In this document: positions 1-64,000 of the stretch, one piece after another | Layout: the number at the start of each line of letters is the position of its first letter | Position numbering within the stretch: position 1 is the first letter of the stretch | Source of the DNA: Kineococcus xinjiangensis | Lineage (GTDB): Bacteria > Actinomycetota > Actinomycetes > Actinomycetales > Kineococcaceae | Length of the DNA stretch: 64,000 nucleotides | Direction of reading: 5' to 3' | NCBI RefSeq assembly: GCF_002934625.1 | Contig: NZ_PTJD01000001.1 | Location: 1-64,000, forward strand | Translations under genes and position numbers: made by a program | The notes under the pieces: generated by a model | What the model saw: only the letters and a program-made list of their open reading frames with translations | Told to the model about the DNA's origin: nothing | Databases searched by the model: none

Positions 1-92
1 GCGGCGACCTGCTCCAGCGTCACGTCCGGATCACGGTTGCGAGCGACCCGCACGACGTCATCGCGGAACTCGCGGGGGTAAGGCTTGGGCAC
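1..92 (-). CDS. IS3-family transposase OrfA, N-terminal fragment (partial)
   Basis: Reading from a GTG at 92, the minus strand encodes VPKPYPREFRDDVVRVARNR and onward to the window edge. This is the typical opening of IS3-family OrfA, the small helix-turn-helix protein that recognises the element ends and forms the transposase by frameshifting into OrfB. A GGGAGG sequence about 10 bases upstream serves as ribosome binding site. The helix-turn-helix and OrfB lie outside the window, so whether the transposase is intact cannot be judged. Confidence 0.7.
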   Translation of the reverse strand, partial: MPKPYPREFRDDVVRVARNRDPDVTLEQVA

Positions 93-148
93 AGCAACAT
101 CCTCCCAGGCTGCCTCTCGGGCAAGCCAGCGTCGGTGTCACCGGATCA
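1..148 (-). mobile_element. End of an IS3-family insertion sequence (partial)
   Basis: The left end of an insertion sequence runs off the window edge. It carries the first codons of an IS3-type OrfA. The boundary near 148 is inferred: on the minus strand the sequence from 148 begins TGATCCGG, which fits the 5'-TG start of many IS3 elements, and it lies 56 bases before the OrfA start, a usual distance. The other terminal repeat and the target duplication are outside the window, so the exact end is not proven. Confidence 0.5.
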
Positions 149-823
149 TGCAGCAGACCCCTCGAAGCTGCCCTGACCGTCTGGGGTCCGCACGCCATCG
201 GCCTGCCCGACCCCAGCCAGACAGAGGACGGGGTACGCGAAGTCAAGGTCGGGAAGGTCACGGCCCGTCGCTGGGTGAGCCCCTGGGGCGTGGTGCAGTC
301 CTGGACCTCCGACACGGGCAAGTGGGTTGTCACCGCCTCCGATCTCGACGCAGCCACCGTCCAGCGCGTCGCCGAGACGATCGAAGCCAACGGTGACGCC
401 CGGAGCGTCAGCGAGCTGCTGTCCACGATGGAGTCGGTGGACCTGCCCGCACCGCCAGAGCCACCGTTCCTGACCTTCAGAGCCCTCTACGGCGTCCACG
501 ACGGCGGTGGCGAGGAACCGATCTTCGACGTGTCCATCACCGATGACGGCATCCCCTGGCAGGCCAACGCCAGCACCGGGCCACTCGAGGTGGATGCCGA
601 AGGCGAGCTCGTCGACATCAACGGCCAGCTCGCCAATGCCGGCAGCAACGGCGCAGAGCCCGGCTTCGTGGACTGGCAGCCGGAACCGGGGATCTACGCG
701 CAGATGTTCGGCTACGTGGAGAAGGGCTACCAGGACCTCATCCCACTCGCCCGCACCCTGCAGCCCGCCCGCCCGGACGACCTGAGGATCACAGCCCTGC
801 CACCGGTCACCCCTGGGTCCTGA
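149..823 (+). pseudogene. Unrecognised protein, 5'-truncated next to the insertion sequence
   Basis: A GTG at 275 would give a 182-residue protein, but the same frame stays open upstream to the IS boundary and reads as protein (for example AALTVWGPHAIGLPD followed by VREVKVGKVTARRW), with no usable ATG or GTG. This suggests that the visible frame is the C-terminal part of a longer gene whose start was lost. The product is acidic and soluble, with no signal peptide or membrane segment in the visible part. I do not recognise the family. A 15-bp hairpin follows 20 bases after the stop. Confidence 0.5.
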
Positions 824-1193
824 GGTCGGGGCAGGTTACGGCTTCTCCGTTGTGGTGAAGCGTCACCACAACGGAGAGACCGCGGGCTGCAGTCATCATC
901 CGGCGCGGATAGCTGCACGAGCAGACGCCCGACCCCACTGAGTGCGGAATGCCGTCGCGTCAGTGCCGTAGTGCAGGATTCGTCACAACCGACCGTGCCA
1001 CGATCTTGACTCAAGACAGGGTTGTGGTGCGTCACGATGTGCGGCGTGCCCGAAGCCCGGGTGGCGAGCTTCGCGCGTAGCGAGGGGCCGGATGCTCCTC
1101 GCTGCAGACGGCGGTGGAGCACCGCGTGGCTCCCGACAGCGTCGGCGGCGCCTGCGCCAGAAGTGCCGGACTGGCGTTCCGACGCAGGGCACG
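824..1193. other. Intergenic region without a recognisable gene
   Basis: Apart from the perfect hairpin at 844-877 I see nothing convincing here. Short open frames exist on both strands but they lack a ribosome binding site, and their proline/arginine-rich translations look like GC-rich shadow frames. Given the nearby insertion sequence this may be eroded DNA between two convergent genes. Confidence 0.4.
844..877. terminator. Perfect 15-bp hairpin between convergent genes
   Basis: Two 15-base arms (844-858 and 863-877) are exact reverse complements around the loop AGCG. There is no clear T-tract, which is common for actinobacterial terminators. It follows the truncated plus-strand gene by 20 bases and would stop transcription from it. 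A long palindromic protein-binding site is the alternative. Confidence 0.6.
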
Positions 1194-1958
1194 TCACGGC
1201 CACAGTCCCAGGTCGGGCAGTGGAGCGGGTACGGCAGTGGGTTGGTGCGGCGGCCGACGTCCGCTGAGCCATACCGCGAGGTCCTGGAGTCGTCCTCGGA
1301 TGCGGACGGTGGGGCCGACGCCGCTTGTGACGTGTCCGGCCGTGCCGTCGGGTTTCAGCGTCACCCGCCGGCCCTGGGGTAGGCGCGGGCCGAGGTGGGC
1401 GAGCAGGTGCCAGCACAGGGCCGGGGGCCACTGTTCGGTGGTCATCGTGGGCAGGTCGAGGTCGCTGCCGTGGATGTGCACCTCGCGCCACCACGCCAGC
1501 AGGACATCGTGCAGAGTGCCGTCGCGGTAGCTGCAGGGAAGTGCCCACTCCTCGTCGCCGACCTGGCCGAAGGCCGTCTCGAGGTGCTGCAGCGCAACGA
1601 CGGCATCGGCGACGAGCCGCTGGGCTGGAAGGGCGGCGCCTGCGGTGATGGAGGCGTCACGGCCGGCGCGTCCACCGTCGTAGACCGCGATGCGCCGGCC
1701 GGCCCGGGCGCACTGGACCTGGCGGGTGAAGGCCTGCGCCAGATCAGCGAGGTGACGCAGCAGGTGGGCCCGGGTCCAGCCCGGAAGAGCCGTCTCCCGA
1801 CGCACGTCCTCCTCACGCAGATCAACGATCACGCGGGTCAGGGTGCGGTGGACGGCCTCCACGTCGGAGCGCAGCACCGCAACGGGCGGCAGGCGACGCG
1901 GGTCCGCCGAGAAGAGCCCGCCGTTCGATGTGGCGGTCGGAGGATCCGCGTGCGTCAT
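1194..1958 (-). CDS. Maleylpyruvate isomerase-family mycothiol-dependent protein
   Basis: The 254-residue product has the DinB-like MDMPI N-terminal four-helix domain (VDLREEDVRRETALPGWTRA, then HLLRHLADL) followed by the MDMPI C-terminal domain. Family members bind a divalent metal through His/Glu residues and use mycothiol as thiol cofactor. Candidate ligands are the His of HLLRHL and the histidines of WWREVHIHGSDL. The substrate cannot be inferred. The start at 1958 is chosen because its ATG overlaps the TGA of the upstream oxidase gene (ATGA), so the two are translationally coupled. The longer frame begins nine codons earlier, inside that gene. Confidence 0.8.
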   Translation of the reverse strand: MTHADPPTATSNGGLFSADPRRLPPVAVLRSDVEAVHRTLTRVIVDLREEDVRRETALPGWTRAHLLRHLADLAQAFTRQVQCARAGRRIAVYDGGRAGRDASITAGAALPAQRLVADAVVALQHLETAFGQVGDEEWALPCSYRDGTLHDVLLAWWREVHIHGSDLDLPTMTTEQWPPALCWHLLAHLGPRLPQGRRVTLKPDGTAGHVTSGVGPTVRIRGRLQDLAVWLSGRRPPHQPTAVPAPLPDLGLWP

Positions 1959-2608
1959 GCCCACAACTCCTGCCGCACCCATGCCCCACCTTCACTGCGG
2001 TAGCGCAAGCGGGTGTGGCGACGGGTCACCGCTGCCTGCCAGAACTCCACCTCCCGTGGCTGCAGGACGTACAGCCGCCACGAGGAGGCCACCGAGTCCG
2101 GGGCGGCCTCCAGACGCCGGCGCGCCGCGGCCAGTTGCGCTGCAGCGTCCTCACCGTCAGGGCGGACCTGGCTCTGTCGTCCCAGCAGCGCCTCGGCCCG
2201 CGCATCGAGGGAGCGGGCGAGGAAGTCCGCGCCGGCCGCCTCGGATCCGGCGTCGCTGACCACGCCCCGTACGCGGATCTGGCGCCCCAGCAGCGGCCAG
2301 TAACTGCTCAGCGCGGCCTTCGGCTGCTGCGCCAGCTGGACCCCCTTGGCGCTGTCCGCACTGGAAGCGAAGTACCAGCCGGTCACATCCACGTCCTTGA
2401 GGATCAGCACCCGCGCATCCGGGGCACCGTGCGCGTCGACCGTGCTGAGCGTGACCGCATGCGGCTCGGGCACGTCGGCGCCGATGGCGTGGCGCAGCCA
2501 GTCGAGGCACAACGCCACCGGCTCCTCGGGCGCATCGGAAGTGTCGAAGGTCGGCAGAGACCGGTCGAACACCGGTAGTGATCGCAGCGTCTGACGCAGG
2601 GAGGTCAC
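1955..2608 (-). CDS. Pyridoxamine 5'-phosphate oxidase-family flavoprotein
   Basis: The 217-residue protein has the FMN-binding PNPOx split barrel (PHAVTLSTVDAHGAPDARVL, then LKDVDVTGWYFAS) and the C-terminal dimerisation segment (EVEFWQ, RRHTRLRYR), close to the EFWQ...RLHDR pattern of PdxH. PdxH oxidises pyridoxine or pyridoxamine phosphate to PLP. The C-terminus (WVRQELWA) departs from the usual RL-P ending, so a related PNPOx-class enzyme is possible. The GTG start at 2608 lies 13 bases from the TetR operator. It is the first gene of a two-gene operon and is likely repressed by the divergent TetR protein. Confidence 0.75.
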   Translation of the reverse strand: MTSLRQTLRSLPVFDRSLPTFDTSDAPEEPVALCLDWLRHAIGADVPEPHAVTLSTVDAHGAPDARVLILKDVDVTGWYFASSADSAKGVQLAQQPKAALSSYWPLLGRQIRVRGVVSDAGSEAAGADFLARSLDARAEALLGRQSQVRPDGEDAAAQLAAARRRLEAAPDSVASSWRLYVLQPREVEFWQAAVTRRHTRLRYRSEGGAWVRQELWA

Positions 2609-2620
2609 ACCGCGAGCTTG

Positions 2621-2642
2621 CCATACCTGCGGGTAGGTATGG
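2621..2642. promoter_or_regulatory. Palindromic operator between TetR gene and oxidase operon
   Basis: CCATACCT and AGGTATGG are perfect inverted 8-base arms around six bases. The site sits between the divergent oxidase operon (GTG at 2608) and the TetR gene (GTG at 2663). That geometry fits autoregulation plus control of the operon by a TetR dimer. The assignment to this regulator is inferred from position. Confidence 0.7.
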
Positions 2643-2662
2643 AGGTGTGGCAGGATGGCGTC

Positions 2663-3244
2663 GTGCCGAAGGACGCCAGTGACAGCCGCCGTCGCCTGCT
2701 GGATGCCACCGCGGAGCTGCTGTGGGAGCGCGGCGTCAGTGGCACGACCCCCCGAGTGGTCTGGGAACGCAGTGGAGTCGGGCAGGGCAGCTACTACCAC
2801 CACTTCGCCTCCAAGACTGCCCTGGCCCGATCAGCTCTGGAGGAGGTCGTCGAGCGCAGCCTGCAGCAGGCCGTGGCCGATCTCGAGGCGCCAGGCCCGG
2901 CACTTGCAGCCCTTCAGGCCTACGTGCTGCGCCCGCGCGAAGGGGGCAAGGGCTGCAAGATCGGCCGGCACACCAGCGACCACGCCGTCATGAGCACTCC
3001 CGAGCTCACCGAGCCGCTGCGGCACTACTTCACCGAACTGCACGCTCAGGTGCGCCGCACACTGCAGCGGGCCCGCGAACAAGGGCAGGACGTCGGCGAC
3101 GTCGACGACCTCGCTGACACCGTGGTAGCCACCCTCCAGGGCGGCTACGTCCTCGCCCGGGCCACCGGCGACGACGCGCACATGCAGCGGGCAGTCCGAG
3201 GCCTCGTGCACCTGCTGAGCAGCGCCACCGCCTCGGGCACGTAG
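2663..3244 (+). CDS. TetR/AcrR-family transcriptional regulator
   Basis: This 193-residue repressor has an N-terminal TetR helix-turn-helix (RRRLLDATAELLWERG, then GVGQGSYYHHFASKTALA) and an all-helical ligand-binding C-terminus. I start it at the GTG of 2663, which has AGGA seven bases upstream. An in-frame ATG at 2639 would lie inside the operator, and the still longer frame would need a TTG. It is divergent from the PNPOx-like/mycothiol enzyme operon and probably represses it and itself. The inducer is unknown. The C-terminal domain has a cysteine near GKGCKIGRH, which may or may not be functional. Confidence 0.85.
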   Translation: MPKDASDSRRRLLDATAELLWERGVSGTTPRVVWERSGVGQGSYYHHFASKTALARSALEEVVERSLQQAVADLEAPGPALAALQAYVLRPREGGKGCKIGRHTSDHAVMSTPELTEPLRHYFTELHAQVRRTLQRAREQGQDVGDVDDLADTVVATLQGGYVLARATGDDAHMQRAVRGLVHLLSSATASGT

Positions 3245-3347
3245 GTGGCGGCCGCTCGACCGGTTGCCGTCCGCGGACCCGAGAGACCCACCAAGCGGCA
3301 TGGGGACGCATCTCTCCACCCGCAGGCCCGAAGACCCGGATGACCCC

Positions 3348-4025
3348 TCACGACCCCGGGCCCAGCACCGCAAGCAGCTCAGCCAGCGACGCGGCGACGT
3401 AGGTGGGATCCAGCCGCGGCGGGAGGGGACGGCCAACGCGGTTGATCCACGCGGTGTCGATGCCCAGCGCCGCCGCACCCGCGACGTCGGAGGACGGGGA
3501 GTCGCCGACGTGGACGACCTCGGCGGCGTCCAGGCCGAGCTGCGCCAGGGCCAGCCGGAACGGCTCGGGACGGGGCTTGTACGCGCGGGCGTCCTGACTG
3601 CTGACCAGCGCGTCCACGGTGATGCCGTGCAGGGCCAGCAGCGCGTCGAGGTCGGTGCGGTCGACGTCGGAGACCAGGCACACCGGAACCTGCAACGCGG
3701 CCAGGAAGGGCGGCGCGTCGGCGAACAGCGGAGGGCGCGACCAGAAGGCCATCTGCTCCGCGCACAGGACCTCCGCGTCGACGCGCGCCCCGAAGTGCGC
3801 TGCCGTCTCCGCGAGGCTGCTGACGTTGAGATCGTTCAGGGAGCGGAAACCGGCACCGTACGACTCATCGGCTGCTCGGCAGATGCGGTCGTACCACTCC
3901 CGCTCCACCAGCACCGAATCCACTCCACCAGCCACCCGCGCCACTCGCACGCAGACCTCGGTCAGCAGATCATCGTCGTCGCGCACCAGCGTTCCGTAGA
4001 CATCCAGCAAGACCGCGCGGTACAC
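3348..4025 (-). CDS. HAD-superfamily hydrolase
   Basis: The 225-residue protein has the four HAD motifs. Motif I is LLDVYGTL with the nucleophilic and acid/base aspartates, although the first D is followed by V-Y rather than F-D. Motif II is VSDVD, motif III the lysine of YKPRPEPF, and motif IV VGDSPSSDVAG. An alpha-helical cap lies between motifs I and II, as in haloacid dehalogenase and phosphatase type enzymes. It probably dephosphorylates a small metabolite. The DVYGT variant leaves the exact reaction open. It starts at a GTG and stands alone, convergent with the TetR gene. Confidence 0.8.
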   Translation of the reverse strand: MYRAVLLDVYGTLVRDDDDLLTEVCVRVARVAGGVDSVLVEREWYDRICRAADESYGAGFRSLNDLNVSSLAETAAHFGARVDAEVLCAEQMAFWSRPPLFADAPPFLAALQVPVCLVSDVDRTDLDALLALHGITVDALVSSQDARAYKPRPEPFRLALAQLGLDAAEVVHVGDSPSSDVAGAAALGIDTAWINRVGRPLPPRLDPTYVAASLAELLAVLGPGS

Positions 4026-4200
4026 GCCCGGATCCTAGGTGCTCGAGCATCGACCGATGCGCTTCGGAAGGGACCGCGAGGCGACGGGGGGAGCGGAGCC
4101 GCCCGGCGAGCGGGGTGGTGTTCGGGCGCACCGGGCACCGGGCGCCGGACAGCCATCAGCGAGCTGATGACGACAGCGGGCCGGACAGGGCTGCGCCCGC

Positions 4201-5232
4201 TCAGGCGGAGACGCGGAGCACGAGCTCCGTCGGCAGCACCACCGGGGCGGCCGGTTCCCCCGTCCGCAGCTGGTGCAGGAGGGCTTCGACGGCTCGCTGC
4301 GCCTGCTCGGCGATGGGTTGACGCACGGTCGTCAGGGGTGGAGCGGCGTATTCGGCGAGCTCGACGTCGTCGAAGCCGATCACCGCGACGTCCCGGGGCA
4401 CCCTGCGCTCGGCCTTGGCCAGCGCCCGCAGCGCCCCCACAGCCATGGCGTCGCTGGCGACGAACACCGCGTCGAGATCCGGCTGGCGAAGCAGCAGTTC
4501 GTGCATCGCCTGCTCTCCCGAGGTGCGCGTCCACGCCCCGTGCGCCAGGTCGAGCAGCTGCGCACCCCCAGCCTCCAGCCCGGCCTGCAAGCCCGCGATC
4601 CGGCCGGCGCTGGCGGGCATGTCGGTCGGACCACCGATGGCGACGACGCGGCGCCGGCCCGCCGCGAGGAACCTCTCGGCGACCAGGCGCCCACCGCCGG
4701 GGTTGTCGCAGTCCACGGAACAGACCCCGGGCAGGACGACCGCGGACGCGCCGCAGAAGACGAAGGGAACGCCGGCATGCAGGAGCCGCTCGGGCAGCGG
4801 GTCCCCGTCGTGCACCGAGACGAGCAGGACACCGTCGAAGTGCCCGGAGACGACGTAGTCGGCAACCGATTGCTGCTCCGCGTCGTCGCGCGCTGCGAGG
4901 ACCACCAGGTGGATGCCGGTGCCGATGAGGGATTGACTCGCGGCGATCATGGTGGCGCTGACGTAGGGGTCGCTGACGCCGAAGGAGAGGGTTTCGCGCA
5001 CGACGAGAGCGAGCGCGCTGGTCCTGCGGGTGACCAGGCCGCGGGCCGACTGGTTGGGGACGTAGCCGAGGCGCGCGATGGCCGCCTGGACCGCCTCGCG
5101 GTGCTCCTCGGACACCCGGGCAGAGGAGTTGATCACCCTGGAGACGGTGGCGGGTGACACGCCGGCCTCCAGGGCCACGGTCTGCAGGGTGGGCGCCTTC
5201 CCGTGGGGGCTCGGACGCAACCGCCGTCGCAC
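4201..5232 (-). CDS. LacI-family transcriptional regulator
   Basis: The 343-residue protein has the N-terminal LacI helix-turn-helix with hinge helix (TLQTVALEAGVSPATVSRVI, VPNQSARGL) and the periplasmic-binding-protein-like sensor domain (FVASDAMAVGALRAL, VAVIGFDDVELAEYA). It is divergent from the GH81 glucanase gene, and a LacI-type operator overlaps that gene's predicted promoter. The likely role is repression of beta-1,3-glucan degradation until an oligosaccharide appears. The ligand is inferred from the neighbour only. Confidence 0.88.
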   Translation of the reverse strand: MRRRLRPSPHGKAPTLQTVALEAGVSPATVSRVINSSARVSEEHREAVQAAIARLGYVPNQSARGLVTRRTSALALVVRETLSFGVSDPYVSATMIAASQSLIGTGIHLVVLAARDDAEQQSVADYVVSGHFDGVLLVSVHDGDPLPERLLHAGVPFVFCGASAVVLPGVCSVDCDNPGGGRLVAERFLAAGRRRVVAIGGPTDMPASAGRIAGLQAGLEAGGAQLLDLAHGAWTRTSGEQAMHELLLRQPDLDAVFVASDAMAVGALRALAKAERRVPRDVAVIGFDDVELAEYAAPPLTTVRQPIAEQAQRAVEALLHQLRTGEPAAPVVLPTELVLRVSA

Positions 5233-5386
5233 GTCGCCCCCTCCCCTGGCCGGGACCTCATGCTAGCCACCCCGGCGGCCGTCGTGGGGCGGTGATCGCC
5301 TCCCAGTTCCCCAGGGGACGCGCAGGCACCGGACGGGACGCGCGGACCCAGCGCGTTAGCACTCTCGACACCCGGAGGCCGCCCCA

Positions 5387-5426
5387 TTGACACATCCGTT
5401 GCAGCATCTCCATGATTGCGCTTTCA
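5387..5426 (+). promoter_or_regulatory. Glucanase promoter with LacI-type operator
   Basis: TTGACA at 5387-5392 is followed after 18 bases by CATGAT (5411-5416), a fair -35/-10 pair. Overlapping the -10, 5413-5426 reads TGATTGCGCTTTCA, a CG-centred near-palindrome that fits the TG...CG...CA pattern of LacI-family operators. Binding there would block RNA polymerase. The regulator gene is divergent and adjacent. Confidence 0.55.
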
Positions 5427-5472
5427 CGAGCGCCGGCATCGCTGCGCGCCGACATCCCACTCCGGAGGACAC

Positions 5473-8238
5473 GTGTCCCTCACACGCACCGTCGCGTGGC
5501 ACCGCGCCGCACACCGGACCGCCTTCGCGGCCCTCGCCCTCTCCCTCGGCGCGGCCGGCCTCGCCGCCGTCCCGGTCAGCGGCGCCAGCGCCGCGACCGT
5601 CGGGCGCGGCAGCTATGCCGACACCCTGCCCGCCGACGCCAGCGGCCCCACCTCCACGTGCGGCAACCTGACGAGCAACCCCCGCCAGTTCGTCACCGCC
5701 AACGCCCCGGCCGGCCCCGTGCCGACCAACGACTGGTGGTCCTCGCTGCTGTTCAAGCGCACGGACTGCGCCTACTCCCAGCCGCTGGCCGCCCACCCGA
5801 TGTCCTTCGACGCCGTCGCCGGCGGTCTCGACGTCTCCTACACCACCACCCCCAGCATCACCGGCACGGCCGACGGGGTGAGCGAGTTCCACTACACCCA
5901 CACCACCGACCTCACCGTCGGCGTGGCGGGGTTGAACTCCCGCGACACCAAGGTCGACGGCTGGAGCGACTGGACGGTGAGCCCCTACTGGTCGGACGGC
6001 ACCCGCACGCTGCGGGCGACCATCGGTCACGGCCTGCCCTTCGTCTACGCGCGCGTCACCGGCGGCAACGCCCGCATCGGCCTGGCCGGCACGCCCACCG
6101 TCTGGTCCAACAACGGCTCCACGGTCGGCTTCACCGTCCGGGGGCACGACTACGTCGCCTTCGCGCCTACCGGGTCGGCGTGGAACGTCGGGGCGGGCGA
6201 GCTCACCTCCGGCCTCGGCGGCAAGGGCTACTACTCCGTGGCCGTCCTGCCCACCACCGCCGCCTCGACCAACGCCGACCGGGTCGCCGCCCTGCAGCGG
6301 CTGGCGCCCTACGCCCACAACCACGTCACCGGCACCCGCGTGAGCTGGTCCTACAACGGCACCAACAGCACGGTGCGGTCCACGTACTCCTTCACCACGC
6401 AGGCTCTGGAGGGCAGCACCACCGGCACCGCAGTGGCGCTGTACCCGCACCAGTGGCGCCACCTCAGCGGCACCACCGCCGCCACCCCGGCCTACGTCTC
6501 GCCCCGCGGGCAGATGCGCACCCTGACCGGCGTCACGTCCTTCACCACCGCGATGAAGTACACCGGCGTACTGCCCGAGCTGCCGCCTGCCGGCATGTCC
6601 TCCGCGGACGCCGCAACGCTCAACAGCTACCTCGACCCGTTCGCCACCGGCGATCCCTTCGCCGGGTTCGGCCCCGACACGTACTGGCAGGGCAAGGCCC
6701 TCGGCCGGGCCGCGCGCATCGCCGAGATCGCCCACCAGGTCGGGCGCACCGACGTGCGCGACCACATGGTCGCCGCCATGAAGGCGCGACTGACCGACTG
6801 GTTCACCGCCTCCCCCGGCGAGACGCAGCGGCTCTTCGCCTACGAGCCGAACTGGAAGACGCTCATCGGCTTCCCCGCCTCCTACGGATCCGACCAGGAG
6901 CTGAACGACCACCACTTCCACTACGGGTACTTCGTCGCCGCCGCAGCCACCGTGGCGAAGTTCGACCCCGCCTGGGCGGCGAGCTCGGGCTACGGCGGCA
7001 TGGTGGACACCGTGGTGCGCGACGCGAACAACTACGACCGTGCGGACGCGCGCTTCCCGTTCCTGCGCGACTTCGACATCTACGCGGGCCACGACTGGGC
7101 CTCCGGCCACGCGGGCTTCGGGTCCGGCAACAACCAGGAGTCCTCCTCCGAGGGCCAGAACTTCGCGGCCGGGCTCATCCAGTTCGGGGAGGCGACCGGG
7201 AACACGGCGATGCGCGATGCCGGCATCTTCCTCTGGACGACGCAGACGGCCGCGATCCACGAGTACTGGTTCGACTCCCGCAACCAGAACTTCCCCTCCG
7301 CCTTCGGCCACGACACCGTCGGCATGGTGTGGGGCGACGGCGCCTCCTACTCCACCTGGTTCACCGCCGAGCCCGAGATGATCCAGGGCATCAACATGCT
7401 CCCCATCACCGGTGGTTCGCTCTACCTCGGCCACAACCCCGCCTACATCGACCGCAACATCGCCGAGCTGGAACGGGTCAACGGCGGACCGGCGCAGGTG
7501 TGGAAGGACGTCATCTGGTCCTTCCAGGCCCTCTCGCGCCCCGACCTCGCCCTCACTGCCTTCCGCCGCGACCCCGGCTACACCCCCGAGGAGGGCGAGT
7601 CCAAGGCCCACACCTTCCACTGGATCCGCAGCCTCAACGCCCTCGGGCGGGTCGACATCTCCGTCACCGCCGACACCCCGCTGTACGCGGTGTTCAACAA
7701 CGCCGGCAAGCGCACCTACGTCGCGTCCAACCCCACCGCCACGACCCGCACGGTCACGTTCTCCGACGGCACGAAGCTCACGGTCGAACCTCGCCGGACC
7801 GCCACCACCAGCGGCGGCACCGGCGGATTCGTGGCGCGCTCCACGATCCAGGCCGAGGCCGCCACCGCGCAGTCCGGCACCGGCCGCGAAGCCACCACCG
7901 ACACCGGCGGCGGCGAGAACGTCGCCTGGATCGGCAACGGCGACTGGCTGCGGTTCGACGCCGTCGACTTCGGCACCACCGCACCCACGACGGTGAACCT
8001 GCGCGTCGCCTCCGGTGCCGCCGCGGGCATCAGCGGGACCGTCGAGGTGCGGCTCGACTCGACCACCGGCCCCCTCCTGGGGAGCGCCTCGGTGGCGAAC
8101 ACCGGTGGCTGGCAGAGCTGGCGGACAGTGCCGGCGAGCGTGTCCGGCGTCACGGGCAAGCGGACCGTCTACGTCAACTTCCGCTCCGGCCAGCCAGCCG
8201 ACTTCGTCAACCTCAACTGGCTCAGCTTCTCCGGCTGA
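5473..8238 (+). CDS. Secreted GH81 endo-1,3-beta-glucanase with CBM6
   Basis: The 921-residue protein starts at the GTG of 5473, with GGAGG four bases upstream. It opens with a signal peptide (hydrophobic AFAALALSLGAAGLAAV, cleavage probably after SGASA). Residues of about 60-760 form a glycoside hydrolase family 81 domain. Recognisable parts are TNDWWSSLLF, the DHHFHYGYF segment near residue 479 that contains the proposed acid Asp, and the NNQESSSEGQNF segment near 555 with the proposed catalytic glutamates. A C-terminal carbohydrate-binding module of family 6 starts near 790 (IQAEAATAQSG, ending NLNWLSFSG). It hydrolyses beta-1,3-glucans such as laminarin or fungal wall glucan outside the cell. 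Control by the divergent LacI protein is likely. Confidence 0.93.
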   Translation: MSLTRTVAWHRAAHRTAFAALALSLGAAGLAAVPVSGASAATVGRGSYADTLPADASGPTSTCGNLTSNPRQFVTANAPAGPVPTNDWWSSLLFKRTDCAYSQPLAAHPMSFDAVAGGLDVSYTTTPSITGTADGVSEFHYTHTTDLTVGVAGLNSRDTKVDGWSDWTVSPYWSDGTRTLRATIGHGLPFVYARVTGGNARIGLAGTPTVWSNNGSTVGFTVRGHDYVAFAPTGSAWNVGAGELTSGLGGKGYYSVAVLPTTAASTNADRVAALQRLAPYAHNHVTGTRVSWSYNGTNSTVRSTYSFTTQALEGSTTGTAVALYPHQWRHLSGTTAATPAYVSPRGQMRTLTGVTSFTTAMKYTGVLPELPPAGMSSADAATLNSYLDPFATGDPFAGFGPDTYWQGKALGRAARIAEIAHQVGRTDVRDHMVAAMKARLTDWFTASPGETQRLFAYEPNWKTLIGFPASYGSDQELNDHHFHYGYFVAAAATVAKFDPAWAASSGYGGMVDTVVRDANNYDRADARFPFLRDFDIYAGHDWASGHAGFGSGNNQESSSEGQNFAAGLIQFGEATGNTAMRDAGIFLWTTQTAAIHEYWFDSRNQNFPSAFGHDTVGMVWGDGASYSTWFTAEPEMIQGINMLPITGGSLYLGHNPAYIDRNIAELERVNGGPAQVWKDVIWSFQALSRPDLALTAFRRDPGYTPEEGESKAHTFHWIRSLNALGRVDISVTADTPLYAVFNNAGKRTYVASNPTATTRTVTFSDGTKLTVEPRRTATTSGGTGGFVARSTIQAEAATAQSGTGREATTDTGGGENVAWIGNGDWLRFDAVDFGTTAPTTVNLRVASGAAAGISGTVEVRLDSTTGPLLGSASVANTGGWQSWRTVPASVSGVTGKRTVYVNFRSGQPADFVNLNWLSFSG

Positions 8239-8298
8239 CCACGAGGTCCCTCCGGTTCCGCCGCGCGCGCGGGAACACGAAGGGGCGGGACAGGCTCG

Positions 8299-8315
8299 TC
8301 ACAGCCTCCGCACAG
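8299..8315 (+). promoter_or_regulatory. Direct repeat TCACAG-N5-GCACAG, candidate response-regulator site
   Basis: TCACAG CCTCC GCACAG has two half-sites 11 bp apart, the spacing used by OmpR-type regulators. It lies 64 bases before the secreted-protein gene. The same arrangement, read toward the gene, occurs 44 bases before both the response regulator (11436-11452) and the dioxygenase-like gene (11493-11509). Confidence 0.55.
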
Positions 8316-8379
8316 GCGGCCCGTCGATCGTCGTGGTGGCCCCAGGAGGGACCCGGGGCCGCGACGACGGGGAGACAGC

Positions 8380-9045
8380 ATGAGGATCACGAAGCGGATC
8401 GTGGCCGCCGGGACCGCCGGGGTGCTCGGACTGGGGGCGGTGGGCACGGCGCTGGTGGTGGCTCCGGTGGTGGCCGTGGCCGCCACGCCGGAGGAGGGCG
8501 CCGCCGGGCAGGGCAGCACGGAGCCGGGCCTGGTGGACCGGCTGCAGTCGATCAAGGACGCGCTGGCGGGGCTCGTCACCGACGGCACGATCACCCAGGA
8601 GCAGGCCGACGCGGTGGCCGAGACCCTGGAGTCCAGCGAGGCGCTGCGCCACGGCCGCCACCACGGCCCCGGTGGCCGCGGCGGCTTCGGTGGGCGCGGC
8701 GGGGCGGACCTCGCGGCGGCCGCGGAGGTGCTCGGCACGAGCGCGGAGGAGCTGCACACCGCCCTGCACGAGGGCACGTCGCTGGCCGCGATCGCCGGGG
8801 AGCGGGGTGTCGCCGTCGACGAGCTCGTCGATGCACTGGTCGCCGCGAGCACCGAGCGCATCGAGCAGGCCGTCACGGAGGGGCGCCTGCCCCGGGAGCA
8901 GGCCGACGAGAAGATCGCCGCCCTGCCGGAGCGGGTCGCCGCAGCGGTGGAGCGGGTGCACCGCCAGCGCTCGGACGAGCAGCCCACGGCCGACGGGGAG
9001 ACGGCGACCCCGCAGACGTCCGGCACGTCCTGGCGCACCACCTGA
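8380..9045 (+). CDS. Secreted alanine/glycine-rich protein of unknown function
   Basis: The 221-residue product has an N-terminal signal peptide (ITKRIVAAGTAGVLGLG, cleavage likely after AVAA). It then has a segment resembling the DUF2680/YckD pattern of Gram-positive secreted proteins (RLQSIKDALAGLVTDGTITQ), a His/Gly-rich linker (RHGRHHGPGGRGGFGGRGG) and a second helical part with the similar repeat EGRLPREQADEKIAAL. The histidines could bind metal, but this is conjecture. A terminator hairpin follows. The gene faces the sensor kinase, and its upstream motif matches those near the regulator, so it is a probable target of that system. Confidence 0.7.
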   Translation: MRITKRIVAAGTAGVLGLGAVGTALVVAPVVAVAATPEEGAAGQGSTEPGLVDRLQSIKDALAGLVTDGTITQEQADAVAETLESSEALRHGRHHGPGGRGGFGGRGGADLAAAAEVLGTSAEELHTALHEGTSLAAIAGERGVAVDELVDALVAASTERIEQAVTEGRLPREQADEKIAALPERVAAAVERVHRQRSDEQPTADGETATPQTSGTSWRTT

Positions 9046-9061
9046 CGGGGCGCAGCCCCTG

Positions 9062-9093
9062 GGACAGCCGGCCTGCCCGCAGGCCGGCTGTCC
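9062..9093. terminator. Bidirectional terminator hairpin
   Basis: Fourteen-base arms at 9062-9075 and 9080-9093 are perfect reverse complements around the loop CCCG. It lies between the convergent secreted-protein gene and the sensor kinase gene and can serve both. Confidence 0.8.
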
Positions 9094-9118
9094 GTCGTCT
9101 CCGCGAGGCGTCCGACGA

Positions 9119-10663
9119 TCACCTGGGAGGCTGCGCGGGCCCCGGGAGGTGGGCCCGCACGGTGGTGCCACCGGAACCGCTCCGCAGCGTCACGTCCCCG
9201 CCGTGGGCACTCACGACCGCTTGCACGATGGCCAGACCCAGGCCGGTGGATCCGGCGGCGCGGGAGCGGGAGGAATCGGCGCGGGCGAAGCGCTCGAAGA
9301 CGTGGGGCAGGACGGCGGCGTCGATGCCGGGGCCGTCGTCGGCGACCTCGACCACCACCTGCCCGTCCTGCCGGCTCAGCCGGGTCGTGACGGTGGTGCC
9401 GGGCGGGGTGTGGGTGCGGGCGTTGGAGAGCAGGTTGGCCAGCACCTGGTGCAGCCGCGCGGCGTCCCCGCACGCCGTCACCGCGTCCTCCGGCAGGTCC
9501 AGGCGCCACCGGTGGTCCGGCCCGGCGACGCGGGCGTCGCTGACGGCGTCCAGCAGGAGCATCGTCAGGTCCACCTCCTCCCGGGCCAGGGGCCGTCCGG
9601 CGTCGAGGCGGGCCAGCAGCAGCAGGTCCTCCACCAGCCCGCTCATGCGCACCGCCTCCGCCTCCACCCGGCGCAGGGCGTGGGCGACGTCGCGCGGCAC
9701 GGGTTCGGCCCCCGGGTCGCGGCGGCGGGTCAGCTCCGCGTAGCCGCGGATGCCGGCCAGCGGCGTGCGCAGCTCGTGGCTGGCGTCGGCGACGAACTGC
9801 CGCACGCGCTGCTCGGAGGCGTGCCGGGCGCTCAGCGCCGCGCCGACGTGGTCGAGCATCCGGTTCAGCGCCGCCGCGACCCGGCCGACCTCGCTGTCCG
9901 GATCGGCGTCGGAGGCCGGGACCCGCTCGGGCAGGGCGACCTCCCCGACGTGCAGCGGCAGCTCGCTCACCCGCCTCGCCGTCGCCGCCACCCGTGTCAG
10001 CGGCTGCAGCTCCCGGCGCACCAGCAGGCTGCCGAGGACGGCCGCCAGCGCCACGCAGGCGGCGACGAGGACCACCTCCACCGCCAGGATGCGGGCGAGG
10101 GCCCGCTCCACCTCCCCCAGGGACAGGCCGACGACCGACGTGGCGCCGTGCTCGCCCGGCATCGCCACCACCCGGTAGGAGCCACCGTCGGGCAGCTCGA
10201 CGGTCTGCGCGGGCAGCCCCGGCCCGCCCCGACCGCCGCGATCCGCAGTCTCGTCCCCCGACTCGAACCCGGCCCCGCGCACCACCGGAAGCAGGACGGT
10301 GGCGGCCCCCTCCCCCAACGGCCGCACGAAGCCGTCGGCGCGCGGGTCCACGACCCCGCCCGCCACCAGCTCCCCGTCGCGGAAGCAGGCGGTGAGCGTG
10401 CCGAAGGCGGGACCCGGGCGCCGCTGGCCCACCGGCGACCCCTCCTCGCAGAGGCCACCGCCCACCGCCTCGGGGCCGCGCCCCGGTGCGCCGCGCAGGC
10501 TCGTGGCGGCGACGACCTCCAGGCGCTCGTCGACCTGGCGGACGAGCTGGCGCTGCAGGGCCAGCGCTGTGACCGCGGCGATCAGGCAGCTCACCAGGGT
10601 CAGCAGCGCCACCATCGTGAGGATCAGCCGGGCCCGCAGCGACCGCGGGCGGCGGAGCCTCAC
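9119..10663 (-). CDS. Two-component sensor histidine kinase
   Basis: This 514-residue membrane kinase has a first transmembrane helix near residues 12-36, an extracytoplasmic sensor region of about 150 residues and a second helix near 193-215. A HAMP linker, a HisKA dimerisation domain with phospho-acceptor His296 in VADASHELRTP, and the ATP-binding domain follow (N box NLLSNARTHTP, G1 DDGPGID, F box FERFARAD, G2 GSTGLGLAIV). The GTG start at 10663 overlaps the stop of the response regulator gene (GTGA), so the pair is co-translated. The stimulus is unknown. The kinase faces the secreted protein that carries the same upstream motif. Confidence 0.92.
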   Translation of the reverse strand: MRLRRPRSLRARLILTMVALLTLVSCLIAAVTALALQRQLVRQVDERLEVVAATSLRGAPGRGPEAVGGGLCEEGSPVGQRRPGPAFGTLTACFRDGELVAGGVVDPRADGFVRPLGEGAATVLLPVVRGAGFESGDETADRGGRGGPGLPAQTVELPDGGSYRVVAMPGEHGATSVVGLSLGEVERALARILAVEVVLVAACVALAAVLGSLLVRRELQPLTRVAATARRVSELPLHVGEVALPERVPASDADPDSEVGRVAAALNRMLDHVGAALSARHASEQRVRQFVADASHELRTPLAGIRGYAELTRRRDPGAEPVPRDVAHALRRVEAEAVRMSGLVEDLLLLARLDAGRPLAREEVDLTMLLLDAVSDARVAGPDHRWRLDLPEDAVTACGDAARLHQVLANLLSNARTHTPPGTTVTTRLSRQDGQVVVEVADDGPGIDAAVLPHVFERFARADSSRSRAAGSTGLGLAIVQAVVSAHGGDVTLRSGSGGTTVRAHLPGPAQPPR

Positions 10664-11391
10664 GCGCCGGACTGCTCGGCGGGCTTGAGCACGTAGCCCG
10701 CGCCGCGCACCGTGTGGATCATCGGGGGGCGCCCGGTGTCGACCTTGCGGCGCAGGTAGGAGATGTACAGCTCCACGATGTTGGCCTGCCCGCCGAAGTC
10801 GTAGTTCCACACCCGGTCCAGGATCTGCGCCTTGGACAGCACCCGGCGCGGGTTGCGCATCAGGAAGCGCAGCAGCTCGAACTCCGTGGCCGTCAGCTTC
10901 ACCTCGACCCCCGCGCGGGTGACTTCGTGGCTGTCCTCGTCCAGCAGCAGGTCCCCCACCGCCAGCACCGGTTCCGAGCGGGCCGCGACCATGCCCGCCC
11001 GCCGCAGCAACCCGCGCAGGCGGGCCACCACCTCCTCCAGGCTGAAGGGCTTGGTGACGTAGTCGTCGCCGCCCGCTGTCAGCCCGGCCACCCGGTCCTC
11101 CACGGCGTCCTTGGCGGTGAGGAACAGCACCGGCACGTCCGCGTCGTCGGCGCGCAGGCGGCGCAGCACCTCCAGCCCGTCGACGTCCGGCAGCATCCAG
11201 TCCAGGACCACTGCGTCGGGCCGGAAGCCGCGGGCCAGGCGCACCGCCTCCAGCCCGGTGCCGGCCGTCTGCACCTGCCAGCCCTCGTAGCGCAGGGTCA
11301 TCGACAGCAGTTCGCTGAGGGTCGCCTCGTCGTCCACGACGAGCACCCGCAGGGGCGAGCCGTCGGGGCGGGTCAGCTGGGGGGCACGCAC
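10660..11391 (-). CDS. OmpR-family response regulator
   Basis: The 243-residue protein has a receiver domain with Asp20/Asp21, phospho-acceptor Asp64 in VVLDWMLPD, Thr92 and Lys114, then a winged-helix DNA-binding domain (LTATEFELLRFLMRNPRRVL, ending RGAGYVLKP). The GTG start at 11391 fits the length of the family and leaves a 44-base leader after the direct repeat at 11436-11452. It is the first gene of the regulator-kinase operon and most likely autoregulated through that repeat. Confidence 0.92.
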   Translation of the reverse strand: MRAPQLTRPDGSPLRVLVVDDEATLSELLSMTLRYEGWQVQTAGTGLEAVRLARGFRPDAVVLDWMLPDVDGLEVLRRLRADDADVPVLFLTAKDAVEDRVAGLTAGGDDYVTKPFSLEEVVARLRGLLRRAGMVAARSEPVLAVGDLLLDEDSHEVTRAGVEVKLTATEFELLRFLMRNPRRVLSKAQILDRVWNYDFGGQANIVELYISYLRRKVDTGRPPMIHTVRGAGYVLKPAEQSGA

Positions 11392-11435
11392 CGGACCAGG
11401 ATGGGCGGTGCCGCTGAGCACCGCACGGGCAGCGC

Positions 11436-11452
11436 CTGTGAACCGGCTGTGA
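11436..11452 (-). promoter_or_regulatory. Direct repeat upstream of the response regulator
   Basis: The plus strand reads CTGTGA ACCGG CTGTGA. Read toward the regulator gene this is TCACAG-N5-TCACAG with an 11-bp period. It ends 44 bases before the regulator start, mirroring the site in front of the divergent dioxygenase-like gene. Confidence 0.6.
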
Positions 11453-11492
11453 GCGCGGCGCGTCGCATGCACCCCCGGGGCGAGCGGCGTGC

Positions 11493-11509
11493 TCACAGGG
11501 AGGGCACAG
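11493..11509 (+). promoter_or_regulatory. Direct repeat upstream of the dioxygenase-like gene
   Basis: TCACAG GGAGG GCACAG has the same half-sites and 11-bp period as the copies at 8299 and 11436. It ends 44 bases before the GTG at 11554. It is likely bound by the adjacent OmpR-type regulator. Confidence 0.6.
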
Positions 11510-11553
11510 CGAGCTGATATCCGGCTCCTGGGCGGGCCGCCGACACTGCCCGT

Positions 11554-12711
11554 GTGACTGAGACGAGCCGCGCCGCCCCGCAGGAGGAACTGCGCCCCCA
11601 CCCCGGTGGCGGCTTCAACGGCGCGAACATCCTCGACCGGTCCGGCGTCGTGCGCAGCGACATCCGCCCCTCCTTGGGCACCTCCACCACCACCGAGGGC
11701 GTCCCCATGACCCTGACGCTGCACATCGTCGACATGGCCGGCGGCGACGTGCCCTTCGAGGGCGCCGCCGTCTACGTCTGGCACTGCGACCGTGACGGGA
11801 ACTACTCCCCCTACTCCGAGGGAGGGGAGGACGAGAACCACCTGCGCGGCGTGCAGGTCGCCGACGCGAAGGGAAGCGACACCTTCACCAGCACCTTCCC
11901 CGCCTGCTACTCCGGGCGCTGGTCGCACATCCACTTCGAGGTCTGCCCCGACGTGAACTCCATCACCGACGCCACCAGCGCCATCGCCACCTCCCAGGTC
12001 GCCCTGCCCGAGGACGTATGCGAGGCCGTCTACGCCACCAGCGGGTACGGACTCTCCGTGGCCACCCTCTCCGAGGTCACGCTGTCCGGCGACAACGTCT
12101 TCGGGAACGACGCCGGCGCCAGTCAGCTGGGCACCGTCACGGGAGACGTCACCAGCGGCTACGCCGTCACCCTCACCGTCGGGGTCGACACGACCACTAC
12201 GCCCACCGCCGGCTCGGCCCCCGCGGGAGGTCCCGCGGGTGCAGGGGTTCCCGGCGGCCGGCCCCCGTCGGGCGCTGCCCCCGACGGTCCCCCGCCCACC
12301 GCCCGCCCGGCTTCCGCCTGGGTCGGACGACGTCTTCGCCGGCCCCGACCTGTTCCTGGAGCCGCCCCTCGTCGGCGCTCGGGTCGACGCCGTGGGCAAC
12401 CAGGTCTCTGTTGTCATCGACCTCCGCACCTGCCTCTCATCCAGTTCCGCAGACACCTCGGGGAACGGTCGCTGGTGATCAGCCTCGGGGGCGGTCACCT
12501 GCTCCTCCCGCTGCGCGCCCCGACGCTGCTCGCCCACGAGCACGACTACGTCATCCTCGAAGCCGAGCGCCTCACCCGGGTAGTGACCCCGTACGGCGGC
12601 GGCGATCCGCACAGCGCGTCCTGGGGCGATGCGCACCTGCGCTTGACGTGGAATCCGGACCGGGCCATGCAGGACTGGGGCCCACGAGGCCCCGTCGAGG
12701 ATCCACGATGA
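11554..12711 (+). CDS. Intradiol ring-cleavage dioxygenase-like protein, C-terminal half out of frame or fused
   Basis: Residues 1 to about 220 are a clear intradiol dioxygenase-type jelly roll: GVVRSDIRPS, AAVYVWHCDRDGNYSPYSEG, HLRGVQVAD, SGRWSHIHFEV and LPEDVCEAVYATSGYG. These contain the tyrosine and histidine positions that bind non-heme Fe(III) in protocatechuate and catechol dioxygenases. The many actinobacterial proteins of this type have no proven substrate. After a Gly/Pro-rich tail (AGVPGGRPPSGAAPDG) the frame continues for about 155 more codons. The part 12300-12440 is arginine-rich and looks non-coding in this frame, while another frame looks coding there. I infer a frameshift or a fusion with a second gene. 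The upstream direct repeat suggests control by the divergent response regulator. Confidence 0.7.
   Translation: MTETSRAAPQEELRPHPGGGFNGANILDRSGVVRSDIRPSLGTSTTTEGVPMTLTLHIVDMAGGDVPFEGAAVYVWHCDRDGNYSPYSEGGEDENHLRGVQVADAKGSDTFTSTFPACYSGRWSHIHFEVCPDVNSITDATSAIATSQVALPEDVCEAVYATSGYGLSVATLSEVTLSGDNVFGNDAGASQLGTVTGDVTSGYAVTLTVGVDTTTTPTAGSAPAGGPAGAGVPGGRPPSGAAPDGPPPTARPASAWVGRRLRRPRPVPGAAPRRRSGRRRGQPGLCCHRPPHLPLIQFRRHLGERSLVISLGGGHLLLPLRAPTLLAHEHDYVILEAERLTRVVTPYGGGDPHSASWGDAHLRLTWNPDRAMQDWGPRGPVEDPR
12239..12711 (+). pseudogene. Probable frameshifted second gene behind the dioxygenase domain
   Basis: Between 12320 and 12435 the frame starting at 12239 has GC-rich third positions and reads GSDDVFAGPDLFLEPPLV then DAVGNQVSVVIDLRT. 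It ends at 12478. From about 12440 the coding signal moves to the dioxygenase frame (IQFRRHLGERSLVISLGGG, then DYVILEAERLTRVV) up to 12711. The two halves together read as one small domain of unknown function, broken by a one-base change near 12430-12445. A sequencing error would give the same picture. Confidence 0.45.
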
Positions 12712-12801
12712 GCGCACCGCAGCACTGCGCCTGCCTCCCCGCCGACGTCGCGGGGGTCGGCTGCGGGGGCACGGAGAGAACTCGACAGCGTGTCGCAGCA
12801 G

Positions 12802-12875
12802 TAGCCGGCCGGGGAGCCGAACCCCGAACCTCCCGCTCCTCAGGCGGGCGCCTGCGCCGGTCGGGCCGGTCGGCC
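12802..12875 (-). tRNA. tRNA-like gene, anticodon GAG (Leu codon CUC), without long variable arm
   Basis: A 74-base cloverleaf can be drawn. The anticodon arm is CCCGC-CTGAGGA-GCGGG, the T arm CGGGG-TTCGGCT-CCCCG, the variable loop has five bases, the D stem has three pairs, and the acceptor has one mismatch and a terminal G-U. The anticodon is GAG. Real leucine tRNAs have a long variable arm, which is missing. Position 58 of the T loop is G where A is nearly invariant. It is therefore either a decayed gene or an unusual tRNA of the array. Confidence 0.45.
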
Positions 12876-12923
12876 GTGCACGTCCCCGGCGTCCTCCGGT
12901 GACGTGGATGTGCGGATCGTGCG

Positions 12924-12996
12924 CGCCCCCGGCAGGAGTCGAACCTGCGACCTGCCGCGTCGGAGGCAGCCGCGCTGTCCACTGCGCTACGGGGGC
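12924..12996 (-). tRNA. tRNA-Arg (anticodon CCG)
   Basis: A complete 73-base cloverleaf: acceptor GCCCCCG/CGGGGGC with G73, D arm GCGC/GCGC, anticodon arm GCTGC-CTCCGAC-GCGGC with anticodon CCG, and T arm GCAGG-TTCGACT-CCTGC. It reads CGG codons. CCA is not encoded. Spacing to the neighbouring array member is seven bases. Confidence 0.9.
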
Positions 12997-13003
12997 GGGA
13001 TGG

Positions 13004-13081
13004 CCGTGGTGGCGGGGCGCGAACCTGCGGGCCGAAGCCGCGGGTTCGCGCCCGCTGAGCGACCGGTCGCTCGACACCACG
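13004..13081 (-). tRNA. Class II tRNA-like gene, probable anticodon CGA (Ser-like), unusual loop
   Basis: The acceptor (CGTGGTG/CACCACG) and D arm (GAGC/GCTC) are perfect, and a variable-arm hairpin GGC-TTCG-GCC marks a class II tRNA. The anticodon stem GCGGG/CCCGC closes a loop of only six bases, CGCGAA, with G in place of U33. If read as a shortened serine loop the anticodon is CGA. The T stem has one mismatch and position 58 is not A. This is a well-folded but non-canonical or decaying tRNA. Confidence 0.45.
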
Positions 13082-13085
13082 CTGG

Positions 13086-13160
13086 GGTGACGTACGAGAC
13101 TCGAACTCGTTGTCTCCGGCTCCACAAGCCGGCGCATCGACCACTTCCGCCTACGTCACC
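13086..13160 (-). tRNA. tRNA-His (anticodon GTG)
   Basis: The acceptor GTGACGT/ACGTCAC is preceded by an encoded G at position -1 opposite C73, the identity mark of histidine tRNA. The anticodon arm is CCGGC-TTGTGGA-GCCGG and the T arm ACGAG-TTCGAGT-CTCGT. The D stem is weak (GCGG with TGC). The sequence differs from the housekeeping tRNA-His expected in actinobacteria, so it is probably an additional array copy. Confidence 0.82.
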
Positions 13161-13163
13161 GTG

Positions 13164-13216
13164 ACCCCCGTCCCCTCGGGACGGGGGTGGCCCCGTTCTG
13201 CGAGAACGGTGGGGCC
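13164..13216. terminator. Two tandem hairpins between HNH gene and tRNA-His
   Basis: A perfect 11-bp stem (13164-13174 with 13178-13188, loop CTC) is followed by an imperfect one (13189-13216, core GTTCT/AGAAC). They lie just upstream of the tRNA-His 5' end and 54 bases after the HNH stop. They could terminate the HNH transcript or guide processing of the tRNA precursor. Confidence 0.55.
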
Positions 13217-13269
13217 AGGCCGTCGGTAGCGCACCGGGGCCCGTGGCGGGGGGTGGCCGGTGTCCCTCG

Positions 13270-13812
13270 CTAGCTGGAGGTCTGCTGCACGCCCGTGAGT
13301 TCACCGGCGGCGAGCTCACGCCAGATCCGCCGCTGCACCGAGGCCGCGATGTCCGGCCGCCACGGCGTCCAGCGCAGCCGCATCCTCGCCTCCGACGGGG
13401 TGCGGTCGGCCTTGGCCGCGTTGCACGGGGCGCAGCAGGCGGCCTGGTTCTCCCAGGAGTCCTGCCCGCCGCGACTGCGGGGCACGATGTGGTCGATCGT
13501 CTCGCCCCGCCCGCCGCAGTAGATGCAGGTGTGCTGGTCCCGTTCGAGGACGGCCCGCCGGCTGGCGAGGCCACCCTCGGCGCCGGGGCGCGGCGGCGCG
13601 AAGCGCACGTGGACCCAGCGGGTCAGCCGAATGGCCCGTGGCCACGGCACCGCCGTGGACGGGGAGCGCACCAGGCGCTCGGGGTCGGCCTCGTGCACGA
13701 CGGCGAGCGGCGTGCCCGAGCCGTCGAGGGTGAGGAGCATGGTGACCGCCCGCTGCCACTGGACGGTGGCCAGGACGGTGCCGCAGGCGTTGAGGACGAG
13801 AACTGCACCCAC
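13270..13812 (-). CDS. HNH endonuclease inside the tRNA array
   Basis: The 180-residue protein starts at the GTG of 13812, placed eight bases after AGGAGG. The N-terminal half has the pattern of the common actinobacterial HNH proteins (AVLVLNACGTVLATVQWQRAV). The HNH beta-beta-alpha-metal fold follows with two zinc knuckles and catalytic histidine: CIYCGG, IDHIVPRSRGGQDSWEN, CCAPCNAAKADR. Such enzymes cut DNA, and free-standing HNH genes often travel with mobile elements, phage genomes or tRNA clusters. Its position between array members suggests that it moves with the array, but a housekeeping role cannot be excluded. Confidence 0.88.
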   Translation of the reverse strand: MGAVLVLNACGTVLATVQWQRAVTMLLTLDGSGTPLAVVHEADPERLVRSPSTAVPWPRAIRLTRWVHVRFAPPRPGAEGGLASRRAVLERDQHTCIYCGGRGETIDHIVPRSRGGQDSWENQAACCAPCNAAKADRTPSEARMRLRWTPWRPDIAASVQRRIWRELAAGELTGVQQTSS

Positions 13813-13862
13813 GAGGATCACCTCCTGTCGGTCGTGGTGGGCGGTGCTGGCGGATGGGTGTT

Positions 13863-13926
13863 GCTCGTGGTGCGGGATCGAACCGCTGACCTGCCGCACG
13901 TGGGGCGGTCGTGCCAGCCGGACGAG
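13863..13926 (-). pseudogene. tRNA remnant lacking the D arm
   Basis: Five of seven acceptor pairs (CTCGTCC with CCACGAG), a four-pair anticodon stem around the loop CCCACGT (possible anticodon CAC, Val) and a T arm GCGG-TTCGATC-CCGC can be recognised. Only about ten bases separate acceptor and anticodon stem, so the D arm is missing. Its spacing (nine bases from tRNA-Gly) fits an array member that has decayed. Confidence 0.4.
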
Positions 13927-13935
13927 CCCGGCGAG

Positions 13936-14008
13936 AGCGTGAGACGGGATTCGAACCCGCAATCGCCTGCTTGGAAGGCAGGTGCTCAGCCAGTCGAGCT
14001 CCTCACGC
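13936..14008 (-). tRNA. tRNA-Gly (anticodon TCC)
   Basis: A complete 73-base cloverleaf: acceptor GCGTGAG/CTCACGC with U73, D arm GCTC/GAGC, anticodon arm CCTGC-CTTCCAA-GCAGG, T arm GCGGG-TTCGAAT-CCCGT. It reads GGA codons. CCA is not encoded. Confidence 0.93.
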
Positions 14009-14013
14009 ACGAG

Positions 14014-14088
14014 TCGGGACGGCAGGATTCGAACCTGCGATGACCTGCACCCGAAGCAGGTGGGGTGACCTGGCTCCCCGACATCCCG
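14014..14088 (-). tRNA. tRNA-Pro (anticodon CGG)
   Basis: A complete 75-base cloverleaf: acceptor CGGGATG/CGTCCCG with A73, D stem GGGG/CCCC, anticodon arm CCTGC-TTCGGGT-GCAGG, T arm GCAGG-TTCGAAT-CCTGC. It reads CCG codons. It is the first member of the array in the direction of transcription, five bases before tRNA-Gly. Confidence 0.92.
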
Positions 14089-14407
14089 AACCGCCGGCAC
14101 GACCGGCGCCCACCCCTTCGACCGCCCGCACCCGCCGACGTGGAGCCGGGCGGGGACGCTGACGCAGCAGCGGGGAGATCAGTGCCGGAACGGGTGGTCG
14201 CCGCGTCGCCCTCGCGGCGCCGGCGGCTTCGGCATCGACTCCAGGAGCCGGCCGTACGACGCGCGCCCGCCGGCGACGGGCAGGCACCGAGCCTGCTCGC
14301 TGCGGGAATTCGTCGTCGTCATGGGCATGAGGATGCCTGGCGGCTCAGGAGCGTGCAACGGGTTTCTCCGGCGGGCTCCCGGCAGCTCCCCCGGTGCATC
14401 CAGCGCC
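14089..14407. other. Region upstream of the tRNA array
   Basis: This stretch should contain the promoter of the minus-strand array, but I see no convincing -35/-10 pair. A 47-codon minus-strand frame (14179-14322, beginning MTTTNSRSEQARC) has an ATG but no ribosome binding site and is not recognisable. I do not call it a gene. Confidence 0.3.
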
Positions 14408-15058
14408 TCAGGCTCGTCGCCGGGCGAGCAGCACGGACTGCGGCGTCCTCTCGACGCCTTCGGCGCCGCGGTGCAGGTGGGCGTGGACGTCGAACCCGGC
14501 CTCGGCCAGCACGACGATCAGGTGCTGCGGGTCGTGGCGGTAGTTGGTCAGCTCCACCGGGTGCCCGTAGGCGCTGGTGATCTCCACGCGCCGGCCGTCG
14601 CCGGCCTGGAAGGCCGTCAGCAGCCAGGCTCCCGGCCGGAGGACCCGGGCGAACTCGCCCACGATGGCCGGCAGCCGGTCCGGGGTGGTGTGGATGAGGG
14701 AGTACCAGGCCAGCAGGCCACCCAGGGTCGCGTCGGTCGCGGGGAGATCCTCCAGGGCACCGACGTCGAAGCGCAGGTGCGGACGGGTGCGCCGGGCGAG
14801 GTCGACCATGCCCGGGGAGAGGTCGACGCCGGAGACGTCGAGACCGCGTGCGGCGAGGTGGGCGCTGACGCGCCCCGTGCCGCAGCCGGCGTCGAGGACC
14901 GGGCCGAGCTGCGCGGCGGCACAGCGGGCGGCGAAGTCGTCGATCATCGCGATGTCGAGAGCGGTCTCGGCGTCGAGGCCCGGCAGCAGCCTGGCGAAGT
15001 CCTCGGCGATGGTGTCGTACCCCTGCCGCGTCTGCGGGCGGTGGTCAGGAGGGGTCAC
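14408..15058 (-). CDS. Class I SAM-dependent methyltransferase
   Basis: The 216-residue protein has the Rossmann methyltransferase motifs: motif I VLDAGCGTGRVSAHLA, the acidic residue of VSGVDLSP at the end of strand 2, GALEDLPATDATLGGLLAWY as motifs II/III, and EFARVLRPGAWLL. An N-terminal YDTIAEDFA helix, seen in small-molecule methyltransferases, precedes them. The acceptor is unknown. It starts at a GTG, stands alone and is divergent from the c-di-GMP signalling gene. Confidence 0.85.
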   Translation of the reverse strand: MTPPDHRPQTRQGYDTIAEDFARLLPGLDAETALDIAMIDDFAARCAAAQLGPVLDAGCGTGRVSAHLAARGLDVSGVDLSPGMVDLARRTRPHLRFDVGALEDLPATDATLGGLLAWYSLIHTTPDRLPAIVGEFARVLRPGAWLLTAFQAGDGRRVEITSAYGHPVELTNYRHDPQHLIVVLAEAGFDVHAHLHRGAEGVERTPQSVLLARRRA

Positions 15059-15214
15059 GAACGCACACGCTACGCACTCGGGGGCTCGCGGGGCGATGGA
15101 GCGGCGATCCTCACCAAGCGCAGCTCGTGACTCTGCGTAGAATGTCCGTTACCGTGCCCGACGGGGCGCGGGGGGCGTCTCGCGCGGCGATCGTCGCCCT
15201 CCGACTGTGCGGAG

Positions 15215-17605
15215 GTGAGCACGCTGACGGATGTGCGGGCAGCAGTCGCCGACATCGCCCGCCTGGCCGCGGTGAGCAGCTACCAACTGCACGGGCACGC
15301 CGGTGACCCTGACCTGGACGGCGTCGTGGAACACCTGGCCGAGGTGCTGGGCGTGCCGATCGCGGTGATCAACCTGGTGGGGACCGACCACCAGTGCTAC
15401 CCGGCCGAGCGGGGCGTGGGTGCGCCCGGCACGAACGTGCCCGACGAACTGTCCTTCTGCGCCTACGTGGTCGCCGGGCAGGCACCGCTGTGCGTGGCCG
15501 ACGCCAGCGCCGACCCGGTCTTCGCCCGCAATCCGCTGGTGCAGGCCGGGGCGATCCGCTCCTTCCTGGGCGTGCCCCTCGTGGACGAGGACGGCTTCGC
15601 CCTGGGGGCCCTCAGCGTGTTCGACACCCGGCCGCGCGAGTTCAGCGCAGCCGACGAGGCGGTGCTGCAGACCCAGGCGCGGCTCGTGCGGGCGCTGCTG
15701 GCCGCCCGCCGGCACGAGGAGGCGCACCGGCGCCACAGCCGGATGCTGCGCCTGCAGCGCGACGTGCTGGACGCGATCGCCTCGGGTCGGCCGCTGCCGG
15801 AGGTGCTGGAGCGCCTGGCGGTGCACGTCGAGGCCCTGCTGGAGGGGCGCGTCCTGTGCTCGATCCTCCTGCTGGACCCGGACGGCGTCACGTTGCGGGA
15901 CGGTGCCGGGCCCAGCCTGCCCGCCGCCTACCGCGACGCCATCGACGGGGTGCACGCCGGGCCGCACACCGGCTCCTGCGGAACCGCCGTGCACCGCCGT
16001 GACGTGGTCGCCGTCGACGACATCGCCACCGACCCGCTGTGGGCCGACTACCGCGACCTGGCCGCCGAGCACGGCCTGGCGGCCTGCACCTCGGTCCCCG
16101 TCCTCGGCGACGACGGGGCGGTGCTGGGCACCTTCGCCCTCTACCGCCGCGAGGCCGGGCCGCTGGACATGGTGGAGGGGGCTGCGATCGCCGCCGTCAG
16201 CGACCTGGCCCGGGTGGCCATCGAACGGGACCGGCGACGCCGGGAGCTGACCCGGCTGGCCACGCGCGACACCGTCACCGGCCTGCTGAACCGAGCCGCC
16301 TTCCTCGATGCCTCGAAGGCGCTGCTCGCCCGGTCCCCCGAGCCCGGCACCGTGCACGCGGTGCTGTTCTGCGACGTCGACCACTTCAAGCTCGTCAACG
16401 ACTCGGTCGGTCACGCCGCCGGCGACGCCTACCTGCGTGCAGCCGCGGAGGGGTTGCACTCCGCGCTGCGCCCCGAGGACATCGTCTGCCGCTTCGCCGG
16501 CGACGCGTTCACCGTCGTCCTCGCCGACGCCACCCCCGACGCCGTGCACACGATCGCCGAGCGGGTGGGCGGCTGCTTCGTGCTGCCCGTGCGGATCCCC
16601 GGCCACGTCATGCACCTGAGCGCCAGCACCGGCCTGACCACCACTGCGCTCAGCGGCACCGCGGACCTGGACGTCCTCCTGCGCGACGCGGACATGGCCA
16701 TGCACGCCGCCAAGCAGGCCGGCCGGGCGCGGGTGCAGGTCTACGACGCGGCGATGCAGGCCCGCGCAGCGGCTCACCTCGAGCTGACCCTGGCCCTGGC
16801 CGAGGCGGTGCACACCGACGAGTTCCACCTGCACTACCAGCCGGAGATCGACACGCTGACCGGGGAGGTGATGGGGTTCGAGGCCCTGCTGCGCTGGACG
16901 CGCCCCGGCACCGGCGCGGTCTCCCCCGCCGACTTCATCCCCGTCGCCGAGAGCAGCGGCGTGATCATCGACTTGGGCTCCCGGGTGCTCACCGACGCCT
17001 GCCAGCAGCTCGCGCACTGGCGCACGCAGCATGCGGCAGCGGAGGCGCTGACCGTGTGGGTGAACGTCTCGCCCCACCAGCTCACCGACGACCGGTTCGT
17101 CGAGACGATCACCGACGTGCTGTCCCGCACCGAACTGCCCGGCACCGCCCTGGGACTGGAGATCACCGAGTCCGCGGTGATGGCCGACCCGGAGACGGCC
17201 CGCTCGACCCTCACCCGGTTGCGGCGGGCAGGCATCCGCATCGCGGTGGACGACTTCGGAACCGGCCACTCCAGCCTGTCGACCCTGCGCACCCTGCCGG
17301 TGGACGTCGTCAAGATCGACCGCTCGTTCGTCAGCCGCCTCGGGCAGTCCTCGCGCGACCTGCGCATCGTGGACGCGATCGTGTCCATGGCGCACGCGCT
17401 GGAGCTGAAGGTGATCGCCGAGGGTGTCGAGGAGCAGGGCCAGTACGACCTGCTGCGCGGCCTGGGGTGCGACCTCGTCCAGGGCTACCTGCTGGGGCAC
17501 CCCACCCCGGCGGGCCGGCCGGAGCAGATGCGGTCCCAGTGGCCCGGGCCGAGCCCCTCCGGAGCCGGCCCGTCCCCGGGCGTCCTGCTGACGCGAGCCC
17601 GCTGA
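15215..17605 (+). CDS. Dual GAF, degenerate GGDEF, EAL protein (c-di-GMP signalling)
   Basis: The 796-residue protein has two GAF sensor domains (about 25-165 and 190-335), then a GGDEF-type domain (345-510) and an EAL domain (525-765). The GGDEF signature near residue 426 is RFAGDAF, so the catalytic glycine and glutamate of R-GGDEF are changed and cyclase activity is unlikely. The EAL domain keeps FEALLRW, LEITES, DDFGTGHSSL and the KIDRSF and EGVEE segments needed for c-di-GMP hydrolysis. The likely role is a GAF-controlled phosphodiesterase. The GTG at 15215 overlaps the GGAGG, so the true start may be the GTG at 15233. No transmembrane segment is present. Confidence 0.9.
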   Translation: MSTLTDVRAAVADIARLAAVSSYQLHGHAGDPDLDGVVEHLAEVLGVPIAVINLVGTDHQCYPAERGVGAPGTNVPDELSFCAYVVAGQAPLCVADASADPVFARNPLVQAGAIRSFLGVPLVDEDGFALGALSVFDTRPREFSAADEAVLQTQARLVRALLAARRHEEAHRRHSRMLRLQRDVLDAIASGRPLPEVLERLAVHVEALLEGRVLCSILLLDPDGVTLRDGAGPSLPAAYRDAIDGVHAGPHTGSCGTAVHRRDVVAVDDIATDPLWADYRDLAAEHGLAACTSVPVLGDDGAVLGTFALYRREAGPLDMVEGAAIAAVSDLARVAIERDRRRRELTRLATRDTVTGLLNRAAFLDASKALLARSPEPGTVHAVLFCDVDHFKLVNDSVGHAAGDAYLRAAAEGLHSALRPEDIVCRFAGDAFTVVLADATPDAVHTIAERVGGCFVLPVRIPGHVMHLSASTGLTTTALSGTADLDVLLRDADMAMHAAKQAGRARVQVYDAAMQARAAAHLELTLALAEAVHTDEFHLHYQPEIDTLTGEVMGFEALLRWTRPGTGAVSPADFIPVAESSGVIIDLGSRVLTDACQQLAHWRTQHAAAEALTVWVNVSPHQLTDDRFVETITDVLSRTELPGTALGLEITESAVMADPETARSTLTRLRRAGIRIAVDDFGTGHSSLSTLRTLPVDVVKIDRSFVSRLGQSSRDLRIVDAIVSMAHALELKVIAEGVEEQGQYDLLRGLGCDLVQGYLLGHPTPAGRPEQMRSQWPGPSPSGAGPSPGVLLTRAR

Positions 17606-17687
17606 GGGAGCCCGGCGTGACGGGCCCCGGAACCGCCGGGACCGCGCCGACTGGTCGGCGCCCTCGCGCGGCACGAGGATCACAGGC

Positions 17688-18044
17688 ATGACCTGGTGTG
17701 CGGGCAACGCGGACGTCGACGGCGCCGAGGACGGGGGCTGGCTCGTCGGGCACTTCAAGGCCGGACGCGCGCCGGAACTCGCCACGGGTGACGTGGAGGT
17801 GAAGTGGGCGCGCCTGGCCCCCGGTTCCCGGGACGACGAGTGGACGGAACCCGAGCCGCAGACGTCGCTGTGCGTGCTCGTGAGCGGCAGCCAGCGGATC
17901 AGGTTCCGCGAGGGGGAGGTCGTGCTGCGGAGGTCCGGCGACTACGTCATCTGGTACCCCGGGGAGTCGCACACGTGGGAGTCCTCGGCGACGGAGGAGA
18001 CCACCACGATCACGATCCGGTGGCCGTCGAGCGTTCCCGGCTGA
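17688..18044 (+). CDS. Small cupin-like protein
   Basis: This 118-residue single-domain protein reads like a cupin beta-barrel: VKWARLAPGS, TSLCVLVSGSQRIRFREGEV, RSGDYVIWYPGESHTWES, TTITIRWPS. The G-D-Y-V-I-W-x-P-G-x-x-H pattern corresponds to cupin motif 2 with one metal-binding histidine. The histidines of motif 1 are missing, so binding of a ligand rather than metal catalysis is possible. It starts at an ATG. Its partner and substrate are unknown. Confidence 0.6.
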   Translation: MTWCAGNADVDGAEDGGWLVGHFKAGRAPELATGDVEVKWARLAPGSRDDEWTEPEPQTSLCVLVSGSQRIRFREGEVVLRRSGDYVIWYPGESHTWESSATEETTTITIRWPSSVPG

Positions 18045-18085
18045 CCGCCACGAGGAGGGCCCTGCCACGTATCCGCGCGGACGCC

Positions 18086-18682
18086 CTACTCCCGCGGATC
18101 CTCGGGACAGGGCCGCTCGAGGAACTCCCGGTGGGAGGTCACCACGGCCTCCTGCTGCCACGTCGTCATGTCCGGATCGGTGAAGGACCTCGCCTCCGGT
18201 TCGGAGAACAGGATCTGCCCGGGCTCCAGGTCCTCCAGGTCGGCGAGGGAGAAGTCGAGGACCGTGATCGTCCAGTCCCCGTACGAGCCGTCCGGGTCCT
18301 CGTAGGACTCGACGTAGAGCTGGTAGTGGAGCTCGTCGTCGAGCGTTCCGTCCCAGCTCTGGACCATCTCCCACCCCTGGGACCGGGCTCGCTCGGGGTC
18401 TGTGAGGCTCCACGTGCTGACCTGGGCCGGGAGCCTGGACGGCTCCCAGATCGGGATGTTCGTCTCGTCCTGCCGCCCGTCCTCCAGGTGGTTCTCGAGG
18501 CTCACGCTGGCAGGGGGCATCTCGTCGCAGTCCTTGACGACGGCGACCAGCTGACGGTCCGCGTCGTACATGACTCCCAGCATCTCGTCCGGAGGAGGGG
18601 TGTCACCGAGGCAGGAGGTCAGGACGATGCTGCACGCCGAGCCCGCCACGAGCAGAGCGGACGCCTTCTTCCTGGATGCCAC
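18086..18682 (-). CDS. Putative lipoprotein, unknown function
   Basis: This 198-residue protein has a short lipoprotein signal peptide (KKASALLVAGSACSIVLTSC) with lipobox LTSC, so the mature protein would be anchored at the outer face of the membrane through Cys24. The rest is acidic and rich in Asp, Glu and Trp, and I do not recognise the family. It is convergent with the cupin-like gene and probably monocistronic. Confidence 0.65.
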   Translation of the reverse strand: MASRKKASALLVAGSACSIVLTSCLGDTPPPDEMLGVMYDADRQLVAVVKDCDEMPPASVSLENHLEDGRQDETNIPIWEPSRLPAQVSTWSLTDPERARSQGWEMVQSWDGTLDDELHYQLYVESYEDPDGSYGDWTITVLDFSLADLEDLEPGQILFSEPEARSFTDPDMTTWQQEAVVTSHREFLERPCPEDPRE

Positions 18683-18842
18683 GATGTTCTCCCTGCCTGC
18701 CGGTGGACGGGGTCCGAACGTAGCGGAGCCGCCTGGAGCCGACCACGGAATCCCTCCGCCGCAACGGGATCAGCGACTTTCGTCGCAGGCGGGGTAGACG
18801 ATCGAATCCCGGGGCGGGCCGGGACCGACCGCACCGCGGGTC

Positions 18843-19200
18843 TCAGCCGCGGACGGCGCTTGCCACGACGTCGGCGGCGGGGTTCCTCAGCTTCCGGTTG
18901 CTGTGCTGCGACAGCTCGACCAGGTGCGGGGAGGCGTCCTCGGGAGTGCAGCGGAACTGGACGACGAGGACACCCTGCGCCTGGTCGATGATCGCCCGGG
19001 AGTGCATGGCCTGCTGCAGCTGACCGGCGAGGGCGGCGGTGTCGTCGATCCGGATGGTGCGGCCCGACTGCGCCGCGTCCAGGCAGGGACCGAAAGACGC
19101 AGGCCTGCGCCAGTTCCGCGACGCGCCGCAGAACTTCGCTGACGGACTGTTCGCCCAGCACGATGCGCCCGGGTTCGAGGAACGCGTCCCGCGGATCCAT
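18843..19200 (-). pseudogene. GAF-ANTAR antitermination regulator, internally deleted and frameshifted
   Basis: From ATG 19200 one frame gives the usual N-terminus RIVLGEQSVSEVLRRVAEL. After about residue 35 the coding signal moves to another frame, which reads LDAAQSGRTIRIDDTA (middle of a GAF domain). It then jumps directly to ALAGQLQQAMHSRAIIDQAQ and the ANTAR domain (GVLVVQFRCTPEDA, LSQHSNRKLR) ending at 18843. Compared with intact proteins of about 240 residues, two parts of the GAF domain are missing. ANTAR domains bind nascent RNA hairpins to stop termination. The ANTAR part is intact here, but it lacks its own start in a suitable context. Confidence 0.65.
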
Positions 19201-19251
19201 CACCGGCCGGTCGCCGGATCGGGCCTCCTCACCGGCCGGAGGCGGCCCCGC

Positions 19252-20229
19252 TCACCCCTGGCGCCGGAGCCGGCGCGCCTGCGAGACGAGGTCCCGGGCC
19301 GCCGCGTCCCAGGCGGGGTGGGTGAAGGTGAAACCTGCGTCGAGGAGCCGGCCCGGCACGACCCGGCGGCTCTTCAGCAGCAGTTCGGTGTCGGTGCGCA
19401 GCGCCAGGGCACCGACCTCGGCCATCAGCCGGGTGGCGGGCAGACCGACCCGACGGCCCCAGGCGGTGCGCAGGGACTTCATCAGCTCACCCTGCGGCAC
19501 CGGGTCCGGAGCGGCGATGTTGAACGGGCCGTCGAGGTCGTCGCGCTCCAGGAGGAACTCCACCGCCCGCACGAAGTCCTCGCCGTGCACCCAGGAGACG
19601 TACTGGCGCCCGCCCGCGACGGGCCCGCCGAGACCGAGGCGGGCGATCCCGGAGAGGTAGTCGAAGATGCCGCCGCGGTCGGGGGTCATGACCATCGCGG
19701 CACGCAGGGCCACGCGGCGGGTGCCGGGGGTGTCGGCCTGCGCCTGGGTCTCCTCCCAGCGGCGGGCGATGCGGACGCTGTACTCCCAGTAGAGGGGGAC
19801 GTCGGGCTCCTCCCCGCCGATGATCCCGTTCGTCTCGTCGTGGGGCAGGTCGTCGCCTCGGCTTCGGGAGTCGGCGTAGATCGTGGCCGTGCTCATCTGC
19901 AGCCACACCCTCGGTGGCCGATCCGCCTGCGCGATCGCCTCGCCCACCACCTGCGTGGAGTCCACGCGGGAGTCCATCATCTGGCGCAGGTTGGTGTCGG
20001 TGTAGCGGCAGCTGACCGTGCGGCCGGCGAGGTTCACGACGGCGTCGGCGCCGTCGAGTTCCGCCGCCCACGCCCCGAGCGTCCGCCCGTCCCAGACCGC
20101 GTGCCGGACGCCGGCCTCCAGCTGCTCCGGTTTGCGGCTGAGGACCGTGACCTCGTCGCCGCGCTCCACCAGTGCGCGGCGCAGCACGCCGCCCACCTGG
20201 CCCGTTCCCCCCGGGATCACGACCTTCAT
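19252..20229 (-). CDS. TIGR01777-family NAD-dependent epimerase/dehydratase
   Basis: The 325-residue protein has the N-terminal Rossmann glycine motif (VVIPGGTGQVGGVLRRALVE), the TIGR01777 internal signature AVVNLAGRTVSCRYT and the C-terminal DUF1731 domain (LPATRLMAEVGALALRTDTE, LLLKSRRVVP, TFTHPAWDAAARDL). The substrate is not known for this family. The gene starts at an ATG and ends close to the decayed GAF-ANTAR gene. Confidence 0.9.
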   Translation of the reverse strand: MKVVIPGGTGQVGGVLRRALVERGDEVTVLSRKPEQLEAGVRHAVWDGRTLGAWAAELDGADAVVNLAGRTVSCRYTDTNLRQMMDSRVDSTQVVGEAIAQADRPPRVWLQMSTATIYADSRSRGDDLPHDETNGIIGGEEPDVPLYWEYSVRIARRWEETQAQADTPGTRRVALRAAMVMTPDRGGIFDYLSGIARLGLGGPVAGGRQYVSWVHGEDFVRAVEFLLERDDLDGPFNIAAPDPVPQGELMKSLRTAWGRRVGLPATRLMAEVGALALRTDTELLLKSRRVVPGRLLDAGFTFTHPAWDAAARDLVSQARRLRRQG

Positions 20230-20298
20230 CCCTGGAGCCTAGGACGTGGCGGCCCGCCGCTCCCGGAGGGTCGGGCGGTCCCGGGGCGGGCAGGCGCG

Positions 20299-20327
20299 GG
20301 AGGGGGCGCTGTCCCCGCGCCCCCTCC
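20299..20327 (-). terminator. Terminator downstream of argG
   Basis: GGAGGGGGCGC and GCGCCCCCTCC form a perfect 11-bp stem around seven bases. It lies 26 bases after the argG stop and ahead of the epimerase gene, so it should separate the two transcripts. Confidence 0.7.
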
Positions 20328-20352
20328 GGTGGTGCCCCGGTCCGGCGGCGCC

Positions 20353-21836
<1,484 letters not shown>

Positions 21837-21901
21837 GTCCCGTCGTGATCTCCTTCCGCGGTCAGCGACTGCGCACCCGCACCGCCTCTGGCTGAAGGCG
21901 C

Positions 21902-22360
21902 TCACGACAGCCCGAGGATCGCCGCCCTGGTCGGCCTGCGATCGATCTCCATCCACCGGTGGGCGCCCTCCAGCTCGGCGAAGCCGCTGCGCCGGTAGAC
22001 CTCCTGCGCATCCCTCGTCGCGAGCACGAACCGCGGCACCCCGCGCGCCGTGAGGTCCTCGACGACGACGTCGACCAGCCACCGCCCCACTCCCCGGCCC
22101 CGGTGCGCGGAGTCGACGAACACGTCGCAGATCCAGGCGAACGTGGCCCCGTCGGTGATGGCGCGGGCGAAACCCACCTGCACGTCCCCGGCGAACACCG
22201 AGTAGGGGGTCGATCCGGCGATCGAGCGCTCGACGACGTCCACCGGCCGGCCGGTGGCCCAGTACGACTCCTCCGACAGCCAGCGGTGCACCCGCCCCAG
22301 GTCGACCCTGGCGGCGTCGGTGGTGATCTCGTAGCCGTCACGTCGCGCCTGCACGAACAC
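21902..22360 (-). CDS. GNAT-family N-acetyltransferase
   Basis: The 152-residue protein has the GNAT fold. The acetyl-CoA pyrophosphate-binding motif A is IRDVFV-like ICDVFVDSAHRGRGVGRWLV, with Q/R-x-x-G-x-G/A represented by RGRGVG, and motif B is RFVLATRDAQEVYRRSGF. The N-terminus (VHRWLSEESYWATGRP) matches the YpeA/AAC-like acetyltransferases seen in many bacteria. It starts at GTG 22360. The substrate is unknown. Confidence 0.82.
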   Translation of the reverse strand: MFVQARRDGYEITTDAARVDLGRVHRWLSEESYWATGRPVDVVERSIAGSTPYSVFAGDVQVGFARAITDGATFAWICDVFVDSAHRGRGVGRWLVDVVVEDLTARGVPRFVLATRDAQEVYRRSGFAELEGAHRWMEIDRRPTRAAILGLS

Positions 22361-22504
22361 GGTCCCGTCCTCCCCTGCCGACCGGCGGGACGCCCCGCGG
22401 CTGCCCCTGACCGGCCTCGATCCTCCGGGACGCAGCCTCGGTCCGGACAGGGCCGAACCGCACGTCTTGGCCTCGTCGCCGGGCGCGCCCCGGAGGGACG
22501 CGCG

Positions 22505-22825
22505 TCAGCGCCAGTCCTCCAGGTCGTACGCCCACGCCTCGCGGTCGTCGCCGAGGATCGCCGCCGCGACGTCGCGCAGCCGGTACACCTCCAGGGGCCA
22601 CACCTCGTCGGGTCCCAGGGGTGACCTCACCCGCGCCGGCAGGTACAGCAGCAGCGGCGGGCGGCCGTGGTCGTCGGACACCGGGACCCGCTCCCCGTCG
22701 CGCTCTCCCCCGTGCAGGGTGGCGAACAGGCACAGCGGCCCCGCGTCACTCAGGTCGTCCAGCACCCGAGCAAGTGTGCGGACCGGGAAGGCGTGCGCAC
22801 CTCGAACCGCCGAGGACCCGGCCAC
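22505..22825 (-). CDS. Small hypothetical protein
   Basis: This 106-residue protein is not recognised. Coding quality is good from VLDDLSDAGPLCLFATLHGG onward, whereas the first 20 codons (AVRGAHAF) use AT-ending codons. The true start may therefore be the GTG at 22765, giving 86 residues. It has a DDHGRPPLLLYLP segment and a C-terminal acidic/aromatic end (EAWAYDLEDWR). It lies just upstream of the GNAT gene on the same strand, without a clear partner. Confidence 0.5.
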   Translation of the reverse strand: MAGSSAVRGAHAFPVRTLARVLDDLSDAGPLCLFATLHGGERDGERVPVSDDHGRPPLLLYLPARVRSPLGPDEVWPLEVYRLRDVAAAILGDDREAWAYDLEDWR

Positions 22826-22883
22826 CGATGGAGATCACGCATGGGTTCGCTCCGAGGCCGCTCCTGGCGCGGGGGGGCCGGCC

Positions 22884-23279
22884 CTACAGCGCGTCCGCGG
22901 CCGGCAGGTGGAACCAGACGGTCTTGCCCGTCTCTCGCAGATCGACGCCCCAGTCGTCGCTGAGCAGGTCCACCAGGGCGATGCCGCGGCCGGACGTCGC
23001 CTCCGGGGCGGCCTCGCGCCGGACCGGCGCCTCGGAGCCGCCGTCGCTGACGGCGACCAGCATCCCCGGCGTCCCGTCGCAGGTCAGGCGCAGGGTGATC
23101 GGCGGTCCGCCATGGGCAACGGCGTTGGTGACGACCTCCGTGACCAGCAGCTTGGCCTCCTCCAGCACCCGGGAGTGGTGCACCGGACAGTCGTTCTCCT
23201 CGAGGAAGCGGCGGGCCGCGCGGGCGGACTCCATGTGCGGGTCGAGGGCCAGGAGGGCCGGGGGCGTCACGTCGCACAT
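22884..23279 (-). CDS. RsbW-like ATP-binding protein (GHKL anti-sigma-type kinase)
   Basis: The 131-residue single-domain protein has the HATPase_c_2 fold of anti-sigma serine kinases. The N box is LLVTEVVTNAVAHGGPPITL, G1 is VAVSDGGSEAP and G2 is SGRGIALVDLLSDDWGV. The N-terminus has the usual ARRFLEEN helix. Such proteins phosphorylate anti-anti-sigma factors or serve as general regulators in actinobacteria. No sigma or antagonist gene lies next to it, so the partner is unknown. Confidence 0.85.
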   Translation of the reverse strand: MCDVTPPALLALDPHMESARAARRFLEENDCPVHHSRVLEEAKLLVTEVVTNAVAHGGPPITLRLTCDGTPGMLVAVSDGGSEAPVRREAAPEATSGRGIALVDLLSDDWGVDLRETGKTVWFHLPAADAL

Positions 23280-23360
23280 GCAGTCATCGTCGAGGGCGCG
23301 ATCCGGATCGGCACCTCGGCCGCCACGGTCGGCCGTCCCGATCCGGTCGGCCCCGACGCC

Positions 23361-23717
23361 TCAGGCGGGTGCGGCGGAGGGGCGCCGTTCCAGGTGGTCC
23401 AGGGCCGCGGTGAGCGTCTCCGGGGTCAGCGGCGAGGCCGGTCCGAGCCCGTGGCGCAGGGCGAGGCCGCGCACGTAGGCGCGACTGACGACCTCACCGG
23501 CGGCCAGGATCCCGGAGCTGCGGTCGGCTGCCAGGTAGAACGCCAGCAGCGGCAGCGGCTCGTCCGCAGCGAGGCAGGCGCCGGTGACGACCTGCAGGAA
23601 GTCCACGTCGGCCGCGGTGAGCAGCAGGAGGGCGCGGGGCCCCACCTCCGGGGCGGCTGGAGCGGGCGCGCGCGGGTCGGGAGCGGTCAGGACGGCGGTC
23701 GCCGCGGATCCGGACAC
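23361..23717 (-). CDS. Hypothetical protein upstream of the RsbW-like gene
   Basis: This 118-residue protein is not recognised. The Ala/Pro-rich N-terminus leads into a helical part with LLLLTAADVDFLQVVTG, PLPLLAFYLAADRSSG and SRAYVRGLALRHGL. It has no signal peptide. Its stop lies 81 bases before the RsbW-like gene on the same strand, so they may be co-transcribed. The GTG start at 23717 has weak ribosome binding potential (GGAGGAACGTCC upstream). Confidence 0.5.
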   Translation of the reverse strand: MSGSAATAVLTAPDPRAPAPAAPEVGPRALLLLTAADVDFLQVVTGACLAADEPLPLLAFYLAADRSSGILAAGEVVSRAYVRGLALRHGLGPASPLTPETLTAALDHLERRPSAAPA

Positions 23718-24044
23718 GGACGTTCCTCCCGAGGGGGCGTGGGGACCGGGGACGGGACCCCCGGACCGATCCCCCCCTCATCGACAGCCCGCCGCTGCGG
23801 CTTGAGCACCCGAACGGGTGACCGTGACACGGGACCCCGGCGCCCCATCTCACGCGTTGGACCGAACCGGTCGGCATCGCCAGAGATCCACGGTCGGCGT
23901 CGGGAACCGCCGATGCCGGTCGTCCAGATGTTCGCTCCACAGGCGGGGGGAGCCCGCACGACGCCCGTCGAAGCCGTGTGCAGCGCCCTGTCGCAGTACG
24001 GGCGTTGCCGTGGACTTCCCCGCCCGCCAGTAGGGTCGGCGCAC
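23718..24044. other. Divergent intergenic region with leaderless-type promoter
   Basis: No gene is seen here. Near the right end TAGGGT (24031-24036) is a plausible -10, nine bases before the ATG of the acetyltransferase at 24045. This suggests a leaderless transcript. A fitting -35 is not clear. Confidence 0.35.
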
Positions 24045-24491
24045 ATGGACGGTCCTGACCCGCAGCACCGGCTGACCACGGCCGGGCAGGACGCGGACCT
24101 GGACGGTCGGCTGAGCGCGGAACTGGACGCCTTCAACGTCGCCGCCTCCGGCGTCGCGGACCAGCGCGAGTTCACCGTCAAGATCGAGGGCGACTCCGGT
24201 GAGCTGCTCGGCGGGCTCAGCGGATGGACGTGGGGGCCGTCGGCGGGCATCTCGATGGTGTGGGTCCGGGAGGACCAGCGCGGCAGCGGCCTGGGTGGCC
24301 GGTTGCTGGCCGCCGCCGACGACGTGGCGCGTGAACGTGGATGCAGGCGCGTGTTCGTCTCCTCGTTCACGTTCCAGGCGCCCGGGTTCTACGAGCGGCA
24401 CGGGTTCGTCGAGTGCGCCCGCACCCCGGAGCACCCACTGGACGGCACGGCCGACGTCCACCTCGTCAAGCACCTGCCGCCCACGAGCTGA
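24045..24491 (+). CDS. GNAT-family N-acetyltransferase
   Basis: The 148-residue protein has a GNAT core with motif A VWVREDQRGSGLGGRLLAAA (R-G-S-G-L-G pyrophosphate loop) and motif B VFVSSFTFQAPGFYERHGFV. It resembles small acetyltransferases with a LGGLSGWTWG strand before motif A. I start it at the ATG of 24045 because upstream translation does not look coding and a -10 lies nine bases away. The substrate is unknown. Confidence 0.85.
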   Translation: MDGPDPQHRLTTAGQDADLDGRLSAELDAFNVAASGVADQREFTVKIEGDSGELLGGLSGWTWGPSAGISMVWVREDQRGSGLGGRLLAAADDVARERGCRRVFVSSFTFQAPGFYERHGFVECARTPEHPLDGTADVHLVKHLPPTS

Positions 24492-24552
24492 CCGGCCCGG
24501 CACCTGCGTGCACCACCTCCGGCTCGTCGCCAGGTCGGCACGAGGGGGTGGC

Positions 24553-24586
24553 GACCGGCCGCCTGCAGACGCTGCAGGATCCGGTC
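24553..24586. terminator. Terminator-like hairpin between convergent genes
   Basis: The inner arms CCTGCAG/CTGCAGG (loop ACG) are enclosed by GACCGG/CCGGTC. It sits between the acetyltransferase stop at 24491 and the lipoprotein stop at 24632 and can serve both. Confidence 0.6.
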
Positions 24587-24631
24587 CGGGTGGTCGGTCA
24601 GCCACCAGGGTGGGCGCCGTTCCCGGCGCGG

Positions 24632-25453
24632 TCAGCCGGAGTGGGTTGCCGCCGGGCGCTCCAGGCCCCGGAACGGCTCCAGCCGCTGCCGGAAGGTGTC
24701 GCGGTGCTCGTCGGCGATGGTCGTCACCCCGTAGAACAGCACGACGGACCGCAGCGGCAGGCCGAGTTCCCGGCGGTCCTCGACCCGCCGCGGATCGACG
24801 TGGCGGGTGACGTCGGTCAGGTCGAGGGAGAGCCACTGCGCGCCGTCGCGCGCCACACCGTCCCAGGCCCAGAACCCATCCGGGTCGGTGGTCCCTGAAC
24901 TGCGCTCCCGTTCCCGCCGCTCGTCCTGCTGCCACGCGTGCCCGGTCTGCTCGTGGTCCAGCAGCACCGGGCCCAGGCCGTGCTCCCGGGTGATCTCGCT
25001 GACGGTCTCCACGACGCCGCGCCAGACCCGCGGATCGTCGGGCAGGTCGCCGGTCCGCCGCTGCGCGGAGTTGTACGTGACGTAGGCGGAGCTCCCGCCG
25101 TAGCCGTTGCCGCCGGACGGGAACCAGCCGGCGTCGTCGCCGTGTGGGGCGAGCTCCAGGCCGTGGCGCTCGGCGAGCGCCGCCTGGAGGTCCGCGAGCA
25201 GCGCGTCCGCGACGCGCTCGGCCTCCTCCTGCGGCGGTGCCGCCAGCGCGTCGTCGGCGTCGAGTCCGGCGTGGCCGGGGTAGTCCGCCCAGTCGACGGT
25301 GACCTCGCGGCCGGCGGCGTCGGTGTACGTGGTCGTCGGGGAGGTGGTGCACCCGGTCAGCAGCGCCGCGGCGGTGGCGGCGGTGGCGAGCCGGCGCAGC
25401 AGGGGTCCCACGGTGACGACGGTAGGTGGCGGGGCGGCCCGAGGAGAGGACAT
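24632..25453 (-). CDS. Putative lipoprotein, unknown function
   Basis: The 273-residue protein has an N-terminal lipoprotein signal (LLRRLATAATAAALLTGC) with lipobox LTGC, so it should be anchored outside the membrane. The mature part is acidic, with VTVDWADYPGHAGL, GDDAGWFPSGGNGYGG and WLSLDLTDVTRHVDP, and I do not recognise it. The ATG at 25453 precedes the signal by about 20 residues. A GTG at 25411 would give a signal peptide of more normal length and is equally possible. Confidence 0.6.
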   Translation of the reverse strand: MSSPRAAPPPTVVTVGPLLRRLATAATAAALLTGCTTSPTTTYTDAAGREVTVDWADYPGHAGLDADDALAAPPQEEAERVADALLADLQAALAERHGLELAPHGDDAGWFPSGGNGYGGSSAYVTYNSAQRRTGDLPDDPRVWRGVVETVSEITREHGLGPVLLDHEQTGHAWQQDERRERERSSGTTDPDGFWAWDGVARDGAQWLSLDLTDVTRHVDPRRVEDRRELGLPLRSVVLFYGVTTIADEHRDTFRQRLEPFRGLERPAATHSG

Positions 25454-25494
25454 CGGGGGGAGCCGGCGCCGATGCCACCCGTGCGGCGCACGGA

Positions 25495-25842
25495 TCAGGC
25501 GTCGTGCCCCGCGGCGGTGGCGAGGTCCAGCGCCGCGAGGTCCACGACCCGCTCGGCGTCCTGGCAGGCCCGCCAGGCCTCGTCGAAGGGATCGGGCTGG
25601 GCGGCGACGCGGTGCAGCGCGGACACGGCGCCGCGCAGGGCGTCCCCGTCGGCGGGCGGCGGGGTCTTCGCCCTCGACGCCAGGGCCCTGCGCAGGGCGC
25701 GCGCCTCCTCGCGCACCGCGGCCTGCGCGGGTGCGCAGCACTCGCCCTCCAGCGCGGCCAGGGCCTCGCCCCAGTTCCGGCGAGCCGCCGCCAGGGCGTC
25801 GCGCTGCAGGGTGAGGTCCTCGCGGTCCGGGCGCAGGCTCAT
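25495..25842 (-). CDS. Hypothetical helical protein
   Basis: This 115-residue, cytoplasmic, mainly helical protein is not recognised. It has two cysteines in adjacent positions (ALEGECCAPAQ) and a further one in WRACQDAERVV. It starts at an ATG and ends 41 bases before the lipoprotein start on the same strand, so the two could be co-transcribed. Confidence 0.5.
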   Translation of the reverse strand: MSLRPDREDLTLQRDALAAARRNWGEALAALEGECCAPAQAAVREEARALRRALASRAKTPPPADGDALRGAVSALHRVAAQPDPFDEAWRACQDAERVVDLAALDLATAAGHDA

Positions 25843-26054
25843 CGGGCGTCCCCTCGTCGCTCGGGCAGGTCCCAGCGGTGCGGTGCGTCACGGGCCTCAG
25901 CGGAACCCGCGGCCACGAACCCCGGGGCCCGTCACCCGGCCCGCACCGTGGGCCGACCGAGCGAAACCCCCGCGGCGGGCGCGGCTGCCGTCTAGTCTGG
26001 CAGGGCTCCTGGCCACCACGCACCCGGAGGCGCTCCCGTCCCGAGAGGTGCCCC

Positions 26055-27497
26055 GTGCCCGCGTTCCTCCACCGTCGCCCCGCGCGCGCCGGCGCCGCCC
26101 TGGCGCTCGCCGCGGCCATGGCCGTCGCGGCCGTGGCCCCCGCCGGCGCGGTGGGGGTGCCCGAGCGCATCTCGGGCCAGGACCGCTTCGAGACGGCGGT
26201 GCGCATCGCCGGTCAGGCGTTCCCCGGGCGCGCGGCGACCGTGTACCTGGCCCGAGCGGACACGTTCCCCGACGCCCTCGCCGCAGGGGCGCTCACCGAC
26301 GGCCCGGTCCTGCTCGTGCCGCGCTCCGGAGAGGTGCCGGCCGTCGTGGTCCAGGCGGTGGAGCGGCTCGCGCCGACGGCCGTGGTGGCGCTGGGGTCCC
26401 CGGACGCCGTGGGCGACGACATCCTCAAGGGGGCGGCGGGCGGACGCCCCACCCGCCGGATCGGCGGCGCCGACCGCTACCACACCGCCGCGCTGCTGGC
26501 GCGGGCCGCCTTCCCCGGCACGGCCCCCACCGTCTACCTGGCGCGGGGCGACGCCTTCCCCGACGCCCTGTCGGCGGGCTCGCTCATCGACGGCCCGCTG
26601 CTCCTGGTGCCCTCGACCGGAGAAGCGCCCGAGGCGGTGCGCCGGGAGGTCCAGCGGCTGGCACCCCGGCGCGTGGTGGCCCTCGGGTCGCAGAACGCGG
26701 TGGCGGACTCCGTGCTCACCTCCGCCGCCGTGGGACGGACCACGTCGCGGCTGTCGGGGGAGGACCGCTACGCCACCTCCGCCGCCATCGCCCGGGCAGC
26801 CTTCCCGCACGGCACCCCCATCGCCTACGTGGCGCGCGCCGACACCTTCCCCGACGCCCTCGCCGCCGGGTCCCTCACCAACGGCCCCGTCCTGCTGGTG
26901 CCCTTCGACGCACCGGTCCCGCCGGCGACCCTCGCGGCGATCACCGCACTCGGTGCGTCGAGGGTCGTGGCGCTGGGCGGGCAGAACGCGGTGACCGACG
27001 CCTCGCTCTTCTACGCCGGGCGGGCCGCGTTGCACGAAACCCAGTACCTGGGCGAGGAGTACTTCGGGGGCTTCAGCGACTTCTGGCGGATGCGCACCCC
27101 GCTCGACGTGGACGGCACGACCTACGACCAGTCCGCGCAGGTCCACTGGTGGGGCGCGCAGACCGTCAACGGCTTCGAACTGGCGGGCAGGTACGCCTCC
27201 TTCCGCACCACCGTCGGCACGCCGGGCGACCAGCCGCAGACCGGCGATCGGGTGACGCTCGACGTCGAGGTCGACGGACGCGTGGTGGACACCACCGTGC
27301 TCGGCGTGGGCTCGCACCGCGACGTGGAGGTGGACGTCACGGGCGCCCAGCGACTGCGGCTGCTGCTGCGCAGGACGCCCGAGGACCCGACACCCCCCTA
27401 CGGAGGGCTGATGACGGACCTGGGGAACCCGCGGGTCACGACGGCGACCGGGGTGGACGACGCCTCGCTCTACACGCGCCCCACGCATCCCCAGTGA
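26055..27497 (+). CDS. Secreted protein with three cell-wall-binding repeats 2
   Basis: The 480-residue protein starts at the GTG of 26055, with AGAGG six bases upstream. A signal peptide (AGAALALAAAMAVAAVAPAGA) is followed by three PF04122 cell-wall-binding repeats at about 37-125, 126-220 and 221-315. Each has the pattern RISGQDRFETAVRIA...YLARADTFPDALAAG...VVALGS. A C-terminal NPCBM-like beta-sandwich (about 325-460, LGEEYFGGFSDFWRMRTPLD) probably binds carbohydrate. No catalytic domain is visible, so it may attach to the wall and recognise sugars. Confidence 0.88.
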   Translation: MPAFLHRRPARAGAALALAAAMAVAAVAPAGAVGVPERISGQDRFETAVRIAGQAFPGRAATVYLARADTFPDALAAGALTDGPVLLVPRSGEVPAVVVQAVERLAPTAVVALGSPDAVGDDILKGAAGGRPTRRIGGADRYHTAALLARAAFPGTAPTVYLARGDAFPDALSAGSLIDGPLLLVPSTGEAPEAVRREVQRLAPRRVVALGSQNAVADSVLTSAAVGRTTSRLSGEDRYATSAAIARAAFPHGTPIAYVARADTFPDALAAGSLTNGPVLLVPFDAPVPPATLAAITALGASRVVALGGQNAVTDASLFYAGRAALHETQYLGEEYFGGFSDFWRMRTPLDVDGTTYDQSAQVHWWGAQTVNGFELAGRYASFRTTVGTPGDQPQTGDRVTLDVEVDGRVVDTTVLGVGSHRDVEVDVTGAQRLRLLLRRTPEDPTPPYGGLMTDLGNPRVTTATGVDDASLYTRPTHPQ

Positions 27498-27907
27498 TCT
27501 GCGGCTGACGTTCGCTCCCAGCCCCTTCCGGGCTGCGGGTGACCGGTCGTAGACCGGCGCGCCTCTTCAACCGTGGCGGGGCGCAGCCGTCGGGGGCCGC
27601 GGTGCAGCCAGACGGTGCCACCGCCCTGGTCGCTGACCTGCACCAGGCCGGTGATGCCGTCCGGCGCGAGGTCACGGTTGCCCAGGACCTCGCCACCGGG
27701 GTGAGTGATCGTCACCATGTGAGCGGTGCCCTGCCGGAGCAGGCGAGCACCCGCCACGCTGCTCGCGGTCGGTGGAGTGCTGCCCACCCTGTCCATGAGG
27801 CAGGCGAAGGAGCACCGGGAGTTCAGCCGGATGTGCTCGTCCTCGCCCGAGCTCGCCTTGGTCACCAGGACGCGTCCACACGCGAAACGGCCGTCGCCCG
27901 ACGGCAC
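27470..27907 (-). CDS. Imm26-like protein, 5' end unclear
   Basis: The frame reads GDFWPVPSGDGRFACGRVLV, CSFACLMDRVGSTPP, ARLLRQGTAHMVTITHPGG and EVLGNRDLAPDGI, matching the Imm26 family (immunity-type or stand-alone proteins). The only in-frame start is the GTG at 27907, inside the conserved FWPVP motif. The frame reads meaningful protein back to a TAG at 27994 (YPFEPRSTSYLRAG) without a start. The gene is either missing its first codons through a mutation or uses an unusual start. Its 3' end overlaps the stop of the convergent cell-wall-binding gene by 28 bases. Confidence 0.45.
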   Translation of the reverse strand: MPSGDGRFACGRVLVTKASSGEDEHIRLNSRCSFACLMDRVGSTPPTASSVAGARLLRQGTAHMVTITHPGGEVLGNRDLAPDGITGLVQVSDQGGGTVWLHRGPRRLRPATVEEARRSTTGHPQPGRGWERTSAADHWGCVGRV

Positions 27908-28261
27908 CGGCCAGAAGTCTCCGGCTCGGAGGTAGCTCGTCGACCGCGGTTCGAACGGGTACCCGGGGTGCTTGCTCGCCGCCGCCTCACGCTAGGACGA
28001 GTCGCGCCCCGCCCCTGACGTCGTACGGGGGCGAGATGCGACGGCGGCACCCGGTGGCAGCATGAGCCCGTCGAGCCGATCGGGAAGCCTGCGGATGGAG
28101 ATCGCCTGACGCCCGCATCAGCCGATGGTCGCGGAGTCGCCGGCTCGGTGGCCTCGTTCGTCGCAGGTGCGGACGAAGCCCGGACACGGGTGCTCGGCAC
28201 GGTCCAGCCTGTGCTCATGTCGCATGCAGAGGTGGCCAGCGGGACCGTGGGTGGCGAGTCG

Positions 28262-28438
28262 ATGAAGCAGACCGCGACCGGGGCTCTGGCAGCGGGACTG
28301 GTCCTGGCGTTGGTGAACTACTTCCTCTTCGACAACACCGTCGCGATCTCGGCGTTGAAGGGTGCCGGCTTCGCCGCCTTCATAGTGATCATCCACGCCG
28401 AGAGGCCGACATGGGCTCGGCGCAAGCAGCGACGCTGA
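28262..28438 (+). CDS. Small membrane protein
   Basis: This 58-residue protein starts MKQTATGALAAGLVLALVNY and has two predicted membrane helices (ALAAGLVLALVNYFLF and AGFAAFIVIIHA), with a basic end (ARRKQRR) on the cytoplasmic side. The longer upstream frame does not look coding. It is not recognised and has no clear neighbour. Confidence 0.5.
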   Translation: MKQTATGALAAGLVLALVNYFLFDNTVAISALKGAGFAAFIVIIHAERPTWARRKQRR

Positions 28439-28593
28439 CTCATGTGGCGCCGCCGCAGGCCCCGACGTGGAGATCCCCCTCGCCGCCCACAGCACGACTG
28501 GCCATCTGGGCCTCGACGGGGCTGGGCCCGAACGCCCGCGATCGCCGCGGGTCGAGGATGTTTCTTCGATCTCCCGGGCTGACAGGTCAACCG

Positions 28594-29415
28594 ATGATCG
28601 TCTCCGTCCGTGTCACTTCCATGAGGTGTAGCGGCAGGACGATCGGAAACGTCACGACGCTGGCGGTCACCGTGTCGGTGCTGGCGACAGGGTGCGCCAA
28701 CGGCGGCGTTGCGGAGCCCGCTGGCGCACCGGCCGCGGAGGAAACTCTTCTCTCGCACAGCGCCGCGCCCACCACCGTGGCTCCGGCTGCGCCGTCGTCC
28801 GAGGCACCTCCCTCTGCGACGAGCACCCCGACGCAGGACATGGCGATCACCGACCAGGACGGCACGACCGTCACCTGGCGCGGTCCCGCCCGAGGCGAGG
28901 GCTGGACGGTGGAGCCAGACCGCACGGAGGAGCTCTACTGGTATCCAGCCCCTGCCGGAGAACAGCTGAACACCTGGGACCGCACCCTGCGCGACGAGAT
29001 CTTCGGCGGTGGCTACCACGAGGAACTGGGAGTCCGCCTCGGGCCGGACGGGCAGCTCTCCTACGCCCGCTCGATCGGGAACTTCGGCTCTCTCATCTGG
29101 GCCCAGGGGCCGGAGCTGACCTGGCTCGACCTCGACCCGTGCTCGCAGTGGCCGTCCTCCCCTCTGTCGGAAGAGCCCCACACCAGGGCCGTGTGCCGGG
29201 TTCTGACCGTCGACGGGCACCCCGTTGTCGCGGCGGAGCACCGCCCCGACCTCACTGTGCATCCCGACGGCACACTCCATCTCCCGGAGACGACCGTCTT
29301 CACGGTGCGCCCTGACGGCGTCGCCGTCCGCATCGAACAGCGCAGTGGCATGGGCGAGCCCACCCGCAGCAGTGAGGACCTCGCCAGGGCCGCCCTCACC
29401 CTTCCCCCGCCCTGA
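28594..29415 (+). CDS. Putative lipoprotein, unknown function
   Basis: The 273-residue protein has an N-terminal signal (GNVTTLAVTVSVLATGC) with lipobox ATGC, followed by an Ala/Pro/Ser/Thr-rich linker typical of cell-wall-spanning segments and a domain of about 200 residues. I do not recognise the domain (TVTWRGPARGEGWTVE, LDLDPCSQWPSSPL, VCRVLTVDGHPVVA). Two cysteines in the domain could form a disulfide. The ATG at 28594 is preferred over the longer frame, which reads as low-quality protein. Confidence 0.6.
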   Translation: MIVSVRVTSMRCSGRTIGNVTTLAVTVSVLATGCANGGVAEPAGAPAAEETLLSHSAAPTTVAPAAPSSEAPPSATSTPTQDMAITDQDGTTVTWRGPARGEGWTVEPDRTEELYWYPAPAGEQLNTWDRTLRDEIFGGGYHEELGVRLGPDGQLSYARSIGNFGSLIWAQGPELTWLDLDPCSQWPSSPLSEEPHTRAVCRVLTVDGHPVVAAEHRPDLTVHPDGTLHLPETTVFTVRPDGVAVRIEQRSGMGEPTRSSEDLARAALTLPPP

Positions 29416-29526
29416 CGAACATCCGGCTGTGGCGCTGGTGGCGCGCGACCACGGCCGGCTCGGAGCGTCTCCCCGGTCCGCAGGACACGTCCTGCGCCCG
29501 CGCGGGTCGGGCCGTACTCTCGCGGC

Positions 29527-30255
29527 ATGGCCGATGCCGACCTGCACTTCTACTTCGATCCGGTGTGCCCGTTCGCGTGGATGACCAGCAGGTGGGTCCG
29601 CGCCGTCCAGGCGCGCCGCGGCTACGGCGTGGACTGGCGCTTCATCTCCCTGCGCCTGATCAACGCCCACGTGGACTACGACGCCCACTTCCCGCCGGGC
29701 TACGAGACCGGCCACACCAGCGGCCTGCGCCTGCTGCGCGTGGCGGCACGGGTGCGCGCCGAGCACGGACGCGAGGCCGTCGCCCCGCTCTACCGGGAGT
29801 TCGGCACGCGCATCTTCGACAGCGCTCCTCCGGCCGACGAGGCCGCCGCCGCGCACCACCGGGGCACCGCGGCCTTCGTCGAACCGGTCCTCGCGGACCT
29901 CGGACTGCCCGCGGACCTGGCCGCGGCCCTCGACGACGACTCCTGGGACGCCACCATCCAGGCCGAGACCGACGAGGCGCTCTCCCTGACCGGCCGCGAC
30001 GTCGGCACCCCGATCATCCACGTCGACCCGCCCACGGGCGCCGCGTTCTTCGGGCCGGTGATCAGCCGGCTCCCGGACGAGGACGACGCCGTCGCACTGT
30101 GGGACCACGTCGTCGCCCTCACCCGATTCCCGGGTTTCGCCGAGTTGAAGCGCAGCCTGCGCGAACTGCCGCAGCTGCGCGCCCTCGGGGTCGGGGAGGA
30201 CGAGGTGGGCGTGCAGGAGGACTGGCACGGCGGGAGCCGCCGCACGAAGCACTGA
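29527..30255 (+). CDS. DsbA-family mycothiol-dependent nitroreductase (Rv2466c-like)
   Basis: The 242-residue protein has the thioredoxin fold with a helical insertion of the FrnE/Rv2466c type. It opens LHFYFDPVCPFAWMTSRWVR. The active-site Cys14 is followed by P-F-A, so the second cysteine of a CPxC motif is absent, pointing to a monothiol mechanism with mycothiol. TGRDVGTPIIHVDP with the cis-proline and FFGPVISRLP are also present. Family members reduce nitro compounds or protect against oxidative stress. The TACTCT -10 at 29515 lies six bases before the ATG, so the mRNA is probably leaderless. Confidence 0.85.
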   Translation: MADADLHFYFDPVCPFAWMTSRWVRAVQARRGYGVDWRFISLRLINAHVDYDAHFPPGYETGHTSGLRLLRVAARVRAEHGREAVAPLYREFGTRIFDSAPPADEAAAAHHRGTAAFVEPVLADLGLPADLAAALDDDSWDATIQAETDEALSLTGRDVGTPIIHVDPPTGAAFFGPVISRLPDEDDAVALWDHVVALTRFPGFAELKRSLRELPQLRALGVGEDEVGVQEDWHGGSRRTKH

Positions 30256-30267
30256 CCGCGCCCGGAG

Positions 30268-31515
30268 TCACGCCGGACGGCCGCCCCGCTCCCCCGGCGC
30301 CCGCGCCCCCTCGGCCCCCTCGGCCCCGTCGGCGCGCGCCGGCGGGGTGACGACACCGGCGATCAGCGTGGACACGCCGAGCAGCACGGCCACGACCGTC
30401 AGGGCGCCCAGCACCGTGACGCGGTCACCGAGGAACCCGATCAGCGGCGGCCCGGCGAGGAAGGCGCAGTAGCCGATGGAGGAGACGACGCTGACGCGAC
30501 CGGCGGAGAACCGCGGGTCGTCGGAGGCGGCACTCATCCCCACGGGGAACCCGAGGGAGACCCCGAGCCCCCACAGCAGCACGCCCACGAACGCCAGCGG
30601 CGTCGCGGGAGCGAGGACGAACAGCAGCGTTCCCCCGATCCCGAGGACGGCCAGCAGGCGCACCAGGGCCACGCGCCCGAAGCGGTCCAGCATCGGCGGG
30701 CCGAACCAGCGGCCCGCGGTCATCGCCGTCAGGAACACGGCGAAGGCGAGCGTGCCCAGCGCCGGCGGCGCCCCGTAGCCGTTGATGAGGGCCACGGCGA
30801 TCCAGTCGTTGCCGGCGCCCTCGGCGAAGGCGAACGCGAGGACGAAGAGGCCGACCAGCAGCGTCCGCGGTTCCCGCCAGGCCCGCAGGGCATCGAAACG
30901 GCCGGCAGGCTCCCCTGCGCCGGATGCGCCGTCGTCCTGCTCACGCAGGAACCGCCGCGTCCCCACCGGGACCACCGCGGCGACGACGAGGGCGACCACC
31001 CCCAGGTGCACCGGCACGGAGACCCCGGTGGCCACCGCCGCCGCACCCACCAGGGCACCGGCGACGGTGCCCAGGCTGAACCCGGCGTGGAAGCGGGACA
31101 TGATCGAGCGCCTCAGGTGCTGCTCGACCGCGGCCCCCTGCACGTTCATCGCCACGTCCCACGCCCCGTTCGCCAGCCCCAGCGCGAACAGGCCGATCAC
31201 GACGGGCACCAGGCCGACGAGGAAACCGCCCGCGACCGTGGCCGTGCCCGCGGCGAGCAGCAGCGCCATCGCCAGGACGGTGCGCCGGGAGCCGAAGCGG
31301 GCGATCACGGGCCCCGACGCCGGCAGGGCGAGGACCGCACCGGCCGCGACGGCGAGCAGGACGAGCCCGAGGGAGGAGTGGTCGAGACCCAGGCGCTGCT
31401 GCAGCTGCGGAATGCGGGAGGCCCAGCTGGCGAAGGCGAACCCCGAGCCGATGAACGCGACGTAGGTGGCGGTGGTGGCGGCTCTCACCGCGTCGGGCGG
31501 GGGCTGGGCGGTCAC
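30268..31515 (-). CDS. Major facilitator superfamily transporter
   Basis: The 415-residue protein has twelve predicted membrane helices and the MFS loop 2-3 pattern (ASGPVIARFGSRRTVLAMAL). It resembles the YbjJ/FucP-like exporters found widely in actinobacteria (ASWASRIPQLQQRLGLDHSS, ANGAWDVAMNVQGAAVE). The substrate is unknown. The C-terminus is a short Glu/Ala/Gly repeat (DGAEGAEGARAPGERGG), encoded by a GC-rich repeat. It starts at the GTG of 31515 and faces the nitroreductase gene with only 12 bases between stops. Confidence 0.85.
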   Translation of the reverse strand: MTAQPPPDAVRAATTATYVAFIGSGFAFASWASRIPQLQQRLGLDHSSLGLVLLAVAAGAVLALPASGPVIARFGSRRTVLAMALLLAAGTATVAGGFLVGLVPVVIGLFALGLANGAWDVAMNVQGAAVEQHLRRSIMSRFHAGFSLGTVAGALVGAAAVATGVSVPVHLGVVALVVAAVVPVGTRRFLREQDDGASGAGEPAGRFDALRAWREPRTLLVGLFVLAFAFAEGAGNDWIAVALINGYGAPPALGTLAFAVFLTAMTAGRWFGPPMLDRFGRVALVRLLAVLGIGGTLLFVLAPATPLAFVGVLLWGLGVSLGFPVGMSAASDDPRFSAGRVSVVSSIGYCAFLAGPPLIGFLGDRVTVLGALTVVAVLLGVSTLIAGVVTPPARADGAEGAEGARAPGERGGRPA

Positions 31516-31600
31516 GACGACCAGCCTCTCGCATGCGGGGCGGGCCGGGGCCCACGGCCGTCCGCACCCCTGCTCCCGGCCCGCGCGGGCATCGCCCTCC

Positions 31601-32476
31601 TCAGCCGGCGCGCAGCCGTTCCTCGCACTGCCGCACGTGGGGCACCTCGCGCAGGGCCCGGGGTGCGCGCGGCCACAGGCGCCGGGTGGCGGCCGTGAGA
31701 GCGGCGACCTGGGCCCGGCGGGCCGCGGTCAGCGGCAGGGAGTACGACCGCCGCGCCGCATCGGGGAGCAGGTCCGCGGTCACCGCCCGCAGCAGCACAC
31801 CCGCGCCGGGGACGGGGGGCGTCAGCCGCGGCACGAGGAGGTCCCGGGCCACGTCGAGCACGGCAGGCGTCACCGCGAGGCGCGGGAGCACCGAGTCGAA
31901 GTAGGCGCAGAACTGCGCCCAGGAGCCGGGCAGGTGCCCCGGCGGAACGCGGAAGGTGAGCGCGAACGCCTTGGACTCCCGGTAGTACCTCTCGCGCTCG
32001 GCGGCGCCCAGCGGGGCGCGATAGCGCTCGTGCACGCGCAGGGACGTGCGCACGAGCGTGGCGTACACCCACAGCGCCAGGTCCGGGTCACCGGCGGAGT
32101 ACGGCGTGCCCGCGGGGAACTCCCCCACCGCGGAGGGCAGCGTTCCCCGGACCCGTCGGTGGCGCCCGCCGACGGCGGCCGCGGCGGCCGCCGCTTGCTC
32201 GCGGTCGCCGAACGTGATGGCGAGGGTGGCGTCCAGCGTGGCGAGGAGGCGGTGCCCCGGACGGCTGCGGTAGTCGGAGTGCTCGACGACGCCCGCGCCG
32301 ACGAGCGGGTGCGCGATCTGCAGCAGGATCGCCGCGGGCCCGCCCATCAGGGCCAGGCGGTCCCCCCACAGCCGCTGGAAGGGGCCATCCGGCTCGACGA
32401 CACCGGGGTCCCCCGCCCGCCCCGGCGGCAGGGGCGGGGGGAAGGCGGCGCGCAGGGGCATCCGGGGGCGGCTCAC
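31601..32476 (-). CDS. DUF2236 / MpaB-family oxygenase-like protein
   Basis: The 291-residue protein belongs to the MpaB/latex clearing protein superfamily: LMGGPAAILLQIAHPLVGAG, AITFGDREQA, DPDLALWVYATLVRTSL, YYRESKAFALTFRVPP. The histidines of AHPLVGAGV and the downstream His/Arg residues bind heme b in characterised relatives (Lcp, MpaB). The substrate is unknown. The start at GTG 32476 (SRPRMPLRAAF) is preferred because the upstream codons look non-coding. Confidence 0.82.
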   Translation of the reverse strand: MSRPRMPLRAAFPPPLPPGRAGDPGVVEPDGPFQRLWGDRLALMGGPAAILLQIAHPLVGAGVVEHSDYRSRPGHRLLATLDATLAITFGDREQAAAAAAAVGGRHRRVRGTLPSAVGEFPAGTPYSAGDPDLALWVYATLVRTSLRVHERYRAPLGAAERERYYRESKAFALTFRVPPGHLPGSWAQFCAYFDSVLPRLAVTPAVLDVARDLLVPRLTPPVPGAGVLLRAVTADLLPDAARRSYSLPLTAARRAQVAALTAATRRLWPRAPRALREVPHVRQCEERLRAG

Positions 32477-32586
32477 CCCGGCAGTCTCGCCGAGCGGGTT
32501 CCGCGCGGCATGCCGGGACCGCGGCCACCGGAACGCGGCCACTGGAACGCGGCCTCCCGCGCCTGCGCCGGTATACCGTCCGCGCC

Positions 32587-33384
32587 ATGACCCCGCCGAA
32601 CGGCACGTCAGCCGCCAACTCCCCCCAGCACGGCCTCCTCGACCTCTCCGGGCGGACCGCGCTCGTCACCGGCGCCGCGGGCGGCATCGGAGCCGCCGTC
32701 GTGGCCCGCCTCGCCTCCGCCGGTGCGCGGGTCCTCGCCGCCGACCGGGACCGCGACGGCCTGGAGGCCCTGACCGCCCGCACGGAGGGCGTCGAGGCGC
32801 TCGTCTGCGACCTCGCCGACCTGGACGCGACCGACGCGCTGCCCGCGGAGATCGACGTCCTCGTGAACAACGCCGGGATCCAGCACGTCGCCCCGCTGCA
32901 CGAGTTCCCGCCGGACCGGTTCTCCTTCATCCTCCGCCTCATGCTGGAGTCCCCCTTCCGCCTCATCCGGCACGTGCTGCCGCACATGCGCGAACGCGGC
33001 TGGGGACGGATCGTCAACGTCTCCAGCGCCCACGGGTTGCGCGCCAGTCCCTTCAAGGCCGCCTACGTCTCCGCCAAGCACGGCCTGGAGGGGCTGTCCA
33101 AGGTCGCGGCCCTGGAGGGGGCCGCGCACGGCATCACCAGCAACTGCGTGAACCCCGGGTACGTGCGGACCCCGCTGGTGGAACGGCAGATCGACGACCA
33201 GGCCGCCGCCCACGGGATCCCGCGGGAGGAGGTGCTGGGCCGGGTGCTGCTGGACTCCGCGGCGGTCAAGCGGCTCGTGGAACCGGAGGAGGTGGCCGAG
33301 GTGGTGGCCTTCCTCTGCGGCCCCGCCTCCGCGTCGATCACCGGGGCGTCCTTCGCGGTGGACGGCGGATGGACGGCGCACTGA
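32587..33384 (+). CDS. 3-hydroxybutyrate dehydrogenase-like SDR
   Basis: The 265-residue short-chain dehydrogenase has the cofactor motif TGAAGGIGAAVVARLA, NNAGIQH, catalytic Ser in NVSSAHG and YVSAKHG (Tyr-x-x-x-Lys). The segments LRASPFKAAYVSAKHGLEGL and NCVNPGYVRTPLVERQIDDQ are typical of D-3-hydroxybutyrate dehydrogenases, which oxidise 3-hydroxybutyrate to acetoacetate with NAD+. TATACC at 32572-32577 lies nine bases before the ATG. It is convergent with glmS. Confidence 0.85.
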   Translation: MTPPNGTSAANSPQHGLLDLSGRTALVTGAAGGIGAAVVARLASAGARVLAADRDRDGLEALTARTEGVEALVCDLADLDATDALPAEIDVLVNNAGIQHVAPLHEFPPDRFSFILRLMLESPFRLIRHVLPHMRERGWGRIVNVSSAHGLRASPFKAAYVSAKHGLEGLSKVAALEGAAHGITSNCVNPGYVRTPLVERQIDDQAAAHGIPREEVLGRVLLDSAAVKRLVEPEEVAEVVAFLCGPASASITGASFAVDGGWTAH

Positions 33385-33410
33385 GCGCGCGTCGGTCTCG
33401 GCGGCGGCCG

Positions 33411-35240
33411 CTACTCCACCGTCACGCTCTTGGCGAGGTTGCGCGGCTTGTCGATGTCGCGGCCGAGTTCCAGGGCGACGTGGTAGGCGAGCAGCTGCAG
33501 CGGGATCGTCAGCAGCACCGGGTCCAGTTCCGGCTCGCTGCGCGGAACCCGCAGCACCGCATCGGCGAGATCTCCCGGGACGTCGGCGTTCGTCACGACG
33601 ATGACGGGTCCGCCGCGGGCGCGGATCTGCTCGACCGTGGAGAGGTTCTTCGCGTAGAGCTCGTCGTCGGGGAGGATCACCACGCTGGGCATCGAGGAGT
33701 CGATGAGGGCCAGCGGTCCGTGCTTCAGCTCCGACGCCTGGTACGCCTCGGCGTGGATGTAGGAGATCTCCTTCAGCTTCTGCGCACCCTCGCGGGCCAC
33801 CGGCCAGCCGCGCACGCGCCCGAGGAAGAACATGTGCCGGGCACCGGCGAACTGCTTCGCCACCGCCTGCACCTCCGGTTCGGAACGCAGCACCTCCTCG
33901 ATCCGGTCGGGCAGGTCCAGCAGGGCGGAGACGAGACGCCTCCCGTCGGCCGCCGACAGGTCGCGGACCCGGCCGAGGAGCAGCGCGAGCAGGGCGAACG
34001 AGATCGTCATGTTCGTCAGCGCCTTGGTGGAGGCGACGGACACCTCGGGCCCCGCGTGCAGGAAGATGCCCTGCCCGCACTGGCGGGCGATCGCGGAACC
34101 CACGGCGTTGACCACTCCCACGACCCGGCCGCCCTTGCGCTGCAACTCCTGCACGGCCATCAGGGTGTCGAGGGTCTCCCCCGACTGGCTCACCGCCACG
34201 TAGAGGGTGTCCGGGTCCACCACGGGGTTGCGGTAGCGGAACTCCGAGGCGGGTTCGGCGTCGGCGGGGATGCGGGCCAGTTCCTCCACCAGGGACGCCC
34301 CCATCTGCCCGGCGTAGTAGGCCGAGCCGCAGCCGAGGAACGTCACCCGCCGGATGCCGCGCAGTTCCCGCGGTTCCAGCCGGATGCCGCCGAGGTGGGC
34401 GGTGGCGAACCGGTCGTCGAGGCGCCCGCCGAGCACCCGCCGCGCCGCCGCCGGCTGCTCGGAGATCTCCTTGTGCATGAAGTCCGGGTGGTCGCCGAGG
34501 TCGTAGTCCTGCGCGGAGAGCGCCGACGCCTCCACCTCCCCCGCACCGCCGGCCACGGGGGCGATCGGCGACGTGCGGTACGAGCCCGCGCGGACGGTGG
34601 CCAGTTCACCGTCGCCGAGGTGGACGACCTGCTGGGTGTGGTGGACGAGCGCGGCCACGTCGGAGGCCACGAACATCTCGCCCTCGCTGACGCCGAGGAC
34701 GACGGGGCTGCCGAGGCGGGCCACGACCAGCTCCCCGGGCCGCTGCACGTCGAGCACCACGAGGCCGTAGGTGCCCTGGACCTCCTGCAGCACGGCCCGC
34801 ACCGCCGCCTCCAGTGTCGCCGTACCGGATTCCAGCTGCTCCGCGACGAGGTGGGCGATCACCTCGGTGTCGGTGTCGGAGGCGAGGGCGACGCCCTCCC
34901 GCTGCAGCCGCGACCGCAGCTGGACGGCGTTCTCCAGGATGCCGTTGTGCACCACGGCGATGCGCCGCGCGGTGTCGACGTGGGGGTGGGCGTTGGCGAC
35001 CGTCGGCGGGCCGTGCGTGGCCCAGCGGGTGTGGGCGATGCCGACCACGGCCGGGGAGACCGCGCCCACCTCCTCGCGCAGCTCCTGCACGCGGCCCGCG
35101 ACCCGGTGCACCTGGAGCCGGCCGCGGTGGACGACCGCCAGCCCGGCGGAGTCGTAGCCGCGGTACTCCAGGCGCCGCAGCCCCTCCAGCAGGATGGGCT
35201 CGGCCTCCTGGCTGCCGACGTAGCCGACGATGCCGCACAT
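33411..35240 (-). CDS. glmS: Glutamine--fructose-6-phosphate aminotransferase
   Basis: The 609-residue protein makes glucosamine-6-phosphate for peptidoglycan. Cys2 of MCGIVGYVGS is the glutaminase nucleophile. RRLEYRGYDSAGLAV, HTRWATHGPP and HNGILEN belong to the class II amidotransferase domain. Two SIS isomerase domains follow (GCGSAYYAGQMGAS, SQSGETLDTLMA), ending in the conserved PRNLAKSVTVE. The ATG at 35240 is fixed by the need for the N-terminal cysteine. A small gene of unknown function lies immediately upstream. Confidence 0.97.
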   Translation of the reverse strand: MCGIVGYVGSQEAEPILLEGLRRLEYRGYDSAGLAVVHRGRLQVHRVAGRVQELREEVGAVSPAVVGIAHTRWATHGPPTVANAHPHVDTARRIAVVHNGILENAVQLRSRLQREGVALASDTDTEVIAHLVAEQLESGTATLEAAVRAVLQEVQGTYGLVVLDVQRPGELVVARLGSPVVLGVSEGEMFVASDVAALVHHTQQVVHLGDGELATVRAGSYRTSPIAPVAGGAGEVEASALSAQDYDLGDHPDFMHKEISEQPAAARRVLGGRLDDRFATAHLGGIRLEPRELRGIRRVTFLGCGSAYYAGQMGASLVEELARIPADAEPASEFRYRNPVVDPDTLYVAVSQSGETLDTLMAVQELQRKGGRVVGVVNAVGSAIARQCGQGIFLHAGPEVSVASTKALTNMTISFALLALLLGRVRDLSAADGRRLVSALLDLPDRIEEVLRSEPEVQAVAKQFAGARHMFFLGRVRGWPVAREGAQKLKEISYIHAEAYQASELKHGPLALIDSSMPSVVILPDDELYAKNLSTVEQIRARGGPVIVVTNADVPGDLADAVLRVPRSEPELDPVLLTIPLQLLAYHVALELGRDIDKPRNLAKSVTVE

Positions 35241-35278
35241 GCGATGGGCCTCCCTGGTTCCGGACCGCCGGGCGGCGG

Positions 35279-35548
35279 TCAGCCGTAGACGATGCGCCGG
35301 AGCTGGCGCTGGGTGAGCACCGGTGCGCTGAACCTGCGCTGGGGCAGTTCCGCGGCGATCAGCGCCCAGATCCGGTCGTTGGTGAGCCGGCGCCGCTGCA
35401 GCTCCCGGTGCCGGCGCCGCACGTACTGCTCCACGCTCTCGTCGAGGTACGCCACGACGTCCGCGACGAGCCGGGCGGCCGTCGGGGCTGGCAGCCCGGT
35501 CGTGGCGGCGACGTGCTGCACGAGGTCCCCGAGCGGCGGGCCGGTCAC
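35279..35548 (-). CDS. Small hypothetical protein upstream of glmS
   Basis: The 89-residue protein starts at a GTG (TGPPLGDLVQHVAATTGL). It is helical with a basic centre (QYVRRRHRELQRRRL), ends FSAPVLTQRQLRRIVYG and has no signal peptide. It is only 38 bases before glmS on the same strand, which suggests co-transcription. I do not know its function. The upstream continuation of the frame is GC-rich shadow sequence. Confidence 0.6.
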   Translation of the reverse strand: MTGPPLGDLVQHVAATTGLPAPTAARLVADVVAYLDESVEQYVRRRHRELQRRRLTNDRIWALIAAELPQRRFSAPVLTQRQLRRIVYG

Positions 35549-35649
35549 GGGAGCGACCTTGCCACCCGCACGGCGCCGCAGGCCAATCCCCTGCCCGGAA
35601 TCGGGCAGGATCCGGGGCGGGGCGGGTCCGGCCCCACGTGGACACGGCC

Positions 35650-36591
35650 TCAGGCCGCGTCGGGCAGCACCGCCACCGGCCCGGCCACCCGCGCCGGGCC
35701 GCGCACGGCGCGTCGGTGCAGGAGGACGAACACCAGCCCCGCCGCCACCAGGGTCGCCGCCACGAGCGGCAGCGCCGAGGGTGAAGCGGCCACCGCGCCC
35801 GTCCCCCCACCGGCACCGGCCACCACCCGCAGCAGCAGCAGGAGGGCCAGGTGCGCGCCGATGCACGTCCCCAGCGACTCCTCCCGCGTGGCGTAGCGCG
35901 CCGCGGCGAGGACCAGGCCCAGCAGGGCCAGCAGCAGCGCCTGGGTCAGCGGCTCCCAGCCTCCCGGGACCGCCCCCACGGGGACCGGCGGGAACCCCAG
36001 CACGGCACGCTCCACCGCGGAGGACGCTGACGGCGCGAGCACGAACACCGTGGTCGCCAGGACCGCCGCCCAGCCGCGCCCCGCTCCGGATTCGCGCAGG
36101 GCGGTCAGCGCGTAGCCCCGCAGCGCCACCTCCGCGGGCAGCACCCGCAGCAGCAGCACGAGCACCGCCTCGGCCACCAGGAGGCGGGCCGCGGCGGGCG
36201 GGTCGGCGGGCAGGGCGGCGCCCTCCCAGCGCAGCAGCCCACCGGCCGCCGCCGGCACGAGCACCGCCGCGCCCGCCGCCAGCACCACGGCACCGCCGAG
36301 CGCGACGGCCCGCAGCAGCCGCACACCCCCGTCGAGGCCGAGGCCGGAGCCCAGGCCGGCGCCGCCCCGCACCGCACCGGCACGCGCGCGCCGGCGCCGC
36401 AGCGCCAGCAGGGCCGCGACGACCAGCACCGTGCACAGCGCCGCGGGGGGCAGTCGGCGCCAGAACCCGGCGTCGGCGCCACCGGCGGCGGCGGTGAGGG
36501 CCGCCGCGCAGCCGCTGCCGAGGGCGAGCACCCCTCCCCCGAGCAGGGCGCGGCCCAGGCCGGTGGCCCGTTGCGCGCGCGGGGTCTGCAC
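35650..36591 (-). CDS. CPBP-like integral membrane protein with incomplete protease motif
   Basis: The 313-residue protein has about eight hydrophobic segments. LPAEVALRGYALTALRE resembles the EExxxR motif of CPBP/Abi metalloproteases, but the first Glu of the pair is Ala. A later histidine (GTCIGAHLALLLLL) may correspond to the second metal-binding motif. Whether it is a protease is doubtful. GTG 36591 is preferred as start. Alanine, valine and leucine dominate, so family assignment from composition is weak. Confidence 0.5.
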   Translation of the reverse strand: MQTPRAQRATGLGRALLGGGVLALGSGCAAALTAAAGGADAGFWRRLPPAALCTVLVVAALLALRRRRARAGAVRGGAGLGSGLGLDGGVRLLRAVALGGAVVLAAGAAVLVPAAAGGLLRWEGAALPADPPAAARLLVAEAVLVLLLRVLPAEVALRGYALTALRESGAGRGWAAVLATTVFVLAPSASSAVERAVLGFPPVPVGAVPGGWEPLTQALLLALLGLVLAAARYATREESLGTCIGAHLALLLLLRVVAGAGGGTGAVAASPSALPLVAATLVAAGLVFVLLHRRAVRGPARVAGPVAVLPDAA

Positions 36592-36682
36592 CCCACCACC
36601 GTGACAGCCCCGCCGCGCGGGCGGCAATGCCCCCGCCGGACCCGGCTGCTCCGCTGCGGCGGCGGCGGAGCAGCCGGGCGCC

Positions 36683-38017
36683 TCAGGACCGCGGGGGCGC
36701 GGCCTGCCGGTGCAGCACGTAGATGCGCGGGTGGTGGCCCTTGTGGAAGACGCTGAGCTCGGACACCAGCCCCCACGACGCCGCCGCCTCGCGCAGGCAG
36801 CGGCCCATGACCCGGATCTCGTGGGTGAGCACGACGAGCCGGGCGCCGGGGGCCGCCACCTCCGCGGCGCGGCTCAGCAGCAGGCGGTGGACCTGCTCGC
36901 TCTCGCTGTGCCGGCCGGCCTTGTCGCCCCAGGGCGGATCCGCCAGCAGCAGGTCGAACGGACCCTCGGCGGCCCACTCCGGCGACTCCACGTCGGCGAC
37001 GACCAGCCGGGCACCCTCGGCGAGGCCGGCCGCCGCGAGGTTCTCGCGGGTGGCGGCGACGGCCTCCTCCGAGGCGTCCACCCCCACCGCGAGCGCCGCC
37101 GGGCCGGCCAGCAGCCGCTCCACCAGCAGCGTCCCCGAGCCGCACATGAGGTTGGCCACCCGGTCGCCGGGAGCGCAGCCGCCGAGCCGGGTCATCGCGG
37201 CGGCCACGGTGGCGTTCGCCGCAGCCGGATGGCCGACCCGGCGCCACGCCCGCGCCGACAGCGGCCTGGCCCCGAGGCGGACCAGCACGTCCCAGCCCTC
37301 GCCACCGCGGCGCAGGCGGATCACCACCGCCCCGTCGTCCGGGTCGTGGCGCAGGCGGGCGGCGGCGGTGATCTGGTCGGCGAGCAGCCGCAGCACGGTG
37401 GAGTCGCGCCCCGCCGCGTCGAAGCGGAAGGAGCGCACGGGGGTGGCGGGGTCGAGGTCGCGGGCGGTGCGCAGCGCCGTCAGCAGGCGGGGGAAGTGCT
37501 CGCCGCTGAGCAGGGAGCGCGGCCGGGGGACGTCGAAGTGCAGGCGCAGGAAGGGCGCGACCACGGTCCGCAGCCGCAGCGCACCGCGCAGGCCCCCCGA
37601 CCACTCCACGTCGAGGGCGTCCTCGCGGCCCGGGACGGCCCGGACCCGGCGCACCGCGGGCAGCTCCGCGAGCTCCCCGCGCACCACGTCGGCGAGGCCG
37701 GGGAGGTGGACGAGCTCCAGCCGGTGCACGGAGGGCTCGGAGACCCGGGCCGGCTGGCTGCGGGCCGCCCCGCTCCGCGCCGACTGGGCGCGAGCCGGCT
37801 GGGGCCGCTCGCGCTGGGTCCGCTCGGGCTGGGGCCGCTCGCGCTGGGTCCGCTCGGGCTGGGTCCGGTCCCGCCGGCGGCCACCATCGGCGCCGGCGCC
37901 GCGCCGCTCGGGCACCGCACCGCGACCACCGGTGCCGCCACCACCGGTGCCGCGACCGTTGCGGGAGGGGGCGGGGCGCTGCGGCGCGCGGCCCGGGACA
38001 CGGCGAGGGGTTCCCAC
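36683..38017 (-). CDS. Class I RNA methyltransferase (Trm14/RlmL-like) with repeat-coded N-terminus
   Basis: The C-terminal 350 residues contain a short N-terminal domain (HRLELVHLPGLADVVRGELA), then a Rossmann methyltransferase domain: motif I VANLMCGSGTLLVERLLAGP, VGVDASEEAVAATRENL and the NPPY-like catalytic motif LLLADPPWGDKAG. The L-A-D-P-P-W motif fits N2-guanine methyltransferases of the THUMP-associated type. The first 95 residues are Arg/Pro/Gln-rich and coded partly by a perfect 30-bp duplication, absent from usual family members. If that part is not translated, the protein would start near SEPSVHRLELVHL. I use the GTG at 38017. Confidence 0.75.
   Translation of the reverse strand: MGTPRRVPGRAPQRPAPSRNGRGTGGGGTGGRGAVPERRGAGADGGRRRDRTQPERTQRERPQPERTQRERPQPARAQSARSGAARSQPARVSEPSVHRLELVHLPGLADVVRGELAELPAVRRVRAVPGREDALDVEWSGGLRGALRLRTVVAPFLRLHFDVPRPRSLLSGEHFPRLLTALRTARDLDPATPVRSFRFDAAGRDSTVLRLLADQITAAARLRHDPDDGAVVIRLRRGGEGWDVLVRLGARPLSARAWRRVGHPAAANATVAAAMTRLGGCAPGDRVANLMCGSGTLLVERLLAGPAALAVGVDASEEAVAATRENLAAAGLAEGARLVVADVESPEWAAEGPFDLLLADPPWGDKAGRHSESEQVHRLLLSRAAEVAAPGARLVVLTHEIRVMGRCLREAAASWGLVSELSVFHKGHHPRIYVLHRQAAPPRS
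37801..37860. repeat. Perfect tandem duplication of 30 bp in the methyltransferase N-terminus
   Basis: 37801-37830 and 37831-37860 are identical, and the next bases (GGGTCCGG) start a further diverged copy. Translated on the minus strand the unit gives an Arg-Thr-Gln-Pro/Arg-Glu-Arg type decapeptide. In-frame length (30 = 10 codons) keeps the protein open when copy number changes. Confidence 0.9.
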
Positions 38018-38314
38018 GTCAGCTTCTTCCGGCAGGTCGAGGACGCACGACGTCCGTGCCCGGCCACGGTACCGGCGGCGGCCGCGCCCTGGAGCCGAGC
38101 CGGGAGGGGCGCCGGCGGACGGGTGCCTCGGCGGCGCGCGCGTCCCCCGAACGGGTGCGCCACGACCGCCCGCCGTGCGGCGATCCGGAGCACGCGCCGT
38201 TGCGGGAGGGTAGCGTTCGTCCCCATCGACAGGCTCGCGGCCACGCGCCGCCACACGCACAGGACCAGCCCCGGGGGTGGCGACATCAGCACTCGAGCAC
38301 TGCCACCGGACACC

Positions 38315-39109
38315 GTGGTCGGCTCACCACCCTCCTCGGGACGGCAGCGTCTCGGGGCCGGTGCCGTCCACCTGTACACGGCCAGCGGCTCGGCCCTCGC
38401 GCTGCTGATCGTGCTCGCCGCCTTCGAGGGCGACGCCATGCTCGCCCTCTGGCTGGGCCTCGCGGCGCTCGTCATCGACGGCACCGACGGGATGCTGGCG
38501 CGCCGGCTGCGGGTGCGCGAGCACCTGCCCTGGTTCGACGGCGCCAAGCTCGACGACATCGTCGACTACCTCACCTACGCCTTCGCCCCGATGCTCCTGC
38601 TGTGGAGCGACGGGCGGCTGCCGTCGGGGGCCCCCGGGATGGCGCTGGCGATCATCCCGCTGCTGGCGTCGAGCTACCAGTTCTGCCGCGTCGACGCGAA
38701 GACCGACGACCACCTGTTCCTCGGCTTCCCCAGCTACTGGAACGTGGTGGCGTTCTACGCCATCGTCCTGGACCTCGGTCCCGCCGTGGTCGCGACCATC
38801 CTGATCGTCTGCTCGGTGCTGGTCTTCGTGCCGATCGGGTACCTGTACCCCTCGCGGACCAACGCCCTGCGCACCCCCAGCCTCGTGCTGACGGTGGTGT
38901 GGCTGGTCACCTACGCGGTGCTGCTGCTCCAGATGCCCGACCCGCACCCGCTCGTCGTGGCGCTCTCCCTGAGCTACCTCGTCTACTACGTCGTGGTGAG
39001 CCTCTACTTCACGCTGGCGCGGGCCAGCTACCGGGCCCGTGCCGCGCTGAAGCGGCCCGGGCCGGAGCCGGCGGAGGCCGACGCCGCGACCGCCCCCGCG
39101 GAGGGCTGA
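38315..39109 (+). CDS. pcs: Phosphatidylcholine synthase (CDP-alcohol phosphatidyltransferase)
   Basis: The 264-residue integral membrane enzyme has the CDP-alcohol phosphotransferase signature in the Pcs form: VIDGTDGMLARR, then PWFDGAKLDDIVDYLTY, with the metal-binding aspartates. ASSYQFCRVDAKTDDH, FPSYWNVVAFY and NALRTPSL agree with bacterial phosphatidylcholine synthases, which join choline to CDP-diacylglycerol. About eight membrane helices are present. The start is uncertain: GTG 38315 is the best start in frame, without a strong ribosome binding site. It is convergent with a BCCT transporter, which could supply choline. Confidence 0.85.
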   Translation: MVGSPPSSGRQRLGAGAVHLYTASGSALALLIVLAAFEGDAMLALWLGLAALVIDGTDGMLARRLRVREHLPWFDGAKLDDIVDYLTYAFAPMLLLWSDGRLPSGAPGMALAIIPLLASSYQFCRVDAKTDDHLFLGFPSYWNVVAFYAIVLDLGPAVVATILIVCSVLVFVPIGYLYPSRTNALRTPSLVLTVVWLVTYAVLLLQMPDPHPLVVALSLSYLVYYVVVSLYFTLARASYRARAALKRPGPEPAEADAATAPAEG

Positions 39110-39131
39110 GGGTCCGCAGGGCACAGGCGCA

Positions 39132-39184
39132 CGAACGGCGAACGGGCCGGGCAGGAGGTTCCTGCCCGGCCCGTTCGCCGTTCG
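39132..39184. terminator. Strong bidirectional terminator, 25-bp perfect stem
   Basis: The arms 39132-39156 and 39160-39184 are exact reverse complements with a loop of three bases (GGT). It lies between the convergent pcs and BCCT transporter genes and ends both transcripts. Confidence 0.9.
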
Positions 39185-39209
39185 CCACCGCTCTGCGCGG
39201 TGCCGGTGC

Positions 39210-41207
39210 TCAGCCGCTGAGCTGACCGACCCGCAGGGACTGCACGTGGCGGGTGTACTGGTCGAAGGCGTCGTCCACGAGCTGGGAGTGGGTGAACCCG
39301 CGGACGTCGTAGCCCTGGCCCTCCCCGCTCAGGTGAACCTCCAGGCGCGGGTACGTCGGGCCCTCGGTGGCCGAGCGGAACGCCTGGCCGGGCAGGGGGG
39401 CGTCCCGGCGCTCGATGCGGTAGCGGAACGGCTCGTCGCCCGCGACGGCCACGTGCAGCTCCACCGCGCGCTCGCCGGGCCCGGCGTCGGCCCAGTCCGC
39501 GTGCGCCTCGACGCCCTGGGAGCGGACCTCCTCGGCCACGGCCCGCAGTGCCGGCAGCGCCACCTCGTCGAGGTACTCCTGCGCCGGGCCCTGTCCCGGC
39601 AGCGCGGCCAGGCGCGGGCGGCCGAGGCGACCCGGCAGGTACTGGAAGGTGCCCGCCGCCGCCCGCGTCTCCGCCCGCAGCGCCCGGTGCAGCCCGACCA
39701 TGACGAGGACCATGACGAAGGCGAAGGGCAGGCCCATCACGATCGTGGCGTTCTGCAGCGCGGTCACGCCCAGGCCCTCGTCGACCTGCAGCATCGCCGC
39801 CGTCAGCAGGCCGGTGGCCACCGCCCAGAAGATGCGCAGCCGGGCGCTGCCGTCGGCCTCGGGGCTCTTCAGGTCGGAGCAGAGGTTGGACATGACCAGC
39901 GCGCCGGAGTCCGCCGACGTCACGTAGAAGAGCAGGCCCACGAACGTCGCGATCGCCGCGACGAACGGGAAGGCCGGGTACTCCATGAGCAGCGTGTAGA
40001 AGCCGCGCTCGGGGGTGTTCATGGCGAGCTCCCCGAAGGCCGCGTCGCCGCCGCGCACCCGGTCCAGGGCGCTGTTGCCGAAGATCGACACCCACATGAC
40101 GATGTAGCTGAACGGGATGATCAGCGTTCCGGCGACGAACTGGCGGATCGTGCGCCCGCGGGAGATGCGGGCCAGGAACAGGCCCACGAACGCCGACCAG
40201 GCGATCCACCAGGCCCAGAAGAACAGCGTCCAGCCGCTGAGCCACTCCCCCGCGCCGTCGTGGGCGAAGGTCTCCAGGCTCAGGCCGGGGAAGCGGGAGA
40301 CGAAGCGGCCGACGTCGGAGACCAGCGCGTTGAGCAGGAAGCTGGTGTTGCCGAGGAGCAGCACGAACGCGGCCAGGCCCACCGCGAGCAGGACGTTGAC
40401 CTGGGACAGCAGCCTGATCCCGCGGTCGACACCGCTGACGGCGGAGACGGTGGCCATGGCGACGGCGAGCGCGATCAGGCCGATCTGCGCCCCGCGGCCC
40501 TCGGGGATGCCGAAGAGCACGGAGAGGCCGTAGTTGAGCTGGACGACGCCGATGCCGAGAGACGTCGCGACGCCGAAGATCGTGCCGAGGACCGCGGCCA
40601 TGTCGACGCCGTGGCCGATCGGCCCGTGCACGCGCTTGCCGAAGATCGGGTAGAGCGCGGAGCGGATCGCCAGCGGCATGTTCATCCGGTAGGCGAAGTA
40701 GGCCAGCGCCATGCCCATCAGCGCGTACATGCCCCAGCCGCTGATGCCGTAGTGGAACAGCGTCCACATCGTGGCGTCCCCGGCGGCCTGCGCGGTGCCC
40801 GCCTCACCCACCGGCGGGGCGAGGAGCTGCGTGACCGGCTCCGCGACGGCGAAGAACATCAGGTCCGTGCCGATGCCCGCGGCGAAGAGCATCGACGCCC
40901 ACGCGAAGGTGGAGTACTGCGGCTTGGAGTGCTCCGGGCCGAGCCTGATCCGCCCGTAGCGGGAGGCCCCGAGGAAGACCACGAAGACCAGGACCGCGGT
41001 CGCCAGCAGGATGTAGAACCAGCCGAACCACTCCGCGGCCCACCCGACGAGGACGCCGATCGTCTCCGCCGCGCGCGTCGGTGCCGCCAGCGCCCAGCCC
41101 GCGATGAGGAGCACCCCGACCGCGGATCCGAGGAACACGGGGCGTTTGACCACCGACTCCGACGTGGCGGGGCCGGCGGCCCCGGGACGGACAGATCGCT
41201 CGCTCAT
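39210..41207 (-). CDS. BCCT-family betaine/choline/carnitine transporter
   Basis: The 665-residue protein has twelve membrane helices and BCCT signatures: GIGTDLMFFAVAEPV, the aromatic box segment WTLFFWAWWIAWSAFVGLFL, ARISRGRTIRQFVAGTL and SADSGALVMSNL. The long cytoplasmic C-terminus (about 150 residues, with EYLDEVALPALRAVAEEV) resembles the regulatory tail of BetT-type choline transporters. It uses a sodium or proton gradient. Substrate choline is inferred from BetT similarity and the adjacent phosphatidylcholine synthase. Start at the ATG of 41207 (MSERSVRPGAAG). Confidence 0.92.
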   Translation of the reverse strand: MSERSVRPGAAGPATSESVVKRPVFLGSAVGVLLIAGWALAAPTRAAETIGVLVGWAAEWFGWFYILLATAVLVFVVFLGASRYGRIRLGPEHSKPQYSTFAWASMLFAAGIGTDLMFFAVAEPVTQLLAPPVGEAGTAQAAGDATMWTLFHYGISGWGMYALMGMALAYFAYRMNMPLAIRSALYPIFGKRVHGPIGHGVDMAAVLGTIFGVATSLGIGVVQLNYGLSVLFGIPEGRGAQIGLIALAVAMATVSAVSGVDRGIRLLSQVNVLLAVGLAAFVLLLGNTSFLLNALVSDVGRFVSRFPGLSLETFAHDGAGEWLSGWTLFFWAWWIAWSAFVGLFLARISRGRTIRQFVAGTLIIPFSYIVMWVSIFGNSALDRVRGGDAAFGELAMNTPERGFYTLLMEYPAFPFVAAIATFVGLLFYVTSADSGALVMSNLCSDLKSPEADGSARLRIFWAVATGLLTAAMLQVDEGLGVTALQNATIVMGLPFAFVMVLVMVGLHRALRAETRAAAGTFQYLPGRLGRPRLAALPGQGPAQEYLDEVALPALRAVAEEVRSQGVEAHADWADAGPGERAVELHVAVAGDEPFRYRIERRDAPLPGQAFRSATEGPTYPRLEVHLSGEGQGYDVRGFTHSQLVDDAFDQYTRHVQSLRVGQLSG

Positions 41208-41647
41208 GAGGGTGTCTCCACTGCTCGTCGTGCTGCGGACTGACCCGCCTCCGGGTCCGGCGGAGGCTACCAGCGGGCCCCTTCCGGACCCGGTGCGCGA
41301 GCTGGGCGGGCCGGGCGCGGCGGCGGCACCGAGGAGCCGGCGAGCGCCCGCCGCAGCACCCCCGGGCGGCGACCTCCGACGGCCGGACCGCGCGGACTCG
41401 CTCGGAGGCGTCGGCGGAAAACCCGTGGCGGTGCCGCGCGCCGCCTGGCTACCGTCGAGCCCATGATCTCCTGAGGCGCAGCCGCGCCGAGGCTCTCCGC
41501 CGAGGCGCCGCCGGTGTGACCACCCCACCGGACGCCGGCCCTCGCGGGCCGGTGCGATCCCTCCACCGCGCCACCCGTCGACCGGGTGCCGGGACGAACC
41601 GCAGCGCCGCGCGCGGTGGCGCTGCCCCTACATCCCCCGGAGGCTCC
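41208..41647 (+). other. Intergenic region with mini-ORF and structured leader
   Basis: A TACCGT -10 at 41450-41455 lies eight bases before a mini-ORF at 41463-41474 (ATG ATC TCC TGA, Met-Ile-Ser-stop). Three hairpins follow: 41535-41552 (CCGGCCC/GGGCCGG), 41572-41588 (CACCCG/CGGGTG) and 41601-41625 (GCAGCGCC/GGCGCTGC). A GGAGG and ATG at 41648 come next. The layout suggests a regulated leader. Segments such as GCGATCCCTCC and GGGTGCC recall conserved parts of SAM riboswitches, but the matching GGAGGGA strand is absent. No riboswitch class is assigned. Confidence 0.35.
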
Positions 41648-41896
41648 ATGCCCGAGATCCCCACACCCGCCCTCGATCCGGCCGTGCTCGGCGGCGCACT
41701 CGGTGCCGCCGTGACCGTCCCCGCGCGGCCGCTGGTCGTCGACCTGCGGGAGGTGTCCGGCGGGGCGGCACCGCCCGCAGGGACAGCGCACCGCACCGGT
41801 CCCGCCACCGGCGGGACCGGGCCGGCAGCAGTGCTCCAGCACGGGCCGCGGGCACGGGGTCGGTCCCCGCGCCAGTACGCGATGCGCCGGCGCTGA
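41648..41896 (+). CDS. Small hypothetical protein behind a structured leader
   Basis: The 82-residue protein starts at the ATG of 41648 with GGAGG four bases upstream. It begins MPEIPTPALDPAVLGGALGA and has a basic C-terminus (RARGRSPRQYAMRRR). There is no membrane segment or recognised domain. The good ribosome binding site and leader support translation. It is convergent with the MarR gene. Confidence 0.5.
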   Translation: MPEIPTPALDPAVLGGALGAAVTVPARPLVVDLREVSGGAAPPAGTAHRTGPATGGTGPAAVLQHGPRARGRSPRQYAMRRR

Positions 41897-41936
41897 GGTC
41901 GCGCCGGCTCCACGGCCGAGGCGGCGGGACGGGCCC

Positions 41937-42431
41937 TCAGCCCGCCCCGCCGCCGTTCGCGGGCGGCGTCTCCTGCGAGCCGTCGCAGGAGAAGCCCTCC
42001 CGCCCCCGGCAGAGGCTCCCGGCCAGGTCCGTGAGGACGTCGAGGAGTTCGCGCGCCCCGGTGCGGCGCAGCCCGGCGACCGTCTCCTCGGCGAGGCGCT
42101 GGTAGATCGAACGGACCTCCTCCACGACTGCGCGCCCGCGCGGGGTCAGCTCCACCACGGTCGCGCGGCGGTCGGTGGTCGAGGGCCGGCGCGCGATGAG
42201 CCCGGCGGCTTCGAGCTTGCGGGCGGTGACCGTGACGACCGGCGGCTCGCAGCCGGAGGCCACCGCGAGCTGCGCCTGGGTGCGCGGTCCGTGCACGTCG
42301 AGGTCCAGCAGGAGGGTCTCCTGCCCGGGGTGCAGCCCGACGTCGGCCAGCAGGGCCGCTGCGCGCGAGCGGTGGCGGATGCCGACGGTGCGGATCGCGG
42401 CGTTGATCGCCTCGGCATCGCGGTGGTCCAT
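41937..42431 (-). CDS. MarR-family transcriptional regulator
   Basis: The 164-residue protein has the winged helix of MarR repressors: TQAQLAVASGCEPPVVTVTA as helix-turn-helix, KLEAAGLIARRPSTTDRRAT as recognition wing, and VELTPRGRAVVEEV. An N-terminal dimerisation helix precedes these, and a Cys-containing Gly-rich tail ends the protein (LCRGREGFSCDGSQ). The cysteines might respond to oxidants or electrophiles, as in OhrR/HypR types. It is divergent from an FMN reductase gene with two palindromic boxes between, so it likely represses both. Confidence 0.88.
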   Translation of the reverse strand: MDHRDAEAINAAIRTVGIRHRSRAAALLADVGLHPGQETLLLDLDVHGPRTQAQLAVASGCEPPVVTVTARKLEAAGLIARRPSTTDRRATVVELTPRGRAVVEEVRSIYQRLAEETVAGLRRTGARELLDVLTDLAGSLCRGREGFSCDGSQETPPANGGGAG

Positions 42432-42452
42432 CTCGCCCCTTGCCCCACGGTC

Positions 42453-42493
42453 GTTAGCCGACTAACCTCCAGGTCGATCCTTAATCGGCTAAG
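42453..42493. promoter_or_regulatory. Pair of MarR-type boxes between divergent genes
   Basis: GTTAGCCGACTAAC (42453-42466) and CTTAATCGGCTAAG (42480-42493) are each palindromic. Together they form an inverted repeat, TTAGCCGA against TCGGCTAA. AT-rich boxes like these stand out in the local GC-rich DNA. They lie between the MarR gene and the FMN reductase gene and can repress both promoters. Confidence 0.75.
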
Positions 42494-42542
42494 CAGATGG
42501 TAGCCGTGGCCGCCCGGCCGCGCACCGCTCCTGGAGGAGATC

Positions 42543-43094
42543 GTGGACATCCTCGTCCTGTCCGGCTCGACCCGCGCCGAGTCCCTGAACACCCGCCTCG
42601 CCGGCCTCGTCGCCGACTCGCTGCCCGGCCACGACGTCCGCATCGACGCCGGCCTCGCGCGCCTGCCGTTCTACGACGCCGACGTCGAGGCCGCCGCCGT
42701 GCCGCAGGAGGTGTCCGGCCTGCGCGCCGCCGTGGCTGGCGCGGACGTCGTCGTCATCACCTCCCCCGAGTACAACGGGACGACTCCGGGCGTCCTCGTC
42801 AACGCCCTCGACTGGCTCTCGCGCCCGCACGGCGCCTCCGCGCTCATCGGCAAGCCGGTGCTCGCCCTGACCGCCGCGCCCGGCCCCCGCGGCGGCACCA
42901 GGGCGCTCGCGCACCTCACCGCGCTGCTCGGCACCATCGGCGCCCGCGTGGTGGGTGGCGGGCTCAGCGTGCCCCGGGCGGGGCAGCGCCTCACCACGGA
43001 GGGGCTCCCGGAGCTCCGGGCCGAACTCGCACCGCTCCTGCAGGCGGCGCTCGACCTCGCCGCACCCGCGGACGGGGCCGAGACCGCCGCCTGA
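42543..43094 (+). CDS. NADPH-dependent FMN reductase-family protein
   Basis: The 183-residue protein has the flavodoxin-like fold of FMN-binding NADPH reductases: VLSGSTRAESLNTRLA as phosphate-binding loop, LPFYDADVEA, ITSPEYNGTTPGVLVNALDW (the conserved S-P-E-Y-N-G motif) and GKPVLALTAAPGPRGG. It probably reduces quinones, azo compounds or chromate-like electrophiles. It starts at a GTG with GGAGGA six bases upstream and is likely induced when the divergent MarR repressor is inactivated. Confidence 0.88.
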   Translation: MDILVLSGSTRAESLNTRLAGLVADSLPGHDVRIDAGLARLPFYDADVEAAAVPQEVSGLRAAVAGADVVVITSPEYNGTTPGVLVNALDWLSRPHGASALIGKPVLALTAAPGPRGGTRALAHLTALLGTIGARVVGGGLSVPRAGQRLTTEGLPELRAELAPLLQAALDLAAPADGAETAA

Positions 43095-43137
43095 GGAGGG
43101 TTCGGCGGCGGTCCCGGCCCGACAGCCGCGTGCCTGA

Positions 43138-44085
43138 TCAGCCCCGCGCCCAGTAGGCCGCGTGCGCACGGTGCAGCCAGTCGTCCACCCACGCACGGTC
43201 GGGCTCGGCCGGGACGGCCGGGCTCTGCCGCAGCGCCTCCAGCCGCTCCTCGGCCGCGGCCACCGCGCGCACCACCTGCTCCAGCGGAACCTCGCCCCGC
43301 CGGACCGCGCGCAACCGCTCCCGCGCCGGCTGCGGAACGGGCAGGGTGATGCGCCCGGTCGTGAGCAGTTCGACGCCCTGCACACCCAGCCGCAGCGCGT
43401 GCATGGCGAACTTCGTGTCGTACCCGTGCTCCGCGACCAGCTCGGGGCGGTTGGTGTGCGCCCCGGCGGAGCCGGTCATCGCCGCGCGCTGGGAGCGCAG
43501 ATAGCCGAGGAACCGCTGCGCCGCCAGGCGGGAGACGAACCGGTGGGCGTTCTCCACCAGTTCCGCGCCGGCCGCATCGCGGTAGACGACCTCCTCATCG
43601 GGCACGAACAGCAGCAGCAGGACGGTGGGGTTACCAGCCAGGGCCAGCCGCGCCCACTTGCGCGCGGAGTACACGACGACGTCGAGATCCCCTGCGCCGG
43701 AACGGTTGCGCAGACCACCGTCGCGATCCCAGGCCGTGTGCCGCTGGTACTGCTCGAACTCGGCGCGCCGCGAGGTGGCCGACGTTCCCGCCGGCACCCG
43801 GGCGAGACCCGTGACGAACTCGCGGGGTTCCAGGCAGATCCCCATCTCGTCGCGGTCGTCCTGCCCGCTCACCGCCGTGCCGTGGACACCGGAACCCACC
43901 TGGGCCCGCAGCACCAGCCCGTCCTCCGCGATGCGGCGCGCCTCCTCCGACGCGTGCGGGTGCGCGTAGCCGCGCGGCAGCTCCCGCGGTCCCCGCACCT
44001 CCCCGACGCCGCGACGGCCGGGCGCGGTCGCCGCGGCGCCGTCGCTCGCGAGCAGTTCGTCGGGGTTCAGCAGGTCCGTGCGCAT
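43138..44085 (-). CDS. Nucleotidyltransferase-domain protein
   Basis: The 315-residue protein has a Pol beta-type nucleotidyltransferase core (VLRAQVGSGVHGTAVSGQDD, with GSGVHG-x9-DxxDEMG as G-S and D-x-D motif) followed by a helical C-terminal domain (GDLDVVVYSARKWARLALAGN, LLLFVPDEEVV, HRFVSRLAAQRFLGYLRSQ). This arrangement matches the predicted nucleotidyltransferase family around COG3541. The substrate is unknown. The ATG at 44085 fits the family length. It is convergent with the FMN reductase gene. Confidence 0.8.
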   Translation of the reverse strand: MRTDLLNPDELLASDGAAATAPGRRGVGEVRGPRELPRGYAHPHASEEARRIAEDGLVLRAQVGSGVHGTAVSGQDDRDEMGICLEPREFVTGLARVPAGTSATSRRAEFEQYQRHTAWDRDGGLRNRSGAGDLDVVVYSARKWARLALAGNPTVLLLLFVPDEEVVYRDAAGAELVENAHRFVSRLAAQRFLGYLRSQRAAMTGSAGAHTNRPELVAEHGYDTKFAMHALRLGVQGVELLTTGRITLPVPQPARERLRAVRRGEVPLEQVVRAVAAAEERLEALRQSPAVPAEPDRAWVDDWLHRAHAAYWARG

Positions 44086-44156
44086 CCGGCGACTGTGGCA
44101 GGGAGAACCGCAAGATCGCCGGTGGTTTTCCGCCGGCGCCCGGGCGGCGTGGGACC

Positions 44157-45239
44157 ATGGCCACCGTGAACGACGCGCGCGACCCCGCGGCCTCCGACGT
44201 CCGCCGCTGGCGGCAGTACCTGGCCGACGAGCGCGCCGAGGCCGCCGTCTACCGCGACCTCGCGGCCCGGCGCGGAGGCGAGGAGCGCGCCATCCTCCTC
44301 GCCCTGGCGGACGCCGAGGACCGCCACGCGGCGCACTGGGAGGACCTCCTGGGCGACCGCGCCGGAGCTCCCCGGCGCGCGGACCGGCGCAGCCGGGTGC
44401 TGGGTTTCCTGGCCCGCCACTTCGGTTTCGTCTTCGTCCTCGCCCTCGTCCAGCGCGCCGAGGCCCGCTCGCCCTACGAGGGGGACGCCGACGCCACCGA
44501 GGCGATGGCCGCCGACGAGCGGATCCACGGCGAGGTCGTGCGCGGCCTGGCGATCCGCGGCCGCAACCGGCTCTCCGGCACCTTCCGCGCGGCCGTCTTC
44601 GGCGCCAACGACGGGCTGGTGAGCAACCTCTCGCTCGTGATGGGCATGGGTGCCGCCGGCGCCTCGACCCGCACGGTGCTGCTGGCGGGCCTCGCCGGAC
44701 TGCTGGCGGGGGCGCTGTCGATGGGGGCGGGCGAGTACGTCTCCGTGCGCTCCCAGCGGGAACTGCTGGAGGCCTCCAACCCGGATCCACAGGCGCAGGC
44801 CGCGCTGCCGTTCCTCGACGTCAACGCCAACGAGCTCGCCCTCGTCTACCGCGCCCGCGGCATGTCTGCGGAGGACGCCCAGGCGCACGCGGCCGACGTG
44901 CTGCGCGACCACGCCCTCGCCGCCGCGACGGGCAGGGGAGACGCCGAGGAGCACGAGGCCGTGGGCACCGGCACGGGGGCGGCGCTGTCCAGCTTCGCGT
45001 TCTTCGCCTCGGGCGCCGTCGTCCCCGTCCTGCCCTACCTGCTCGGGCTCACCGGCGCGGCGGCCACGGTGGTGGCGGTGGTCCTCGTCGGTCTCGCCCT
45101 GCTCTGCACGGGCGCGGTCGTCGGCCTGCTCTCCGGCGCCCCGCCGCTGCGCCGGGCGCTGCGGCAACTGGCCGTCGGCCTCGGGGCGGCCGCGGCCACG
45201 TACTGCCTCGGCCTGCTGTTCGGCACGACCGTCGGCTGA
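44157..45239 (+). CDS. Ferritin-like domain fused to VIT/CCC1-family membrane transporter
   Basis: The 360-residue protein joins an N-terminal ferritin-like four-helix part (YLADERAEAAVYRDLAARRG, LALADAEDRHAAHWEDLLG) to a VIT1/CCC1 transporter domain (GTFRAAVFGANDGLVSNLSL, LAGALSMGAGEYVSVRSQRE) with about five membrane helices. The acidic residues of the helical part bind iron. Relatives (MbfA-type) export iron or manganese and protect against oxidative damage. The ATG at 44157 lacks a ribosome binding site, so a GTG at 44166 is an alternative. It is divergent from the nucleotidyltransferase gene. Confidence 0.88.
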   Translation: MATVNDARDPAASDVRRWRQYLADERAEAAVYRDLAARRGGEERAILLALADAEDRHAAHWEDLLGDRAGAPRRADRRSRVLGFLARHFGFVFVLALVQRAEARSPYEGDADATEAMAADERIHGEVVRGLAIRGRNRLSGTFRAAVFGANDGLVSNLSLVMGMGAAGASTRTVLLAGLAGLLAGALSMGAGEYVSVRSQRELLEASNPDPQAQAALPFLDVNANELALVYRARGMSAEDAQAHAADVLRDHALAAATGRGDAEEHEAVGTGTGAALSSFAFFASGAVVPVLPYLLGLTGAAATVVAVVLVGLALLCTGAVVGLLSGAPPLRRALRQLAVGLGAAAATYCLGLLFGTTVG

Positions 45240-45346
45240 GGACGCGAACGGCGCGCGATGCCCCGCCCCCAGCGCACCCCGGCGCTGCCGCTCCTGCGGA
45301 TGCCCGCGGTGGTGGTCCTCGTCGCCGGCTGATCCGCGAGCGCGGT

Positions 45347-45652
45347 TCAGCGCCGCGCGCGCCGGTCCCCGAGCACGTGCGAGGCGGCACCGGTCAGGCC
45401 GGACACCGCGAGCACGGAGGGCCACGCGCCGATCCGCTTGGCCAGCGGGTGGGACAGCCCGAACGCGGCGACGTAGACGCCGAGGAGCCCCGCGGTGGTC
45501 ACCGGGTCGGTGGTCCTCGCCCACTCACGCCCCGCGAGGACTCCCCCGGCGGCGAGCACGACCCCGCCGAGGGGGCGCACGCCCGTGCGCCGCGCGACCT
45601 GCCAGCCTCCGACGAGAGCGCCTGCCGTGATCAGTGCGGTGGGGATGGCCAT
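45347..45652 (-). CDS. Small membrane protein of unknown function
   Basis: The 101-residue protein has three hydrophobic segments (LITAGALVGGWQVA, GGVVLAAGGVLAG, TTAGLLGVYVAAFGLSH) and ends in basic residues (DRRARR). It resembles small actinobacterial hypothetical membrane proteins with repeated GG motifs. It starts at an ATG. No partner can be deduced. Confidence 0.6.
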   Translation of the reverse strand: MAIPTALITAGALVGGWQVARRTGVRPLGGVVLAAGGVLAGREWARTTDPVTTAGLLGVYVAAFGLSHPLAKRIGAWPSVLAVSGLTGAASHVLGDRRARR

Positions 45653-45776
45653 GGCGGCACGCTACGCCCTGCGCCCACCCGGCGGGACGGGGCGTCGTGA
45701 CGAGGGGGGACCGGGTCCCCGCGACCTCGGGGACGTCCTGGACGGCGGCGTCGGCGGGTGGGACCGGGCGCGCCGC

Positions 45777-46304
45777 TCACCGGCTCCCGGCGTCACCGCC
45801 CGGGGCCTCACCGTAGGGACCGCCGTACGGGGCTCCGGGGACCTGACCGTAGGGGCCGCCGTACGGACCACCGCGGGGACCGCCCGTCCAGCCCCCGCCG
45901 AACTTGGGGCAGGGGCCGAAGCGGTTGGGGCCGGGCTCGCTGTCCTGGGCGAGGAGCACGAGCAGGACGATCGGCCCGGCCAGGGGGACCGCCGAGATGA
46001 GCATCCACCACCCGGAACGGCCGGTGTCCTGCAGCCGCCGCACGGTCACCGCCAGGCTCGGCAGCACGAACCCCAGGATCACACCCAGGAGGGCCAGGCC
46101 GCCCACGCCCTCCACGACGTCGACGACGGCACTACCCGGCCCCGCCATGCCGGCGAGCGTCGCGAAGAACTGGCCCACCAGGACGACGGCGAGGAACGCG
46201 ACGTAGGAGAAGAAGTAGAACCACCGGAACTCCGAGCGGCGCGCACGACCGCGGAACCGGGCCTACTGCGACAGGACACTGCGCACGGCCGTGACGGGGT
46301 CCAT
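45777..46304 (-). pseudogene. DUF805 membrane protein with in-frame stop at codon 14
   Basis: From ATG 46304 the frame gives MDPVTAVRSVLSQ, then TAG (46265-46263), then ARFRGRARRSEFRWFYFFSY. In DUF805 proteins this position is normally an aromatic residue followed by A-x-F-x-G-R-A-x-R-x-E-F/Y-W-W-F, so the stop interrupts a conserved region. The second conserved Trp is also Arg. The rest is intact (VRRLQDTGRSGWWML) and has a Gly/Pro/Tyr-rich C-terminus. Translation could restart at an internal GTG near 46178, but that protein would lack the first helix. Confidence 0.7.
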
Positions 46305-46429
46305 CGATCTCCTCTGGCGGTCTCCGGCGCGGGCGGCGGAACTCCAGCGACTCCGGACGTCCGTCCCCTCCACGCCGTCGCCGCACCCGGGACCGGCGCG
46401 GGATCGCGCCGCAGCACTAGCCTCGGTGC

Positions 46430-46960
46430 ATGGCCCACGACCCCGGCAGCGCCCTGCCCCCGGCGGCGAAGGCGCTGGCCGACGCCATCACCGCCAGCGT
46501 GCGGGCGGCGGAGGCCGGCGACACCCCCCGCTACGCCGAGGCCGTCGCCCGGCTCGCGACGGCCGAGCCGGAGCACGTCCGCCTGCTGCTCGGCTCGGTG
46601 GTCCGCTCGCTGCTGGAGGAGCTGCACCCCGACGGCATCGACGCCGACGACCTGCGCGAGGCCGTGCACCGCTGCGCCCGCGGCACCGCGACGTGGACCC
46701 CCGCCCCTCCGGAGGTGGACCCCTACGCCCTCGTCGTCCTCCTCGCCGGTGCCCTCGGCGTGCACCCCGACACCCCGTCGCCCGCGGCGGACGAGGAGGA
46801 GTCCTGGCCCGCTCCCCGCCCCGTCCCCCCGGCCGCCGTCGCCTTCCTCGCCCCGCTCCTCCTCGCCGACCTGCTCTCGCGCTCGCGCCGGCGGCTGGCG
46901 CCGGCGCTGGGCGCGGCGTTCGCCGAGATCGCCCGCGCCGAGCGGATGGAGATGCCGTAG
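46430..46960 (+). CDS. Hypothetical protein, leaderless-type start
   Basis: The 176-residue protein is mostly helical (AKALADAITASVRAAEAGDT, HVRLLLGSVVRSLLEELHPD) with an Asp/Glu/Pro-rich middle. I do not recognise it. The ATG is preceded at seven bases by TAGCCT (46418-46423), a plausible -10, and there is no ribosome binding site, which fits a leaderless mRNA. It is convergent with the amino-acid permease gene. Confidence 0.6.
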   Translation: MAHDPGSALPPAAKALADAITASVRAAEAGDTPRYAEAVARLATAEPEHVRLLLGSVVRSLLEELHPDGIDADDLREAVHRCARGTATWTPAPPEVDPYALVVLLAGALGVHPDTPSPAADEEESWPAPRPVPPAAVAFLAPLLLADLLSRSRRRLAPALGAAFAEIARAERMEMP

Positions 46961-46978
46961 CGGCGGGCGGCGGCGCGG

Positions 46979-48430
46979 CTACTTCAGCCCCGACTCCGCC
47001 TCCTGCAGGGCGGCGAACTCCTCCTCCGGGGCGCTGGCGACCAGGTGGTGACGGGAGTAGAACCAGAAGTAGGCGAGGAAGGCGACGAACACCGCCGCCG
47101 TGATGCCGGCCGCCCGTTCGTCCACGAAGAAGGTCGCGACGACCGCCATGGCCGACAGGACCAGCGCGATGCCCGTGGTGACCGTGCCGCCCGGCGTCCG
47201 GTACGGGCGCTCCAGGTCCGGCTCCCGGCGGCGCAGCACGATGTGGGACAGGTTCATCAGGACGTAGGAGACGGTCGCCCCGAACACGGCGATGTTGATG
47301 AGCAGGCCGCCGTCCTGCGTCCACGCAGCCAGCACGAAACCGATCGCGGCGGGCACCAGCAGTGCGAGGTACGGCGTCTTGCGCCGGCCGGTGACCGACA
47401 TCCAGCGCGGCAGGTACCCGGCCCGCGACAGCGCGAAGAGCTGGCGGGAGTAGGCGTAGACGATGGAGAAGAAGCTCGCGACCAGACCCGCGAGGCCGAC
47501 CCAGTTCACGAAACCGGCCAGCAGGCTGTCCTCGCCGCGGGCGATGCGTGCGGCCTCCGGCAGGGGGTTGCCCGAGTCCTGCATGGCGGCGGAGCCCGCC
47601 GCGCCGGGGGCGAGCAGGAGCACGCCGGCACCGAAGACCAGCAGCGCCAGCATCGCGGCGATGATGCCACGCGGCATGTCGCGGCGCGGGTTGCGCGACT
47701 CCTCCGCCGCCAGCGGGACGCCCTCGATCGCGAGGAAGAACCAGATGCCGTAGACGAACGCGCCGATCACCCCGGCGTAGCCCATCGGCAGGAACTCCGA
47801 GGCCCCGGCGGCGTCGGTGGGCGCGATGTCGAACAGGTTCGCCACCTCGAAGTGGCCGATCATCCCGGCCATCCACACCAGCAGGGCGACGACCGCCAGG
47901 GCGGTGATCCCGAAGATGACCTTCATCGCCTCCCCCACGCCCCACAGGTGGATGCCGACGAAGAGGGCGTAGCAGGCCAGGTACACCGGCCAGGGACTCG
48001 GCAGGCTGAAGAGCTGCAGCGCCTCGACGTAGCTGGCGATGAAGGTGGCGATGGCCGCCGGGGCGATGGCGTACTCGATGAGGATCGCCACGCCCGTGGC
48101 GTAGCCGCCGAGCGGACCGAGCGCGCGGCGCGCGAAGCCGTAGCCGGCCCCGGCCACCGGCATCGCCGAGGACATCTCCGCCAGCCCGAACACCATGCAC
48201 GTGTACATCAGGCCCATGAGCAGGAAGGCGATCAGCAGGCCACCCCAGCCGCCCTCGGCGAGCCCGAGGTTCCAGCCGGAGAAGTCCCCGGAGATGACGT
48301 AGGCCACGCCCAGACCGGCCAGCAGGAGCCAGCCCGCGGCGCCCTGGCGCAGCTGCCGCTGCTGCAGGTAGTCGTCGGAGACGCGCTCGTAGCCGGCGCG
48401 GGAGGGGGTGGAGCGTCGCTGCGTACTCAT
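46979..48430 (-). CDS. eat: APC-family ethanolamine/amino acid permease
   Basis: The 483-residue protein has twelve membrane helices and strong ethanolamine-permease character: YVISGDFSGWNLGLAEGGWG, FGLAEMSSAMPVAGAGYGFA, GIWFFLAIEGVPLAAEESRN and FFSIVYAYSRQLFALSRAGY. The last two are typical of the Eat subgroup of APC transporters. It is divergent from the glutamine-synthetase-like operon, and the pair probably shares an operator region. The substrate ethanolamine is inferred from family similarity and the pathway gene content. Confidence 0.85.
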   Translation of the reverse strand: MSTQRRSTPSRAGYERVSDDYLQQRQLRQGAAGWLLLAGLGVAYVISGDFSGWNLGLAEGGWGGLLIAFLLMGLMYTCMVFGLAEMSSAMPVAGAGYGFARRALGPLGGYATGVAILIEYAIAPAAIATFIASYVEALQLFSLPSPWPVYLACYALFVGIHLWGVGEAMKVIFGITALAVVALLVWMAGMIGHFEVANLFDIAPTDAAGASEFLPMGYAGVIGAFVYGIWFFLAIEGVPLAAEESRNPRRDMPRGIIAAMLALLVFGAGVLLLAPGAAGSAAMQDSGNPLPEAARIARGEDSLLAGFVNWVGLAGLVASFFSIVYAYSRQLFALSRAGYLPRWMSVTGRRKTPYLALLVPAAIGFVLAAWTQDGGLLINIAVFGATVSYVLMNLSHIVLRRREPDLERPYRTPGGTVTTGIALVLSAMAVVATFFVDERAAGITAAVFVAFLAYFWFYSRHHLVASAPEEEFAALQEAESGLK

Positions 48431-48609
48431 GCGGTCCTCCGAACCAGGTGGAGCCCGGTGCCGGCGGAGCCCAGTACCGGGTGGCGCTCTCGGACGGTGC
48501 AGCCGGACCGTGCCCGCGGGGGCAGCGCAGTCCGGCGGAATGGATCGTCGGTGGTCCTTATCCAGCGGGCCGCCGAGCATGCCGCCCCGCGCCGCAGCCG
48601 TCAACGGTC

Positions 48610-48665
48610 TTGACATGACGCTGCGTGAGGACTTCGATGCGGCCAAATGGTCCGCCGTCGAACCA
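48610..48665 (+). promoter_or_regulatory. Promoter and candidate GntR-type operator of the amine-utilisation operon
   Basis: TTGACA (48610-48615) lies 17 bases before TTCGAT (48633-48638), a reasonable -35/-10 pair. Just downstream TGGT-N10-ACCA (48648-48665) is an inverted repeat with the TGGT/ACCA half-sites seen in several FadR-type operators. A FadR-type regulator is the last gene of the operon. Confidence 0.4.
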
Positions 48666-48703
48666 AAGGGGCGGGCCGATGCCGTCGTTCGGAGGAGGAC
48701 GCC

Positions 48704-50116
48704 GTGGGCCCCACCGGCACGCAGGACACCGCCCCGCCCCAGGTCGTCGAGACCCCGGCCGCGACGGCACCGCTGTCCCTGCAGGACCTGCGCCACGACA
48801 TCGCCTCCGGGCGCGTCGAGACGGTCCTCGTCGCCATGACGGACATGCAGGGCCGGCTCCAGGGCAAGCGCGTGACGGGGCGCTACTTCCTCGAGGAGGT
48901 GCTGGAGCACGGCACCGAGGCGTGCAACTACCTGCTCGGCGTCGACGTGGAGATGAACACCGTCGGCGGTTACGACATCACCTCCTGGGACCGCGGCTAC
49001 GGCGACTTCCTCCTCCGCCCGGACCTCGCCACGCTGCGGCGCATCCCCTGGCACCCGGGCACCGCCCTCGTCCTCTGCGACGTCCTCACCCTCGACGGCG
49101 ACCCCGTCGCGCCCTCCCCCCGTCAGGTCCTGCGCCACCAGCTCGACCGCCTCGCCGGCCGGGGGCTGCGGGCGATGGCCGCGACGGAGCTGGAGTTCAA
49201 CCTCTTCGGCGTGACCTACGAGCAGGCGCAGGCCGCCGGGTACCGGGACCTGCGCCCGGCCAACGGCTACAACATCGACTACTCCCTCCTCGGCACCGGC
49301 CGGGTGGAGCCGGTCCTGCGGCGGCTGCGGCGGGAGATGGACGGCGCCGGGCTGTACACGGAGTCCGCCAAGGGCGAGTGCAACCTCGGCCAGCACGAGG
49401 TCGCCTTCCGCTACACCGACGCCCTGACGACCTGCGACCAGCACTCCGTCTACAAGCTCGGGGCGAAGGAGATCGCCGCCCAGGAGGGGATGTCGCTGAC
49501 GTTCATGGCGAAGGTGGACCAGCGCGAGGGGAACTCCTGCCACATCCACCTCAGCCTCACGGACGCCGACGGCCTGCCGGTCTTCGCCCAGGGGAACGGC
49601 ACCGAGATGTCGCCGCTCTTCCGCTCGTTCCTCGCCGGCCAGCTCGCGGCACTGCGCGAGCTGACCCTGCTGCTGGCGCCCAACATCAACAGCTACAAGC
49701 GCTTCGCCGCCGGCTCCTTCGCGCCCACCGCGGTCGCCTGGGGCTACGACAACCGCACGTGCGCCCTGCGCGTCGTCGGTCACGGCCCCTCCCTGCGCAT
49801 GGAGAACCGCGTGCCCGGTGGCGACGCGAACCCGTACATGGCGGTCTCCGCGCTGCTGGCCGCCGGGCTGCACGGCGTCGAGCAGGGACTGGAGCTGGCG
49901 GAGCCGACGCGCGGCAACGCCTACACCGGCGACGCCGAGCGGGTCCCGACGACCCTGCGGGAGGCCGCGGAGCTGTTCTCCGCCTCCCGCATCGCCCGCG
50001 ACGCGTTCGGCGACGAGGTCGTCGACCACTACACCCGCGCCGCGCAGGTCGAGGTCGAGGCCTTCGACGCCGCCGTCACCGACTGGGAGCGGGCCCGTGG
50101 CTTCGAACGCCTCTGA
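48704..50116 (+). CDS. Glutamine synthetase-like gamma-glutamylamine ligase (GlnA4/PuuA type)
   Basis: The 470-residue protein starts at a GTG with GGAGGAGG five bases upstream. It has the GS fold with altered substrate motifs: KGECNLGQHEVAF, NSCHIHLSL, NINSYKRFAAGSFAP, NRTCALRVV and MENRVPGGDANPYMA. The ATP- and metal-binding residues are kept, while the ammonium site region differs from GlnA, as in PuuA and the Streptomyces GlnA3/GlnA4 enzymes. It probably attaches glutamate to an amine. With an ethanolamine permease next to it, gamma-glutamylethanolamide is the most likely product. The adjacent hydrolase overlaps its end by 20 bases. Confidence 0.85.
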   Translation: MGPTGTQDTAPPQVVETPAATAPLSLQDLRHDIASGRVETVLVAMTDMQGRLQGKRVTGRYFLEEVLEHGTEACNYLLGVDVEMNTVGGYDITSWDRGYGDFLLRPDLATLRRIPWHPGTALVLCDVLTLDGDPVAPSPRQVLRHQLDRLAGRGLRAMAATELEFNLFGVTYEQAQAAGYRDLRPANGYNIDYSLLGTGRVEPVLRRLRREMDGAGLYTESAKGECNLGQHEVAFRYTDALTTCDQHSVYKLGAKEIAAQEGMSLTFMAKVDQREGNSCHIHLSLTDADGLPVFAQGNGTEMSPLFRSFLAGQLAALRELTLLLAPNINSYKRFAAGSFAPTAVAWGYDNRTCALRVVGHGPSLRMENRVPGGDANPYMAVSALLAAGLHGVEQGLELAEPTRGNAYTGDAERVPTTLREAAELFSASRIARDAFGDEVVDHYTRAAQVEVEAFDAAVTDWERARGFERL

Positions 50117-50918
50117 CGCCGCGGGCGGCTGCTCGCCACCGGTTCCGGGGCGGCGGCCGCTCATCGGGCTGACGACCTACCTGGAGGCGAGCCGGCACGG
50201 GGTGTGGAACGTGGTGTCCGCCCTGCTGCCGGCCGCCTACGTCGACGGCGTCCGCGCCGCCGGTGGCCGCCCCGTGCTGCTGCCCCCCTGCGGGCCCGGT
50301 GCGCCGGCGTGGTCGCCGGAGGAGCTCGCCGACCTCGACGCCCTCGTCCTCACCGGCGGCGCCGACGTCGCCCCCGCCTGCTACGGCCAGCAGCCGGCAC
50401 CCAGCACCGGCAGCCCCTCCCCCGAGCGCGACCACAGCGAGATCGCCCTCCTGCGCGGCGCCCTGGCGCTCGGGCTGCCGGTGCTGGGGATCTGCCGCGG
50501 GGCGCAGGTGCTCAACGTCGCCCTCGGCGGGACGCTGCACCAGCACCTGCCCGACGTGCTGGGCAGCCCACGCCACCAGGTCTCCCCCGCGGTCTTCGCG
50601 TCGACGACGGTGCGGACCGAACCGGGCTCGCGGGTGCACGGGCTGCTCGGCGAGGAGGTGGAGGTGCGCTGCTACCACCACCAGGCCGTCGACCGCCTCG
50701 CCGAGGGCCTGCGCGTGGCGGCCCGGGCGCCCGACGGCACGGTGGAGGCCGTGGAGGCCGCCGACCCCGGCGCGGGGTTCTGCGTGGGCGTGCAGTGGCA
50801 CCCCGAGCAGGACGAGCGCGACGTGCGCCTCTTCGCCGCCGTCGTCGACGCCGCCCGCCGGCGCGGGACGACGGGTGCCGACGGGCGCGGACAGCGGGTC
50901 GAGGAGGGGGTCCGGTGA
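50097..50918 (+). CDS. PuuD-like gamma-glutamyl hydrolase (class I GATase fold)
   Basis: The 273-residue protein has a type 1 glutamine amidotransferase fold: RPLIGLTTYLEASRHGVWNV at the start, LVLTGGADVAPACYG, catalytic Cys in LGICRGAQVLN, and His/Glu in GVQWHPEQDE. In the Puu pathway PuuD releases glutamate from gamma-glutamyl-GABA. Here it would free the oxidised amine product. The GTG at 50097 overlaps the ligase gene, and its TGA overlaps the GTG of the aldehyde dehydrogenase (GTGA), so the three genes are translationally coupled. Confidence 0.9.
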   Translation: MASNASDAAGGCSPPVPGRRPLIGLTTYLEASRHGVWNVVSALLPAAYVDGVRAAGGRPVLLPPCGPGAPAWSPEELADLDALVLTGGADVAPACYGQQPAPSTGSPSPERDHSEIALLRGALALGLPVLGICRGAQVLNVALGGTLHQHLPDVLGSPRHQVSPAVFASTTVRTEPGSRVHGLLGEEVEVRCYHHQAVDRLAEGLRVAARAPDGTVEAVEAADPGAGFCVGVQWHPEQDERDVRLFAAVVDAARRRGTTGADGRGQRVEEGVR

Positions 50919-52306
50919 GCACGGGAACGTCGGAGGCGGTGCACGAGCTGGTCGACCCGAGCACCGGGCAGGTGTTCACCACCGTCGCCCTGCACGACAC
51001 CGCCGCCACCGACGGGGCGGTGTCGCGGGCCGCGGCGGCGTTCCGGCGGTGGAGTGCCGTGGCCCCCGCCGACCGGGCGAGGTTGCTGCGCCGCTTCGCC
51101 GACGCGGTCGACGCCGACGCGGAGAACCTCGCCGCGCTGGAGGTCAGCGAGGCCGGGCACACGCTGGCGGGGGCCCGCTGGGAGGCGGCCAACGTCCGCG
51201 ACGTGCTGGAGTACTTCGCCGGGGCGGTGGAGCGCCATCTCGGCGACCAGATCCCGGTGGCCGGCGGCCTGGACGTCACCTTCCACGAACCCCTCGGCGT
51301 GGTGGGCGTCATCGTGCCGTGGAACTTCCCCATGCCCATCGCCGGCTGGAGCATCGCCCCGGCCCTGGCCGCGGGGAACACCGTCGTGCTCAAACCCGCC
51401 GAGCAGACCCCGCTGACCGCGCTGCGGCTGGCGGAACTGGCCCTGCAGGCTGGCATCCCCGAAGGGGTCCTCCAGGTGCTGCCCGGGCGCGGCTCCGTCG
51501 TGGGGGCGCGGCTGGTGGAGCACGAGGACGTGCGCAAGATCGTCTTCACCGGCTCGACCGCCGTGGGCCGGCAGGTGATGGCCGGCGCCGCCCGGCACGT
51601 CAAGCGCGTCACCCTGGAGCTGGGCGGGAAGAGCGCCAACATCGTCTTCGCCGACTCCGACCTGGAGCGCGCCGCGGCCACCGCCCCCGACGGGGTCTTC
51701 GACAACGCCGGGCAGGACTGCTGCGCCCGCTCCCGCATCCTCGTGCAGCGCAGCGTCCACGACCGCTTCCTGGAGATGCTGGAACCGGCCGTCAAGGCGG
51801 TGCGGGTGGCGGACCCGAGGACGCCGGACGCCCAGATGGGGCCGCTGATCTCCGCCGCCCAGCGCGAGCGCGTCGCCTCCTTCCTCACCGACGACGCGCT
51901 CGGCGGCGCGGAGGTGGCCTTCACCGGCACCGCACCGGCCGGTCCGGGGTTCTGGTTCCGCCCGACCGTCGTGCTCGCCCCCGACCCGAGGGTCCGTGTG
52001 GCGACCGAGGAGGTGTTCGGGCCGGTGGTGACCGTCACCCCGTTCGAGGACGAGGCCGACGCCGTGCGCATCGCCAACGACAGCCGCTACGGGCTCTCGG
52101 GCTCCATCTGGACCCGCGACCTCGGCCGCGCGATCCGCGTCTCGCGGGCGGTCGAGGCCGGGAACCTGTCCGTGAACTCCCACTCCTCGGTGCGCTACTG
52201 CACCCCCTTCGGCGGGGTGAAGGAGTCCGGCCTCGGCCGCGAACTCGGCCCGCGCGCTCTCGACGCCTTCACCGACGTCAAGAACGTCTTCATCTCCACC
52301 GACTGA
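50915..52306 (+). CDS. NAD(P)-dependent aldehyde dehydrogenase
   Basis: The 463-residue enzyme has all ALDH superfamily motifs: VPWNFPMPIAGWSIAPALAA, IVFTGSTAVGRQV, catalytic Glu in TLELGGKSANIVF and catalytic Cys in NAGQDCCARSR, plus EEVFGPVVTVTPF and NSHSSVRYCTPFGGVKESGL. Position in the operon suggests oxidation of a gamma-glutamyl aldehyde to the acid, as PuuC does. GAGGAGG lies before the GTG. It starts four bases inside the hydrolase gene. Confidence 0.93.
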   Translation: MSTGTSEAVHELVDPSTGQVFTTVALHDTAATDGAVSRAAAAFRRWSAVAPADRARLLRRFADAVDADAENLAALEVSEAGHTLAGARWEAANVRDVLEYFAGAVERHLGDQIPVAGGLDVTFHEPLGVVGVIVPWNFPMPIAGWSIAPALAAGNTVVLKPAEQTPLTALRLAELALQAGIPEGVLQVLPGRGSVVGARLVEHEDVRKIVFTGSTAVGRQVMAGAARHVKRVTLELGGKSANIVFADSDLERAAATAPDGVFDNAGQDCCARSRILVQRSVHDRFLEMLEPAVKAVRVADPRTPDAQMGPLISAAQRERVASFLTDDALGGAEVAFTGTAPAGPGFWFRPTVVLAPDPRVRVATEEVFGPVVTVTPFEDEADAVRIANDSRYGLSGSIWTRDLGRAIRVSRAVEAGNLSVNSHSSVRYCTPFGGVKESGLGRELGPRALDAFTDVKNVFISTD

Positions 52307-52331
52307 CCCCGCCGGACGAGAGGCACCAGCC

Positions 52332-53144
52332 GTGACCGACAACCCCACCTCCGCCGCTGGCGCGCCGGAGACCCCCACGTCGCGTCGCCTGCCCGGCCGG
52401 GTCGCGGTCGTCACCGGCGGCGGCAGCGGCATCGGGCTCGCCACCGTCCGCCGCCTCGCCTCCGAGGGCGCCTCCGTCGTCGTCGCCGACGTCGACGACG
52501 CAGCCGGCAAGGCCGCGGCCGAGGAGGTCGGCGGCCTGTTCGTGCGCACCGACGTCACCGACGCCGACGAGGTGGAGGCGCTCTTCGCCGCGGCGCAGCG
52601 CACCTACGGCTCCGTCGACATCGCCTTCAACAACGCCGGCATCTCCCCGCCCGACGACGACTCCATCCTCACCACCGGGATCGACGCCTGGCGGCGGGTG
52701 CAGGAGGTCAACCTGACCTCGGTGTACCTGTGCTGCAAGGCTGCGCTGCCCTACATGCGTTCCCAGGGCCGCGGCTCGATCATCAACACCGCCTCCTTCG
52801 TCGCGGTGCTGGGGTCCGCCACCTCGCAGATCTCCTACACCGCCTCCAAGGGTGGCGTGCTCGCCCTCAGCCGGGAGCTCGGCGTGCAGTTCGCGCGGGA
52901 GGGCGTCCGCGTGAACGCGCTCTGCCCGGGCCCCGTGAACACGCCGCTGCTGCGGGAGCTGTTCGCGGCCGACCCCGAGCGGGCCGCGCGCCGCCTCGTC
53001 CACGTGCCCATGGGCCGCTTCGCCGAGGCCGAGGAGCTCGCCGCCGCGGTCGCGTTCCTCGCCAGCGACGACGCCTCGTTCATCACCGCCTCCACGTTCC
53101 TCGTCGACGGCGGCATCTCCAGCGCCTACGTCACCCCCCTCTGA
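52332..53144 (+). CDS. SDR-family oxidoreductase of the amine-utilisation operon
   Basis: The 270-residue short-chain dehydrogenase has the NAD(P) motif VTGGGSGIGLATVRRLA, NNAGISP, the catalytic Ser of NTASFVAVLGSATS and YTASKGG (Tyr-x-x-x-Lys), then NALCPGPVNTPLL. Similar proteins are often labelled 3-oxoacyl-ACP reductase, but the operon context suggests oxidation of an alcohol, such as the hydroxyl of gamma-glutamylethanolamide, to the aldehyde used by the dehydrogenase before it. A ribosome binding site (ACGAGAGG) precedes the GTG by ten bases. Confidence 0.85.
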   Translation: MTDNPTSAAGAPETPTSRRLPGRVAVVTGGGSGIGLATVRRLASEGASVVVADVDDAAGKAAAEEVGGLFVRTDVTDADEVEALFAAAQRTYGSVDIAFNNAGISPPDDDSILTTGIDAWRRVQEVNLTSVYLCCKAALPYMRSQGRGSIINTASFVAVLGSATSQISYTASKGGVLALSRELGVQFAREGVRVNALCPGPVNTPLLRELFAADPERAARRLVHVPMGRFAEAEELAAAVAFLASDDASFITASTFLVDGGISSAYVTPL

Positions 53145-53169
53145 GCGCACCGTCGGGGAGGTGGCGGCG

Positions 53170-53919
53170 ATGACGGGTGACCCGGGGCAGGCCGTGGGAG
53201 CGCCCGCGCCCCGGGCGACGGCCCCGCAGCCCGTGATCCTGCGTCCGCTGCGCACCGGCAACGCCTTCGAGGAGACCGTCGAGCGGCTGCTGCAGACGAT
53301 CCGGCTCGGGCTCGTGCCCCCCGGGGACCGGCTGCCCGCCGAGCGGGACCTCGCCCTGCAGCTGGGCGTGTCCCGGGCGACGCTGCGCGACGCGCTCGCC
53401 GCGCTGCACGCCGCCGGGTGGGTCGAGGCACGCCGCGGCCGCACCGGCGGCACCTTCGTGCGCGACTCCCCACCGCCGTCCGCCGGGACCGCTCCCGCCC
53501 CGACGGCGGAGGAGGTGGAGGACGTCCTGGCGCTGCGCTGGGTCGTGGAGGTCGGCGCGGTGGAGGTGGCGGCCCGCCGGGAGCTGCGGGCCGCCGAGCG
53601 CCGTGAGCTCGACGGGCACCTGCGCGTGGCCGAGAGCGCCGACGCGCGCGACTACCGCCGCTGCGACTCCCGGCTGCACCTGGCCCTGGCCGAGGCCAGC
53701 GGCTCCCCCTCGCTCGTGGCCGCCGTCGCCGACGCCCGCACCCGGCTCAACGCCCTGCTCGACCGCATCCCCCTGCTGAGCGTCAACCTTCAGCACTCCA
53801 ACGCCCAGCACCGCAGCATCGTCGCGGCGGTCCTGGCCGCCGACCCCGAGCGGGCGCGGGCGGCGATGGTCGAGCACGTCGAGGGCAGCGCCGCCCTGCT
53901 GCGGGGCTTCCTCAGCTGA
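53170..53919 (+). CDS. FadR/GntR-family transcriptional regulator
   Basis: The 249-residue protein has the GntR winged helix (PAERDLALQLGVSRATLRDA, GWVEARRGRTGGTFV) and the FCD ligand-binding domain (VEDVLALRWVVEVGAVEVAA, DSRLHLALAEASGSPSLVAA, NAQHRSIVAAVLAADPERA), with metal-binding Asp and His residues typical of FCD. I start at the ATG of 53170, eight bases after GGGGAGG. It is the last gene of the operon and probably regulates it and the divergent permease gene in response to a pathway intermediate. Confidence 0.9.
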   Translation: MTGDPGQAVGAPAPRATAPQPVILRPLRTGNAFEETVERLLQTIRLGLVPPGDRLPAERDLALQLGVSRATLRDALAALHAAGWVEARRGRTGGTFVRDSPPPSAGTAPAPTAEEVEDVLALRWVVEVGAVEVAARRELRAAERRELDGHLRVAESADARDYRRCDSRLHLALAEASGSPSLVAAVADARTRLNALLDRIPLLSVNLQHSNAQHRSIVAAVLAADPERARAAMVEHVEGSAALLRGFLS

Positions 53920-53921
53920 GC

Positions 53922-53952
53922 GCCCCCGCCGACGAGGTCCGGCGGCGGGGGC
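53922..53952 (+). terminator. Terminator after the amine-utilisation operon
   Basis: GCCCCCGCCG and CGGCGGGGGC form a perfect 10-bp stem with an 11-base loop, starting two bases after the regulator stop. It separates the operon from the downstream gene. Confidence 0.6.
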
Positions 53953-54017
53953 CGGGCGGCGAGGTCCGGGCGGTGCGTCGCAATCCCCTCGCCCGCGGCG
54001 GTGCCGTCGGGCAGGCT

Positions 54018-54791
54018 GTGGCCGTGCCGAGACTCGAGGCCTCCCGCTACCTGTCCGCCCTGCGCGCCGACACCGCCCGCATCGTCGCCCTCGCCCCCGG
54101 CGCCCTGGACCGCCCGGTCCCGGGATGCCCCGGGTGGAACGTGGCCGACGTGCTGCGCCACCTCGGGGAGGTCTACCTGCACAAGGCGGCTTCCGTCCGC
54201 CTCGGACGGCGGGCCCCCCAGGACGGGGTGCCACCCGCTCCGGACGACGACGCCGCCCTCCTGCCCTGGCTGGACGACGCTCTCGGCACCGTGCTGGCCG
54301 CCGTCGGCGGCGACCCCGAGGCACCGGCCTGGTCGTGGTGGCCGCCCGACGCGACGATCGGCTTCTGGCAGCGGCGGATGGCTCAGGAGACCCTCGTGCA
54401 CCGGGTCGACGTGGAGCAGGCCGCGGGCCTGAGCGCCGACGTCGACGGGGAGCTCGCCGCGGACGGGGTCGACGAGGTGCTCACGGCGTTCCTGCCGGTC
54501 TGGCTGCCGCTCGACGGGCCGGGAGCGGGACTGCCCGCCGACCTCACCGCCCACGTGGCCGTGCGCACGACGGGACCGGACGCCGCCGGGCGGAGCTGGG
54601 ACGTCCGCGTCGACGGCCTGCGCGCCGAGGTGGGCGGGCCTGCCGGTGACGCCCCGGCTGTGCTGGAGGGACCGCCCGGCGCGCTGCTGCTGTGGGCGTG
54701 GGGCCGCGGGGACGCCGCCGCCCTGCGCGTCGGCGGCGACCGCGGACAGGTCGACGCCCTGCGCAGGGCGCTGGCCGCGGCCACCGTCTGA
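54018..54791 (+). CDS. Maleylpyruvate isomerase-family mycothiol-dependent protein
   Basis: The 257-residue protein has the MDMPI N-terminal domain (YLSALRADTARIVALAPGAL, PVPGCPGWNVADVLRHLGEV) with metal ligands in VLRHLGEVYLH and TLVHRVDVE (His, Glu, His), and the MDMPI C-terminal domain near the end (VGGPAGDAPAVLEGPPGALL). It resembles the protein near 1.2 kb but is not close enough to be a duplicate. The start is ambiguous between GTG 54018 and 54024. The substrate is unknown. Confidence 0.82.
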   Translation: MAVPRLEASRYLSALRADTARIVALAPGALDRPVPGCPGWNVADVLRHLGEVYLHKAASVRLGRRAPQDGVPPAPDDDAALLPWLDDALGTVLAAVGGDPEAPAWSWWPPDATIGFWQRRMAQETLVHRVDVEQAAGLSADVDGELAADGVDEVLTAFLPVWLPLDGPGAGLPADLTAHVAVRTTGPDAAGRSWDVRVDGLRAEVGGPAGDAPAVLEGPPGALLLWAWGRGDAAALRVGGDRGQVDALRRALAAATV

Positions 54792-54828
54792 GCCCCTCGC
54801 GCCGAGCCCCTCGCCGTACGCCGCGACC

Positions 54829-55653
54829 TCAGGCGAGGAGTCGGCTGAGCTCCTCGGACTGCGCCGTGACCACGCTGCACAGGTGCTCGATCTCGGCCTC
54901 GCGCCAGCGCCCCGCCGTCAGCCGCTCCACGGCGGCACGCCGGTGCTCGGGGTTGACGATCCGCTCGGAGATCTCGATGCCCGCGCTGACCGCAGCCGCC
55001 AGCGGCACGGACACACCACCACGGGCCACCTGCAGCAGGCCCTCCGGCATGTCGGCGGGGAACCCCCACGACGCCAGCGCCTCCGCCGACAACCGCACGT
55101 GGGTCACGCCGTAGGCGCGGGACTCCGCCACCAGGAGATCGGCGCGGTCCGGCGAGGAGGCCACCAGCTCGCGGTAGCCGTCGTCGCAGCGGTGCAGCAG
55201 CGCCTGGCCGAGACGAGCCAGCAGCCCCAGGCCGAAGGCGTCGGGTGCACGCACCCCCAGCCGGGGCGCGAGTTCGCCCGAGGCCACGGCGCAGAGCAGG
55301 CTGCGCTCCCAGAACCGCTCCGGCAGCGCGCTCTCGTCGTCCAGGCCGGCCATCGCCGCGACCGCGAGGCTGCGGACGGTGGAGAAGCCCACGACGGTGA
55401 CGGCGAAGGAGGGGCTGGAGACCCGCCCGCGCAGCCCGAAGTAGGCGGAGTTCGCCAGGCGCATGAGCTTCGCGGTGAGCGCGGGGTCGTAGGAGACGAC
55501 CTCCCCCAGCGTCTTGGCGGAGCTGCGCAGGTCGTCGGCGGCCCCGATGACGCGCGCGGCGACCGGGCGCTGCGCCGGAAGGTCGTCCAGCGCGGTCGCG
55601 ATGCGACCCAGGACGTCCGCTGCTGCCGCGGAACCGTCAGCGGTGAGCTGCAC
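54829..55653 (-). CDS. HDOD-domain signalling protein
   Basis: The 274-residue protein contains an HDOD domain from about residue 20 to 210: LPAQRPVAARVIGAADDLRS, VVSYDPALTAKLMRLANSAY, SFAVTVVGFSTVRSLAV. HDOD domains resemble HD phosphohydrolases but lack the catalytic HD, as here. They act as protein-interaction modules in signalling. Its GTG lies 17 bases inside the end of the upstream GGDEF/EAL gene, so both are translated together. It may transmit or tune c-di-GMP signals. Confidence 0.85.
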   Translation of the reverse strand: MQLTADGSAAAADVLGRIATALDDLPAQRPVAARVIGAADDLRSSAKTLGEVVSYDPALTAKLMRLANSAYFGLRGRVSSPSFAVTVVGFSTVRSLAVAAMAGLDDESALPERFWERSLLCAVASGELAPRLGVRAPDAFGLGLLARLGQALLHRCDDGYRELVASSPDRADLLVAESRAYGVTHVRLSAEALASWGFPADMPEGLLQVARGGVSVPLAAAVSAGIEISERIVNPEHRRAAVERLTAGRWREAEIEHLCSVVTAQSEELSRLLA

Positions 55654-57940
55654 TTGGCGCCACCTCCGTGTGTGGGGTTCCCGCCCCTGCGGCGGAAATC
55701 GAGGTCAGGTGCTGGGCAGGACGCGCGTCGGGCGGCCCCGCCGGGCGCGGCAGCGCCGCCTGCGCGGCCGGGGACGGCGTGGCGGAGGACGGTGCGGTGG
55801 AGGACGGCGCGGGTGCCGCGGCGTGCGGGAGCGGACCGCCCCGCAGCAGCAGTTCGAGGATCTCGCTGGCCACCAGCGGGTGGGAGTACAGGTAGCCCTG
55901 CGCGGCGTCGCAGCCGAGCTCGGCCACCACCGCCGCCTGGTCCGTCGTCTCCACGCCCTCGGCGATCGTGCCGAGGCCGAGAGCCCTGGCCAGCGCCACG
56001 ACGGCCGTCGTGACGGCCCGCGCGCTGCGGGCCGAGTCCGAGCAGAGGTCCTTGATGAAGCTGCGGTCCACCTTCAGGTGGTCCACCGGCAGCTCCCGGA
56101 GGTACGTCAGCGAGGAGTACCCCGTGCCGAAGTCGTCGACGGCGACGCTCGCGCCGAGCCGGCGCAGCTCCTCCAGCGCCTCCTTGCACGCGGCCGTGTC
56201 CGTGAGCACCGCGGTCTCGGTGATCTCCAGGCAGAGGTCGCGCACCTGCAGGCCGGCGGCCTCCACGGTCTCCTGCACGCGCCGGGCCAGACCCGGGACC
56301 GCGAGGCTCACCGCGGAGAAGTTGACCGCGACCGTCGCGGGGGCGCGCTCACCCAGGCGCTCCCGCCAGGCGGCGAGGTCGCGGCAGGCCACGTGCAGCA
56401 CGTGGGCGTCGAGGGCGGGGACGAGGTTGTTCTGCTCCGCCAGCGGCACGAACACGGCAGGGGAGATCGCGCCGAGCTCCGGGTGGCGCCAGCGGCACAG
56501 CGCCTCCAGCGACACGATCTGGTCCTCACCGGCCTGCGGGTCACCGGTCAGCACGACGGGCTGGTAGACGACGTCGAGGGTGCGCTGGGCCAGGGCCTGG
56601 CGCAGGTCCGCGACCAGGCGCAGGGACCGGCGCGCCTCGGCCACGGCGTCGGCGTCGGCCACCGCGAAGCGGTCCTTGCCCGCCGACTTCGCCGAGTACA
56701 TGGCGATGTCGGCGTCGCGCAGCACCTGCTCGGCGGTGACGTGGGTGGCGTCCAGCACGACGATCCCGATGCTGGCGGAGGGGCGCACCCGCACCCCCTG
56801 CACGTCGACCGGGATGGAGACCGCGTCGATGATGCGCTGGGCGGCCACCGACGCGCCGGTGGGCCCGTCGAGGCCCCGGCAGAGGAGCACGAACTCGTCG
56901 CCGCCGAGGCGGGCCACCACGTCGTCGCCGCGGACCACGGCGGAGAGGCGGTGCGCGACCTCGATGAGCAGGGAGTCCCCGCACTCGTGGCCGAGGCCGT
57001 CGTTGACGACCTTGAAGTCGTCGAGGTCGAGCAGGAGGACCGCCAGCTGCTCCTCGCGCCGGCGGGGCGCCGGGGCCAGCACGGCCGTGAGCGCCTCCGT
57101 CAGCGCCGCGCGGTTGGGCAGACCGGTGAGGAGGTCGTGGCGGGCCTGGTAGGCGAGGCGGTGCTCCTGCGCGAGGCGCTCGGTGACGTCCTCGACGGTG
57201 CCGACGAAACCGGCAGCCTGCCCGGGGCTGTTGGCGGGGGCCAGCGTCACGTGGGCCCAGCGGATGTGGCCGCTGCGCTGGCGCAGGCGCACGTCGGCCT
57301 CGGCGTGCTGGCCCTCCAGCGCGGTGGAGACGCAGTCCAGCAGTGCCGCGAGGTCGTCGGGGAGGACGTGCTCCAGCCATGCGGTGCCGCACAGCTCCTC
57401 GGCGGGGGCCTCCAGCAGCCTGGCGAAGGCGTCGTTGACGTGGGCGAGGCGGGCGCCGACGTCGGAGACGACCGTGGGCGCCGGGGAGCGGGTGGACAGT
57501 GCGGCGAAGCGGTCCTCGACGCGCTGGGTGCGCTCCCGGCCGACGGGGGCGGGGCTCTCGATGCGCACCGCCCACCACTGCTCGTCCGGGTGCAGACCGC
57601 GGGAGGCGCCGGGGGTGGGCGAGGCGATGGCGTCGACGCGCTGCGTGGAGCCGTCGGCGTGGCGGGCCTGCACCGGCCAGCGCACGGACCGCTCCCGGCG
57701 CAGCCGGTCGGAGGCGGCGATGCCGTCGGCGGGTTCGAGGATGCCGTCGAGCTGGGTGTGGACGAGCTGGCTGACCTCGCGGCCCAGCAGGGTCGCGGCC
57801 GCGCCGTTGGCCCAGCGGACGGCGGGGGCACCGCGCTCGGAAGTGGCCACGACGAGCAGCGGCAGGTCCACGGCGGAGGCGAGGTGCACGAGAGCGGACG
57901 CGACGACCTCGTCCACGCTCCCCACCCCCTCGAGCCGCAC
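55637..57940 (-). CDS. PAS-GGDEF-EAL bifunctional c-di-GMP enzyme
   Basis: The 767-residue protein has two PAS sensor regions (about 20-130 and 135-250), a GGDEF domain (from HDLLTGLPNR near 269; RLGGDEFVLLC near 341) and an EAL domain (SLEALCRW near 480; DDFGTGYSSLTYLRELPVD; EGVETTDQA). Both active-site motifs are intact, so both synthesis and breakdown of c-di-GMP are possible, one of them perhaps controlling the other. The C-terminus is an Ala/Pro-rich tail of about 75 residues. It overlaps the HDOD gene by 17 bases. Confidence 0.93.
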   Translation of the reverse strand: MRLEGVGSVDEVVASALVHLASAVDLPLLVVATSERGAPAVRWANGAAATLLGREVSQLVHTQLDGILEPADGIAASDRLRRERSVRWPVQARHADGSTQRVDAIASPTPGASRGLHPDEQWWAVRIESPAPVGRERTQRVEDRFAALSTRSPAPTVVSDVGARLAHVNDAFARLLEAPAEELCGTAWLEHVLPDDLAALLDCVSTALEGQHAEADVRLRQRSGHIRWAHVTLAPANSPGQAAGFVGTVEDVTERLAQEHRLAYQARHDLLTGLPNRAALTEALTAVLAPAPRRREEQLAVLLLDLDDFKVVNDGLGHECGDSLLIEVAHRLSAVVRGDDVVARLGGDEFVLLCRGLDGPTGASVAAQRIIDAVSIPVDVQGVRVRPSASIGIVVLDATHVTAEQVLRDADIAMYSAKSAGKDRFAVADADAVAEARRSLRLVADLRQALAQRTLDVVYQPVVLTGDPQAGEDQIVSLEALCRWRHPELGAISPAVFVPLAEQNNLVPALDAHVLHVACRDLAAWRERLGERAPATVAVNFSAVSLAVPGLARRVQETVEAAGLQVRDLCLEITETAVLTDTAACKEALEELRRLGASVAVDDFGTGYSSLTYLRELPVDHLKVDRSFIKDLCSDSARSARAVTTAVVALARALGLGTIAEGVETTDQAAVVAELGCDAAQGYLYSHPLVASEILELLLRGGPLPHAAAPAPSSTAPSSATPSPAAQAALPRPAGPPDARPAQHLTSISAAGAGTPHTEVAPSAAHR

Positions 57941-58058
57941 CGCACCGCTGTCTGCTCCAGCGGTGTCGTTCTCTCATCGGCATCCGGCGGCGGAAGTTGA
58001 CTGCCGTACCACCGGAGGGCCCCGGGGGGCGGTCGGGGGTGTCCGCGCCGGGCGCACG

Positions 58059-58107
58059 CGGCCCGGCCCCCACCCGCGGGGAACCTCCGCGGGTGGGGGC
58101 CGGGCCG
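58059..58107 (-). terminator. Terminator after acnA, 21-bp stem
   Basis: The arms 58059-58079 and 58087-58107 are perfect complements around a seven-base loop. It starts 28 bases after the acnA stop and precedes the PAS-GGDEF-EAL gene on the same strand, so it should end the aconitase transcript. Confidence 0.85.
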
Positions 58108-58134
58108 GACCGGGTGGGGACCCGGGTGGGGCGC

Positions 58135-60996
<2,862 letters not shown>

Positions 60997-61086
60997 CCTG
61001 AGCTCCTCACTCGTCGTCCGCGTCGTTGCCGACCGTCCGGTCCGGGCCATCCTGCCGCATCCGACCCGTCCGCTCACCAGCAGTTG

Positions 61087-61100
61087 TCTCGACGTCAAGA
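61087..61100. promoter_or_regulatory. Near-palindromic site upstream of acnA
   Basis: TCTCGACGTCAAGA is an imperfect 14-bp palindrome (TCTYGACGTCRAGA) 90 bases before the acnA start, in the intergenic region shared with the upstream methyltransferase gene end. It could bind a TCA-cycle regulator. I cannot name it. The minus strand reads TTGACG there, which may be a -35. Confidence 0.4.
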
Positions 61101-61173
61101 TATCACGGGGAGGGCGCCCGGCCCAGGCCCCGCCGCGCCCCGAGCCCCCGCCGCGGCGGGACGCGGCAGGCCC

Positions 61174-62562
61174 TCAGGACTCCCCGGCCGGCACCAGCAG
61201 CGCCACGCACTCCACGTGCTGCGTCATCGGGAACAGGTCGAACGCCCGCAGCGCCTGGAGCCGGTAGCCGAGCTCCCCGAACGTCGCCACGTCCCGCGCC
61301 AGCGCCGCCGGGTCGCACGCCACGTACGCCACCGCCCGCGGCCCCAGCGCCGCCAGCCGCTCCACCACGCCGCGCCCGGCGCCCGAGCGCGGCGGGTCCA
61401 GGACCACCACGTCCGCCCGCTCCCCCGCCTCCCCGCCCGCGAGCGCCTCGTCCACCCGCGACGCCACCAGCCGCACCTGCCCCTGGCCGTGCAGGTTGCG
61501 GCGGGCGTCGCGCACCGCGCGGGCGTCCGACTCCACCGCCAGCACCGTGCCCGTCACCCCCACGGCCTCGGCCAGGGCCGCGGCGAACAGGCCCGCACCC
61601 GCGTACAGGTCCAGCGCCCGCTCGCCGGGCTGCGGACCCAGCGCCCCCAGCACCGCCTCCACCAGCACCGCCGGAGCGCCCGGGTGCACCTGCCAGAAGC
61701 CCGCACCGCTCACCCGGAAGCGGTGCTCGGCCCCCGCCGCGACGACCCGCTCCTCCAGCCACGTCCGGCCACCGCGCTGCTCCAGCGTCCCCGGGGCCGT
61801 CCGCACCGCCAGCGACGCCTCCCGCAGGCGCGGCAGCGGCAGCCGCCGCGGCACCGCCTCGCCCTCCGCGGGCGTCACCACGACCAGCGGCGCCCCCTCG
61901 CCGGAACCGACCGCCACCTCCACCTGCGCGGCGTGCTGCCAGCGCTCCTGCAGCACCCCGGTGCCGATCACGCCGCCCTCGGTGATCGGGCAGTCCTCCA
62001 GCACCACCACCTCGTGGGAGCGGTGCCGGCGCAGGCCCGCCCGGCCCTCGGCGTCGACCGCGAAGGCCGTCCGCGTCCGCCAGCGCAGCCCGTCCTCGTC
62101 CCCCGGCACGGCCTCCACCACCACGGGCAGCTCCAGCCCCGCCAGCCGGCGCAGCTGCTCCGCCACCACCGCCGCCTTCAGCTCCCGCTGCGCGGGCAGC
62201 GCCACGTGCTGGAAGTCGCAGCCGCCGCACAGCCCCGGCCGCGCCACCGGGCACGGCTGCTGCACGCGGTCCGGGCTGGCCTCCAGGACCTCCACGGCGT
62301 CGGCGCGCCAGAACTTCGAGCCCTCCCCGCCCTCGGTGACCCGCACCCGGACCCGCTCACCGGGGATCGTGTGGCGGACGAAGACGACGCGACCGCCGTG
62401 GCGGGCCACGCAGTGGCCGCCGTGCGCGACCGGGCCCACCTCGACCTCGAACTCGGTCCCGACCGCGGAGTCGTCGCGCTGCCGCTCCTGCCGCTGCGGG
62501 CGCCCGCCCGCGCGCCGCACCGGGCGCCCGCGCCGCGGCCCGGCCCCGCCGTCGCGGCTCAT
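61174..62562 (-). CDS. TRAM-domain RNA uracil-C5 methyltransferase (TrmA/RlmD-like)
   Basis: The 462-residue protein has an N-terminal TRAM domain (FEVEVGPVAHGGHCVARHGG, VRHTIPGERVRVRV), an Fe-S cluster motif (CPVARPGLCGGCDF) and a methyltransferase domain (ALDLYAGAGLFAAALAEAVG, LDPPRSGAGRGVVERLAALG). The catalytic cysteine lies in AYVACDPAALARDV. It makes 5-methyluridine in rRNA or tRNA. The ATG at 62562 overlaps the stop of the upstream permease gene (ATGA), so the two are coupled. This pairing is common in actinobacteria. Confidence 0.92.
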   Translation of the reverse strand: MSRDGGAGPRRGRPVRRAGGRPQRQERQRDDSAVGTEFEVEVGPVAHGGHCVARHGGRVVFVRHTIPGERVRVRVTEGGEGSKFWRADAVEVLEASPDRVQQPCPVARPGLCGGCDFQHVALPAQRELKAAVVAEQLRRLAGLELPVVVEAVPGDEDGLRWRTRTAFAVDAEGRAGLRRHRSHEVVVLEDCPITEGGVIGTGVLQERWQHAAQVEVAVGSGEGAPLVVVTPAEGEAVPRRLPLPRLREASLAVRTAPGTLEQRGGRTWLEERVVAAGAEHRFRVSGAGFWQVHPGAPAVLVEAVLGALGPQPGERALDLYAGAGLFAAALAEAVGVTGTVLAVESDARAVRDARRNLHGQGQVRLVASRVDEALAGGEAGERADVVVLDPPRSGAGRGVVERLAALGPRAVAYVACDPAALARDVATFGELGYRLQALRAFDLFPMTQHVECVALLVPAGES

Positions 62563-64000
62563 CGCCCACCCCGCCGGGGCCGCTCGTCCGGCGTCGGGCC
62601 GAAGGTCCCCCGCCGCACCGCACCCGGCGCGGACCGCTCGATGCGCTCCTCCGCACCCGCCGACGAGCTGAGCTGCCACGGCACGCTCGCCACCATCACC
62701 CCCGGCGTGTAGCGCAGCCACGTCCGCAGACGCAGCGCCGACTGGTTGTGCAAGAGCGCCTCCCACCAGTGACCCAGCACGTACTCGGGGATGTAGACGG
62801 TGACCAGGTCGCGCGGGTAGCGCGCCCGGATGTCCTTCACGTGCTGCACGACCGGGCGGATGATGTCGCGGTAGGGGGAGTCCAGCACCGTCAGCGGCAC
62901 CGGGATGCCCGCCTCCTCCCACTGCCGCTGCAGCGCCGCGGCCTCCTTCGGGTCCACCGCCACCGTGACCGCCTCCAGCGCCGTCAGCCGCGCCGCCCGC
63001 GCGTACGCCAGCGCCCGCAGGGTCGGCTTGTGCAGCTTCGACACCAGCACGACACCGCGCACGCCCGAGGGCAGCGCGCGGGCCTGCGGGGAGTGCTGCG
63101 GCTCCAGCTCCCGCGCCACCGCCGCGTAGTGCCGGCGGATCAGGCGCATGTTGACGAACAGGAACGCCATCGCCACCAGCGCCAGCCACGCCCCCTGCAT
63201 GAACTTCGTGGTCAGGACGACGACGAGCACGAGTCCCGTCAGGCTCACGCCGACGGTGTTGATGGCCCGCGAGCGCCGCATCCGCCGCCGCTTCACCCGG
63301 TCGGTCTCGGTGCGCAGCAGCCGCGTCCAGTGCCGGACCATCCCCAGCTGGCTGATCGTGAAGGACACGAAGACGCCCACGATGTAGAGCTGGATCAGCT
63401 CGGTGACGCGCGCGTCGAAGACGACGATCAGGACGATCGCCGCACCGGCGAGGGCGATGATGCCGTTGGAGAAGGCGAGCCGGTCCCCGCGCGTGTGCAG
63501 CTGCCGGGGCAGGAAGCCGTCCTTGGCGAGGACGGAGGCCAGCACCGGGAAGCCGTTGAACGCGGTGTTGGCCGCCAGCACCAGGATGATCCCGGTCGCC
63601 GCGGCCACCAGGTAGAAGGCCGGCGAGAAGTGGTCGAAGATCGCATCCGCGAGCTGCCCGATCACCGGGGTCTGCACGTAGTCCTCGCCCACCGGCACGC
63701 CGTCGCGCAGCAGCTGCTCCGCCGGCACCTCGGCGTAGCGCAGACCCGTCAGGTTCGCCAGCGCCACGATGCTCATCAGCATCGTGGTCGAGATCAGCCC
63801 GAGCAGCAGCAGCGTGGTCGCCGCGTTGCGGCTCTTCGGCTTGCGGAAGGCCGGCACGCCGTTGCTGATCGACTGCACGCCGGTCAGGGCGGCGCAGCCG
63901 GAGGAGAAGGCCCGCAGGATCAGGAAGCCCCCGGCCAGACTGGTCAGCCCGGCCGTGAAGTGGTCCTCGGCCCGCAGCTCCAGCTCCGCGCTGGCCACCT
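62559..64000 (-). CDS. APC-family amino acid permease, C-terminal part (5' end outside window)
   Basis: The visible 480 residues contain several membrane helices (FYLVAAATGIILVLAANTAF, VSLTGLVLVVVLTTKFMQGA) and the motif AFSSGCAALTGVQSISNGVPAF. A cytoplasmic C-terminal domain of about 180 residues follows (GVVLVSKLHKPTLRALAYAR, VTVYIPEYVLGHWWEALLHN). This C-terminal domain is typical of the large actinobacterial APC transporters that lie next to a TRAM-domain methyltransferase gene. The substrate is unknown. The start is beyond the window edge. Confidence 0.9.
   Translation of the reverse strand, partial: VASAELELRAEDHFTAGLTSLAGGFLILRAFSSGCAALTGVQSISNGVPAFRKPKSRNAATTLLLLGLISTTMLMSIVALANLTGLRYAEVPAEQLLRDGVPVGEDYVQTPVIGQLADAIFDHFSPAFYLVAAATGIILVLAANTAFNGFPVLASVLAKDGFLPRQLHTRGDRLAFSNGIIALAGAAIVLIVVFDARVTELIQLYIVGVFVSFTISQLGMVRHWTRLLRTETDRVKRRRMRRSRAINTVGVSLTGLVLVVVLTTKFMQGAWLALVAMAFLFVNMRLIRRHYAAVARELEPQHSPQARALPSGVRGVVLVSKLHKPTLRALAYARAARLTALEAVTVAVDPKEAAALQRQWEEAGIPVPLTVLDSPYRDIIRPVVQHVKDIRARYPRDLVTVYIPEYVLGHWWEALLHNQSALRLRTWLRYTPGVMVASVPWQLSSSAGAEERIERSAPGAVRRGTFGPTPDERPRRGGR

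Follow-up and report, generated by a model that had tools for sequence, protein, structure and literature searches.

The tRNA cluster in the window, the 64-kb stretch of DNA analysed here, is probably a chromosomal remnant, reduced by deletion and partly decayed, of a tRNA array with an HNH gene, a type found on phages and large plasmids of actinobacteria. Such arrays are known mainly from mycobacteria and their phages and plasmids, and the locus extends them to another actinobacterial family, for which we found no earlier report of such an array in the literature searched. It would also represent a late stage of decay on a chromosome, in which the HNH gene and a few tRNAs outlive the rest.

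Layout of the array and state of its tRNAs

Run over the whole window, ARAGORN predicts five tRNAs and no more, every one of them on the minus strand within positions 12801-14088. Seven tRNA elements and one protein gene, minus strand throughout, occupy this 1.3-kb interval (Table 1). In the direction of transcription the order is tRNA-Pro (CGG), tRNA-Gly (TCC), X1, the HNH gene, tRNA-His (GTG), X2, tRNA-Arg (CCG) and X3, a short tRNA-Leu (GAG). Four of the tRNAs pass the 29-bit cut-off of the Rfam tRNA model RF00005, with E values from 2e-12 to 2e-8, and the two methods agree on the four good tRNAs that the first-pass annotation had placed on one strand. Pro–Gly, Gly–X1, His–X2 and X2–Arg lie a few bases apart; the gaps are wider from Arg to X3 (about 47 nt) and from HNH to His (110 nt).

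Table 1. Features of the array, listed in the direction of transcription
Feature	Position	Strand	Description
tRNA-Pro (CGG)	14013-14088	-	ARAGORN; RF00005 52.6 bits; canonical core, encoded CCA absent
tRNA-Gly (TCC)	13935-14008	-	ARAGORN; RF00005 59.0 bits; good cloverleaf
X1, tRNA relic	~13863-13927	-	Fold; 6-bp acceptor stem; T arm GCGGTTCGATCCCGC; D arm degenerate
HNH endonuclease gene	13270-13812	-	180 aa; GTG start at 13812, stop at 13270
Two strong G+C-rich hairpins	13164-13222	-	Between HNH and tRNA-His; -40.3 kcal/mol, 1/200 shuffles equal
tRNA-His (GTG)	13083-13160	-	ARAGORN (13083-13159); RF00005 47.9 bits
X2, tRNA-like structured element	13005-13081	-	Fold; 7-bp acceptor stem and D hairpin
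tRNA-Arg (CCG)	12923-12996	-	ARAGORN; RF00005 62.3 bits; core fully canonical
X3, tRNA-Leu (GAG)-like	12801-12875	-	ARAGORN only; acceptor and T loop damaged

Reading the invariant core positions from the sequence, we found them kept in tRNA-Pro and tRNA-Arg; U8, A14 and A21 are all missing from tRNA-Gly. The tRNA-His gene encodes G-1, C73 and CCA, has U8 replaced, and possesses the weak D stem noted previously, with three pairs and one mismatch. Exact copies of the T-arm motif GGTTCGANNCC number four on the minus strand of the array and three in the remainder of the window, a total for which 0.6 would be expected by chance; none of 100 shuffles reached seven. The hairpins that precede tRNA-His may form the end of the HNH transcript or a processing site within it, and a search at them for a T-run terminator found none.

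Elements X1, X2 and X3 went unmatched by the tRNA covariance model even when searched alone; the earlier label of 'degenerate or odd' is therefore correct. The anticodon of X1 is possibly CAC. In X2, the T side pairs with the anticodon side to make one long hairpin, and the predicted fold (-51.9 kcal/mol, z -5.0) was equalled by none of 200 shuffles. Folding suggests that X2 could be either a tRNA that has changed shape or a structured RNA of a new kind. A repeat element was ruled out, as no second copy occurs in the genome or the family. Its place between His and Arg-CCG raised the idea of a decayed tRNA-Tyr, to which the sequence lends no support, the best tRNA identity being 72%, to the host's own initiator-like Met. 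X3 is without a long variable arm, measuring 75 nt against 85 nt for the host's normal Leu-GAG, and among 436 tRNAs compared its D arm is closest to those of array Leu tRNAs. Nearly all Leu tRNAs of HNH-bearing actinobacterial arrays are likewise 74–78 nt long and miss the long variable arm (short forms were recorded in loci L066, L069, L118, L123, L173, L179, L183, L190, L266 and L272). In the same arrays, Ser and most Tyr tRNAs retain this arm.

The host genome (4.6 Mb in 42 contigs) has 52 tRNAs by ARAGORN, which was run on genome stretches picked up by a tRNA family search. The isoacceptor count that had been proposed shows that the 47 tRNAs outside the array constitute a full set, in which each array anticodon is present again. 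The array tRNAs are 68–80% identical to the host's own copies, about equal to their identity to foreign array tRNAs, and are therefore not recent duplicates. Tracing ancestry through tRNA identity was abandoned, since nearly all pairs fall within this range and hold no signal. A role in codon supply was also rejected: the codons served are common in the host rather than rare (CCG 29, CAC 23, CGG 27 and CTC 41 per thousand), GGA excepted. The comparison with relatives, likewise proposed, found the locus in none of 58 genomes, 11 of them from the host's family (represented by two genera) and 47 from elsewhere; these hold only HNH homologues and ordinary tRNAs.

Lineage of the embedded HNH gene

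The gene reported in the middle of the array does encode an HNH endonuclease. Its product matches Pfam HNH_5/HNH well above cut-off, with the conserved cysteines and the DH...N...N motif unbroken, and a Shine-Dalgarno sequence, AGGAGGT, lies seven bases 5′ of the GTG start. HNH proteins of this superfamily were found in 329 of 395 actinobacterial genomes, and the host has a conserved one of its own (locus L002, contig C4), which groups with HNHs from the host's family. Sharing 40% identity with this paralogue, the array HNH falls in a 98/98 clade outside the housekeeping clade to which the paralogue belongs; the trees rule out its being a duplicate of the host's own gene. Fellow members of the 98/98 clade are the HNHs of mycobacterial tRNA-array plasmids, a Tsukamurella plasmid array and a Rhodococcus plasmid, along with those of Gordonia phages and some Nocardiaceae genomes. 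Within it, the array HNH sits on a long branch of its own and is not nested among the G2 plasmid HNHs, and the tree fixes no exact sister. The phylogeny supports assigning the predicted protein to a mobile, array-associated lineage. With the duplicated anticodons and the absence of the locus from 58 relatives, this bears out the earlier view of the tRNAs as foreign, non-housekeeping and of phage or plasmid type.

The tie between this HNH family and tRNA arrays is strong. Relatives on viral contigs were found with an HNH alignment; single-sequence scans of viral and genome contigs had given none. A same-strand tRNA lies within 500 nt of the HNH gene at 42 of the 80 viral loci, and 17 of the 80 have same-strand tRNAs on both sides. 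For chromosomal copies, mostly housekeeping, the corresponding counts are 4/52 with an adjoining tRNA and 0/52 with tRNAs on both sides. In the mycobacterial plasmids the HNH gene is embedded on the same strand among 26–28 tRNAs. Reduced arrays that have kept it were also observed, in genome G427 (HNH, His and a short Leu) and on Dactylosporangium chromosomes.

The position of the HNH gene is fixed across a diverse set of viral and Micromonosporaceae arrays (L183, L190, L179, L173, L193, L201, L196 and L310), where it always stands directly before Gln-CTG and is nearly always directly preceded by Gly-GCC. A separate viral group (L168, L169, L171, L184, L194 and L204) has Cys-GCA upstream and/or Arg-CCG downstream of the gene, and its HNHs make a well-supported clade of their own.

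Gene order and comparison with known arrays

Gene order was compared with that of large arrays in tests that were all post hoc. The viral arrays L179, L183 and L190 run Pro, ..., Gly-TCC, ..., HNH, ..., His, Tyr, Arg-CCG, a series that contains the order seen in the window (Pro, Gly-TCC, HNH, His, X2, Arg-CCG) as a subsequence. As good a match was reached in 0.0136 of shuffles by order alone and in 0.0036 with the His–Arg spacing included. Mycobacterial plasmids have Gly and Pro ahead of the HNH gene, in the reverse of the window's order, and behind it His, Arg-CCG, Arg-ACG and Leu, close to the window's arrangement; here the shuffle fractions were 0.0062 and 0.0022. By isotype, the G2 order agrees with the window after the HNH gene (His, Arg-CCG, Leu) and disagrees before it (Pro and Gly). 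The reference architectures conflict, with the HNH tree pointing to the mycobacterial and Nocardiaceae side and the Pro–Gly order to the other, viral type.

As the term is used in PMC5966550, a tRNA array unit has at least 20 tRNA genes at high density. The locus has five by ARAGORN, or seven with the relics. It shares with such units a high density of tRNAs on one strand, redundancy with the chromosomal set and sequence divergence from it, and an embedded HNH of the G2 array lineage (the 98/98 clade). That HNH also has the intact nuclease motif of a free-standing homing endonuclease. The locus is too small to count as a tRNA array unit, yet in lineage it is most likely the remnant of one.

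Three known systems come closest to it. The G2 units of Mycobacterium plasmids and chromosomes (PMC5966550), including those on M. avium linear plasmids (PMC12803027), likewise have an HNH gene embedded among tRNAs of its own strand that are redundant and divergent, Gly-TCC and Pro before the HNH gene, His, Arg-CCG and Leu after it, and short Leu tRNAs. They differ in their plasmid setting, in the swapped Gly/Pro order and in having 26–28 tRNAs rather than four good and three decayed ones, and their HNHs are only 40–47% identical to that of the locus. Two chromosomal clusters that contain an HNH gene have been described, one of 11 tRNAs in M. mucogenicum and one of 14 in M. phocaicum; the authors also remarked on a distorted tRNA-His and on a tRNA-Leu whose variable loop is short, and Northern blots showed that cluster tRNAs are expressed (PMC6582537). 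Like the locus, these clusters are small, horizontally acquired and chromosomal, with the HNH within, a short Leu and an odd His; unlike the locus, they have more tRNAs, a rare Ile-TAT and demonstrated expression. The actinophage-like and Micromonosporaceae arrays (viral contigs L179, L183 and L190, Micromonospora maritima L310, and Dactylosporangium L266 and L272) also keep to one strand and have short Leu tRNAs, with Pro and Gly-TCC before the HNH gene and His, one element and Arg-CCG after it, and the chromosomal forms in Dactylosporangium are as reduced as the locus. However, their HNHs form a separate clade, the full arrays have about 30 tRNAs, and the HNH gene lies between Gly-GCC and Gln-CTG.

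Origin, mobility and possible function

We envisage that a phage or plasmid array reached the lineage and then recombined into the chromosome, and that later deletion and mutation would have removed tRNAs, leaving the HNH gene and two to four tRNAs intact. The tRNAs that such elements carry have been proposed to stand in for host tRNAs cleaved by defence nucleases (PMC10264068), replacement of nuclease-cut host tRNAs has been shown for T5-like phages (PMC11555353), and the term putative antidefense systems has been applied to the arrays of mycobacteria (PMC12803027). The tRNAs of the parent elements probably sustain translation once defence nucleases cut those of the host. The HNH, proposed to help create array diversity (PMC5966550), probably aids array spread and reshuffling in those elements through cutting and recombination. 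In the present locus any residual function would be minor at most; the canonical Pro-CGG and Arg-CCG and the two near-canonical tRNAs could serve as backup copies.

The setting is chromosomal, because the contig also bears other housekeeping tRNAs. Ordinary genes flank the array, encoding a glycoside hydrolase 81, a histidine kinase, an intradiol-dioxygenase-like protein, a methyltransferase and a GGDEF-EAL protein, with argininosuccinate synthase, glutamine synthetase and aconitase farther out. Pfam searches of about 38 window ORFs found no integrase, transposase, phage structural, replication or transfer gene, and the G+C content of the array is similar to that of its surroundings. Among the relatives compared, the neighbouring genes are not syntenic and there is no syntenic empty site. 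With neither such a site nor a phage or plasmid gene beside the locus, the case for insertion is indirect, and both absences count against the remnant reading, as do the missing ancestry signal in the tRNA sequences, the post hoc nature of the order tests and the conflict between references. Piecemeal assembly of a small cluster would leave much the same picture.

The first-pass annotation had suggested a mobile tRNA cassette. As a statement of ancestry this stands, given the HNH lineage; as one of present mobility it is unsupported, for want of an integrase, a second copy or a G+C shift and with three of the seven elements decayed. It is improbable that the HNH acts as a homing element and actively carries this small discrete unit from genome to genome. 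Its intact motif, strong Shine-Dalgarno sequence, mobile lineage and patchy presence would suit such an element, but the locus occurs once in the genome, nothing closely matching it turned up in the plasmids, phages, viral contigs and relatives searched, and no element ends, repeats or recombinase were found. Erosion of a mobile tRNA array down to a remnant explains the locus better than a mobile cassette does.

Assembly in place, in which a homing HNH and individual tRNAs of phage type would have come together separately at a single site on the chromosome rather than descend from one large array, is also unlikely. It would accommodate the small number of elements, the different array types indicated by HNH clade and tRNA order, and the uninformative tRNA identities. 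Against it, all elements lie on one strand with short gaps, the order of large arrays is matched better than by shuffles, and known array HNHs already sit in such arrays. We consider it very doubtful that the phage or plasmid tRNAs have been domesticated as nuclease-resistant spares for common codons, with X2 reshaped into a structured RNA of a new type and the HNH retained to guard the array. Least credible is a tRNA cluster of the ordinary chromosomal sort, or a duplicate of one, together with a copy of the housekeeping HNH: chromosomal tRNA clusters and superfamily HNHs are common, but a full tRNA set elsewhere, second copies of every anticodon at low identity, an HNH outside the clade of the host's paralogue and absence from the relatives contradict it. 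Sole genomic copies in conserved synteny, named beforehand as the mark of a housekeeping cluster, were looked for and are not what the genomes hold.

Remnants of an HNH-containing array, as we take the locus to be, let one test whether tRNAs are retained for anti-defence, for translation or for neither.

Two neighbouring genes drew separate attention. The ORF adjoining the array (11554-12711, plus strand) has an intradiol-dioxygenase domain at residues 46–121 only, followed by a tail that looks unrelated, and its third-position G+C is low, at 0.86; it is possibly frameshifted or decayed. GGDEF/EAL proteins are very abundant in the host and the same-family genomes, each of which gave 63–97 matches when searched with the GGDEF-EAL gene of the window.

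Follow-up and report, generated by a model that had tools for sequence, protein, structure and literature searches.

BetT, a carrier of the BCCT family, classically serves osmotic protection or catabolism, and the BetT of E. coli belongs to the betA/betB betaine pathway. In Agrobacterium, Sinorhizobium and Brucella, phosphatidylcholine synthase (Pcs) is fed by the high-affinity ABC importer ChoXWV, and Pseudomonas syringae makes phosphatidylcholine by Pcs only and has three choline transport systems, including BetT, as described in an excerpt of PMC3972451. Among actinomycetes, phosphatidylcholine is the phospholipid that characterizes type PIII (PMC4048454, excerpt). Here we describe adjacent pcs and betT genes of Kineococcus xinjiangensis, found in the window, by which we mean the whole 64,000-nucleotide stretch of DNA that was analysed (positions 1 to 64,000 of contig NZ_PTJD01000001.1). 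We assign a probability of about two in three to the reading that these genes form a salvage route from imported choline to phosphatidylcholine. The BetT-type transporter would bring in external choline, the membrane enzyme Pcs would join it to CDP-diacylglycerol with release of CMP, and imported choline would go mainly to phosphatidylcholine.

Layout of the pcs–betT locus

The first-pass annotation had reported a Pcs-type gene convergent with a BetT-like BCCT gene. Both open reading frames were found, and the limits of the reported interval are their two start codons. The features of the locus are as follows.

38315–39109, plus strand: pcs, a phosphatidylcholine-synthase-type CDP-alcohol phosphotransferase of 264 amino acids, GTG start at 38315 (start uncertain)
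38477–38566, plus strand: Pcs catalytic motif DGTDGMLARRLRVREHLPWFDGAKLDDIVD, residues 55–84, matching the regular expression DX2DGX2ARX12GX3DX3D
39132–39184, no strand: hairpin with a perfect 25-bp stem and a 3-nt loop, between both stop codons
39210–41207, minus strand: betT, a predicted choline transporter of the BCCT family, 665 amino acids, ATG at 41207
About residues 524–665 of BetT: C-terminal extension

The two genes are separated by a gap of 100 bp that holds the 25-bp hairpin. The hairpin folds with a z-score of −8.5, none of 200 shuffled sequences folded equally well, and both arms were recovered in a separate search. It is probably a bidirectional terminator without a T-run; the consensus terminator scan requires such a run, and the hairpin at 39132–39184 is absent from its output for this reason. 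No clear ribosome site was seen ahead of the GTG at 38315. The convergent genes have no common transcript. In the window, betT is flanked by pcs on one side and by a MarR-type regulator on the other, and a probable ethanolamine-use cluster begins 5.8 kb past betT.

The genome (4.62 Mb in 42 contigs) carries a single copy of Pcs, the second match (E = 2.6e-5) being a PssA-like gene, and a single BCCT gene. Assuming about 4,300 genes, accidental adjacency of exactly pcs and betT has odds of roughly 1 in 2,000, and is far likelier if any choline-related neighbour is allowed to count.

Assignment of the two proteins

The BCCT protein scored 831 bits against the model for the choline BCCT transporter BetT (NF007399; cut-off 695), 556 bits against Pfam BCCT and 460 bits against the glycine betaine carrier model, under its cut-off of 650. 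Its nearest solved chains, 9vbn and 9vbp (E about 1e-196), are named High-affinity choline transport protein, and we take them to be E. coli BetT. Seven residues (Y153, W158, Y161, W331, W333, W334 and W337) are identical to their aligned counterparts in 9vbn and presumably form the aromatic cage of the BCCT substrate site. At the position of BetP Gly153 we assume that an Asp determines choline use. D115 of the window protein lies at this position and aligns with the Asp of 9vbn (AGIGIDLMF) and with that of 3p03 (AGMGIDLMF), which is the BetP G153D mutant solved with choline bound (PMC3578728, excerpt). The protein is likely a BetT, with choline transport predicted from its sequence. Substrate range varies in the BCCT family (PMC13270143, excerpt), and the carrier might move a different quaternary amine, glycine betaine or carnitine for instance; the score above the BetT cut-off and below the betaine cut-off, the choline-type Asp and the names of the nearest solved relatives make this highly improbable.

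Five NCBIfam phosphatidylcholine-synthase models matched the window Pcs with 139–188 bits (E from 2e-40 to 3e-55), and the PssA model scored 37 bits against 188 for the best Pcs model; the PgsA, PIPS and Cls models had no listing for it at E 0.001. All five Pcs equivalogs (NF045884–NF045888) have curated cut-offs (300–440) above these scores, and the protein is therefore assigned to none of these subfamilies. The names of the five models point to single taxa. Pfam CDP-OH_P_transf gave no match by hmmscan and 24 bits (cut-off 22) in the whole-genome search.

The spacer of 12 residues between AR and G that marks the Pcs type was present in all 109 other pcs loci, a count that leaves out four copies of the window gene itself; 102 of the 110 tree rows, the window's included, differ. 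Residues D55, D58, G59, A62, R63, G76, D80 and D84 are invariant in the Pcs alignment (A3). The genome's six other CDP-alcohol transferases, scanned as partial sequences, match non-Pcs models better. Their spacer has 8 residues in four, 14 in one, and one protein is unmatched by the pattern. On these partial sequences the PgsA and PIPS proteins are over their cut-offs, a ClsA-like and a PssA-like protein lie just under, and two are unclear. Since separate genes of these four kinds exist, the Pcs gene is not needed for those roles.

The superfamily motif of CDP-alcohol phosphotransferases carries D at the position of D80. An excerpt of PMC3972451 gives the Pcs motif as DX2DGX2ARX12GX3GX3D, with its last G at this position; the window Pcs has D there, as does each of the 109 other loci. 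Because the window, these loci and the superfamily motif agree, this G is likely a misprint in the motif as excerpted.

An AlphaFold model of Pcs (pLDDT 90.6, from 41 sequences) superposed on the phosphatidylserine synthase PSS (7pow) with Z 17.7 and rmsd 4.6 over 198 aligned residues, followed by other CDP-alcohol transferases at Z 8–10 with some unrelated helical bundles interspersed. Membrane topology aside, the model has eight longer helices; eight membrane spans are given for Pcs in PMC3972451 (excerpt). This evidence gives fold and subfamily, with choline as the predicted substrate. By motif, family models and modelled fold the protein likely belongs to Pcs in the broad sense, and would form phosphatidylcholine. 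The gene names Pcs and BetT proposed by the first-pass annotation thus agree with the family models, the motif, the modelled fold and the choline-type residue.

A CDP-alcohol phosphotransferase whose substrate is a different amino alcohol, such as ethanolamine or one of its methylated forms, and whose product is a lipid other than phosphatidylcholine would fit the scores below all five curated cut-offs, the serine enzyme PSS as best fold match and the ethanolamine-use cluster beyond betT. The x12 spacer, shared by all 109 other loci, and the invariant residues are Pcs-like, and phosphatidylcholine is reported in pcs-bearing Geodermatophilaceae and Kineosporia (excerpts of PMC9686282 and PMC7472656); we consider such an enzyme improbable.

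Distribution and neighbours of pcs

A scan of one genome per species gave 243 encoded relatives, of which the best 80 were kept. These 80 named loci are 59–78% identical to the window Pcs, and 75 of them belong to Actinomycetota. The genera of the nearest pcs carriers are largely from soil, desert and rock, and the host- or plant-associated habitat suggested in the first-pass annotation is unsupported. The nearest Pcs of all, 79% identical, is that of G080, a genome from the same order but a different family. Within the order, 40 of 396 genomes had a pcs match at 1e-20: 12 of them, including the window's, are more than 60% identical, and we refer to these as orthologous; the other 28 form a distant group at 32–41%. 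The sampled order includes Kineosporiaceae, as the pcs matches of G057, G098, G072 and others equal named Kineosporia loci. BetT protein matches at 1e-20 were found in 277 of the 396 genomes, a number that takes in many other BCCT types, and the only close BetT match in the window's own family was in G009 (67%).

A first ranking had pointed to transfer of pcs from Geodermatophilus. We reject this because the tree places the window gene beside that of G080 (support 99/91), outside the Geodermatophilaceae clade and near Motilibacter, Frankiales and Nocardioides.

The published lipid reports, as far as excerpted, agree with the distribution of pcs. For Geodermatophilaceae, an excerpt of PMC9686282 lists phosphatidylcholine, distinguishes genera that carry the Pcs gene from those that lack it, consistent with the lipid data, and reports the type species of Modestobacter as being without the gene; several Modestobacter species carry pcs among the best 80 of 243 loci. 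An excerpt of PMC7472656 lists the lipid for Kineosporia (Table 3) and has none in its table rows for Kineococcus, Pseudokineococcus, Quadrisphaera and Angustibacter. The claim in the first-pass annotation that phosphatidylcholine is uncommon in actinobacteria was too strong in view of these reports and of the Actinomycetota share of the best 80 relatives. It stands for the window's own family, in which the gene is unusual (pcs in 1 of 12 genomes, from two genera).

No pcs–betT adjacency was seen at any of 109 other pcs loci (flanks of up to 6 kb for 80 of them and of up to 1.5 kb for 29) or of 29 other betT loci (up to 1.5 kb). Around pcs we found a different transporter. A gene of the DMT superfamily lies downstream on the same strand in 32 of the best 80 of 243 loci, with match ends within 110 bp or overlapping in 28 of the 32. 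These loci come from Kribbella, Kineosporia, Motilibacter, Nocardioidaceae, Frankiales and a few unplaced records. No DMT gene followed pcs at the 36 loci of the Geodermatophilaceae clade or at 12 others among the 80, so that outside this clade it follows pcs in 32 of 44. In the order, it lies 30–2,538 bp downstream of orthologous pcs in 10 of the 11 other genomes (30 bp in G080), and none was found in G025. At 1e-20 the genome of the window gave nothing for the DMT gene, with 6 of its 21 candidates scored.

DMT matches at 1e-20 occurred in 42 genomes of the order, of which 32, mostly with weaker scores, have no orthologous pcs, and none of the 28 genomes with distant pcs is among the 42. A Fisher test compared 10 of 12 genomes with orthologous pcs against 5 of 384, on a list of 15 of the 42 genomes; because the list was cut after inspection and nine of the ten belong to one family, its p-value is no measure of independent events.

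An AlphaFold model of the DMT protein (pLDDT 87.4, from 24 sequences) had its best match among long DMT-type carriers in LicB with choline (7b0k; Z 10.2, rmsd 2.6, 153 aligned residues, 18% identity in the fold alignment). Half-length SMR carriers (Gdx and EmrE) gave Z 10.0–11.9 and a phosphate translocator 9.0, values that by the fold tool's own note may reflect a common arrangement. A profile search of the PDB with the family returned no sequence match, and Pfam and NCBIfam place the protein in EamA/DMT below cut-off only. As a lead only, the protein behind pcs is a candidate choline importer resembling LicB; it may also be a lipid flippase. Our literature searches gave no paper linking actinobacterial pcs to a DMT or EamA gene, and we regard the DMT link in relatives as a more interesting lead than the pcs–betT pairing.

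An APC permease gene lies near pcs in 7 of the 80 loci and beside pcs in G080, and converges on it in L006 and L084, the arrangement that betT has in the window. It was rejected as an amino-acid or choline permease, its best model being a urea-carboxylase-system permease (below cut-off), and as a partner of pcs: of the 24 order genomes that matched it at 1e-60, just G000 and G080 have orthologous pcs, and the G000 copy, 49% identical, is on another contig.

In related loci the DMT-superfamily transporter would be a possible choline importer, and here BetT would stand in its place. More broadly, many actinobacterial pcs genes may travel with a dedicated DMT choline importer of LicB fold, encoded immediately downstream, and in the lineage of the window an unrelated importer, a BetT from the choline-to-betaine pathway, may have replaced it at the same locus. 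We put this forward tentatively, as a replacement hypothesis resting on one genome and somewhat more doubtful than probable. If true, this genome would be a naturally occurring example of replacement, the DMT slot being taken by a transporter whose type is known.

Choline routes and comparison with described systems

No BetA/GMC match was found in the genome at E 0.001 with 8 of 8 candidates scored, by a search that in a control was positive in 5 of 14 known genomes and over cut-off in one; thus the step that usually opens the conversion of choline to betaine was not detected. The model for betaine aldehyde dehydrogenase (BADH) had 14 matches, none over cut-off, and the best of them (491 bits) is better named HpaE. 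The common betaine route looks incomplete. An OpuAC-type ABC system is encoded elsewhere in the genome (best model OsmF, under cut-off), and BetT is therefore not necessarily what supplies choline. Phosphatidylcholine synthesis by methylation was examined within the PEMT family and rejected on that basis: of two matches to this family, the one over cut-off resembles isoprenylcysteine methyltransferase, below the cut-off of that model.

Around betT relatives, an aldehyde dehydrogenase lies within 1.5 kb in 9 of the 29 other loci, and the flanks of the remaining 20 show none. Three that were scanned (L114, L115 and L118) had BADH as best model with 576–593 bits (cut-off 668.6), and G009, of the window's own family, is among these three loci. 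A search for the GMC motif, run without a positive control, found it at none of the 29.

These neighbours and the classical role of BetT speak for a carrier that imports choline or betaine for osmotic protection, or for catabolism through an unrecognised enzyme, beside pcs by accident; Pcs would then draw choline from any source, the OpuAC-type ABC system for example. The absence of betT from every other pcs locus, that ABC system and the 14 BADH-model matches among many aldehyde dehydrogenases fit as well. Set against this are the lack of a BetA/GMC match in the genome and of an aldehyde dehydrogenase directly beside the window betT, and the presence in many relatives of a transporter gene linked to pcs. 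We judge it unlikely, although deserving of serious weight.

We favour the salvage reading, in which BetT and Pcs would serve each other, because the two genes are adjacent and neither BetA nor the DMT partner was matched. Counting against it are that the exact pairing occurs in no other locus examined, that convergent genes have no common transcript, that an OpuAC-type system exists, that the 14 BADH-model matches leave the betaine route some probability, that Pcs is under five cut-offs, that the DMT link is not general, and that 20 of 29 BetT loci show no aldehyde dehydrogenase in their flanks. The observation made in the first-pass annotation is confirmed and its interpretation partly supported; uptake of choline to make phosphatidylcholine fits best, with no BetA match, one BCCT gene and pcs–transporter linkage in many relatives. 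Such linkage would give a simple genetic prediction of the choline source for actinobacteria that make phosphatidylcholine, a lipid used in their classification.

As in Agrobacterium, Sinorhizobium and Brucella (PMC3972451, excerpt), Pcs here would join external choline, supplied by an importer, to CDP-diacylglycerol; the importer there is of ABC type, whereas here it would be a single BCCT carrier, next to a Pcs under the NCBIfam cut-offs. Pseudomonas syringae handles choline by the same two protein families, but its BetT is tied to osmoprotection (same excerpt), and that of the window has pcs as its neighbour, with no BetA match in the genome. The window BetT aligns with the solved 9vbn and 9vbp over residues 23–514, with the same Asp and aromatic positions, and differs in its C-terminal extension, which is outside the solved constructs, and in the lack of a BetA match in its genome. 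LicB (7b0k) is the best long-carrier fold match of the relatives' DMT model; the profile search gave no sequence match, identity in the fold alignment is 18%, and SMR carriers score equal or higher. Geodermatophilaceae and Kineosporia share with the window a Pcs 62–78% identical, and phosphatidylcholine is reported for them in the excerpts cited above. In the Geodermatophilaceae clade pcs has no DMT gene beside it, in Kineosporia it is mostly followed by one, and in neither is betT its neighbour. The pcs–betT pairing is new among known choline-fed Pcs systems.

Genes beside pcs in relatives

A gene for a putative DMT-superfamily transporter lies immediately downstream of pcs in 40 of the 109 pcs loci (the window's own left out), and the predicted structure of its product resembles the choline importer LicB (PDB 7b0k). 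An APC permease was found near pcs in L006, L084, L007, L009, L010, L032, L048 and L068; the family model that fits it best, at a score under the cut-off, is that of the urea carboxylase system permease. This permease is convergent with pcs in Motilibacter and G080, the same-order genome with the closest Pcs (79%), and divergent in Modestobacter-type loci. In L006 and L084 the two genes lie at these positions:

L006, 6745-7605, DMT-superfamily gene behind pcs
L006, 7639-9288, APC permease
L084, 2382-3110, DMT-superfamily gene behind pcs
L084, 3176-3725, APC permease

In the distant pcs group (same-order genomes with Pcs at 32-41% identity), we judged by eye that 15 of 18 loci (L095-L101, L103, L104, L106 and L108-L112) have a gene convergent with pcs; its open reading frame is 315-491 codons long and its product has a hydrophobic end. 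No Pfam family exceeded its cut-off in the four products scanned, and the two compared with NCBIfam gave no family there.

Two genomes are probably mislabelled, as their pcs sequences fall within other genera in the tree: L037 (record title Bacillus sp. AZ43) within Blastococcus, and L059 (Streptomyces sp. SID13031) within Kribbella.

Surroundings of pcs and betT in the window

36686-37705, divergent from and preceding pcs, RMKL-like methyltransferase
43141-44100, RlaP-type nucleotidyltransferase (RNA repair pathway DNA polymerase beta family; 97 bits, cut-off 23)
44157-45239, VIT1-family protein (about 140 extra residues ahead of the matched stretch)

The methyltransferase start is uncertain because the frame extends toward 38260 across repeated ERTQ/RPQP-like words.

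A putative ethanolamine cluster

Beginning 5.8 kb past betT, 46982-53916 probably encodes ethanolamine use. It includes an ethanolamine permease (522 bits, over the cut-off of 382), an SDR that exceeds the cut-off of PRK06057, and a regulator of the FadR/GntR type, together with a glutamine-synthetase-like ligase, a gamma-glutamyl hydrolase-like protein and an aldehyde dehydrogenase, each under its named cut-off. This make-up is similar to that of gamma-glutamylation routes.
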